The notes below the pieces were generated by a model. That model saw only the letters and a program-made list of their open reading frames with translations, did not search any database and was not told the DNA's origin. Below are positions 1 through 34,437 of a stretch of DNA of 34,437 nt, piece after piece (within the stretch, counting starts at the first letter, position 1; every line of letters begins with the position of its first letter). A program made the position numbers and the translations under genes. This DNA comes from a virus. Location: IMG/VR virus record IMGVR_UViG_3300036791_000806, positions 1 through 34,437 of that record; one strand, written 5' to 3'.

Positions 1-2
1 CG

Positions 3-1187
3 CCCGCCGGCTATACCCTCGACGAGCCCGGAACTACTCCGCACGTCACCTCGAGCGTCATCTTCCCGGCCGCCGCGCCTCCCGATCCCAGTCTCGACGC
101 GCTTCCCGAGCACCTGAAGAACGAAGGGTTCCTTGATTCGGCATGGCACGCGATCACGGGAATTTTTTCGACGGCCAAGAGCGCCTTTACGGGCGAATAC
201 AGCCAACAGACCGAGGACCAGATCAAGCAAATGGCCGAGCTGCAAAAATCCGGCACGCCCGAGCAAAAGCACGCATTCGCACGCGATGTGCTGCTTACCA
301 ACATTCCGCTGGCGTCGACGGTTTACAAACTGTTCCAGGGTAACCCGGCCGGCGCGGCGGGCGACATAGCCGGTATGGCGACCCTGCCAGTTGCCGCCAA
401 GGTAGTCCCGATGGTTGCGGGCGGGGTGGGGACCCTTGCCGGCAAGGCGTTGAACGTCGCCGAGAGTCCCGTAACCCGCGACGTTGTCGGCATGGTTTCG
501 CCGCGGCTGCCGTACGCCCTCAATAACGCTCTACGGCTCAAGCGGGCCGTAGACGCCTTACGCGGAGTGACGCCGACAGCCCCCGGCGAGGCAGTGCCGG
601 TGACCGTTCCGTTATCCACTACCACTCAGTCTCCGCAGGCGCTGCGATCCGCGGCGCCGCAGACGCCGGGATATCAGCCACCCGCTAGCGGCACATTACC
701 GGGCGCCGTGACGCCGGCAGCTACCGCGACCGGCGCATCGCTCGCGACCGATCCGCTGTTTCTGGACAGTCTCGCGCGCTCTCAGGCAGGCAAGAGCTTC
801 TCACGGCTCACGGCTGACCAACAGGCAAGTGTTCGTGACATCGCAGAACGGATCACGAGCCAGCAAGCTCCGCCGGCCGCGGCGGCACCTCCGCCTGGGG
901 AAGCCGCTCCGCCGGCCGGGGCGCCTCCGCGAAAGAACGCGAAGTTCTCCGAGATCGCGCGCGACGCCAAAAGCAATCAGCTCGCGCAGGCCCTCTTCGA
1001 TAGCGGCATCCCCTCAAGTGACGCGCAGCAGATGGAAGCGTCCCATTGGCAAACCCTCGCCGATGCCACCGGGCAGAATGTTCCGAGCGAAGTGACGATG
1101 GCACAGACCCTCTTCAAGCTGCGCCAGCTCGAGCAACGCTTCCAGTTCTTCCAACGTACCCGCGGGCCCGTGCCGCCGCAGCAGTAA
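3..1187 (+). CDS. C-terminal part of a putative virion/ejection protein (5' truncated)
   Basis: The frame is open from base 3, so the gene starts outside the window; an internal ATG at 231 is not a convincing start because the upstream codons read as normal protein. About 394 residues remain. The sequence is rich in Ala, Pro and Gln. It has a hydrophobic glycine-rich stretch around bases 380-460 (MVAGGVGTLAGKAL), a long low-complexity linker, a Pro-rich spacer (APPPGEAAPPAGAPP), and an alpha-helical end with LFKLRQLEQRFQFF. No enzyme motif is visible. This make-up, and its place just before the recombinase at the presumed end of the late operon, fit an internal or DNA-ejection protein, possibly the continuation of the gene starting at 34387. 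The function is inferred only from composition and context. Confidence 0.7.
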   Translation, partial: PAGYTLDEPGTTPHVTSSVIFPAAAPPDPSLDALPEHLKNEGFLDSAWHAITGIFSTAKSAFTGEYSQQTEDQIKQMAELQKSGTPEQKHAFARDVLLTNIPLASTVYKLFQGNPAGAAGDIAGMATLPVAAKVVPMVAGGVGTLAGKALNVAESPVTRDVVGMVSPRLPYALNNALRLKRAVDALRGVTPTAPGEAVPVTVPLSTTTQSPQALRSAAPQTPGYQPPASGTLPGAVTPAATATGASLATDPLFLDSLARSQAGKSFSRLTADQQASVRDIAERITSQQAPPAAAAPPPGEAAPPAGAPPRKNAKFSEIARDAKSNQLAQALFDSGIPSSDAQQMEASHWQTLADATGQNVPSEVTMAQTLFKLRQLEQRFQFFQRTRGPVPPQQ

Positions 1188-1196
1188 GATAAGGCC

Positions 1197-1778
1197 ATGC
1201 TCTGTGCCATTTATTGCCGCGTCTCGACAGAAGACCAGAACTGCGACCTCCAACTTTCCGAGTTGCGCGAGTACGCGGAGCGGAGAAAATGGCTTGTGTT
1301 CGCGGAGTACGTCGATAGCGGGTGGAGCGGCGCCAAGGCATCGCGGCCGCAACTAAACAAACTGATGCGTGACGCCAGCCAGCACAGATTCGACACGATC
1401 CTGGTCTGGAAGCTCGACCGATTCGGACGCAGCGTTTTGAATTTCGTCGAGCAACTGGAAAAGCTCGAGTCTTACGGCGTTGGCTTCATGTGCATCTCGC
1501 AGTCCATCGATACGAGCCTGTCGAGCCCCACCTCAAAACTACTAATGCATATTCTTGCGGCCGTTGCCGAGTTCGAGCGGTCCATGATCATGGAACGTGT
1601 ACGCGCCGGCATGAAAGCCGCCAAGCACCGCGGCGTCCATTGCGGGCGCAAGTCTAAGATCTTCGACCACGACAAGGCGCTCCAGATGCGGCAGCTCGGC
1701 AAGACCGAGCGCCAGATCGCGCGGGCGCTACGCCTGGGCAACGGCACGGTTCACCGTTTGCTCGCGGCGCAGAAATAA
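1197..1778 (+). CDS. Small serine recombinase (resolvase/invertase family)
   Basis: This 193-residue protein has the catalytic domain of serine recombinases. Residues 6-11 are YCRVST, with Ser10 as the expected nucleophile and Arg8 beside it. KLDRFGRS at residues 72-79 supplies the other active-site arginines. The long E helix follows (about 115-145), and residues 155-190 form a Hin-like helix-turn-helix (TERQIARALRLGNGTVHRLL). The length matches small resolvases and invertases, not the 450-700 residue large serine integrases. It lies 9 bases after the preceding stop and is followed by a repeat-containing non-coding region. It could integrate the phage, resolve multimers or invert a segment. 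I found no obvious invertible fibre segment, so resolution or integration is more likely. Confidence 0.95.
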   Translation: MLCAIYCRVSTEDQNCDLQLSELREYAERRKWLVFAEYVDSGWSGAKASRPQLNKLMRDASQHRFDTILVWKLDRFGRSVLNFVEQLEKLESYGVGFMCISQSIDTSLSSPTSKLLMHILAAVAEFERSMIMERVRAGMKAAKHRGVHCGRKSKIFDHDKALQMRQLGKTERQIARALRLGNGTVHRLLAAQK

Positions 1779-1796
1779 GCCGCATTCAGCCGCATT
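1778..1796. repeat. Tandem 9-base direct repeat at recombinase stop
   Basis: AGCCGCATT occurs at 1778-1786 and 1788-1796, separated by one C. The first copy overlaps the recombinase stop codon. Confidence 0.6.
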
Positions 1797-1867
1797 TCCC
1801 CAACAAATACAGACACTTTGCCGGCCTTTCCTGGGCCGCAAATCCGCTCGAAACCCCGCAAAATCTT

Positions 1868-2134
1868 GCTCCAAAAGGGTGTCGCGAGCGAGCTTTCTAA
1901 GTGATTGATTCCCGGCAGGGGTATTTTGGCGCTTTCGCGCTCCGCAAGGAGTACCTTTCAGAGCAGACGCCATACTCCGCGAAATCTGAGGGTTTCGTAG
2001 GTTTATGAAAGCCTGGACTTTAGCAAAACGCAACCCTGCCGCGAGACGCGCCGCCCGTTTCGAAAACCCGTTTACGGGAGGCTAAAGGGCCACTGTTACA
2101 GCGTGTTGCGTGCTCGAAAAGGGTGTCGGAAGCG
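1868..2134. repeat. Pair of 23-base direct repeats, 244 bases apart
   Basis: Bases 1868-1890 and 2112-2134 share the core GCTC-N-AAAAGGGTGTCG and end in AGCG or GAGCG, with three mismatches over 23 bases. They bracket the non-coding region next to the serine recombinase, so they may be recombinase or regulator binding sites; this is inference. Confidence 0.55.
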
Positions 2135-2140
2135 GCACTC

Positions 2141-2159
2141 TGCGCGGCAAAGCCGCGCA
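2141..2159 (-). terminator. Hairpin directly after the minus-strand operon
   Basis: Perfect 8-base stem TGCGCGGC / GCCGCGCA with an AAA loop. On the minus strand it begins right after the stop codon of the 2160-2480 gene, so it probably ends or stabilises that operon's mRNA. No T-run follows, so it is not a classical intrinsic terminator. Confidence 0.5.
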
Positions 2160-2480
2160 TCACGCCTTTACCAGAGTCTCCAAAACATCCTGGGTATCGA
2201 TATCGCCTTCCCAGTAGGAGACGAGCGTGGCGCGGTTCAACTCGATCCACGCCGTGAGCAGGGCGAGCGCGCTCGATTCCAGCGCGCCCTCGATGACGGC
2301 CACCTCGGGGCGGATGCTAACTACGGCCACATCACCCGGCATCGCCGCAGCCTTATGCGAAATCCTCACGCATGCATCATGGCGGGCACCGCAACACACT
2401 GAGATCCAAATCACAAAGGGCAGCCCGGTGCGTTTCGGCGACAAGTTCGCCATCTCGTAAGGAGCCTCCGCCATTTTCAC
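2160..2480 (-). CDS. Conserved-looking small protein, function unknown
   Basis: Last gene of the five-gene minus-strand operon. The frame opens with GTG at 2480, overlapping the previous stop as GTGA; an ATG two codons later (2474) is an alternative, giving 106 or 104 residues. The sequence looks like a folded globular protein: a beta-type middle (GLPFVIWISV, VAVVSIRPEVAVIEG) and an amphipathic end with WIELNRATLVSYWEGDID. The pattern W-I-x-L-N-R ... YW-x-GDI resembles small bacterial proteins of unknown function related to toxin-antitoxin type DUFs, but this is recollection and not a firm family assignment. A hairpin follows the stop. Confidence 0.7.
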   Translation of the reverse strand: MKMAEAPYEMANLSPKRTGLPFVIWISVCCGARHDACVRISHKAAAMPGDVAVVSIRPEVAVIEGALESSALALLTAWIELNRATLVSYWEGDIDTQDVLETLVKA

Positions 2481-2863
2481 TTCCCCTTCTTCTTCTGGGT
2501 CTTTTGTGGGGTCCGCTTTTTGACCAGGCGAGGCCTCGGACGCGCGAGGAGCCAGCGATCAATGCAGTCTTGACAGCGGTGCCGCTTATCCTCCGAGAGC
2601 CCCCCGAAGCCGGTGACGCTGTGACCGCACTCGAGTTCGAGCGTGTCGCAGAGCAAATCGCGCGGTGTCCGCTTGACCACTTTGCGGTGAAACTTATTCT
2701 CTGCGTCCATCTTCCGCGCCTGTAGTATCACGTCAGGCGGCAAACTCTCCAGGGCTTTGCGCTTTTTGTCTCTCGCCTGCATTTCGGCCAGACTCTCGTC
2801 TAACCGCTTCTGACTCTCGTCCAGCCGCTTCTGGATTTCCGTAAATCCCTCGCTCTTCTTCAT
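2477..2863 (-). CDS. Coiled-coil protein with a cysteine/histidine zinc-type cluster
   Basis: This 128-residue protein starts with a heptad-like repeat (QKRLDESQKRLDESLAEM, residues 11-28). A basic linker follows, then a likely metal site made of ECGH and C-x-x-C (ECGHSVTG ... HRCQDC, roughly residues 78-99). The C-terminus is very basic (KKRTPQKTQKKKGK). Tail and cluster suggest nucleic-acid binding, though this is inference. Its ATG overlaps the upstream stop as ATGA, and its own stop overlaps the next gene's GTG, so translation is probably coupled along the operon. I do not recognise the family. Confidence 0.75.
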   Translation of the reverse strand: MKKSEGFTEIQKRLDESQKRLDESLAEMQARDKKRKALESLPPDVILQARKMDAENKFHRKVVKRTPRDLLCDTLELECGHSVTGFGGLSEDKRHRCQDCIDRWLLARPRPRLVKKRTPQKTQKKKGK

Positions 2864-3150
2864 TTGTGCCGCGCCTCCATCTCCGAGTGTTCACCCGTTA
2901 GGGTGCTCGCCCACACGGCCAGGATGAGAGCCACTCCCCACGGCATGTGAACTGTGAAAAGAACAAGAACAATCGCCAAAAAGAGCAGGCCGCCTTTATT
3001 TACCGGACCGCCTTTCTTACGCGGCATCTGCGCAACCTGCGCTCTTGCGGGCGTAAGTGGCGCCGGCCTCCGCGCGGCTGTCAGACCTGGCGGTTTGCAC
3101 CAGGCCGACCGGATCCCATGAAAGATCGCTAGAAACAGGATGGAATTCAT
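2860..3150 (-). CDS. Small membrane protein
   Basis: The frame starts at ATG 3150, directly after the upstream TAA, giving 96 residues. An in-frame ATG at 3027 with an AGG upstream is an alternative that would remove a Pro/Arg-rich lead-in of uncertain reality. The core is hydrophobic (LLFLAIVLVLFTVHMPWGVA, then LILAVWASTL), giving one long or two short membrane helices, preceded by a basic segment (MPRKKGGPVNKGG) that favours a cytoplasmic N-terminus. The tail is hydrophilic (GEHSEMEARHK). It could be a membrane partner of the other operon products, a superinfection-exclusion protein or a holin-like protein. Nothing decides between these. Confidence 0.65.
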   Translation of the reverse strand: MNSILFLAIFHGIRSAWCKPPGLTAARRPAPLTPARAQVAQMPRKKGGPVNKGGLLFLAIVLVLFTVHMPWGVALILAVWASTLTGEHSEMEARHK

Positions 3151-3384
3151 TTAGGCTTTCTTCCCCCTCCCACGACCGCCGGCCAGGCCGGCCTTGCGCG
3201 CAATCTCGCTGCGCTGTTCAGGGGTTAACTTTCGCTTTCGTCCTTTGGCGCTGACCTTCCCACCTTGGCGCGCAAATTCCGTGCGCTCTTCCGGCGACAT
3301 GGATGCCATGCGGGCACGGCCGCCTTTCTTGCCCCCCAATCGACCCAGTGCGACAGCGGCGGGATTTTTACGCTTTGTCGCCAT
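3151..3384 (-). CDS. Small basic GG-x-x-GG / SPEER-motif protein
   Basis: A 77-residue basic protein with GRLGGKKGGRAR (residues 14-25) and two similar helices, MSPEERTEFARQGGK (about 29-43) and LTPEQRSEIARKAG (about 53-66), ending in GGRGRGKKA. This pattern of glycine pairs and S/TPEER helices resembles KGG-type stress or histone-H1-like bacterial proteins, so DNA or RNA binding is likely but unproven. The start overlaps the upstream gene by 17 bases, and the stop TAA is directly followed by the next ATG. Similar SPAER helices occur in the 7523-7756 protein, hinting at a shared fold. Confidence 0.75.
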   Translation of the reverse strand: MATKRKNPAAVALGRLGGKKGGRARMASMSPEERTEFARQGGKVSAKGRKRKLTPEQRSEIARKAGLAGGRGRGKKA

Positions 3385-3586
3385 TGTCCTCTCCGTCCTC
3401 TCCGTTCAATGCTTCCAGATAGGCGGCCATAGCGATCATGATGGCTCGCCGTCCCTGACGTTCCCGCTCATCTAAACGCTGCTGCGCCTCGGCGTGCGTC
3501 GCGACGCTCGCATGCAGTTCCTGGCAGGTAGCATGCAGCGATTCGGTCGATTGCCTTAAAAACTCCAGCCTTTCATCGATGGTCAT
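3368..3586 (-). CDS. Short IDER coiled-coil protein, first gene of the minus operon
   Basis: A 72-residue helical protein starting MTIDERLEFLRQSTESL, with heptad-like leucines, a second helix (AEAQQRLDERERQGRR), a short apolar stretch (AIMIAMAAYLEAL) and an acidic tail. The N-terminus resembles that of the protein at 18000-18323 (MYPLSIDERIEQLE), so the two may be paralogues or members of a common phage/host family. It is the promoter-proximal gene of the operon reading left from the divergent regulatory region 3587-3716. Function unknown; an oligomerising or adaptor role is a guess. Confidence 0.7.
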   Translation of the reverse strand: MTIDERLEFLRQSTESLHATCQELHASVATHAEAQQRLDERERQGRRAIMIAMAAYLEALNGEDGEDNGDKA

Positions 3587-3605
3587 AAGTTAAACCTATC
3601 ACAAA

Positions 3606-3675
3606 ACCGCTCTTGTTGGCTATTGGGGTGAAATCTACATCTTTTCTATTGCAAGACCGCTCTTGTTAAGCTATT
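3606..3675. promoter_or_regulatory. Divergent control region with a repeated operator-like element
   Basis: ACCGCTCTTGTT followed by GCTATT occurs at 3606-3624 and, with one extra base, at 3656-3675. The two copies start exactly 50 bases apart, close to five DNA turns, between divergent operons. This is the expected layout for binding sites of a repressor controlling both directions. Confidence 0.6.
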
Positions 3676-3677
3676 CT
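3649..3677 (+). promoter_or_regulatory. Candidate promoter of the early/recombination operon
   Basis: TTGCAA (3649-3654), a 17-base spacer and TATTCT (3672-3677) match a sigma-70 type promoter moderately (4 of 6 in each box). The second operator-like repeat fills the spacer and overlaps the -10 box, so a bound protein would block transcription. A ribosome site AAGGA (3705-3709) precedes the first gene. Confidence 0.5.
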
Positions 3678-3716
3678 TGGAATGTAGCCGAGGGGCTTTA
3701 AACCAAGGACAAAACA

Positions 3717-4001
3717 ATGTACACAACGATGGATCAAGACGAACGGGACGACCTCCGGTGGGAGTACCGCTTCGAGCGCTTCGACGAGAACCTGGGCGAT
3801 TGCCACCTCTGCGGCGAGCCTCTGGCGAACTGCTCGACCACCACCCGCGACGAAGAGACAGTGCATACGCGCTGCCACAACCGCGCAGTCGAGCTGGCCG
3901 AGGAGATGGCCGCGGAGTTCGATGACGCGCAGCCGCGGCTCCAGCCTGTCGGTAAAGGCCCGCAGCAGGCCGGCCTGTTCCCCGTGAAGGAGGTGGCGTA
4001 A
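3717..4001 (+). CDS. Small zinc-finger-like protein opening the early operon
   Basis: This 94-residue acidic protein has a compact cysteine/histidine set: CHLC (29-32), Cys39, and HTRCH (50-54), spaced like a treble-clef or DksA/TraR-type knuckle. The rest is helical and charged. An AAGGA ribosome site lies seven bases before the ATG. The stop is one base upstream of the ERF gene, and an AAGGAGG inside its end serves that gene. The context suggests a role in phage recombination or transcription control, but the family is not recognised. Confidence 0.75.
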   Translation: MYTTMDQDERDDLRWEYRFERFDENLGDCHLCGEPLANCSTTTRDEETVHTRCHNRAVELAEEMAAEFDDAQPRLQPVGKGPQQAGLFPVKEVA

Positions 4002-4002
4002 C

Positions 4003-4782
4003 ATGGCCGCCCCCTCTCTCACCCCAGGTGTGGACTTCCTCCCGGAGGTCTACCAGGCCATCTGCAAAGTGCAAAAGGAACTCAGCCGGGACGGTATCGC
4101 CAAGAACCGGAAGAACCAACAGCAGGGCTACAACTTCCGGGGGATCGACGACGTGTACAACAGCATCTCCGCGCTGCTCGCCGGGGCGGACCTCTGCATC
4201 CTGCCCCGGATGGCCGAACGGACCCAGGAAGAGCGCGTCACCCAGAAGGGCGGCACGCTGTTCTACGTCACCGTGCGCGCCGACTTCGATTTCGTTTCCG
4301 CGAAAGACGGCTCCAAACATACCGTGACGATGTACGGCGAAGCAATGGACTCAGCAGACAAGGCCACCAACAAGGCCATGAGCGCCGCCTACAAATACGC
4401 CTGCATGCAGGTCTTTTGCATCCCCACCGAAGGCATGGAAGATGCCGACGGCACCACACCTACACCCGCGCCGAAGCCCGCACTGGTAAAGCCCCAGCCG
4501 GCAGTCGCCAGGATCGAAGAACTCCCGGACTACGAGTACGAGGAAGTCCTCGAGGAGGGGCCCTCAGAGGTGGCAGAGCAACTGAAGGAGTCGCTCTCGA
4601 TCGCGGGGGCCTTCGCACAACTCAAGGTCCGCTACGAGGCCATCGGCTCCATCAAGACCTACTACGCCGTCCTCGGACTGTACGGGAAGCAGCACGCCAA
4701 TTTCACCGACATCAGGGAAGCGAAGGACTGCTACAAGGACATGCTGGCCGATATCCGGAAGCGGGAAGCGGGGCGCCAGTGA
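4003..4782 (+). CDS. erf: ERF-family single-strand annealing recombinase
   Basis: This 259-residue protein matches the ERF superfamily (P22 Erf). It has the signature YNFRGIDDVYN (residues 43-53), a preceding KNRKNQQQ, the beta-rich core with FYVTVRADFDF, and TNKAMSAAYKYACMQ toward the end of the domain (about residue 150). ERF proteins anneal complementary single strands and promote RecA-independent recombination and genome circularisation. After the core come a Pro-rich linker and an acidic tail (YEYEEVLEEGP), with a separate helical end from about 190 that is probably protein-contacting. A strong AAGGAGG site precedes the ATG. Its stop overlaps the next gene's GTG start. Confidence 0.93.
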   Translation: MAAPSLTPGVDFLPEVYQAICKVQKELSRDGIAKNRKNQQQGYNFRGIDDVYNSISALLAGADLCILPRMAERTQEERVTQKGGTLFYVTVRADFDFVSAKDGSKHTVTMYGEAMDSADKATNKAMSAAYKYACMQVFCIPTEGMEDADGTTPTPAPKPALVKPQPAVARIEELPDYEYEEVLEEGPSEVAEQLKESLSIAGAFAQLKVRYEAIGSIKTYYAVLGLYGKQHANFTDIREAKDCYKDMLADIRKREAGRQ

Positions 4783-5033
4783 GCCCGCTCGAGGCGAACA
4801 CGGCAGCTCACCGGATTGCGCTCGCGTCCGGTTTCGAGTACGTGCGCGAGTACCGGCGCATCGAGGTCACCGACCTGGCCGCGCTCAAGGCGGCAGGGTA
4901 CACGGTCTCGAAGCCTAAGCCCGATTACCAGCGCATCGTGGAGGCCCTGGACGAGGGCAGGGAAGTGCCGGGATGCACGCTGGCCGGCGTGGAATACGTG
5001 CTGCGGCCGCGGCTGGCAGGCGGCGACGAATGA
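4779..5033 (+). CDS. Small hypothetical protein, GTGA-coupled to ERF
   Basis: The most plausible start is GTG at 4779, overlapping the ERF stop as GTGA and giving 84 residues; longer upstream reading in this frame lies inside the ERF gene and is a shadow. The protein has a helical N-terminus (ANTAAHRIALASGFEYVREY), a central VTDLAALKAAGYTVSKPKPD, and an end that reads like a small mixed alpha/beta fold (GVEYVLRPRLAGGDE). The spacing pattern and overlaps on both sides argue it is translated. I do not recognise a family. Confidence 0.65.
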   Translation: MSPLEANTAAHRIALASGFEYVREYRRIEVTDLAALKAAGYTVSKPKPDYQRIVEALDEGREVPGCTLAGVEYVLRPRLAGGDE

Positions 5034-5122
5034 ACCTGTACACGCTCAAGCTCGCCGGCAAGGTCCTGCTCGCGATCCTCTGCTTCCTGGCGATTTGCTG
5101 GCTCCTGCAGGGCGGACGATGA
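5030..5122 (+). CDS. 30-residue single-span membrane peptide
   Basis: A tiny gene: ATG at 5030 overlaps the previous stop (ATGA) and its TGA overlaps the next ATG at 5119. The product is a short polar head (MNLYTLKLAGK), one membrane helix (VLLAILCFLAICWLL) and a QGGR end. Two-sided coupling supports real translation. It resembles the 31-residue peptide at 5481-5576, which has the same plan and also ends in Gly-Arg. Function unknown; a holin-like or host-membrane modulator role is possible. Confidence 0.55.
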   Translation: MNLYTLKLAGKVLLAILCFLAICWLLQGGR

Positions 5123-5478
5123 ACTCCCGCTCCCTGTACTTCGCAATTCACGGGGAGCGTCCGAAACGCCGCTCTCCCCGCGCCCGGCGCCGCGGGCCGG
5201 CCCGCGACTGGCGCTACCTCGCCTGGATCCGCTCTCTACCGTGTCTCCTTTGCGGATGCAAGGCCGAGGCCGCGCACACCGGCAACGACGGCGGGACATC
5301 GCAGAAGGCAAGCGATTACTCCGCGGTCCCCCTGTGCCACCACTGCCACCAGTCGGGCCAGAATTCGTACCACAAGCTCACGAGAGGCCCCTTCGAGGCC
5401 TTCCACAACGTCAACCTGGCGGGTTTGGTGCGCCGCCTTACCAGTGCGTGGTTCGCCCACGCAAGCGAGGTGAAGTAA
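5119..5478 (+). CDS. Ref/HNH-type nuclease of the recombination module
   Basis: From the coupled ATG at 5119 the protein is 119 residues. A basic arm (RPKRRSPRARRRGPARD) is followed by CLLCGCK (42-48), AHTG (52-55), SQKASDYSAVPLCHHCH (61-77) and a His at 85. The Cys pairs and KASDY-x-xxPLC-x-x-CH pattern match the zinc-bound nuclease domain of the P1 Ref family (RecA-dependent HNH-like nuclease), although this is shorter than Ref itself. Ref-like enzymes cut DNA at RecA filaments or D-loops. Placement two genes after ERF supports a recombination role; identification is from motif memory. Confidence 0.8.
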   Translation: MNSRSLYFAIHGERPKRRSPRARRRGPARDWRYLAWIRSLPCLLCGCKAEAAHTGNDGGTSQKASDYSAVPLCHHCHQSGQNSYHKLTRGPFEAFHNVNLAGLVRRLTSAWFAHASEVK

Positions 5479-5480
5479 CC

Positions 5481-5576
5481 ATGCGCGAGTATTTGCGTGC
5501 CATCTGGGGAGGAATCGGCGGCCTCATCCTGCTATTGCTTGTGGCTCTGGTTGCTCTTACGATGGAGGGGCGATGA
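5481..5576 (+). CDS. 31-residue single-span membrane peptide
   Basis: ATG at 5481 follows the nuclease stop by two bases, with an AGGTGAAG ribosome site. The peptide has a short charged head (MREYLRAIWGG), one strong helix (IGGLILLLLVALVALTM) and ends EGR. Its TGA overlaps the next ATG at 5573. The plan matches the 5030-5122 peptide, so the operon carries two such products. Function unknown. Confidence 0.6.
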   Translation: MREYLRAIWGGIGGLILLLLVALVALTMEGR

Positions 5577-5821
5577 GCAAACTGGCGAGCGAGTGGGAGA
5601 TTCGGCCCATTCAGCCGAAGTCGATATTCAGGATGAACTTTTGCTCTGAGGGTACGTGCTCTTCCCCTGCCACGCACTACCTTGTGCTTCTACCGCAACC
5701 GCGAACCATGCGGCAGCGGGAGTCTCGTATGCGGCGGTGCGAGAAGCACGCCAGAGAGAACGCCGAGCGTATGGGATTAGCGTTTCCCGAACAACTCACC
5801 CGCCATGAGGGGTCTCTTTAA
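5573..5821 (+). CDS. Small basic hypothetical protein
   Basis: An 82-residue protein coupled by ATGA to the membrane peptide before it and by TAATG to the gene after it. It has two cysteines early (FCSEGTCSSPATHYL) and one more with a nearby His (MRRCEKHARENAERMG), which could make a small zinc site of the CxxxxC...CxxH kind. The remainder is basic and helical. No family recognised. Confidence 0.65.
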   Translation: MSKLASEWEIRPIQPKSIFRMNFCSEGTCSSPATHYLVLLPQPRTMRQRESRMRRCEKHARENAERMGLAFPEQLTRHEGSL

Positions 5822-6102
5822 TGAGCGAACCCGGCTACTGGATCAACGAAACCAGCGGAGTGCTGGCGCCTGCGGTCAAACGCTATCTCGACGGTGAACT
5901 GGAGATGGCTGATATCCCGGTCATCAGAGCGTATCTGCGCCAGTGGATCGGTTCCTCGGTCTGGGACGAGAATCCTCACCAGGATGCGGACAGCGCCAGA
6001 CAACTGGCGAACCTGCGGTCGCGCGTGGATACGATTTCGACCCGCCCCGATCTCGATGCGTGGCTGAACACCGCGATCGACATGGGGATGGATCCGCTAT
6101 GA
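5821..6102 (+). CDS. Small acidic hypothetical protein
   Basis: A 93-residue protein starting inside the previous stop (TAATG). It is mostly helical, with LAPAVKRYLDGELEMADI, IRAYLRQWI and DLDAWLNTAIDMGMD. Two tryptophans sit in amphipathic helices, which suggests a soluble globular protein. Its ATG-overlapped end is coupled to 6099. Function unknown. Confidence 0.7.
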   Translation: MSEPGYWINETSGVLAPAVKRYLDGELEMADIPVIRAYLRQWIGSSVWDENPHQDADSARQLANLRSRVDTISTRPDLDAWLNTAIDMGMDPL

Positions 6103-6314
6103 GCGAAGAGAAACTGCCCGACGATAGTAGACACGCCTATAAATCGACTGCTTGCTATCACGAACTGCATGAGCGTTGCCGTCGGACTTGCAAATTTTGC
6201 GGGGCGGAATGTGGATGTAAATGCCATAAGGCAGAATCAGCGCAGCAGCCGGAACCATTCGGCGCACTGCCTCTTGGCCTCGGAAAGAGCAGCACTCCGG
6301 ACAGGCCGTTATGA
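6099..6314 (+). CDS. Cysteine-rich miniprotein
   Basis: Coupled start at ATG 6099 (ATGA) gives 71 residues. The centre is dense in metal-type ligands: CYHELHERCRRTCKFCG and then ECGCKCHK, with C-x-x-C and C-x-C-x-x-H spacing, likely binding one or two zinc ions. The C-terminal third (GALPLGLGKSSTPDRPL) looks unstructured. Such proteins in phage early operons are often nucleic-acid or host-protein binders, but nothing specific can be assigned. Confidence 0.6.
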   Translation: MSEEKLPDDSRHAYKSTACYHELHERCRRTCKFCGAECGCKCHKAESAQQPEPFGALPLGLGKSSTPDRPL

Positions 6315-6526
6315 CAGAGGATGCAGTGGAACTCCAGGCCGAACTGGCACGGCGAGAGAAGGCGGAACACCTCCGCATGGACGCCGTGCATGCCGCGGAA
6401 CTCGAGATGGAGAACGCCCGGCGGGCCATGAGCGAAGCGCACCTGGCCTACGCTCTCGCCAAGCGGAAGCTCAAAAAAGCGCAGGCCGCCTACTTCGCAT
6501 CGAGGGCGTATAGTGTGGAGAAGTGA
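6311..6526 (+). CDS. Small coiled-coil protein
   Basis: A 71-residue, almost entirely helical charged protein (ELQAELARREKAEHLRM, ARRAMSEAHLAYALAKRKLK). It begins at an ATGA overlap with the gene before. Heptad spacing of Leu/Ala suggests a two-helix coiled coil. No known function. Confidence 0.65.
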   Translation: MTEDAVELQAELARREKAEHLRMDAVHAAELEMENARRAMSEAHLAYALAKRKLKKAQAAYFASRAYSVEK

Positions 6527-6548
6527 CCGTCTACCTGGGAGATGAGCT

Positions 6549-6791
6549 TTGACGGAGAAAGTCAACAATTTCGACGTTTTGAAGCGCATGGCGGAGCGGA
6601 GCCTAAAACTTCAATTGGCGCCTTTGGGTAATATCGGCAATATGAAAGCGACCAAGAAAGGCACGCAACTCACCATCGGCGTGGCAGGAAACGTCATCAG
6701 TGGAATTATGGCTGGCGAGTTTGTGGGCGGTCTCGTCCTCGCAGATAGAGCCGAATTCGAAGCGCTGAAGCGAGAGATGGAAAAGGAATGA
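6549..6791 (+). CDS. Small hypothetical protein with TTG start
   Basis: The frame begins at TTG 6549 with a GGGAG site about eight bases upstream; no ATG gives a comparable N-terminus. The 80-residue product has a beta/glycine-rich middle (KKGTQLTIGVAGNVISGIM) and a helical end (LADRAEFEALKREMEKE). The stop overlaps the next ATG (ATGA), supporting expression within the operon. No family recognised. Confidence 0.6.
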   Translation: MTEKVNNFDVLKRMAERSLKLQLAPLGNIGNMKATKKGTQLTIGVAGNVISGIMAGEFVGGLVLADRAEFEALKREMEKE

Positions 6792-7036
6792 CCTCAGAAG
6801 CCGACCCACAACTGGCGCCCTGGATCATGGGCCTGATCGAGGACCGCCCGATCCGCCCCGGTTCCTTCCTGAAGTCCCTCGCGGAATGCGCGTGCCGGGC
6901 TGATCCCGAGAATTACAAACTCCTGCGGCCCGCTCTCCTGAAACTCCGCGCGAAGTACCCGCAGTATCACTTCGCACCGGAAGGCGACCTGATGAATGGC
7001 AACCATGAGAGGGACATGGGAGGACACGGCAAATGA
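6788..7036 (+). CDS. Small hypothetical protein
   Basis: An 82-residue protein coupled by ATGA to the preceding gene. It has a tidy helical pattern (PWIMGLIEDRPI, FLKSLAECACRADPENYKLL, PALLKLRAKYPQYHF) and a hydrophilic tail. The amphipathic profile suggests a small folded domain; function unknown. Confidence 0.65.
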   Translation: MTSEADPQLAPWIMGLIEDRPIRPGSFLKSLAECACRADPENYKLLRPALLKLRAKYPQYHFAPEGDLMNGNHERDMGGHGK

Positions 7037-7040
7037 GGGC

Positions 7041-7385
7041 ATGGAAGGGGACGAAGGCGAAATGAGGTCCGCGTGGACGATCGAAGAGCTGGACGGCCTG
7101 AAGCACCGCCTGGAGAGAAGCATTAACCGCACGGAGGAGGAATTTCCCAACCTCCGCGGACTGCCGCCGATGACGGAAGACGAAGCGAAGGATATGCTCC
7201 TTGCCTTCATTGACACGGCCACCACTCGACCGCTTACAGTGGACGAGTCGGCGCTGTGCGAGCAATTGGTGTGTCAGTTCCGTATGGCAGTGCAGGCGCA
7301 AATGCTGGGCCGCAAGGGCCGCTACTACGTATTGAGCGAAGACGAGATCAGTAAGCTCATGAAAAAGACGGAGCAGACCCGATGA
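7041..7385 (+). CDS. Hypothetical helical protein
   Basis: The frame is open back to an ATG at 6996 inside the previous gene. I prefer ATG 7041, four bases after the previous stop; ATG 7062, preceded by GAAGG, is the main alternative and starts exactly at the structured part (MRSAWTIEELDGLKHRLERS). The 114-residue form is charged and helical, with one Cys pair (CEQLVCQ), and ends LSEDEISKLMKKTEQTR. It overlaps the next gene by ATGA. No family recognised. Confidence 0.6.
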   Translation: MEGDEGEMRSAWTIEELDGLKHRLERSINRTEEEFPNLRGLPPMTEDEAKDMLLAFIDTATTRPLTVDESALCEQLVCQFRMAVQAQMLGRKGRYYVLSEDEISKLMKKTEQTR

Positions 7386-7528
7386 ACCCCCGCCCCGTCT
7401 TCCTACGTCCCCTCGACCAGTCCTTCACTCCCTACCGGGAGATGCTCCGCTGGAAGAGACGCTTCTGGATCTCTATCGGGCTGTGGGTGGGCCTGGTCGT
7501 CTTCCTCGTATCCCGGCGCCAATTATGA
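7382..7528 (+). CDS. 48-residue membrane peptide ending the early operon
   Basis: ATG at 7382 overlaps the previous stop (ATGA). The product has a basic cytoplasmic-type arm (MLRWKRRFW) followed by one membrane helix (ISIGLWVGLVVFLV) and SRRQL. It ends at 7528, overlapping by six bases the 3' end of the convergent minus-strand gene at 7523. Third small membrane peptide in this operon. Function unknown. Confidence 0.5.
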   Translation: MNPRPVFLRPLDQSFTPYREMLRWKRRFWISIGLWVGLVVFLVSRRQL

Positions 7529-7756
7529 GGCAGTAGCGGCCGCGGCGCCGCGCCGGCCTGCCCAATATTTCCGCATACGCCTGCTGACCTCTTTACGCTC
7601 CGCGGGCGACATCGACTTGCGCCCGCGCCTCTCCGGCGGCTTGGGCGCCCGGTACTCTGGCGTTGTGTCTTGGCTAAGGCTTTGGAGTGCGGCGATCGCA
7701 CTCTCCACCAGTTGGAGTCTCTGATGTAGCTCCCGGATTGCCCGCTTGAGATCCAT
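7523..7756 (-). CDS. Small SPAER-motif basic protein
   Basis: A 77-residue protein with an N-terminal helical pair (MDLKRAIRELHQRLQLVESA) and a basic end with RRGRKSMSPAERKEVSRRM and KYWAGRR. The SPAER-helix-plus-KYWAxRR arrangement resembles short DNA-associated proteins I recall from acidobacterial genomes and phages. It is the last gene of the minus-strand early region, 29 bases after the AT-hook gene, with a GGAG site six bases from ATG. Confidence 0.65.
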   Translation of the reverse strand: MDLKRAIRELHQRLQLVESAIAALQSLSQDTTPEYRAPKPPERRGRKSMSPAERKEVSRRMRKYWAGRRGAAAATAS

Positions 7757-7785
7757 GGCTACTCCGGTATATCACAGGCGCGCGA

Positions 7786-8514
7786 TCACGGCATGGCGAT
7801 CGCGGAGGCCGGGTGCTTCGGGATCGCTTTGATGCGCCGCGACCCGCTGCGGGCCTCCGTCGCGAGCGCCGCCACACGCGACTTGCCGAGCAGGTCCTCG
7901 AGCACGCCGAGCGGCACCGTGGCCAGTTCGAGCAGCTTGTCGAGCCCGATCATCTCGACCAGCTCGTCCATGCTGCGGATGCGCCGCTCGCGTTCGCGGG
8001 CCGAAAGGTGCAGCAGGTAGACGTCGCCTTCGACCGTGCCGTCCGCATCGGAGGGCGCCTGGTCGAACCACGATTTGATCGTGCGCTTCAGTTGCTCGTA
8101 GCGCGCCGCATCCGCCGCGTGGAGCTGCATGCGCCGGTCGAGTTCGCCGTACTCGTCCACCATCCGCTTTTGCTCGACGTCGGCCGGGACCGCGACCTCG
8201 AGCGGCTCGGGGGCAGGCTCATCCTGTGAGCCAGGAGGCGGCGTGGGGCGGGGAACAGGACGCGCCACTTCGGCGGGCTCGGCCACGATGAAGAGCGGCA
8301 GGGCTTCGGGCTCGGCGACGATCGCCGGCGCGGGCTTTCGCTCGACCGCCGGCGCTTTCTTCTCTACGGGCGCTTCCTGGGACTCGGCCGGCGGCGCCTG
8401 GACCTTCCGCGGGCGGCCGCGGGGCTTCTTGGGCCCGCTGTCGATCGGCCTGGTGCGCGGGCGGCCGCCCTTGTTTCGAGTGGGAACAACGGCGGCCGGA
8501 GTGTCAGTGCTCAT
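7786..8514 (-). CDS. AT-hook, low-complexity DNA-associated protein
   Basis: The best start is ATG at 8514, which overlaps the upstream TGA by one base (a TTG one codon earlier is unlikely), giving 242 residues. The N-terminus has two AT-hook-like segments (NKGGRPRTRP and KKPRGRPRK), suggesting minor-groove binding. A long Pro/Ala/Glu-rich linker follows (to about residue 105), then a helical domain (RMVDEYGELDRRMQLHAADA, then MDELVEMIGLDKLLELATVP). AT-hooks occur in nucleoid-like and replication accessory proteins; the C-terminal domain is not recognised. It lies in a tightly packed minus-strand block. Confidence 0.7.
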   Translation of the reverse strand: MSTDTPAAVVPTRNKGGRPRTRPIDSGPKKPRGRPRKVQAPPAESQEAPVEKKAPAVERKPAPAIVAEPEALPLFIVAEPAEVARPVPRPTPPPGSQDEPAPEPLEVAVPADVEQKRMVDEYGELDRRMQLHAADAARYEQLKRTIKSWFDQAPSDADGTVEGDVYLLHLSARERERRIRSMDELVEMIGLDKLLELATVPLGVLEDLLGKSRVAALATEARSGSRRIKAIPKHPASAIAMP

Positions 8515-8729
8515 CAAACCCGCTTGTCTGAATAGTAGCGCTTGCGCGCATCGAGCTTCCGGGCCAGGTCAAGCACCGCCGCATAATCGATGTCCACGGC
8601 GTCTTTATGCCCCTTGAGCCGGATCGAGAGGTGCCGCGGGTGCAGCGCGACCACCAGGGCGTCGGTGCGCTCGTAAACGTCGGTCTCGCGCACAAAGGGA
8701 GTCTTGCCGGTGAGCTTTGTGATCCGCAT
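8514..8729 (-). CDS. Small hypothetical protein
   Basis: A 71-residue protein beginning immediately after the upstream TAA and ending with a one-base overlap into the next ATG. It has a beta-strand rich core (TDALVVALHPRHLSIRLKGH) and an end with VDIDYAAVLDLARKLDARKR. It looks like a compact folded domain. No family recognised. Confidence 0.65.
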   Translation of the reverse strand: MRITKLTGKTPFVRETDVYERTDALVVALHPRHLSIRLKGHKDAVDIDYAAVLDLARKLDARKRYYSDKRV

Positions 8730-8936
8730 TTAGCCCTCGTCGTCGAAGTTCTGATCACACACAAAGTCCGCGAACTCTTCGCCGGTGTCAGGCTCGACCT
8801 CGACTTTGATTGTGCGCAGCGTGAAGTCGCCATGCAAGTCGGTGTGCACGCTGTGTTCCGTCAGATCGGGGTGGACGATGATCTCCATCTCGTCCGGCAG
8901 GGACGCGATCGCTTTCTTCAGTTGGTCGATAGTCAT
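8730..8936 (-). CDS. Small acidic hypothetical protein
   Basis: The open frame extends to 9023, but I start at ATG 8936 because the upstream part overlaps the next gene and reads as random sequence; a GGAAG precedes this ATG. The 68-residue product begins MTIDQLKKAIASLPDEMEII and is rich in Asp, Glu and His, ending CDQNFDDEG. A Mocr/DNA-mimic-like acidity is apparent, but no specific function can be given. Confidence 0.6.
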   Translation of the reverse strand: MTIDQLKKAIASLPDEMEIIVHPDLTEHSVHTDLHGDFTLRTIKVEVEPDTGEEFADFVCDQNFDDEG

Positions 8937-8964
8937 AACGCTTCCGGTCTTTGCTTGGCGGCCT

Positions 8965-9123
8965 TCATGGCGCATACACGTAGGCGAAGGGAACGCACTT
9001 CTCGCAGGCCCAGAATACGACAATCACTGTGGGCTCGCCTTGTTTCTCGGCGGTCACCTTCCACGTTGCGGGCTGGTGGCAGACCCAGCACGCGGTTTCG
9101 ATGGCAATCGTTGCTGCGCTCAC
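8965..9123 (-). CDS. Short zinc-ribbon protein
   Basis: GTG at 9123 overlaps the HNH gene's stop (GTGA), giving 52 residues; the longer frame to 9204 lies inside the HNH gene and is not needed. The product has two C-x-x-C knuckles about 27 residues apart (CWVCH and CEKC), typical of a zinc ribbon, with WKVTAEKQGEP between them. Function unknown. Confidence 0.6.
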   Translation of the reverse strand: MSAATIAIETACWVCHQPATWKVTAEKQGEPTVIVVFWACEKCVPFAYVYAP

Positions 9124-9413
9124 AATCTCGCCTCCTCTCCGGTAATCAGCGGCCGTGCGGCATCCTTGCGCCGCCCGCGGGTCTCCCGGCATTGCGCGGC
9201 CCACCGCGCGTAATCATGGCGCCGGTGACAAGCAATACAAAGCACTGCGGTGTTGCCAGGCTCGTCATGCGTATTATCGCCGTCCAGGTGCGACCTCTCC
9301 AGGTTGCGGCACCCGCCGACCATGCCCGGCACGTGGCACCGCTGGCACCGGTAGCCCACCCGCTTGAGGTCTTCCTTGCGGCGTTTGCGCCAGGCCCAGG
9401 AATAGCCCATCAT
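9120..9413 (-). CDS. HNH endonuclease
   Basis: A 97-residue HNH nuclease. CQRCH (residues 23-27) and CIACH (59-63) form the zinc knuckle, ERSHLDGDNTHDE supplies the catalytic His-Asp part, and NTAVLCIACHRRHD completes the fold. A basic N-terminal arm (WAWRKRRKEDLKR) likely binds DNA. Stand-alone HNH proteins in phages may assist packaging or act as nicking or homing enzymes. This one lies among regulators, not next to the terminase, so a replication, recombination or anti-host role is as likely. Confidence 0.88.
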   Translation of the reverse strand: MMGYSWAWRKRRKEDLKRVGYRCQRCHVPGMVGGCRNLERSHLDGDNTHDEPGNTAVLCIACHRRHDYARWAAQCRETRGRRKDAARPLITGEEARL

Positions 9414-9778
9414 GCCTTCCGCCGGCGCTCGTCGCCGTTGAGCCGTGTCTGCAAGTCCTGAATGCTAATCACGTAGCATCCGCCCGGCGCCGCGGCCACC
9501 CGCGCAATCAGCGTTTCCGGATGCGCAGCCCACAAGACGCGCCGGCCGTCGGTTACTAGATACTCACCGCTAATCGGCTGCAGTTTTAGGCGTCCGATCC
9601 GCTGGAGCGGAATCCCCTTGCGGCGGAGCTCTCCTACGATCGCCACGCCGAGCGCCTGGCCGTCGTCAAAGGCCCGCCACCCATTGTCCCAATTGCACGC
9701 AATAATCCCCGATTGCTCCCACCAGTGGATCATGCGTAGTGTCACACCGCAGCGCCTTGCTACCTCGCGCGTGGTCAT
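9410..9778 (-). CDS. MerR-like DNA-binding regulator
   Basis: A 122-residue protein whose N-terminus reads as a MerR helix-turn-helix (TTREVARRCGVTLRMIHWW, residues 2-20, then EQSGII). A wing-like stretch follows (GWRAFDDGQALGVAIVGELR) and RRKGIPLQRIGRL at 52-64, as in MerR proteins. The C-terminal part (LVTDGRRVLWAAHPETL) is short and has no clear effector domain. It overlaps the genes on both sides by ATGA. It is a candidate regulator of early phage genes. Confidence 0.8.
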   Translation of the reverse strand: MTTREVARRCGVTLRMIHWWEQSGIIACNWDNGWRAFDDGQALGVAIVGELRRKGIPLQRIGRLKLQPISGEYLVTDGRRVLWAAHPETLIARVAAAPGGCYVISIQDLQTRLNGDERRRKA

Positions 9779-11277
9779 GGTGCAGCCCGTTTCCTGGCGC
9801 CCACAGCCAATTTGGCCGTCAATTCCTCAATCCATGCTGGTGTGGAGCAGGCCGGGCAGGCGACGATCGCGCCGTCCCGCATTACCGCCCCGCGGTGGTT
9901 GTCGGCCTTGCATATCGGGCACTTCGGCTTCGGTTTCTCCTGCGGCGGGGAAACTTCACGTTCCATACTCAACTCCCGGGTGAATTTCGTTAAGAATCCT
10001 GCAGGGTTCTTCCAGGTATTCGGCAAGTGATTACCGGTCTGAAGTTCGGCTAGCAGGTCTTCCCAACTTCTGCCTTTCCCTGCGAGGAGGCTTTCAAGCC
10101 GATCCCACAGTTGGATGGACGGAAGCTCACCGGCCTTGGCTTTATAGATCGCTTTCAACTCTTCGCGGGCATTGGCGTACTCTTTTGGCACTGACTTTGG
10201 TTTTTGATCATCATCACCATCTTTGGAAGGTTTTGGCGTTGTTTTTTCTTCTGTATTGGGAAGATCTTGATGATGATGAAAACCCCGAGGCGAAGCGGAT
10301 TTTCCATTTACAGCCCCATTTACAACCTGTATTACATCTTGTCGGACTGTGGTGCCTACGTCGGGTATACCTGTGGGGAGGGCGTCAGGTAGCCGTGTGG
10401 CGGCTACGTCCGATGATCCCGCTTCTTCGAGAGCCAGCACCTCCCTGACCTTGACCACGATCGCCATCTGAGCTGTCTCTATTGCAGCCAGCAAGGTTTC
10501 CTGATACTCTGGCTTCGCCATTACGGCGGCCAGTTTGGCGCCCGCCTGTCTTTCGGAAATTGGGCCCATCGCGTGGCGAACAGAAGGCGAAGACGCGAAA
10601 AGCTCAGAAATCTGAATTTTAAACACCTTTAAAATCTTAGGGATACAAGCGAGACGTAGGCCGTAAAATGAGTCCTTGGATTCCTCTGCCTCGTCTCCAA
10701 CTATAACAGTTTCTGTTATAGTTTCCTTGAATTCGAGCCACTCGCTTTTCAGGCGGTCAAGGTCCGGGCTTTTTGGCTTCGCGAAAAAAAAAACGTGAAC
10801 CTGACCGCTCGGCAGGCGCCGCAGGGCGTCAGCGGAGAGTTCCTTCAGCGGTTTGCCGTCTGCCCGCCGCCTCTCGCAACAGCCGCCTTTCTCGATTTCA
10901 GCAAGGGCCCGCCGGATGGCTTCCTTCGAGTACCGCGCCCGCAATTCAGCCCGCAGCAGGTTCTGCTCCTCTTCGGAGAGGGCAAGCGCGTCAAAGTAGT
11001 GGAGGGCCACCTCAATCAACTCCCTGCTGAAGTCCGAAGGGGTCATGGGTCCGCGCTTCATCTTTCCAGTTGCCCGGTCCCGGTACCACATAATCGCCTG
11101 TTCGCCGTGATTCTTGGGGGCGTGGAGCATGCCGCAAGCCCAAACCTGGGAAGTTAGAGTGTGGCCGGCCCCCGGCCGCATCTGAGATTCGAGCTGCTGG
11201 CGCGTCAGATAGCCGAGATCGCCAGCCTTGATACCCGCCTTGTGCATCCAATCGGGAACGCCATTAATCCATTTCAT
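9775..11277 (-). CDS. Large putative replication protein with a C-terminal zinc finger
   Basis: I start at ATG 11277 (500 residues), preceded by GAGGAG eight bases upstream; the GTG at 11295 would consume that site. The N-terminal half is helical (VPDWMHKAGIKAGDLG, LIEVALHYFDALALSEEEQN). A central His/Asp- and Lys-rich disordered region follows, then a helical segment (WDRLESLLAGKGRSWEDLLA), and a zinc knuckle pair near the end (CPICK ... CPACS, 17 residues between). No helicase or primase motif is visible. A phage replication initiator or organiser is the best contextual guess, supported by AT-rich inverted repeats inside the gene, but it is unproven. Confidence 0.75.
   Translation of the reverse strand: MKWINGVPDWMHKAGIKAGDLGYLTRQQLESQMRPGAGHTLTSQVWACGMLHAPKNHGEQAIMWYRDRATGKMKRGPMTPSDFSRELIEVALHYFDALALSEEEQNLLRAELRARYSKEAIRRALAEIEKGGCCERRRADGKPLKELSADALRRLPSGQVHVFFFAKPKSPDLDRLKSEWLEFKETITETVIVGDEAEESKDSFYGLRLACIPKILKVFKIQISELFASSPSVRHAMGPISERQAGAKLAAVMAKPEYQETLLAAIETAQMAIVVKVREVLALEEAGSSDVAATRLPDALPTGIPDVGTTVRQDVIQVVNGAVNGKSASPRGFHHHQDLPNTEEKTTPKPSKDGDDDQKPKSVPKEYANAREELKAIYKAKAGELPSIQLWDRLESLLAGKGRSWEDLLAELQTGNHLPNTWKNPAGFLTKFTRELSMEREVSPPQEKPKPKCPICKADNHRGAVMRDGAIVACPACSTPAWIEELTAKLAVGARKRAAP
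10202..10282. repeat. Imperfect inverted repeat in an AT-rich segment
   Basis: Arms at 10202-10216 and 10268-10282 are complementary over 15 bases with one mismatch, in visibly AT-richer sequence. They correspond to His-repeat and Asp-repeat codons, so part of the symmetry may be a side effect of coding. Confidence 0.45.
10616..10635. repeat. AT-only inverted repeat inside the putative replication gene
   Basis: ATTTTAAA, loop CACC, TTTAAAAT: a perfect 8-base stem made entirely of A and T in a GC-rich genome. Confidence 0.65.
10699..10723. repeat. Perfect 11-base inverted repeat inside the putative replication gene
   Basis: AACTATAACAG, loop TTT, CTGTTATAGTT. It is AT-rich and palindromic, 63 bases from the element at 10616. 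It suits an initiator or repressor binding site, or an origin hairpin. Confidence 0.65.
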
Positions 11278-11551
11278 CGGCAAATCTCCTCGCACTTTTG
11301 GTGCGCGTTATCACACAACATTAAAATAAATGGAGTTGCACCGAGGAAGGATTAAGGCAGAATGGATATGCGCGGCTGTAGAAACCCTTAACCTCGGCAG
11401 ACGTGGGGTTCTCACCTCTGGCCGCTGTGCTTCTTCTTGCCAGGACAAACACAGCAGTTAAGGTGTTGGATCTAGGGGGATCTGCAAAGCGCCGGTGGGC
11501 CACCTGGAATGGTGCCCACTGGTTGACATAATATTCGAAACATGAAGTTAT
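11278..11551. other. Intergenic leader with structured sequence
   Basis: No gene is visible. The region lies upstream of the large minus-strand gene and contains its GAGGAG ribosome site. CCGAGG and TTAAGG (11341-11346 and 11352-11357) pair with CCTTAA and CCTCGG (11386-11397) to give a two-part stem. A short AT-rich stretch lies at 11315-11335. A TTGACA at 11523 on the plus strand has no good -10 partner. It could be a promoter/5' leader of the 11277 gene, but no clear sigma-70 promoter can be named. Confidence 0.4.
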
Positions 11552-11983
11552 TCATCGGATTCCCTCAAGAAACTCCAAGCTGCCGGGCAATCCAACACTC
11601 TGCGCCAGCTCATTAAGCCAGCCATTTTTGACATCGAACGCGAAGGCGAGCGCAACGTCCAGGGGTGGCCATGGGTCACCCAGGCCAGGCGCGAGTAAGT
11701 GCCCGTCCTTGGAGAAGGCCCGATCACCTTCTGTGTTCACCGTCCACTCGTAGCCACGGGGAAGGGAAGCCGCACCCAAAGGAAGCATGGGCGCGAGTAA
11801 CTCGGCAAGGGTCGCGAAGGCGAGCATCAGGCGAGCCTGGTCGTCAATCGTCTGGACTGACTTTGCGTTTGCGGCCCTGATCGCGCGCACAGCAGCGCTG
11901 TACTGGTTACGGCGGCGCGTGGGCCATGCACTGGGCCCGCTTTCAGGTGCGCGGCGGCGCGGTACTGCCGGCAGGCGGGTCAC
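11552..11983 (-). CDS. Hypothetical protein
   Basis: GTG start at 11983 with GAGGAG eight bases upstream, giving 143 residues. The N-terminal 30 residues are basic and Pro/Arg-rich; the rest is helical and hydrophobic (DDQARLMLAFATLAELLA), followed by GYEWTVNTEGDRAF and DPWPPLDVALAFAFDV. It looks soluble and folded. No family recognised. Confidence 0.65.
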   Translation of the reverse strand: MTRLPAVPRRRAPESGPSAWPTRRRNQYSAAVRAIRAANAKSVQTIDDQARLMLAFATLAELLAPMLPLGAASLPRGYEWTVNTEGDRAFSKDGHLLAPGLGDPWPPLDVALAFAFDVKNGWLNELAQSVGLPGSLEFLEGIR

Positions 11984-12010
11984 AGTGCGGACTCCTCACG
12001 GAAGAGGCCG

Positions 12011-12421
12011 CTATTTGGCCACCTTTGCGGCCTGTCTCGTCTCGCGCCCCACAGGTTTGCGCTCGAGATTGTGGCAACTCGGGCAGGGCGGCCAGTAACC
12101 GGCGCTTTGCACCCGTAGAGTTGGTTCAGGGAAGGGGGCGCGGCCGATGCGGAGTACTTCAGGGGGGCGATACGTGAACCACGCGTCTCTCCAGCCACCT
12201 CGGTGCGGCCGCAGGATGGTGCCGGAGATTCCTCCGTCATCCCGGATCTTCGCGACGGAGAGGAAGGAGGTTTCCCATTGAGGATCGGCGCCAGGCCGGA
12301 GCTGCACCAGATCGCCAGGGGCGATGGCGTCGTTGGGAAGCTCTTTAAGGGCCGCACTGATGGCGAGCCGGGCGCGGCGGAGAAGGGACTCGAGCATCTG
12401 GATCTCTTCGACAGTGAGCAT
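12011..12421 (-). CDS. Hypothetical protein with SH3-like middle
   Basis: A 136-residue protein with a helical start (MLTVEEIQMLESLLRRARLA). A stretch follows that reads like a small beta-barrel (PGDLVQLRPGADPQWETSFL, then VAKIRDDGGISGTI and WRDAWFTYRPPEVLRIG), and then a C-terminal CPSCHN knuckle. The barrel resemblance is from pattern only. It is preceded by a 245-base intergenic region with a long hairpin. Function unknown. Confidence 0.65.
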   Translation of the reverse strand: MLTVEEIQMLESLLRRARLAISAALKELPNDAIAPGDLVQLRPGADPQWETSFLSVAKIRDDGGISGTILRPHRGGWRDAWFTYRPPEVLRIGRAPFPEPTLRVQSAGYWPPCPSCHNLERKPVGRETRQAAKVAK

Positions 12422-12666
12422 TCCAGTATGCTTTCACCCGCGTCGGGTTGTAGAGAATCCGGAATTTTCAGTTCCACTCCTTCTGAGAGTGTTGAGACCC
12501 GGGCGTACAGAAGTCCGCTTTGGGGGGCGGATACGCCCGGGATCTCAAAACAATACCGGGAGCTACCCGGCGGAAAACAGCATAGCAGATTTCTCGCAAC
12601 GCGCATAAGATTTTCCTGATATCGGATAAATGATGGCCTGGCCTGGTCCCCGTTTGAGGGCGGCCG
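12422..12666. other. Intergenic leader upstream of the 12421 gene
   Basis: No convincing gene. It contains the long hairpin at 12492-12548, a smaller hairpin CCGGG-AGCTA-CCCGG (12556-12570), and on the minus strand a TATGCT (plus positions 12579-12584) that could be a -10 box with only a weak -35. A structured 5' leader is the best reading, at low confidence. Confidence 0.4.
12492..12548 (-). other. Long hairpin in a leader region
   Basis: TTGAGACCCGGGCGTA (12492-12507) pairs with TACGCCCGGG plus TCTCAA (12532 onward, one bulged A), a stem of 16 pairs. Inside, TCCGC (12514-12518) pairs with GCGGA (12527-12531). No T-run follows on the minus strand, so it is a candidate RNA regulatory structure or processing site, not a classical terminator. 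Confidence 0.55.
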
Positions 12667-12876
12667 TTAAGATTGGCGGGCGATGTCCAGCTGACGCCGG
12701 AGCCCCGCATTTTCGAGTTTCAGTTGCTCGATCTCCCAGAGGAGCGATTCCGGATCGTGCGCCTGCACTGTTTCCACAAGTCCGTTGACGGTCTTGCGCA
12801 GATTGGCGATCTTCCGTTGGCGCGAGTTCCCTCTGTGAGGTCTTTGATCGTGTGACGGATTGAAGCCGTCCATCAT
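12667..12876 (-). CDS. Small coiled-coil protein
   Basis: I start at the ATG at 12876 (two ATGs in a row) because a GGAGAA lies eight bases upstream; the frame continues to 12921 without support. The 69-residue product has a basic head (HDQRPHRGNSRQRKIANLRK) and a clear heptad region (PESLLWEIEQLKLENAGLRR). Likely a DNA-associated or oligomeric accessory protein; function unknown. Confidence 0.6.
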   Translation of the reverse strand: MMDGFNPSHDQRPHRGNSRQRKIANLRKTVNGLVETVQAHDPESLLWEIEQLKLENAGLRRQLDIARQS

Positions 12877-13065
12877 GAGTTGTTCTCCGGTTATCGCCAC
12901 GCCCACGCATCGGAAACACACTTCGAATTCAGTGAATTTCCGGACTGGGACATCGACGGAGAGGCAACCCTACAGCAAGGGCTCGCACGCTCTAGCCCGC
13001 GGGTCTCGACCGGGACAGTCGGCAATAACAATATTACTTTTTGTGACCGGAAGGAAGTCGTTTTC

Positions 13066-13590
13066 TTACTTTGCGCGAACGTTGCGTGAATGGACGGTGC
13101 CGTTTGGCCTCTTTCGTTTTTTCTTCGCTCGTAACTTCAGCGGGGCGGCCACCGTCTCTCCACGGATCGCGTCCAGATCCGCACGGTTGATGCGCCACCT
13201 CCCGCCCGGGCGGCGCCCGACATCGAGCGCGGCCAGGCGGCCGGCTTCGATCATGCGGACCAGGAACGAGGCGGGGAGCCCGGAGTGCCGGGCGGCCTCG
13301 TCGGTGGTCATCCACGGGGGCGTTTCCTCCGCCGGAAGCGCGGACGGGAAGGCGGACGGGAGGGCGAGTCGCCCTTTCGCCGCCGCGGGGGCAGAGAGGG
13401 CCTGCGAGCGGGCTGCGAGGCGCTCGATATCAGAGCGCAGGAACACGGCCTGCTCGCGCCCGGTCTTGGGGTCGCGCTCGCGCCGGCGCCCGATCCTGCC
13501 ATCCTTCGAGAGCTCGAGCACGCGGCGTACGGAGAGGCCCAGACGCGCGGCGGCGAGGGCCTTGCTGAGGTATTCTGGTTTCGTTGACAT
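13066..13590 (-). CDS. Protein with two excisionase-type helix-turn-helix domains
   Basis: A 174-residue protein with two similar DNA-binding units. The first (about residues 5-60) reads YLSKALAAARLGLSVRRVLE with FLRSDIERLAAR at its end. The second (about 92-145) has MTTDEAARHSGLPASFLVRM followed by RWRINRADLDAIRG. Both follow the HTH_17/excisionase pattern of a helix-turn-helix and a wing ending in an acidic helix. A basic tail (KKKRKRPNGT) follows. It is divergent from the late operon and first in the minus block, so it may be the repressor or antirepressor of one of these operons, or an excision factor for the serine recombinase. Confidence 0.82.
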   Translation of the reverse strand: MSTKPEYLSKALAAARLGLSVRRVLELSKDGRIGRRRERDPKTGREQAVFLRSDIERLAARSQALSAPAAAKGRLALPSAFPSALPAEETPPWMTTDEAARHSGLPASFLVRMIEAGRLAALDVGRRPGGRWRINRADLDAIRGETVAAPLKLRAKKKRKRPNGTVHSRNVRAK

Positions 13591-13803
13591 GGATGCACAG
13601 CCGGCGGAGGACGTACTTACAAGGCTCGCCCTCCGCCGGTTTTGATTGTCACACCAAACGCCCGGATTTTACCCGACTTCCACAGAATCCGTAGCAATAG
13701 AAGGGTGAAACTGCTACGATAGCCGCAAATCGCAAATAGAGGGACCGCCGGGCCGGTCCCCGGCGGTCACACTAAACAAAGCCCGCTTCCCTCATCGAAA
13801 CCG
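13591..13803. promoter_or_regulatory. Divergent control region before the late operon
   Basis: Between the minus-strand HTH gene and the first late gene. GTCACAC-C/T-AAAC occurs at 13648-13659 and 13766-13777 (one mismatch), and there is a short CGCAAATCGCAAAT tandem. No convincing -35/-10 pair could be named. The repeats fit binding sites for the adjacent regulator; this is inference. Confidence 0.5.
13743..13768 (+). other. Perfect 10-base hairpin upstream of the late operon
   Basis: GACCGCCGGG, six-base loop, CCCGGCGGTC. Its right arm runs into the second GTCACACTAAAC repeat. It could be an operator palindrome or a leader hairpin. Confidence 0.6.
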
Positions 13804-14070
13804 GTGTCTTCAAAGATCCCCGTACACAGCGAGTTTGGCCTACTCGAGCTGGCGGACACCGCGCGTATCCGCCAGCTCGAGCGCGCCTCTAATGCTCAGT
13901 TTATACGACGCCACTCCGATGGCAAGCTGATGCGGATCATGCTCTACAGTTACGGCGAAGACCACGCCATGCCGCGGCGGCGCGGGAACCCGCAATCGGC
14001 CGTGCATGACTCTGAGACCGAGCAGAACGTGCAGAACGTGTGGACCTTCAAGAGGTGGGGGAGACCATGA
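13804..14070 (+). CDS. Hypothetical first gene of the late operon
   Basis: Open from GTG 13804 to 14070, 88 residues, but with a weak ribosome site, so the start is uncertain. The product has SEFGLLELADTARIRQLERA, RRHSDGKLMRIMLYSYGEDH and a disordered end. It overlaps the next ATG by ATGA. The unusual inverted repeat at 13843-13881 lies within it. I do not recognise the family. Confidence 0.5.
   Translation: MSSKIPVHSEFGLLELADTARIRQLERASNAQFIRRHSDGKLMRIMLYSYGEDHAMPRRRGNPQSAVHDSETEQNVQNVWTFKRWGRP
13843..13881 (+). repeat. Perfect 14-base inverted repeat
   Basis: CTCGAGCTGGCGGA (13843-13856) and TCCGCCAGCTCGAG (13868-13881) around an 11-base loop. It overlaps codons for LELAD...RQLE. A DNA-binding, packaging or recombination site, or an mRNA hairpin, are all possible. 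It is 335 bases upstream of the small-terminase gene. Confidence 0.7.
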
Positions 14071-14204
14071 TACCCTTTCGAGCGTTACTGATGATTCTCG
14101 CGATTATTTGCTTGTTTTTGGCGGCACTGGGAGTACCGGTGCCGCGCGGGAACCTGATGGCCGCCGGGCTCACCCTGTGGGCGATCGCGACAGTGCTCGC
14201 ATAA
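14067..14204 (+). CDS. 45-residue two-helix membrane protein
   Basis: ATG at 14067 overlaps the previous stop and has a strong GGTGGGGGAG site. The product has one helix (ALLMILAIICLFLAALGV), a short PVPRGN turn and a second helix (LMAAGLTLWAIATVLA). Two short hydrophobic segments and a tight turn resemble class II holins, and small membrane proteins are common just upstream of phage terminases. This is the best holin candidate in the window, but it is unproven. Confidence 0.65.
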   Translation: MIPFRALLMILAIICLFLAALGVPVPRGNLMAAGLTLWAIATVLA

Positions 14205-14215
14205 ATCCTATTCGT

Positions 14216-14671
14216 ATGAAGCGCATTGACCGGAAGGCCGCATTCCTGAAGGCGTACCGGATCACGGGCACCATCAGGGGCGCCTCGAAGGCGTGCCGGC
14301 AGGACGAGAGTGTTCACTACGCATGGCTCAAGAGCGACCCCAATTACCGCGTGGCGTTCGATGCCACGCAGGACGAGATCGGGCAGGTGCTCGAGGACGA
14401 GGCCGTGCGGCGCGCGCACGAGGGCGTCAAGCGCACGATGTACTACAAGGGGAAGCCGTTACACAACGGCCGGAAGATTGCCTACGAGGTCGAGTACTCC
14501 GACCAGCTACTCCTGGCGCTACTGAAGCGCTTCCGGCCCGAGAAGTATCGCGAGCGCACGACGACCGAGCACACGGGCTCGATCAACCTGGTCGAGCGGC
14601 TCACGGCCGCCCGCCAGAGGCTGATTGCGATGAAACGCGATGATACCGACAAGCCCACTGGAACTGCCTGA
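14216..14671 (+). CDS. terS: Terminase small subunit
   Basis: Start ATG 14216, 151 residues. An N-terminal helix-turn-helix-like region (FLKAYRITGTIRGASKACRQ) is followed by a tryptophan helix (HYAWLKSDPNYRVAF), a central helical oligomerisation part (EIGQVLEDEAVRRAHEGVK), a beta-hairpin (YKGKPLHNGRKIAYEV) and SDQLLLALLKRFRPEKYRER. This HTH-plus-S-D-x-LL...P-x-KYRER pattern is typical of many phage small terminases, which recognise the packaging site. The 3' end overlaps the large-subunit gene by 32 bases, and the gene order is the usual one. Confidence 0.85.
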   Translation: MKRIDRKAAFLKAYRITGTIRGASKACRQDESVHYAWLKSDPNYRVAFDATQDEIGQVLEDEAVRRAHEGVKRTMYYKGKPLHNGRKIAYEVEYSDQLLLALLKRFRPEKYRERTTTEHTGSINLVERLTAARQRLIAMKRDDTDKPTGTA

Positions 14672-16139
14672 TATCGCGCTGATCGAGGAGATCGCGCAGT
14701 TCAAGGACGATCCGCTGGGCTTCACGCTATGGGCGTTTCCCTGGCTCGAGAAAGGACCGCTCGAGGATTACAGCGGCCCGGATGACTGGCAGCGGGAACT
14801 GCTCGCCGATATCGGGAGCGAAGTGCGCCGCCACGGCTTTAACGGCATGGATGCCGTACTACCGATCCGCGAAGCCATCTCGTCAGGACATGGGATTGGC
14901 AAGAGCACGCTGTGCGGCATGCTCACGTGCTGGATCATGTCCACCAGGCCGAACTCGCAGGGCACGATCACCGCGAACACCTACCCGCAGCTCCAAACGA
15001 AGACCTGGCCCGCAATCCTCAAGTGGATGCGCCTGTGCATCACGTCCCACTGGTTCCAGCTCGGCGTGCAGAGAATCTTCGCGAAGGCCGCCCCCGAGAG
15101 TTGGTTCGTCTCCGCGCAGACCTGCCGCCGCGAAAACTCCGAGGCCTTCCACGGCCAGCACGCCGCGCGCTCGACGTCCTGGTACCTGTTCGATGAGGCC
15201 TCGGCAATCCCCGACGAGATCTGGGCCGCGGCCGAGGGCGGCCTGACCGACGGCGAGCCGATGATCTTCGCGTGGGGCAACCCCACGCGCAACTCGGGCA
15301 AGTTTCACCGCATCGTGTTCGGCAGCGAGCGCGACCGCTGGAAGCAGCGCGTCATCGACAGCCGCAATTGCCGCTTCACCAACAAGACGCTGCTCGAGGA
15401 GTGGATCGCCGATTACGGAGAGGACTCCGACTTTGTCCGGGTCCGCGTCCGCGGAATCGCGCCGCGGGCGGGCGAGCTGCAGTTCATCGACCAGGACAGG
15501 ATTTGGAACGCGCAGCAGCGCGAGGCGTCGAGCTTCCCGGATGACCCGCTGATCGCGGGCTTCGATGTGTCGGGCGGCGGCGCCGCGTGGAACGTCATCA
15601 GCTTCCGCCGGGGTCTGGACGCGCGCACGATCCCGGCCATCCGGATACCGGGGGAGCAGACGCGGGAGCGCTCGGCGATGGTCGCGAAGCTGGCCGAGAT
15701 TCTGGCCGATAAGCGGACGAGCTTCAAGGTCTCGATGATGTTCGTCGATTCGGCGTTCGGCGCGCCGTACGTCGAGCGCCTGAAGTCGATGGGCTTCACC
15801 AACGTCCAGGAGGTCAATTTCGGCGCGCGGGCGCCCGACCGCCACGACGCCAACATGCGGGCCTACATGTGGCGCCGCATGAAGGAGTGGCTCGACAAGG
15901 GCGCGATCCCGGGCGACACCGTGCTCGAGAGCGATCTCACCGGTCCCGGCTATCACCTGAACCGCAGCGAGCAGCTGGTGATCGAGGGCAAGCAGGAAAT
16001 GCAAAAGCGCGGCGTGGCGAGCCCGGACCAGGGGGACAGCCTGGCGCTGACATTCGCCGCGCATGTCGCGCCGGTGGACGCGCCCTCGTCTCCCGAGCAG
16101 CGTTTCATCGGCGGCGCGGTGGGGACTTGGATGGGGTAA
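14640..16139 (+). CDS. terL: Terminase large subunit (ATPase and nuclease)
   Basis: A 499-residue packaging motor. Walker A is SGHGIGKST (residues 82-90) and Walker B is SWYLFDEAS (180-188, acidic pair Asp185/Glu186). The nuclease half has GFDVSGGG (Asp309), MMFVDSAFGAP (Asp370) and SPDQGDSLAL (Asp466), the three metal-binding acidic residues of the RNase H-like fold. It packages DNA into the procapsid through the portal. The length is ordinary for headful or cos terminases. The start at ATG 14640 overlaps the small-subunit gene. Confidence 0.96.
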   Translation: MIPTSPLELPDIALIEEIAQFKDDPLGFTLWAFPWLEKGPLEDYSGPDDWQRELLADIGSEVRRHGFNGMDAVLPIREAISSGHGIGKSTLCGMLTCWIMSTRPNSQGTITANTYPQLQTKTWPAILKWMRLCITSHWFQLGVQRIFAKAAPESWFVSAQTCRRENSEAFHGQHAARSTSWYLFDEASAIPDEIWAAAEGGLTDGEPMIFAWGNPTRNSGKFHRIVFGSERDRWKQRVIDSRNCRFTNKTLLEEWIADYGEDSDFVRVRVRGIAPRAGELQFIDQDRIWNAQQREASSFPDDPLIAGFDVSGGGAAWNVISFRRGLDARTIPAIRIPGEQTRERSAMVAKLAEILADKRTSFKVSMMFVDSAFGAPYVERLKSMGFTNVQEVNFGARAPDRHDANMRAYMWRRMKEWLDKGAIPGDTVLESDLTGPGYHLNRSEQLVIEGKQEMQKRGVASPDQGDSLALTFAAHVAPVDAPSSPEQRFIGGAVGTWMG

Positions 16140-16147
16140 GTGATCTG

Positions 16148-16897
16148 ATGCTATTAGAGCGCACTCGACCTCCGCAAACACGCGAAAGATGGCTAGCCGC
16201 GATGACGGATCACCTGTGTCCGCTGATCGAGTCGATAGGCCTGAAATTGCCTTCTCGACTCCATATCGAGTATGACCTCATTGAATATGCGCGAGAGCGG
16301 ACAAAAGCAATAGGTCACTGCCTCCACGGGGATGGAAACCGAGACGGTAACCCACAAATTTATATTTCACCGGACTTGAATGATCCCGTGAAAATCGCGG
16401 AAGTGATCCTGCATGAACTCCTGCATGCCGCGCTTCCGATCAGAGTGAATCACGGCCAGCCTTTCGGTCAATACGCAAAACGGCTGGGTATTCGCATGAT
16501 GTCAACTGACGGAGTAACCCGGGCCACAGCGAAGCTGGACAACCATTTCAGATTTCTCATTGGCCTCATCGGTGATTACCCGCCTCCGCCCAAGATGTCG
16601 GATCCGACCACTATGCCAGAATCAGCGGATTATCCGCGCATGCTTTTTCATCGCACTAAGCCGCCAATAATCGTACATGGGAGAGCGAGCGAGGCTGCTT
16701 TCGGTAAGGAATGGGCGCGTTCACCTTGGCCTCAGGATGAGGCGTCACCGCAGGAGATCGATTGGGCTGGGGCATGGTTGAAGGGTCAAGGATTCCCCAA
16801 GACCTACTGGCACCGCGATACCGGCGAACGGCGGACCGTCCGCAATCCCACTGAAGAGAGGATTTTCGAAGGCAGTCTGCTTTGGCTTTTGGTGTAA
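16148..16897 (+). CDS. SprT-like zinc metallopeptidase fused to a YPR-FHR module
   Basis: I start at ATG 16148 (249 residues); sequence upstream in this frame is a shadow of the terminase. The N-terminal half has an HExxH site in EVILHELLHAALPIRVNHG (HELLH at 89-93, possible third ligand His102), as in SprT-like metallopeptidases. Residues 161-189 are DYPRMLFHRTKPPIIVHG... FGKEW, a module also found in the proteins at 22719 and 23048. The C-terminal end (WLKGQGFPKTYWHRDTGERR) is unassigned. It may cleave a host or capsid protein; the fused module suggests a virion-associated role. Enzyme activity is inferred from the motif only. Confidence 0.8.
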   Translation: MLLERTRPPQTRERWLAAMTDHLCPLIESIGLKLPSRLHIEYDLIEYARERTKAIGHCLHGDGNRDGNPQIYISPDLNDPVKIAEVILHELLHAALPIRVNHGQPFGQYAKRLGIRMMSTDGVTRATAKLDNHFRFLIGLIGDYPPPPKMSDPTTMPESADYPRMLFHRTKPPIIVHGRASEAAFGKEWARSPWPQDEASPQEIDWAGAWLKGQGFPKTYWHRDTGERRTVRNPTEERIFEGSLLWLLV

Positions 16898-16915
16898 GTC
16901 TGAGAGGTTGAACGT

Positions 16916-17077
16916 ATGGCAAAAAACGATAACGGCAACGACAAGGACATGAAGACCGGACGTCCTCCGAGGGACGAACAGACGAAGGCGCTCCAGAAGG
17001 CGCACGGGACGCCGGTCCGGCAGGCAACGCTGCCGCCCTACATCGGCAAGGACGCGATGCCCGGCGAGAAGGACTGA
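16916..17077 (+). CDS. Small charged protein, function unknown
   Basis: ATG 16916 with GAGAGG upstream, giving 53 residues. The sequence is very polar (MAKNDNGNDKDMKTGRPPRD) and ends PYIGKDAMPGEKD. It is probably disordered. No family recognised, and its reality rests on start quality and operon spacing. Confidence 0.5.
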   Translation: MAKNDNGNDKDMKTGRPPRDEQTKALQKAHGTPVRQATLPPYIGKDAMPGEKD

Positions 17078-17078
17078 A

Positions 17079-17157
17079 GAGATCGCGGGTGACAAGAACG
17101 GTCGGCTGGAGGTTTCCCTTCCCGGTTCTACCCGTCGAATGCGCTTCCCGCGATCTC
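17079..17157 (+). other. Intergenic inverted repeat (11-base arms)
   Basis: GAGATCGCGGG (17079-17089) and CCCGCGATCTC (17147-17157) pair perfectly around a 57-base interior, where AGAAC (17095-17099) and GTTCT (17125-17129) could form a second stem. It fills the 91-base gap between two genes. No T-run follows, so an RNA structure or processing site is more likely than a terminator. Confidence 0.55.
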
Positions 17158-17168
17158 GTAAACATGAT

Positions 17169-17603
17169 ATGGCAAAACTAACTGTACTCATGGGCGCTCC
17201 CGGGTCGGGCAAATCGACCTACGCGTCGCGCCTGGGCACCGTCGTCACCAATGTTGTAACCCAGGACCGGCGCACGCCGCAGGCCGCGGGCGAGATCGTC
17301 CACGAGTCCTACCGCCAGATCAATCAGCTGCTCTCGCAGGGCAAGGACGTCGTGTTCGATGCCACCAGCGTGAATCCCGCGGTGCGCAAGGCGGTCGTCG
17401 GGATCGCCCGGAAGCATGGCGCCGAGGCCGCAATCTGCGTCCTCGATACGCCGCTACAGACGTGCCTGGATTCGCAGCGCGGCAGGACGCGGGCGGTGCC
17501 TGAGGCCACCGTGCGCCGCATGCACGCCGAGGTGCGCAAGCAGATCCCGGGCCTGATGAAGGAAGGCTTTAAAAGCGTCGTCGTCACGCGCGACCGGAAA
17601 TAG
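17169..17603 (+). CDS. P-loop kinase (AAA_33/polynucleotide-kinase-like)
   Basis: Start ATG 17169, 144 residues. Residues 9-16 are the P-loop GAPGSGKS. Later motifs are DVVFDATSVNPAVRKAVVGI, AICVLDTPLQTCLDSQRGRT (lid arginines) and PEATVRRMHAEV. This fits small kinases of the zeta/polynucleotide kinase type that phosphorylate nucleic acid ends or nucleotides. No ligase or nucleotide-modifying partner is nearby, so the substrate is open: nucleic acid 5' ends, nucleotide metabolism or a host target. It sits in the late operon between terminase and portal genes, as accessory genes often do. Confidence 0.85.
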   Translation: MAKLTVLMGAPGSGKSTYASRLGTVVTNVVTQDRRTPQAAGEIVHESYRQINQLLSQGKDVVFDATSVNPAVRKAVVGIARKHGAEAAICVLDTPLQTCLDSQRGRTRAVPEATVRRMHAEVRKQIPGLMKEGFKSVVVTRDRK

Positions 17604-17611
17604 GAGGCCAT

Positions 17612-17827
17612 ATGCCGCTTAAGCCGGGAAAATCTCAGGCCGTCGTCAGTTCGAACATTTCGAAATTGCGAGGCGAGGGCAGAAAACAGCCCCAGGCCGT
17701 CGCGATCGCGCTTAAAACCGCGCGAGGGGGGAAGCCGCGAGTCGCGGTTGCGGTAAAGCAGCCGACCAAGGCCGGCCTCAAGGCGGTCCAAAACAGCCTG
17801 CGCAATCTGATGAAGGGACGCGCGTGA
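17612..17827 (+). CDS. Small basic protein of a common phage family
   Basis: ATG 17612 with AGGAGG four bases before it; 71 residues. MPLKPGKSQAVVSSNISKLR with PQAVAIALKTA is very like short phage proteins beginning MPLKKGKS...SSNIKKL...QAVAIAL of unknown function (from memory). Here a second basic segment (KQPTKAGLKAVQNSLRNLMK) extends it. It is probably an abundant small virion or DNA-binding protein. Confidence 0.7.
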   Translation: MPLKPGKSQAVVSSNISKLRGEGRKQPQAVAIALKTARGGKPRVAVAVKQPTKAGLKAVQNSLRNLMKGRA

Positions 17828-18012
17828 AGCGCGACCGGCCGGAGTGGTGGCTCCGTGCTTTAGGCGAGCAGGATCAATGCAAGGAAATGGCCTTGGAACG
17901 CGCGAAAGGAATAAGGGAAGGCGTTTCGCCCCTTCCCGTGTCAGGCGCGACCCTGAGCGCCTCCGCTCTACGCGGATGTAGCGTAACGGCGGAAGACCGT
18001 TATGGACGCTGA
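17824..18012 (+). CDS. Doubtful small ORF ending at a hairpin
   Basis: GTG 17824 overlaps the previous stop (GTGA), but later parts read unlike protein (SATLSASALRGCSVTAEDRYGR). It contains the hairpin at 17915-17937 and ends inside the one at 17980-18010. It may be short coding, or a 3' untranslated region with a fortuitous frame. Confidence 0.35.
   Translation: MKRDRPEWWLRALGEQDQCKEMALERAKGIREGVSPLPVSGATLSASALRGCSVTAEDRYGR
17915..17937 (+). other. GC-rich hairpin in the 17824 ORF
   Basis: GGGAAGGCG, TTT loop, CGCCCCTTCCC with a two-base bulge: a nine-pair stem. It lacks a following T-run. Confidence 0.45.
17980..18010. terminator. Hairpin at the convergent ends of 17824 and 18000 genes
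   Basis: AGCGT and AACGG (17980-17989) pair with CCGTT and ACGCT (17997-18001 and 18006-18010) across a seven-base loop and a four-base bulge. It lies where a plus-strand and a minus-strand gene end face to face, the usual place for a bidirectional terminator, but neither side has a T-run. Confidence 0.5.
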
Positions 18013-18323
18013 TCTAACGACCGGCAGAGTTCGCCTATGGCCGTAACCAGATTGCCAATCCGCTTATCGATGACGGCATCGCGCGATGCCTGTTCAGATC
18101 GCCATGCCGATTGTTCGGCTTTATTTTTCTGGTCGCGTTCATCCCAGATGGCTTGATAATGCTTGTCCCGTTCCTCCATGCGATGCCATATCGCCTGAAT
18201 TTCCGTTTGTTGTTCGCGCCACAAACGGCGGTTTTCTTCGTAATCCTTGCGCGCTTGCTCGATGTGCGCAGACGTCACATGTTCGAGTTGTTCAATCCGT
18301 TCATCAATACTCAAGGGATACAT
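18000..18323 (-). CDS. Coiled-coil IDER protein, lone minus-strand gene in the late operon
   Basis: A 107-residue, almost wholly helical protein (MYPLSIDERIEQLEHVTSAH, then heptad-rich RRLWREQQTEIQAIWHRMEE and a repeat of xxYQAIWDERDQK). It shares the IDER...L start with the 3368-3586 protein. It is the only minus-strand gene after 13804 and runs against the flow of the late operon. On the minus strand a TAAAAT (plus 18353-18358) could be its -10, with a poor -35. This suggests a separately expressed accessory gene, perhaps active in the prophage state. Function unknown. Confidence 0.7.
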   Translation of the reverse strand: MYPLSIDERIEQLEHVTSAHIEQARKDYEENRRLWREQQTEIQAIWHRMEERDKHYQAIWDERDQKNKAEQSAWRSEQASRDAVIDKRIGNLVTAIGELCRSLDQRP

Positions 18324-18324
18324 C

Positions 18325-18349
18325 CTTAACCGGATAGCGTCCGGCTAAG
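18325..18349. other. Hairpin upstream of the 18323 gene
   Basis: CTTAACCGGA, TAGCG loop, TCCGGCTAAG: nine pairs with one internal mismatch. It lies in the 41-base gap between the divergent portal and coiled-coil genes, so it could be an operator or a leader hairpin. Confidence 0.45.
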
Positions 18350-18364
18350 TCTATTTTACCCTAG

Positions 18365-20545
18365 GTGCCCCGTAAACAGTCCGAGGAAGACGTCCTAGCG
18401 ACCGCACGCGAGCGCTTCCGGCTCGCGCGCACCGCCGAGGAGGAGATCCGCAGGGAGGCCCGCATCGACCTGGAGTTCTGCGCCGGGAACCAGTGGGAGC
18501 AGGAGGACCGCGACCGCCGCATGCAGGGCGGACACCGCCGGCCGTGCCTCACCTTCAACAAATTGAGCGGCCCGCTCAATATGACCGCGAACGACGCGCG
18601 CCTGAATACGCCCGGCATCGAAGTGCACCCCGTCGATTCCGACGGAGACCCCGATACCGCAAAGGTCATCCAGGGCATGATCAATCACATCCAGGAGGTC
18701 AGTAAAGCCGACGAGGTTTACGAGACCGCGATCGAGCAATCGGCCTCCGGATCGTTCGGCTACTTCCGCGTGGGCAGCCGGTACTGCGGCGCCCGGAGCT
18801 TCGATCAGGAGCTGCGCATCGAGCGCGTGCTCGACCCCTTCACGATCTATATCGACCCCTTCGCACGGGAGTCCACCAAGAGCGACATGCGGTGGGCATT
18901 CGAACTCGAATTCATTCCGCGCGACGACTACGAGCGCGAGTACGGCGAATCGGCCGTTACGCAGATGAATTTCTACGACCACGGGGTAAATCCGGCCCCG
19001 GACTGGATCAGCCGGGAGGGCGTGCAGATCGCGAGGTACTGGGACGTCTCGATAGAAAACCACACCCTGGTCGCGATCGAGTGGCCCGACGGAAAGATCA
19101 CCAACATGCTGAAAGAGGAGGTCCCTGGCGACCTCCCGGACGGCCTCAAGTTCGCGACCGGCCCCGATGGTAAGCCGATCGAGCGGGACACCGAGATCCG
19201 CCGGATCACCGTCCGGAAGATCAACGGCATCGAGATCCTCGAAGAGACCGAGTGGCCCGGCCAGTGGGTCCCGATCCTGCCGGTGCTCGGCAAGGAGATG
19301 TATGTCGCGGGCAAGCGGTACCTGTTTTCGCTGGTCCGCTTCGCGCGCGATGCGCAGCGCCTGTACAACTTCTACCGCTCGGCAGAGGCCGAGACCGTGG
19401 CGCTCGGGACCAAGGCGCCCTGGGTGGGCGTGAAGGGCACGTTCAAAGACTCGAGGTGGGCCACGGCGAACACTACCAACTGGGCGTACCTCGAGTACGA
19501 GCCGATGGACATCGCGGGGCAGCCGGCGCCGGCGCCCATGCGGAATACGTTTGAGCCGCCCATCCAGGCGCTCTCGGCCGGCGCCATGCAGGCCTCTGAC
19601 GATATCAAGGCCACGACCAACGTCTTCGATGCATCGCTCGGCGCCATGGAGAACGACAGCTCGGGCATCGCGATCCAGCGCAGACAGACTCAATCGAGCC
19701 TGTCGAATGTCCACTTTGTCGACAACCTGAACCGCGCGATCCGCCAGGCCGGCGTGATCCTCACCGATCTGATCCCGAAGATCTACGACACCCCTCGCGA
19801 GGTGCGGATCCTGGGTGAGGACCGCAAACAGCAGATCGTCAAAGTCAACCAGGCCTACGTCGATGACAAGGGCATCGGCCGCTGTTATGACCTCGCCAAT
19901 GGCCAGTATGACGTCACGATCACGACCGGCCCCTCGTATCCGACGCAGCGCCAGCAGGCCTTCGACATGCTCACCAAGATGGCGCAGGCATACCCGCAGA
20001 TCATGTCGATCGCGGGCGACGTCATTTTCTCTAATGCCGATTTCCCGGGCGCCGATAAGCTCGCCGACCGCCTGCGCAAGACCCTCCCGCCGGGATTGCA
20101 GGACCCCGAGGAGGGGCAGCCGCAGATCCCGCCGGCCGCGGCCGCGCAGATGCAGCAGATGGCGCAGACCATCGATCAGTTGACTCAGGTGGTCAACGAG
20201 CAGAGCGACGAGATCCGCTCGCGCCGCGTCCGCTCGGAGTCGGAGGAGCGCGTCGAGCAGATGAAGATCGAGTCCTCCGACCGCCAGGCGGCCATGAAGG
20301 CGCAGGTCGACCTGATCGAGGCCGAGATCAAAGCGAAGTCGACCGAAGATATCGTCTTGTTGCGCGCGCAGCTCGCGTCGCTGCAGCAGCAGATCGGGGG
20401 CATGGCAAGCGGCCAGGCCGCGGCCGCATCGCAGCCGCCGCCGATCCCCGTCCCGCCGCTCGCCCCGGTGCCCCTCGCGGCAGCGGCCGGCATTCCGCCA
20501 GTCGCGATGCCGCCGGCAGCGGGCGGGCCGCCCGCTGGCCCGTAA
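18365..20545 (+). CDS. Portal protein (P22 gp1-like)
   Basis: GTG start at 18365, 726 residues, close to the 725 of P22 gp1. The order of features matches P22-type portals: a helical start, FCAGNQWEQEDRD, RPCLTFNKLSGPL, ERVLDPFTIYIDPFA, the VPILPVLGKEM and LVRFARDAQRLYNFYRSAEA region, and GIAIQRRQTQSSL followed by FVDNLNRAIRQAG. The C-terminal third is low-complexity with Gln/Ala/Pro repeats, like the P22 barrel tail but more disordered. It forms the dodecameric ring through which DNA enters and leaves. A 1027-residue frame on the other strand is a shadow of this GC-rich gene. Confidence 0.92.
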   Translation: MPRKQSEEDVLATARERFRLARTAEEEIRREARIDLEFCAGNQWEQEDRDRRMQGGHRRPCLTFNKLSGPLNMTANDARLNTPGIEVHPVDSDGDPDTAKVIQGMINHIQEVSKADEVYETAIEQSASGSFGYFRVGSRYCGARSFDQELRIERVLDPFTIYIDPFARESTKSDMRWAFELEFIPRDDYEREYGESAVTQMNFYDHGVNPAPDWISREGVQIARYWDVSIENHTLVAIEWPDGKITNMLKEEVPGDLPDGLKFATGPDGKPIERDTEIRRITVRKINGIEILEETEWPGQWVPILPVLGKEMYVAGKRYLFSLVRFARDAQRLYNFYRSAEAETVALGTKAPWVGVKGTFKDSRWATANTTNWAYLEYEPMDIAGQPAPAPMRNTFEPPIQALSAGAMQASDDIKATTNVFDASLGAMENDSSGIAIQRRQTQSSLSNVHFVDNLNRAIRQAGVILTDLIPKIYDTPREVRILGEDRKQQIVKVNQAYVDDKGIGRCYDLANGQYDVTITTGPSYPTQRQQAFDMLTKMAQAYPQIMSIAGDVIFSNADFPGADKLADRLRKTLPPGLQDPEEGQPQIPPAAAAQMQQMAQTIDQLTQVVNEQSDEIRSRRVRSESEERVEQMKIESSDRQAAMKAQVDLIEAEIKAKSTEDIVLLRAQLASLQQQIGGMASGQAAAASQPPPIPVPPLAPVPLAAAAGIPPVAMPPAAGGPPAGP

Positions 20546-20551
20546 GAGTTT

Positions 20552-21493
20552 ATGACCGAAGAAGCAGTAGAGGGAACGACGACCGAAACCACCACTGATC
20601 CGGGAGTAGTGGAAGCCCCAACGGACTTCCGCGAATTCGTGAAGTGGCGCACCACGGGTGAGCTTCCCAAGACCAGTGACAAGACCGATACCACCTCCGC
20701 GGCCGCGGAAGAAACCCCGCCGGCCAAAACCGAACCGGACTCGGAAACGGAAGACCCTCAGGAGCCAGAGGAAGAAGAAGGCGAAGAAACCACTGACGAC
20801 GGGACACCGCGGAGACGCGGGGGATCGCGCCAGCGGAAGATCGATCGCCTGACCCGTGAAGTCGAGGAATTGAAGCGCCAGGTCCAACAGCCGGCGCCCG
20901 CGCCCCAGCCGGCAGCCGCGCAGGCGGCGCCCAGCGGTAGGCCTAAACTCGAGAACTTCGAAACCCTGGAAGCCTACCAGGAAGCGCTTACCGACTGGAA
21001 GCTGGACGAGCGGGAGCGGGTGCGCCGGGAAGCCGAAACGCAGCGTCTCGAAAGAGAGCGGGTCGATCAGTTGCAGACCGACTGGTCGAAACGCGAGAAG
21101 ACTGCGAAGCGGGGGCATTCCGATTACGACGATGTGGTCGGAAGCGTAGCGGTACCGCCCGGCCCCGGTGTTGTGGCCATGCGCCAGGCACTGCTCGAGG
21201 ACGACGCCGGCGCCGAGGTGCTTTACTACCTCGGCAAACACCCCGCGGAGCTGAAGCGCATCGTCGCGCTTACGCCCCTCGGCGCCGTAAAAGAAACCGG
21301 CAAACTGCTTGCTCAATTCCAATCTTCCCCGGCCCCTGAAAACGGCAAACCGAAGATATCGAGCGCACCGCGCCCGCCGTCGCCCGTATCGCGCCCCGCC
21401 AAAACGTCGAGTGATTCTATCGACGACCCGGACGTACAACGCGATTTCAAGCGATGGAGCCGCGCGAGAGAGGCGCAATTAAAGGGAAGATAA
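20552..21493 (+). CDS. Scaffolding protein
   Basis: A 313-residue, acidic protein (P22 gp8 is 303). An acidic disordered N-terminus (EPEEEEGEETTDDG) is followed by a charged coiled-coil (RKIDRLTREVEELKRQV), a Pro/Ala linker, a second helical part (DERERVRREAETQRLERERV) and a C-terminal region with a basic end (DFKRWSRAREAQLKGR), suited to bind coat protein. The position between portal and coat is the conserved place. Its TAA is immediately followed by the coat GTG. Assigned by position and composition. Confidence 0.85.
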   Translation: MTEEAVEGTTTETTTDPGVVEAPTDFREFVKWRTTGELPKTSDKTDTTSAAAEETPPAKTEPDSETEDPQEPEEEEGEETTDDGTPRRRGGSRQRKIDRLTREVEELKRQVQQPAPAPQPAAAQAAPSGRPKLENFETLEAYQEALTDWKLDERERVRREAETQRLERERVDQLQTDWSKREKTAKRGHSDYDDVVGSVAVPPGPGVVAMRQALLEDDAGAEVLYYLGKHPAELKRIVALTPLGAVKETGKLLAQFQSSPAPENGKPKISSAPRPPSPVSRPAKTSSDSIDDPDVQRDFKRWSRAREAQLKGR

Positions 21494-22708
21494 GTGTCCA
21501 CTAACACCCTCCTGACGAGTCAGGTCATCACAAATGAACTCCTGCGGCGCTTCAAAAACAACCTCGGGTTTTCGGGCGCCGTCTCTCATATCTGGGACGA
21601 CAAGTACGCGGTGGAAGGCGCGAAAATCGGCGACACGCTGAGGCTCCGCGACCCCGTGATGCTGGTCGCGGCCGACGGCCCGGTCATGACCCCGCAGAAC
21701 GTCGGCGAAAATCAGAAAGTCCTGCAATTGAACAAACAGAAAGTGGTCGGTTTCGCGTTCACGTCGAAAGACCTGACACTCTCGATCGACAATTTTTCCG
21801 CCCGCTACCTCGACAGCGCGTCCGTCGCTCTCGCCAATGCCATCGATATCGATGGGCTGACGATGGCGGATTCGACTGTCGGCAATTTCGTCGGCACCGC
21901 CGGCACGCCTCCCACGGTTAGCGACATCTTCTGGCAGGCCGGCGAGATGCTGGACACGAACAGCGCGCCCATGGACGGCAAGCGCACCATGTGCATCCCT
22001 CCCAAAATTCAGACCACAGCGCTCAAGATTTTCCAAGGCCTGTTCCAATCGAGCTCCCAGGTCAAACAGCAGTATGAGCGCGGCCGCATGGGCGTCATGG
22101 GCGGCTTCGAATGGGTCATGGACCAGAACTGCCGGGCCCATAACAACGGGCCGGAGGGCGGGGCTCCGCAGGTTGGTGCCGCCAACCAGACCGGATCGAC
22201 CCTGGCAGTGACCGGATTCACCGCGGCAGTCGGGCCGCGCCTGAATCCCGGCGACACCTTCACGATGACCAACGTCTACCGCGTGAACCGGGTCTCTGGA
22301 GACCTGAAGCAAGACCTGATGCAGTTTGTGGTCACGGGGCCGGTAAGCTCCGACGCAACCGGCGCCGCCACGATCCCGATCTACCCGCCGATCGTAACCA
22401 CGATGCCCGGGCAGACGGTGAGCGCCTCTCCCGCCGCCGGCACGCCTCTCGTCCTCACCGGCACCCCCAACCAGGTCTACCCGACCGGCATCGCATTCCA
22501 CGAGGACGCGTTCACGATCGGCATGGCGCCGCTCGAGGTGCCGAAGAACGTTCAGTTCGGCAGCAACCAGCAGGACCCCGATACCGGGTGCGCCCTTCGT
22601 ATGGTGAGCCAATACGATATCATCAACGATCTTTTTGTCACCCGCTGCGATGCGCTTTACGGGTGGGCCGCGACGCGTCCAGAGTGGGCCTGCAAGATCA
22701 TGAGCTAG
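21494..22708 (+). CDS. Major coat protein (P22 gp5-like)
   Basis: GTG at 21494, directly after the scaffold stop; 404 residues (P22 gp5 is 430). MSTNTLLTSQVITNELLRRF and the long helix, then IGDTLRLRDPVMLVAADGPV, KQKVVGFAFTSKDLTLSIDN and an alanine-rich spine helix (SASVALANAIDIDG) agree with a P22-type HK97 fold. An inserted beta-rich section (about 225-320) is in the position of the I-domain. The end has FVTRCDALYGWAATRPEW. It forms the icosahedral shell. The assignment is strong from gene order and N-terminal pattern. Confidence 0.9.
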   Translation: MSTNTLLTSQVITNELLRRFKNNLGFSGAVSHIWDDKYAVEGAKIGDTLRLRDPVMLVAADGPVMTPQNVGENQKVLQLNKQKVVGFAFTSKDLTLSIDNFSARYLDSASVALANAIDIDGLTMADSTVGNFVGTAGTPPTVSDIFWQAGEMLDTNSAPMDGKRTMCIPPKIQTTALKIFQGLFQSSSQVKQQYERGRMGVMGGFEWVMDQNCRAHNNGPEGGAPQVGAANQTGSTLAVTGFTAAVGPRLNPGDTFTMTNVYRVNRVSGDLKQDLMQFVVTGPVSSDATGAATIPIYPPIVTTMPGQTVSASPAAGTPLVLTGTPNQVYPTGIAFHEDAFTIGMAPLEVPKNVQFGSNQQDPDTGCALRMVSQYDIINDLFVTRCDALYGWAATRPEWACKIMS

Positions 22709-22718
22709 GAGGAATAAC

Positions 22719-23051
22719 ATGGCAACCACACCACAAACGCCAGAACCGCAGTTGGCACCGCCGCCGAAAGAGCCCACGCCGCTCGATCCGCCGGTCATCT
22801 ACTACAACCGGAAGTGGCGAACGCCGCCGCTCATCGTCAACACGCAGGAGTGGGCCGATTCGCTCGATCCCGCGGAATGGACGACGAACCCGCCGCCGGC
22901 CGCGGCCGCTTCCGCGTACCCGAAGCTCTTCTTCAATATCAACGTCTCGCCCAAAGTCGTCGACAATGCCGACGAAGAGAAGGCGCTCGGCGGGGACTGG
23001 CGGGAGTTCACTCTTCCGCAGGCCCTGATCAAGGCCGCCAGCGGTAAATGA
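22719..23051 (+). CDS. Small virion-type protein with two YPR-FHR modules
   Basis: A 110-residue protein with an excellent AGGAGGA site five bases before ATG, directly after the coat gene. Residues about 25-54 (YYNRKWRTPPLIVN ... EW) and 66-95 (YPKLFFNINVSPKVVDNADE ... GGDW) look like two divergent copies of a module also seen in the 16148 and 23048 proteins. The position suggests a capsid decoration or stabilising protein. A Pro-rich head precedes the modules. No named family is assigned. Confidence 0.75.
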   Translation: MATTPQTPEPQLAPPPKEPTPLDPPVIYYNRKWRTPPLIVNTQEWADSLDPAEWTTNPPPAAAASAYPKLFFNINVSPKVVDNADEEKALGGDWREFTLPQALIKAASGK

Positions 23052-23335
23052 GACCGGACCCCGACTTTCCGCGAATGATGTTTCACCGGAGCAAACAACC
23101 GGTTATCGTTCACTCGCAGGACGAACTCGACGCGCTCGGAAGCGAGTGGTCTACCCGGCTCTTCACGGGCGAAGAGCCGGAGCAGCCGGAAGCCGAAGAG
23201 CGGCCGGAACCCGAAGAGCAGCCCGAAGAGGAGCCGAAACCGGAACCCATAGTAGAACATCCGAAACGCAAACCGCCCCACCGAAAGGGGCAAACCTCAA
23301 CCTCTAACAGCAGAAAAAGTCGAAAGGGAAATTAA
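23048..23335 (+). CDS. Small protein with one YPR-FHR module and acidic/basic tail
   Basis: A 95-residue protein coupled by ATGA to the gene before. Residues 6-34 hold the module (DFPRMMFHRSKQPVIVHS ... GSEW). The second half is low-complexity: acidic Glu/Pro repeats (EQPEAEERPEPEEQPEEEP) and then a basic end (PKRKPPHRKGQTSTSNSRK). Such a mix suggests a disordered tail binding capsid or DNA. Virion role inferred from location only. Confidence 0.7.
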   Translation: MRPDPDFPRMMFHRSKQPVIVHSQDELDALGSEWSTRLFTGEEPEQPEAEERPEPEEQPEEEPKPEPIVEHPKRKPPHRKGQTSTSNSRKSRKGN

Positions 23336-23337
23336 AG

Positions 23338-23832
23338 ATGCCACGTGGTTATCTAGCAAGAATTGTTCCGGTTACTCCTGGACATGTAGGTGGGGGGCCG
23401 ATTGATCCGGAAAACCCAGCATATCCAGATCAAGGGCTCCCAGAAGATCAACCGGGAATCGATAACAGCCTGCCGCCAATCCACACTCCACCGTTGCCCG
23501 GAGTCTGGCCCCCGGCGGGTGTGGTGAGTCCCCCGATTCATTATCCTCCGGTCATTGCATCACCGCCCATCTTCATTCCCGATGAGCCCCCGGTAGTCGG
23601 CGGTGGCCCGGTAAAGCCCCCTCCGGTAGTCGGCGGCGGACCTGCCAAGCCTCCGGGCTTGCATCCCGGTGGTGGGCCGCTTCCGCCTCCCGGCATCTAT
23701 CCTCCACTTCCGCCTTCTGCCGGAATCAGCGGCAAAGTCGCAATTCTGGTCTGGGTGATCGGGATCGGTTACCGGTGGTTCGTGTATGACACCGGCCTGT
23801 CGGTAGGCTTCCCGATGCCCGGCCCAAAATAA
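23338..23832 (+). CDS. Proline-rich repeat protein
   Basis: A 164-residue protein built of Pro/Gly-rich repeats (DNSLPPIHTPPLPGVWPP, PPVVGGGPVKPPPVVGGGP) followed by a structured end (VAILVWVIGIGYRWFVYDTG). Proteins with long P-G repeats and a hydrophobic C-terminal domain with this G-x-GYRW...VYDT pattern occur downstream of coat genes in other phages and are probably decoration or tail-proximal structural proteins (recollection). The repeats suggest DNA-level expansion. Confidence 0.75.
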   Translation: MPRGYLARIVPVTPGHVGGGPIDPENPAYPDQGLPEDQPGIDNSLPPIHTPPLPGVWPPAGVVSPPIHYPPVIASPPIFIPDEPPVVGGGPVKPPPVVGGGPAKPPGLHPGGGPLPPPGIYPPLPPSAGISGKVAILVWVIGIGYRWFVYDTGLSVGFPMPGPK

Positions 23833-23848
23833 CTCTCGGAGCGCGCAC

Positions 23849-23885
23849 GCGGCGGATCGGGCGGGCGGTCCGCCCGTTCCGCCGC
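23849..23885 (+). terminator. Strong 15-pair hairpin between late genes
   Basis: GCGGCGGA, T, CGGGCGG, loop GCGGT, CCGCCCG, T, TCCGCCGC: 15 pairs and one T-T mismatch. It lies in the 72-base gap after the 23832 stop. No T-run follows, so it may be an mRNA processing or stability element that sets expression of the next genes rather than a full stop. Confidence 0.6.
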
Positions 23886-23904
23886 ACTGTGGGAGTCGAA
23901 GCTT

Positions 23905-24963
23905 ATGTCTATCTCCGGCACTGATCTGATTCACTCGTCGTTCCGCCTGATCGGCGCCATCGCCGCGGGCGAGACGCTCGAGACCAACGAGCTGAACGAC
24001 GCCCTGGTCTCGCTCAACCAGATGCTCGCCGGCTGGTCGGCCGAAAAGCTGACCGTCTACGCGATCAAGAAGGAGACCTTCCCACTGTCGGGGACTCAGT
24101 CCTACACGATGGGTCCGAGCGGCACCTTTGCCACCGTGCGGCCCACTCAGATAATCTCCGCGCGGGCCTCGACCGGCAATTACGGGCGGCACCTCGATAT
24201 CGTCGACGCCGACACCTGGACCTCGACCGTCGAGCGCGACGGCGGCATCAACCTGCCGATCAAGGCGTTCGTCGATTACGCGTTCCCCCTGGCCACCGTG
24301 TGGCTGTGGCCCATGCCCGCGGCCTCGACCCAGGTGGAGCTCTACACGATGATGGAGTACACCAGTTTTCCAGTGAGGCCCAACGATCCGGTGCACAGCT
24401 TCCAGCCGCAGCGCCTCTCCTACACGATGTCAGGCGGGGTAGGTTCGTTTACCGTGGGTCCCGGCGGCCAGTTGGCCGTGACCCGGCCGGCGCGCTGCGA
24501 CGCGATCGCGGTCTCCTTCGGCACCTACCGCCGCGAGGTCCCGATCATCTCCGCCGCCGAGTGGGCCACGCTGCTCGAACCTTCAGGGCAGCCGATTACC
24601 GTTCCCATCCAGATGTACGTGCAGTACTCGTACCCCGCAGTGACCCTTAACCTGTGGCCGGTTCCCGGCGCGGGCGGCCAGCTCGAGATCCATTCCTTAC
24701 AGGCGTTCACGCAATTGGCCTCTCTCACCGACACGGTCGACCTGCCGCCCGGATACGAGATGGCGATCCGGTACAACTTCGCGATCGCGATCCTGCCCGA
24801 ATACCCGCGATCGACAGTCGACCCGACGGTTGTGGCGCAGGCGCAAGCTTACAAGGCCTCGCTCGCGCAGTTGAATGCCGCGAACCTCCTGCCGGCGGCG
24901 CAGGGCGCGGCGCCGCAGCCCGCCGAAGCCGCCGCGCAGCCCAGAACCATGGTGACGCAATGA
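23905..24963 (+). CDS. Tail adaptor/accessory protein with duplicated domain (P22 gp4-like)
   Basis: A 352-residue protein in the gp4 position of P22 (tail adaptor under the portal). An N-terminal helical part (LNDALVSLNQMLAGWSAEKL) precedes two similar units: residues 66-155 (SYTMGPSGTF ... RPTQIISA ... LATVWLWPMPA ... VELYTMMEYTSF) and 172-272 (SYTMSGGVGSFTV ... RPARCDAIAV ... AVTLNLWPVPG ... LEIHSLQAFTQL). The end is helical. Both units match the single-unit protein at 27220-28056. The duplication is unusual for an adaptor. Assignment by position and this resemblance. Confidence 0.75.
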   Translation: MSISGTDLIHSSFRLIGAIAAGETLETNELNDALVSLNQMLAGWSAEKLTVYAIKKETFPLSGTQSYTMGPSGTFATVRPTQIISARASTGNYGRHLDIVDADTWTSTVERDGGINLPIKAFVDYAFPLATVWLWPMPAASTQVELYTMMEYTSFPVRPNDPVHSFQPQRLSYTMSGGVGSFTVGPGGQLAVTRPARCDAIAVSFGTYRREVPIISAAEWATLLEPSGQPITVPIQMYVQYSYPAVTLNLWPVPGAGGQLEIHSLQAFTQLASLTDTVDLPPGYEMAIRYNFAIAILPEYPRSTVDPTVVAQAQAYKASLAQLNAANLLPAAQGAAPQPAEAAAQPRTMVTQ

Positions 24964-24978
24964 CGGTGACGCAATGAC
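24951..24978 (+). repeat. Tandem 14-base duplication at the end of the adaptor gene
   Basis: GGTGACGCAATGAC is present twice back to back (24951-24964, 24965-24978). The first copy carries the stop codon; the second provides an ATG followed only by a four-codon frame. Probably a slippage event. Confidence 0.65.
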
Positions 24979-25011
24979 CGAAGGCGAATAAATCAGCGAC
25001 GATTGAAAGCT

Positions 25012-25194
25012 ATGGAGAAAGACAGCAATGTTTCCTGGGAGCGGAGTCCGGACATTATCGGCCCGCCGCCCGAACCGGTGAATCCGGTTGAGGAACCGGA
25101 AAGCGTGGAAGATACCGGGCAAACGCCCGATGACGGCGCCTGGAAGCGCAGCCCGGAGATCCGGCCCCCGGATCCTAGCGAGGTAGACAAATGA
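25012..25194 (+). CDS. Small acidic hypothetical protein
   Basis: Start at ATG 25012 (TTG 25003 is possible), 60 residues. It contains two similar segments, VSWERSPDIIGPPPEPVN and GAWKRSPEIRPPDPSEV, which look like an internal repeat of W-x-RSP-x-I motifs. Its stop overlaps the next ATG. No family recognised. Confidence 0.5.
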   Translation: MEKDSNVSWERSPDIIGPPPEPVNPVEEPESVEDTGQTPDDGAWKRSPEIRPPDPSEVDK

Positions 25195-27218
25195 CAGCCA
25201 GATCTGTGTTTCGGAATGGGGGTTTCGGTTCAGTGGAAACGCAATCTCTCGGCAAGCCCGCCGCACGGTATCCGGCCGCGGTTGCCACCGACAGCGACCT
25301 GGCGATTGCCGTCGACCGGCAAGTGACTACGCTCGCCGTTCCGCTCGACAGCGTCTCCACCACCATGGCCGTCACCAATGCCTCGAGCATCGTCGCTTAC
25401 AATCTGCTGTCGATCGATGCCGAAATCGTCAAAGTGACGGCAGCGCCCACCGGCAATGCCGTCTCCATTCAGCGGGGATTCGACGGGACAACGCCCGCCA
25501 CGCACCTGGCGAGCGCGATGGTGTGGGGATTTATCGACGCCTGGCACCACAACGCGCTGGTTGCGGAGATCGAGGCGATTGAACAGACCCTCGGCCCGAA
25601 CCTTTCGCGCGTTCCGGCATCGCCGTTTGTCATTTCGACCAACTATATCTTTTCGGCGCAGACGCCCGGCGGATCGCTGATAGCCGGGAATAATTCGATC
25701 ACATTGGCGCCCGTCCCGCAGGGAGTGAACGGCACCGACAGCAATCACTATCTCTATGTCAGCGGCGGCACAGGGGCACCCGAAGCGGTTCTGATCACGG
25801 GTGGATCGGCCGTGGCCGGGGCCGCGTCCGGGACTTTGATTATCAGCGCCGGCCACGCGCACAGCGGAGCCTGGACGATTCAAACCGCGACTGCCGGAAT
25901 CCAGGAAGCCTCGATCTTCGCCGGAGCGAGCCGCCAGGTGTTCATCCCCGCCGGCTCTCATCACCTCCAGGCGCCGGTGACTTTCCTGTCGGGACAAAGT
26001 GTCACAGGATCGGGCAGTTTTTCCACCATTGTCATTCAGGACTTCACATCCGGCAACGCCTTTAATGTCTCCAATGCCGCGATCATCAGAGGCTTGGAAT
26101 TCTCGTCTTCGGTGACAATCACCTCGGGATGGTATCTGAAGTACGTGGGTGGCGCCGGAACGATTGACGATGTCCAGATGAACACGGGTGTTGGCGGTAT
26201 GCTGCTCGACGCCATGACTCAGGGGAAGTTATCGAACCTGTGGATCTATTCGATGACCACGGGGGTGCAGGTTGGAGGCCCAACCGGCGCATCCGGGCCG
26301 ACCATAACCAACGTTCAGTTCGCCGATTGTGTGACCTCGATTTTGTGTGTTAGCGGGCAAATGGAATTATCTAATTTCCAGATCCAGTCGCGGGTAGTGG
26401 CCGGATCAGCGGGGATACTGTTTAACGCAAATAATCCGGCGGGGTTTGGCTCAACCCAGATCTCAAATGGGATTATCGATAGCGCCGCAATCGGTATAGA
26501 AATGGCCGGGACAGGAGCTTTCCCGTCTTTGGAGTTTCACAACCTATACATTGACGCTGGAGCAGGTGGAGCTAATTTTGCCATGTATTTAGCTAGCACA
26601 GGTCCATCCGCAACTGGTCTTTTACTAAATAATATTGAAGTCTATGGATATGGCGGATTGCAGGCGATCTATATTTCTGGTTACAAAAACGTCTCGCTAA
26701 TTGGTGTAACCGTGGCCGATGCGCTGGCAGCAAACAGCACTGCGCTACGGCTGACCGACGTTGTTGGGGCGATAGTGAGTGCTTGTCAGTTGGGGATAGT
26801 TAGTTCGACAGGATTGATTGATACAGCCAATGTTTCTACGGGAATTCAGTTTCTCGGAGCTACCGATCGTGTCTACTTGGAATCTAATGTTATAGGAGGG
26901 TCTAATCCCATCAGCAACGGGGCTACATTTACATCCGCAATATCAGTTGGCAACAGCGGATTGAGCGATACCGTTCCGACACTAGCCAGCGCGGCGACAT
27001 TGGCCTTTCCCTGGATGGACAACGGCCAGCAAATCGTCGTCACGGGCACGGCGACAGTCTCGGCGGTAGCAGGACTGAGGAAAGGTCAGAGCGGCTATCT
27101 CGTGACCGCTGGGGCGGTGCCGTTCACGGCGGGCGCGAGCATTGGCAATACCCTGACGACGCCGGCCGGCGGCTTGACCACGTTCAGCTTTGACGGCACG
27201 AAGATTTGGTTGAAGTGA
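25191..27218 (+). CDS. Putative beta-helix tail fibre/spike protein
   Basis: A 675-residue protein. The N-terminal 110 residues form a separate domain (VDRQVTTLAVPLDSVSTTMA ... SIQRGFDGTTPATHLAS), a likely virion-attachment part. About residues 230-560 are typical of right-handed beta-helices: serial short Ser/Thr/Asn/Gly strands (AAIIRGLEFSSSVTITSGWY, NLWIYSMTTGVQV, NIEVYGYGGLQAIYISGY). The C-terminal 80 residues (VVTGTATVSAVAGLRKGQSG ... GTKIWLK) form a terminal domain. DNA encoding the middle (26330-26960) is noticeably AT-richer than the rest, a common sign of exchanged host-range sequence. Enzymatic activity cannot be seen. Confidence 0.78.
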   Translation: MTARSVFRNGGFGSVETQSLGKPAARYPAAVATDSDLAIAVDRQVTTLAVPLDSVSTTMAVTNASSIVAYNLLSIDAEIVKVTAAPTGNAVSIQRGFDGTTPATHLASAMVWGFIDAWHHNALVAEIEAIEQTLGPNLSRVPASPFVISTNYIFSAQTPGGSLIAGNNSITLAPVPQGVNGTDSNHYLYVSGGTGAPEAVLITGGSAVAGAASGTLIISAGHAHSGAWTIQTATAGIQEASIFAGASRQVFIPAGSHHLQAPVTFLSGQSVTGSGSFSTIVIQDFTSGNAFNVSNAAIIRGLEFSSSVTITSGWYLKYVGGAGTIDDVQMNTGVGGMLLDAMTQGKLSNLWIYSMTTGVQVGGPTGASGPTITNVQFADCVTSILCVSGQMELSNFQIQSRVVAGSAGILFNANNPAGFGSTQISNGIIDSAAIGIEMAGTGAFPSLEFHNLYIDAGAGGANFAMYLASTGPSATGLLLNNIEVYGYGGLQAIYISGYKNVSLIGVTVADALAANSTALRLTDVVGAIVSACQLGIVSSTGLIDTANVSTGIQFLGATDRVYLESNVIGGSNPISNGATFTSAISVGNSGLSDTVPTLASAATLAFPWMDNGQQIVVTGTATVSAVAGLRKGQSGYLVTAGAVPFTAGASIGNTLTTPAGGLTTFSFDGTKIWLK

Positions 27219-27219
27219 C

Positions 27220-28056
27220 ATGCCACAATTCAATGCCGCGGAATTCAACCAGGCGCTATTTGGCGGCGCGCCGCCCGCTGGTGCGCAGTGCGTCCCGGTC
27301 GGCACGGGCATCCTTTACCCCGCGCTTCGCAAAGCCGGGGTAACCATAGGACCGGGACGCACGCCGTCGCCCGCGCAGTTCCAGGACGCATTCGACGAGC
27401 TGAACCGGCTGACCGGGTCATTGAACTGCGACCGGCTTTTCATCTACACGATCGACAGCGCGCTTTATCCGCTCGACCCGCCGAAGCCCACTTACACGAT
27501 CGGCCTGTCGGACGATCCCACCGTGCTGGTGGATTTTAATGTTCCGCGCCCGCAACTGATCGAGAGCGCCAACCTCGTCACCGGCCAGTCTGGTAGCGGG
27601 GCGCTGCGTTACCCGCTCGCGATCGTGACCGACCTCCAGTGGGCCAAGATCCGTTACCAGACGCTGCCCAACACGATCCCGACGATTCTCTATAACGACC
27701 GGGCCGCCCCGGTTTCGACGCTTTACTTGTGGGGACAGCCCGCGCCTGGGCAGTCGCTCGAGCTGTTCACCTGGCACCAGGTTCCGCTGGTCCAGTCCCT
27801 GACCGACATGGCGTGCGTGCCCATGCAGTATATCGATGCCCTGGTGCTGAATCTGGCTTGCCGGATAGCGCCGCAGTTCCAGCGTCCGCTCGATCCGCTC
27901 GTGCTAGCGCAGGCGCGCGAGAGCCTGATGCGCCTCGAGTCGATCAATGCGCCGCAGCCCATTCTGGACGTGAGCGGGCTCTGCCAGGGCAGGGGATCGA
28001 GTTACAACATCTACTCCGATGACAGGTCGGGCTCGACCCTGGGGGCGAATAAGTAA
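27220..28056 (+). CDS. Second tail adaptor-like protein (single unit)
   Basis: A 278-residue protein with one unit similar to those in 23905-24963: PSPAQFQDAFDELNRLTGSL near the N-terminus, PTYTIGLSDDPTVLVDFNVP, RPQLIESANLV, STLYLWGQPAPGQSLELFTW and PLVQSLTDMACVP, with a helical end. It is directly followed by the gp10-like gene without a gap. In P22 the single adaptor gene 4 occupies this position, so this may be the genuine gp4 counterpart and the 23905 gene an additional copy. Confidence 0.72.
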   Translation: MPQFNAAEFNQALFGGAPPAGAQCVPVGTGILYPALRKAGVTIGPGRTPSPAQFQDAFDELNRLTGSLNCDRLFIYTIDSALYPLDPPKPTYTIGLSDDPTVLVDFNVPRPQLIESANLVTGQSGSGALRYPLAIVTDLQWAKIRYQTLPNTIPTILYNDRAAPVSTLYLWGQPAPGQSLELFTWHQVPLVQSLTDMACVPMQYIDALVLNLACRIAPQFQRPLDPLVLAQARESLMRLESINAPQPILDVSGLCQGRGSSYNIYSDDRSGSTLGANK

Positions 28057-29742
28057 ATGAAGGTCTCTCTCGCGGGTCCGTCATACACCTCGCGCAGCGT
28101 GGTGGCAGCCGCCCAGCAGACCATGAATCTCTACCCCGAGATGATCGAGGCCCCGAATGAGCCGGCGCGCATAGTGCTCTACGGCCGGGCCGGCATCAAG
28201 CACTTCGTCACTCTCACACCGGCCTTGATCCGCTGCCTGTGGGCCGGCGGCGGAAGGCTGTTTGCGATTAACGGCAACGTGTACACCGAAGTCAAAGAGA
28301 ACGGGACCATCATTGCATCGGCGAACACGGTCGGCCTCGGCACGGCACCGGACCCGGCCCAGATCTTCTCTAACGGCCACCAACTGATGATCATCGCAGA
28401 CAAGAACGTGTTCATCGACAACGGCGCGGGCCCGGTGCAGGCGCAGTTCGCGATGAGCGGGACCGGATCCGCGCCCGGCACGAATACAGTCATCACCTCG
28501 CTCACGGGCGATGCCTTCACAAGCGCCATGGTGGGCAAGCCGATCGAGTTCGACGGGTCGAGCTACCAGATCGTGGGCGTGATTACCTCAGGACCTACCA
28601 GCGTGACCGTGGACCGCACCGTGCCGGCCGCTAGCGAGGGCACCTGGTGGTCGCCCGCCGGCGCGAACGTGACCGGCGTCACGGGAGGCTTTCTCGACGG
28701 GTATTTCATCGTCAACGGGGTGCCGAATCCGAGCGGGGGGACGGCCAACGACCCCGGGCGGCAGTTCTTTATCAGCGGGCTGAACGAGGGCACGCAGTGG
28801 ATGCCGTTGGACTTCGCGGTGAAGGAAGGCCATTCGGACTACATCAACTCGATCCTGTGCGATCACGAAGAGCTGTGGCTCTTCGGCACCGAGACCATCG
28901 AGGTGTGGGCCAACGTGGGCGACCCGAACTTCCCGTTCCAGCGCATCCCCGGCGCCTACATTCACGACGGCAGCGTGGCCACGTACGCGCCCTGCACGGT
29001 GGGCGAGTACACGTGCTGGCTGGCCGGCGGCCCCTACGGGGAGACGGTGGCGATGCGGGCGCGCGCGTTTCAGCCGGAGCGCATCTCGACGCACGCCCAG
29101 GAAATTATGTGGAATGCGCCGGGGTTCAAGGTGAGCGACGCGGTTTCCTACGCCCTTCTCGATGGCGGGCACCTGTTCTGGGTCATCAATTTCTATCAGC
29201 AGCAGGTGACGTTGGTCTACGACATGGCAGAGGGGCTGTGGCACGAGCGCGCCCGATACGACACCACCGTCGGCCGGTTTTACCCATACCAGGCCTGGTA
29301 TCACGCCTTCCTCCCGGAATGGAACAACGGCCTCGGCCGGCACATCGTGGGCGATCCACATACCGGCATTCTTTACGAGATGTCGATGAATTTCTACGAC
29401 GACGACGGGGCCGCGATTCAGTATCTGCGCGCCTTCCCGCACCTGGTCAACGAAGACCACTACAATTTCCACCACCGCTTCGAACTCTATATGGAGACCG
29501 GGACCGGAAGCCCTAGTCCGCTCACGGTGGCGCTCGACTGGAGCGACGACCGGGGTCACACCTTCGCTTCTCCATCATTTTACGTGCAGGGCGTCCAGAA
29601 TTCGGGCACCACGACCGCCAAGCGGATCGTGTGGCGGCGACTCGGTCGCGCGCGCGACCGGGTATACCGGATCGGCGTGCAGGGGCAGGGCAAGGTCGCG
29701 CTCGTGGACGCTTATCTCGAAGTCACGCCGGGGGACGCGTAA
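28057..29742 (+). CDS. Tail hub/DNA stabilisation protein (P22 gp10-like)
   Basis: A 561-residue protein. The N-terminus MKVSLAGPSYTSRSVVAAAQ with TMNLYPEMIEAP is characteristic of gp10-type tail hub proteins that plug the portal channel. The body has serial beta-blades (FSNGHQLMIIADKNVFIDNG, RIPGAYIHDGSVATYAPC), consistent with the propeller fold reported for gp10-type hubs. P22 gp10 has 472 residues, so this is longer. It follows the adaptor as in P22, and its TAA is directly followed by the next GTG. Confidence 0.85.
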   Translation: MKVSLAGPSYTSRSVVAAAQQTMNLYPEMIEAPNEPARIVLYGRAGIKHFVTLTPALIRCLWAGGGRLFAINGNVYTEVKENGTIIASANTVGLGTAPDPAQIFSNGHQLMIIADKNVFIDNGAGPVQAQFAMSGTGSAPGTNTVITSLTGDAFTSAMVGKPIEFDGSSYQIVGVITSGPTSVTVDRTVPAASEGTWWSPAGANVTGVTGGFLDGYFIVNGVPNPSGGTANDPGRQFFISGLNEGTQWMPLDFAVKEGHSDYINSILCDHEELWLFGTETIEVWANVGDPNFPFQRIPGAYIHDGSVATYAPCTVGEYTCWLAGGPYGETVAMRARAFQPERISTHAQEIMWNAPGFKVSDAVSYALLDGGHLFWVINFYQQQVTLVYDMAEGLWHERARYDTTVGRFYPYQAWYHAFLPEWNNGLGRHIVGDPHTGILYEMSMNFYDDDGAAIQYLRAFPHLVNEDHYNFHHRFELYMETGTGSPSPLTVALDWSDDRGHTFASPSFYVQGVQNSGTTTAKRIVWRRLGRARDRVYRIGVQGQGKVALVDAYLEVTPGDA

Positions 29743-30981
29743 GTGGCTACGATCCCGACGGCGATCGCTCCTCCGATCCGCAGTTCGCTGGTGGATCCCA
29801 ATCAGCCCGCCGACCGGCCGACGGCGAGCCGCGACTGGTATCTGTTCTTTCAGGGACTCGCGCAAAACCTCGCGATCGGCCTCCTGCAAACCAACGCGAG
29901 CACGCACCCCGACCGTCTGGCGCAGCCGGTGGAGCGCTTTCCGGACGGAGCGCTGTGGTTTGAAACCGATCGTAACGTCCTCTACGCAATGTGGAACGGC
30001 CGGTGGACATACCTTTCAGGCACCATGTACGGGACTCTCAGCCCCGACCAGCGGCCGACCGACCTGGGCGCCGCGGACTCCGGTTTTGAGTTCCGCTCGA
30101 CCGATACGCCGGCGCGCCAGTTTATCTGGTCGGGGGGAGGGTGGGTCGAGGTCACGCCGGCGCACTATGGGACGCACGCGGGGCGCCTGGCGCTCGCCCT
30201 GACGAACGTCGCAGACGGCGGCCTGTATGTAGAGACCGACCGCGGCGGGGTGATCTACCAGAACCGGGGAGGGACGTGGAAATACGTTGGGGGCGTCATG
30301 TGGGGAACAATCTCACCTGACCAGCGTCCGACAGATCTTGGGGCGAACGATTACGGATTCGATTTCCGGGACAGCAACAACGCTCCATTCAGGGAATATG
30401 TCTGGAACGGGTCCGCATGGAGCCAGTTTAATTTTCCGCAGACCCCGTGGACGAGTAACATCGATGCGGCGGGATTTGAGCTTCACAATGCGGGAAAAAT
30501 CGGCGTCGGGACAGCAAGTCCCACGGGACTTTTGACCGCACTGGGAGCGGTCAACGGCGGCGTAGCGAACGCCGTTGATATCGGCAACAACGTCGCCCAG
30601 GCGGTCGGGGCCGCAGTGCGCTTGCGGATGGCACCGTCCGGCATCTTTGTCGGCAGCCCCACGGTAGCGCCCTACATGCAAGCCACACAGATGAGTACGG
30701 CCACTTCCGCCTGCGACATTACGTTCGGCACGTTCAACGGTGGCACTTTGGTCGAGGTGATGCGCCTCCAATCAAACGGCGATGTCAATATCCCCGGAAT
30801 CTATCGGGGTCCAAGCGGCATGGCGCAACTCCTGATGGCGCAGACCGATGTGGGCGCGGCAGTGCTGGTCGAACCCGGAACCATCGCTTTCGGATATAGC
30901 GCGGGGCCGCCGGCCACTTTGAAGATCTATCTCAAACTCGCGGACGGCACCACCAAGGTCGGAAACATCAACGTGGTTTAG
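29743..30981 (+). CDS. Tail fibre-type protein with a duplicated segment
   Basis: GTG start at 29743 next to the previous stop; 412 residues. An N-terminal anchor (SRDWYLFFQGLAQNLAIGLL) is followed by two similar segments, residues 67-136 (PDGALWFETDRNVLYAMWNG ... LSPDQRPTDLGA ... FIWSGGGWVE) and 157-227 (ADGGLYVETDRGGVIYQNRG ... ISPDQRPTDLGA ... YVWNGSAWSQ). The C-terminal half has NAGKIGVGTASPTGL and MRLQSNGDVNIPG, typical of fibre repeats, and ends in a small domain. Likely a receptor-binding or tail-needle/fibre protein. Confidence 0.78.
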   Translation: MATIPTAIAPPIRSSLVDPNQPADRPTASRDWYLFFQGLAQNLAIGLLQTNASTHPDRLAQPVERFPDGALWFETDRNVLYAMWNGRWTYLSGTMYGTLSPDQRPTDLGAADSGFEFRSTDTPARQFIWSGGGWVEVTPAHYGTHAGRLALALTNVADGGLYVETDRGGVIYQNRGGTWKYVGGVMWGTISPDQRPTDLGANDYGFDFRDSNNAPFREYVWNGSAWSQFNFPQTPWTSNIDAAGFELHNAGKIGVGTASPTGLLTALGAVNGGVANAVDIGNNVAQAVGAAVRLRMAPSGIFVGSPTVAPYMQATQMSTATSACDITFGTFNGGTLVEVMRLQSNGDVNIPGIYRGPSGMAQLLMAQTDVGAAVLVEPGTIAFGYSAGPPATLKIYLKLADGTTKVGNINVV

Positions 30982-30986
30982 CTCCG

Positions 30987-31508
30987 ATGATCCGTTTCGA
31001 GCGTTCCTTCGATTACGATTTGATCCGCGAGATCATGACTCACCCCCAGGTCTACCCGCACCTCGTCGACGACGGAAGCCCGGCGCGCGAAGACTTCTGT
31101 CCGCTCGAGCACGAGGCCATCTGGTATATCGTGGTGCGCGACGATGACGAGGTTCTGGGACTGTGGATGTTCACGCCCATGAACGCGATCTGCGTCGAGG
31201 TTCACACGTGCATTTTGCCTTCCGCGTGGGGCGACCGCGCACACCGCGCGGCGCGCGGAATGGTCGAGTGGATCTGGGAGCACACCCCGTGGCGCAGGAT
31301 TGTGACGAACGTCCCGAAAAACAACCGCGTGGCTCTCCGCTTCGCGGTCGCGGCCGGTATGGGCATCTACGGTGTGAACCACCTCTCGTTTCTGAGGAAC
31401 GGGGAGCCGATCGACCAGGTCTGTTTGGGAATCAGCAAGCCGATACAAGTGCCCGCCAGTGACGCTACGGATGCGCTCACTGCATTTGCCGAGGTGAAGG
31501 AGGGATAA
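30987..31508 (+). CDS. GNAT-type acetyltransferase (DUF2824-like)
   Basis: A 173-residue protein with the fold pattern of N-acetyltransferases: RFERSFDYDLIREIMTHPQV, a beta-hairpin DDEVLGLWMFTPMNAICVEV, CILPSAWGDRAHRAARGMVE, IVTNVPKNNRVALRFAVAAG and YGVNHLSFLRNGE. N-x-x-A-L-R-F-A near the C-terminus is the usual acetyl-CoA neighbourhood. A similar acetyltransferase-like gene is common in this part of P22-like phage genomes (family DUF2824, from memory). The target is unknown; modification of a virion or host protein is possible. Confidence 0.8.
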   Translation: MIRFERSFDYDLIREIMTHPQVYPHLVDDGSPAREDFCPLEHEAIWYIVVRDDDEVLGLWMFTPMNAICVEVHTCILPSAWGDRAHRAARGMVEWIWEHTPWRRIVTNVPKNNRVALRFAVAAGMGIYGVNHLSFLRNGEPIDQVCLGISKPIQVPASDATDALTAFAEVKEG

Positions 31509-31539
31509 ACCATGCAATTCCAAAAGAGGGAGGACTAAG

Positions 31540-32523
31540 GTGCCGGCGGCCGCGGCCATCATTCCAGCCGTCATTGGCGGAGCGACCTCGCTCATCGGCG
31601 GCGCTATGGGATCGAGCGCCTCTAAGCAAGCCGCCCAACTCCAGTATCAGGCCGCAAAGGAGGCCGCGGCTCAGGCGACCGCCCTGCAGGGTACGGTCAA
31701 CCAGCCGATCGCCGCGGCGACGACCGCGGCCCAGCAAGGCGCAACCGACGCAGCGACCGCGGCCGCAACCGGCGTAACCGGAGCGGCGGGGACCGCGGCG
31801 GGCGGCGTCACCGGCGCCGGAACGGCGGCAAACGCCTACCTGGCCCCCTATATGGGGCTCGGCGGCGGCGCGGCCACCACCCTTGCGGACATGATGGGCC
31901 CCGGAGGCAGCCTCAATAAGACGTTTACCGCGGCCGACATGCAGGCCAACGACCCCGGTTACGCGTTCCGGATCGCCCAGGCCAACAAGGCGCTGCAAAG
32001 CTCGGCCGCCGCAAGGGGCGGGGCGCTCGGGGGCGGGACGCTATCCGCACTCGCGGGGCTCAATCAGAATCTGGCGTCGAGCGAGTACCAGAACGCCTAC
32101 AGTCGTTTCACCCAGTCGCAGAACGACCGCTTCAACAGGCTGAACAGCCTGGTCAATCTGGGGGCCACCACCTCGGGCATGGCCGGGGCCAACCTGATCA
32201 ATACCGCTCAGTCCGCCGGCCAGTTCGGCTTAACCGGAGCGGAGCAGGCCGGCCAGTTCGGGACGCAGGGAGCGCAGTTCGCCGGGACCGCCGGCATGAG
32301 CGGAGCCCAGCAGCAGGGCGCAAATCTGATCACGCTTCAGCAGATGATCACCCAGGCCCTCACGGGGGGCGCGAACGCGCAGGCCGCGGGCATAGTCGGA
32401 TCGTCCAATGCGATGACCGGAGCGCTCGGGGGCGTCACCGGGGCGGCCGGCCAGATTGGCAACTACTTCCAGAATCAGCAACTGCTCAAGGTCCTCATGC
32501 AAAACCGGCCCACGATGGTGTAA
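31540..32523 (+). CDS. Ejection/DNA transfer protein
   Basis: GTG 31540 with GGGAGGA seven bases before it (a tiny eight-codon frame at 31512-31538 precedes it and may be a leader). 327 residues, very Ala/Gly/Gln-rich, with a hydrophobic glycine-rich start (IIPAVIGGATSLIGGAMG), long helical alanine stretches, DPGYAFRIAQANKALQSSAA and ARGGALGGGTLSALAGLNQN. This pattern is seen in many podovirus internal proteins that form part of the ejected trans-envelope channel. It occupies the P22 gene 7 to 20 region. Confidence 0.78.
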   Translation: MPAAAAIIPAVIGGATSLIGGAMGSSASKQAAQLQYQAAKEAAAQATALQGTVNQPIAAATTAAQQGATDAATAAATGVTGAAGTAAGGVTGAGTAANAYLAPYMGLGGGAATTLADMMGPGGSLNKTFTAADMQANDPGYAFRIAQANKALQSSAAARGGALGGGTLSALAGLNQNLASSEYQNAYSRFTQSQNDRFNRLNSLVNLGATTSGMAGANLINTAQSAGQFGLTGAEQAGQFGTQGAQFAGTAGMSGAQQQGANLITLQQMITQALTGGANAQAAGIVGSSNAMTGALGGVTGAAGQIGNYFQNQQLLKVLMQNRPTMV

Positions 32524-32527
32524 TCCA

Positions 32528-34381
32528 ATGGCACTCGATCCTTCTATCCCGCTCCAAATCAGGCCCCCGGTCATCCCGCAGATCCAGATCCAGACGCCGG
32601 TCGACCAGCTTGCGAAGGTGCTCTCTCTGAGGGAACTCATGCAGAAGGGCCAGATGAGCGGCATCCAGCTCGAAGAGGCGCAGAACGAGCTGAACGACCA
32701 GAACGTGTTGCGGCAGAGATTCCCGGCACTCCTTCAGCAATATAATGGCGACTTTGAAAAGGCCCTGCAGGACCCGTCGCTTGCGAGCGGCATCACCCCG
32801 AAAACGCTTTTGAATCTCAACACGATGAGTCTCGGGCTCAAGGAAAAAGGCGCACAGATCAGTAAGGCCAACGCGGACGCGAGCGAGGCGAACTCGAAAG
32901 TCGCGCAGGCTGAGACGAACTATATCGGGCACCTCGCTCGAGGCATACAACAAGCCAACTACAGCCCCGCCGCCCTCGACGCCGCCCTTGCACATGCCGA
33001 ACAATTGAATCCTGCCTATAAAGAACAGATCGAGATCATCCGCCAGAATGCCGCAGCCAACCCGGACTCGATCAAGGCCATGATCGACCAGCTCGTAACC
33101 CAGTCCCCGGAGGCATCGACACAGGCCCGCGAGGAAGCGACCGCGCTTGGAGTGCAACGAGAGGCCGCGGCCAGATTACCGGGCATCGTGGTGGACACGG
33201 CACAGAAAGTCAAGATGCAGGACGCCCAGATACTCGCGCCGGCCGCTGCACAAGGCTCTGCTGCTCTCGCCGCAGCCCTCGCCAAACTCCCGCCGGATCG
33301 GCAGGCACCTTTCCTTACTGCGAAGACTCCGAAAGACATCCTCACGGTAGCCACGACGCCGGCCGAGCAGATTACCGCCGGGCAGGCCGCGACCACGGCC
33401 GCTGAAACGGCGCGCCACAATCTTTCCGCCGAATCGAACGCAAAGCTGAACACAGCCATCAGCCAGGGCAGGCTGGACCAGGAAAAACTGATTAACGGGA
33501 TCAAGTACGGACCCGGCACGACGGAGTACTGGGTTTCCGCGCTTCGGGACAATCCCGACCTTATCAAGGAGCTGCCTCCCGAACTGCGCTCGAGCGTCGG
33601 ACAGGGGTTTTTGCGGACGACGGGGTTGCCCCTTCCGACTACGCTCGACGCCACGACCAAGACGCAGGAGACCTCGGCGCGGAATGCCCTGGACAGCGTC
33701 CAGTATATGCGCACCGCGATGCAGAATCCGGAGGTCGCCAAGCAGCTCGGCAAAATCATGGGTCGCCTGGGTAATGTCGAGCAGAAGGTCGGAACGGCGG
33801 TCGGACTCTCGCCCGAGGCCACGCAGCTCGCACAGGAACTGCGGAGCCGGATGCGGATGTTCATCTTCCAGGAAGGTAAGACCTTCATGCAAGGCGGCCG
33901 CGTGTCGCCGAGCCTGATCGAGGCGCTCGAGTCTAGCGTCCCGAACCCGAAGATGGACCCGGACATCTTGACCGGCGCGCTCAATGCGGCTGAAGGCAAC
34001 GCACAAACCGTCCTCGACAACGTCGACCGTGAGCGGTTCGGCGGCAATATGCGGCCGCGGGAAATGCGGAGCGGCCCTGGCGTAGGCAGGCCGGCTCCCG
34101 GAACGGCACCGCCGGGCAGCGAGAAAGCGTTTGAGGTTCAGAATCCGGGCGATACCCCGAAGCCGGTCTGGATCGGCCCGGACGGACAGAGATACTACGT
34201 AGCGCCATCAGGCGGCGCCACAGCGCCGGCCACCAAGGGATTGACGGGACCGGAACCGAGGATCATCCCGGCGCCGCGTTCCTACATGAAGACGTACACC
34301 AACGCTCAAGGCCATAAGATCGGCACTAACGACGACATCAACTTTTTCGACGTCGTAACCGGCCAACCTATCCGCAGATAA
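32528..34381 (+). CDS. Large helical ejection protein
   Basis: Start ATG 32528 just after the previous stop (upstream frame is a shadow), 617 residues. The first half is long charged helices (VDQLAKVLSLRELMQKGQMS, QARITKTLLNL-type stretches, ATALGVQREAAARL), the middle has TETARHNLSAESNAKLNTAI, and the end is Pro/Gly-rich with GPDGQRYYVAPSGG. No enzyme motif is visible. Position and helical make-up fit the P22 gp20/gp16 class of ejected proteins. It is followed by the gene cut at the right edge. Confidence 0.72.
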   Translation: MALDPSIPLQIRPPVIPQIQIQTPVDQLAKVLSLRELMQKGQMSGIQLEEAQNELNDQNVLRQRFPALLQQYNGDFEKALQDPSLASGITPKTLLNLNTMSLGLKEKGAQISKANADASEANSKVAQAETNYIGHLARGIQQANYSPAALDAALAHAEQLNPAYKEQIEIIRQNAAANPDSIKAMIDQLVTQSPEASTQAREEATALGVQREAAARLPGIVVDTAQKVKMQDAQILAPAAAQGSAALAAALAKLPPDRQAPFLTAKTPKDILTVATTPAEQITAGQAATTAAETARHNLSAESNAKLNTAISQGRLDQEKLINGIKYGPGTTEYWVSALRDNPDLIKELPPELRSSVGQGFLRTTGLPLPTTLDATTKTQETSARNALDSVQYMRTAMQNPEVAKQLGKIMGRLGNVEQKVGTAVGLSPEATQLAQELRSRMRMFIFQEGKTFMQGGRVSPSLIEALESSVPNPKMDPDILTGALNAAEGNAQTVLDNVDRERFGGNMRPREMRSGPGVGRPAPGTAPPGSEKAFEVQNPGDTPKPVWIGPDGQRYYVAPSGGATAPATKGLTGPEPRIIPAPRSYMKTYTNAQGHKIGTNDDINFFDVVTGQPIRR

Positions 34382-34386
34382 CTTCG

Positions 34387-34437
34387 ATGGCAACTGCAAT
34401 TGTTGATCCTCGACCGGGGCAGCCGCCTCCCGGCTAC
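34387..34437 (+). CDS. Start of a further virion protein gene (3' truncated)
   Basis: ATG 34387 five bases after the previous stop; 17 codons before the window ends (MATAIVDPRPGQPPPGY). The Pro-rich start resembles the first residues seen at the left edge (PAGYTLDEPGTTPH), so this may be the beginning of the same gene on a circular genome. A direct join is out of frame by one base, so this is not shown. Confidence 0.6.
   Translation, partial: MATAIVDPRPGQPPPGY

Follow-up and report, generated by a model that had tools for sequence, protein, structure and literature searches.

Why should a short protein segment be shared between a predicted metallopeptidase and two small proteins encoded beside the coat gene of a phage? 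The question is raised by the DNA analysed here (hereafter the window), the 34,437 bases of IMG/VR virus record IMGVR_UViG_3300036791_000806, in which a module of ~33-38 residues recurs within the late genes. Our preferred reading, held with modest confidence, is that the module serves as a capsid-anchoring segment of head-decoration proteins and has been reused to dock a peptidase, a binding role that we infer from its tie to the coat gene and from the domains to which it is joined in related phages.

The module in the window

The late genes of the window are arranged as in P22 (Table 1). The coat protein matches records annotated as P22 coat protein in addition to PHROG 283, which places it among the P22-type major coat proteins. 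Two small genes follow it, the first encoding the AB protein, with two tandem modules, and the second the C protein, in which a single module precedes a charged tail. The Pro/Gly-rich protein encoded directly after these returned no PHROGs or Pfam matches and has counterparts in just 3 of 54 related loci. The gp4-like gene that closes this slot and another at 27220-28056 each match the same proteins in relatives and look related, which would fit a duplication of the head-tail adaptor gene. The ORF at 1197-1778, at the record's left end, reads as a putative serine recombinase (resolvase).

Table 1 Late genes and module copies of the window, with the basis on which each was named or detected.
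Feature	Position (strand)	Basis or remark
Terminase	14640-16139	Position and matching genes in relatives
SprT-like metallopeptidase gene (predicted)	16148..16897 (+)	Directly after the terminase gene; two C-terminal module copies, the second probable
Module copy 1 of the SprT-like protein, class C type, DYPRMLFHRTKPPIIVHGRASEAAFGKEWARSPWP	16628..16732 (+)	Profile and phmmer
Probable fifth, degenerate copy, end of the SprT-like protein, GFPKTYWHRDTGERRTVRNPTEERIFEGSLLW	16790..16894 (+)	Leave-out profile against shuffles
Portal	18365-20545	Position and matching genes in relatives
Scaffold	20552-21493	Position and matching genes in relatives
P22-like coat protein gene	21494..22708 (+)	PHROG 283 major head protein, E 1.4e-67
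AB protein gene, two tandem modules	22719..23051 (+)	
Module copy A, AB protein	22785..22898 (+)	Family profile, E 5.8e-12 (A is among its seeds)
Module copy B, AB protein	22914..23018 (+)	Family profile, E 7.7e-17
C protein gene: one module, acidic Pro/Glu linker, basic end	23048..23335 (+)	
Module copy C, C protein	23063..23167 (+)	Family profile, E 2.3e-16
Pro/Gly-rich protein, 164 residues	23338-23832	Directly after the C protein
gp4-like gene closing the coat-module-gp4 slot	23905..24963 (+)	PHROG 637 head-tail adaptor, E 7.5e-6

The first-pass annotation had described the segment as recurring four times in three proteins and had named a profile search as a check. Both points held: all four copies lie at or inside the positions it gave, and one profile links them, while residue-shuffled ORFs reached at best E 0.75 against the four-copy seed profile. 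In single-copy phmmer searches of all 655 ORFs of the window, the SprT copy found the C copy at E 2.5e-9 and B at E 0.03, and B and C found each other (B to C, E 0.001; C to B, E 0.0015). Copy A, which carries a two-residue insertion after strand 1, is weak by itself (A to C, E 0.22). The LG-x-x-W ending attributed to the segment is present in B and C and appears as FGKEW in the first SprT copy, but not in A, which has LDPAEW at that place.

Across related phages the module falls into three classes, with the patterns YYNxKWRxPPxIV..TQEEADALDPxEWTTxPP (class A), YPKLFYNVNVPPxxV..EEKALGxxW (class B) and DYPRMMFHRTKEPVTVHSREEEDALGPEWSR (class C), and class-specific alignments were used for the scans because alignment A1 was too varied. 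The first SprT copy, which is of the class C type, scored 52.9 bits against a profile that excluded it, compared with 9.5 bits for the best of 5000 segment shuffles. It is identical to the phage's own C copy at 15 of 29 residues and to the nearest other class C copy at 20 of 29, the 29 residues compared being too few for a tree. A fifth copy, missed by the first-pass annotation, is probably formed by the last 35 residues of the SprT-like protein. Against a profile that excluded it, this segment scored 10.3 bits, a value equalled by 1 of 5000 shuffles, and as it was also not significant in the whole-ORF search, we regard it as probable rather than certain.

The product of the gene carrying these two copies is a SprT-like metallopeptidase by motif and sequence kinship, with proteolysis as its predicted activity. 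It contains HELLH, an HExxH zinc motif, at 16412-16426, and matches PHROG 6361 (unnamed; E 8.8e-16) and phage proteins annotated as SprT-like (tblastn, best E 1e-10). Its match to the Pfam SprT-like family (E 0.0034, 17.6 bits) lies under the curated cutoff of 25.6. An AlphaFold model of the protein alone was discarded (pLDDT 36).

The AB protein was modelled from an alignment of 23 sequences with a mean pLDDT of 72.6. In the model, copies A and B are each predicted to form a strand hairpin and a short helix, a likeness judged by element order: strands at residues 21-30 and 38-42 and a helix at 43-48 in copy A, and strands at 69-73 and 76-81, a helix at 84-88 and a further strand at 95-97 in copy B. 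Foldseek searches of BFVD and the PDB with this model found nothing significant; MbtH-type chains were among its 14 non-significant matches (E 5-10), and the best VIA-align match was an unrelated chain (Z 2.6). Similarly, searches of Pfam, PHROGs, NCBIfam and the PDB found no family for the module itself, and the PDB searches no solved structure matching it. A word-based literature search of partial coverage did not find it either. The module thus appears to be undescribed in the family libraries searched.

The slot between coat and gp4

To what extent the module is tied to the coat gene was assessed in two collections of loci. The first comprised 54 loci fetched by the coat gene only, in the ORFs of which an iterated profile that started from the window's four copies found 137 module copies. 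The second came from scanning the viral collection with the module alone, which returned almost exclusively P22-like phages with one or more small genes in the coat-gp4 slot. A P22-like coat gene lay upstream in 124 of these 142 loci, 14 were cut off before the coat, and no coat was seen within the available stretch in the other four. A gp4-like gene followed in 133, and was missing from no locus with >2.5 kb of downstream sequence. When near-identical loci were merged, with the coat-fetched loci included, 92 groups resulted, and the order coat, module gene(s), gp4-like gene was found in all 73 that were testable. Module proteins are therefore encoded with the head genes, beside the coat, as head-decoration proteins are.

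The same gene order occurs in an isolated Pseudomonas phage, PAE2, in which the module-bearing protein PAE2_6 is encoded between the coat and a tail accessory factor. This isolate was found via its coat, whereas tblastn of the window's AB and C proteins and of consensus modules against the phage collection gave no match. The tail of PAE2_6 after the module reads as HeH-like, and a weak PHROGs match of the protein to phrog_38661 (function unknown; E 5e-4) spans part of the module and this tail. Matches of PAE2_6 to Klebsiella Jedunavirus were dropped, the two examined sharing only the HeH-like tail. Four other P22-like coat records of the phage collection (L131-L134) contained no module by profile, which indicates that only some members of the P22-like group carry it.

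Many relatives encode an additional slot protein in which a B-type module is fused to a BACON Ig-like domain. This domain scored above the Pfam cutoff in seven of the eight module-plus-Ig-type proteins tested. The plan of these proteins would be that of an anchor with a displayed domain, as expected of head decoration. In the window itself, neither the AB nor the C protein yielded a BACON or Ig-like domain, and in the C protein the module is followed by the charged tail. Across C proteins (n = 60), such tails contain 21% D/E and 28% P before a final stretch of 12 residues with 42% K/R. Enzymes are also joined to the module. In a P22-like Acidobacteriota prophage (L222, G214:C402:40000-58000), a Methyltransf_24 domain (E 1.7e-13) precedes a module within the coat-gp4 slot.

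The SprT-like fusion lies outside that slot, in the interval between terminase and portal. It is the only module ORF with an HExxH motif, and the peptidase domain was found in none of the 54 relatives. In 20 relatives available as whole records, every module match fell within the coat-gp4 region, which makes the peptidase fusion exceptional. Chimeric assembly is an unlikely source of it, because the two flanks of the gene, the terminase and the gene at 16916, both have counterparts in the same relatives, for example L007, which has no SprT-like gene between them.

Module proteins of bacterial genomes

Within bacterial genomes the module is rare, being present in 2 of 297, 4 of 399 and 5 of 257 genomes in overlapping samples, and several of these matches are prophages. 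Four P22-like prophages of Acidobacteriota (L222, L227, L235 and L236) carry it in the usual slot, and since the coat of one such prophage is 48.6% identical to that of the window, the host phylum of the window phage may be Acidobacteriota.

A few chromosomal Acidobacteriota proteins also bear the module, at or near the N-terminus, and no phage structural genes were seen near them. For example, a protein of a member of the Acidobacteriia (L126 5722-7134) has a tandem pair of modules followed by a TIR domain at the C-terminus (TIR_2, E 4e-6, 0.2 bits under the cutoff), and its gene adjoins an AbiEi/AbiEii pair. The same genome encodes a second TIR (58% identity) on a different, longer protein. 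A tandem-module relative in another Acidobacteriota genome (L234 2383-3768) has a TAG stop inside its second module, a C-terminal part unlike TIR, and an integrase gene nearby. A third protein (L226 7464-7973) combines an N-terminal module with a C-terminal hydrophobic helix and is encoded near a ribonucleotide reductase-like gene, in surroundings where no phage structural genes were seen. Lastly, a small integrated element with a phage-type integrase and an AAA_25 ATPase (L228 3241-9903), possibly a phage satellite, also encodes a module protein.

Capsid anchoring, alternatives and known systems

As a capsid anchor, the module would be a short, independently folding segment that holds accessory proteins on the mature P22-like head; it would comprise a strand hairpin and a helix and finish close to a conserved W. 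The AB and C proteins would then be of head-decoration type, their modules docking on the outside of the coat lattice and the part after the module projecting outward, either as an acidic Pro/Glu arm tipped with basic residues (C proteins) or as a BACON Ig-like domain (relatives). In the window phage, a SprT-like metallopeptidase would have acquired a class C module and probably a degenerate second one, and would be kept by this means on the head or assembling head and could be present in virions. The first-pass annotation had likewise suggested docking to the capsid or to a partner. The coat-gene tie in every testable group, the BACON carriers and the methyltransferase bearer lend this suggestion strong circumstantial support, but the capsid need not be the partner everywhere, since chromosomal bacterial proteins carry the module, and a wider adaptor role is possible. 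Against the anchor we count the position of the SprT-like gene outside the slot and the lack of a peptidase in the 54 relatives, the AB and C proteins without an Ig-like domain, the chromosomal Acidobacteriota modules and the lack of a structure match. We also count against it that small genes in the coat-gp4 interval could be those of assembly factors.

This last point can be taken further. If the binding partner of the module were the gp4-like head-completion protein, or further module proteins, rather than the coat, AB and C would be assembly or completion factors to which the peptidase is recruited. That the slot ends at a gp4-like gene in all testable groups agrees with such a role, as does the presence of at least two module copies in 62 of the 92 groups, which would permit copy-copy contacts. 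However, a single copy was seen in the remaining 30, some of them fragmentary loci, and the BACON fusions are a better fit to surface display, so we consider this explanation unlikely. The bacterial carriers raise another, namely that the module mediates protein interactions generally, as an adaptor shared by soil bacteria and phages, with P22-like phages as one user lineage and the coat link saying little about the partner. The chromosomal proteins, from the TIR protein beside AbiEi/AbiEii and its stop-interrupted tandem relative to the hydrophobic-helix protein and the integrase-bearing element, speak for this account. Set against them are the rarity of the module in bacteria outside P22-like prophages and its near-universal linkage to the coat in a collection scanned by the module alone, and the account is in our view quite unlikely.

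The anchor reading might also fail for the peptidase only, if the SprT copy were a passive remnant of shuffling at a variable site and the enzyme acted alone, for example on host proteins. The terminase-portal gap is indeed variable, ranging from 168 to 3403 bases in relatives, and SprT-like domains are common among phages without the module. Yet the first SprT copy retains the core pattern of the family (YPRMLFH, G, W), and a chance fusion is made less likely by the methyltransferase that bears the module in another prophage; the passive remnant thus seems a distinctly improbable explanation. More doubtful still is an extension of capsid docking to both sides of the infection, whereby phages would hang Ig-like domains and enzymes on their heads through the module and the tandem-module TIR protein of Acidobacteriota would bind P22-like heads or coat through the same module, triggering signalling.

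The libraries searched lack the module, although it occupies a defined gene position in many P22-like phages. Should it prove to be a capsid anchor, it would represent a small natural tag that has been joined to Ig-like domains, to a peptidase and to a methyltransferase, and the cargo of such phage heads could be predicted from sequence and tested directly. The chromosomal TIR-module protein similarly suggests a specific, hypothetical way in which some bacteria might detect these phages. In staphylococci and streptococci, major capsid proteins activate Thoeris TIR proteins (PMC12578639), and by analogy a capsid-sensing role of the Acidobacteriota protein is conceivable. The likeness lies in a TIR domain possibly tied to capsid recognition; the available part of that report describes no such module for the Thoeris proteins, and the function of the Acidobacteriota TIR is putative.

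Among phage proteins, the SprT-like proteases of Microbacterium, Arthrobacter and Bordetella phages (PHROG 6361) share the peptidase domain with the window protein at ~28-37% identity, including HExxH. The window protein differs in its added C-terminal module and in the place of its gene, in the late structural region after the terminase. BACON (PF13004, PF19190) forms the C-terminal part of module proteins encoded by relatives. The decoration protein Dec of phage L also binds P22 heads (PMC7602432) and so decorates heads with a P22-type coat, as is proposed for the module proteins, but no Dec chain was among the PDB matches listed for the module in this comparison by sequence profile. A parallel in plan is offered by pb10 of T5, a small decoration protein with a capsid-binding N-terminal part, for which binding is proven, and an Ig-like C-terminal domain (PMC5292684), the same arrangement of anchor and Ig-like domain as in the module-BACON proteins of relatives. 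The anchor of pb10 is alpha-helical, in contrast to the strand hairpin and helix predicted for the module, no sequence match between the two was found, and the proof of binding is that of pb10 alone. In kind, the proposed element would belong with known decoration-type anchors, its fusion to an enzyme being unusual.
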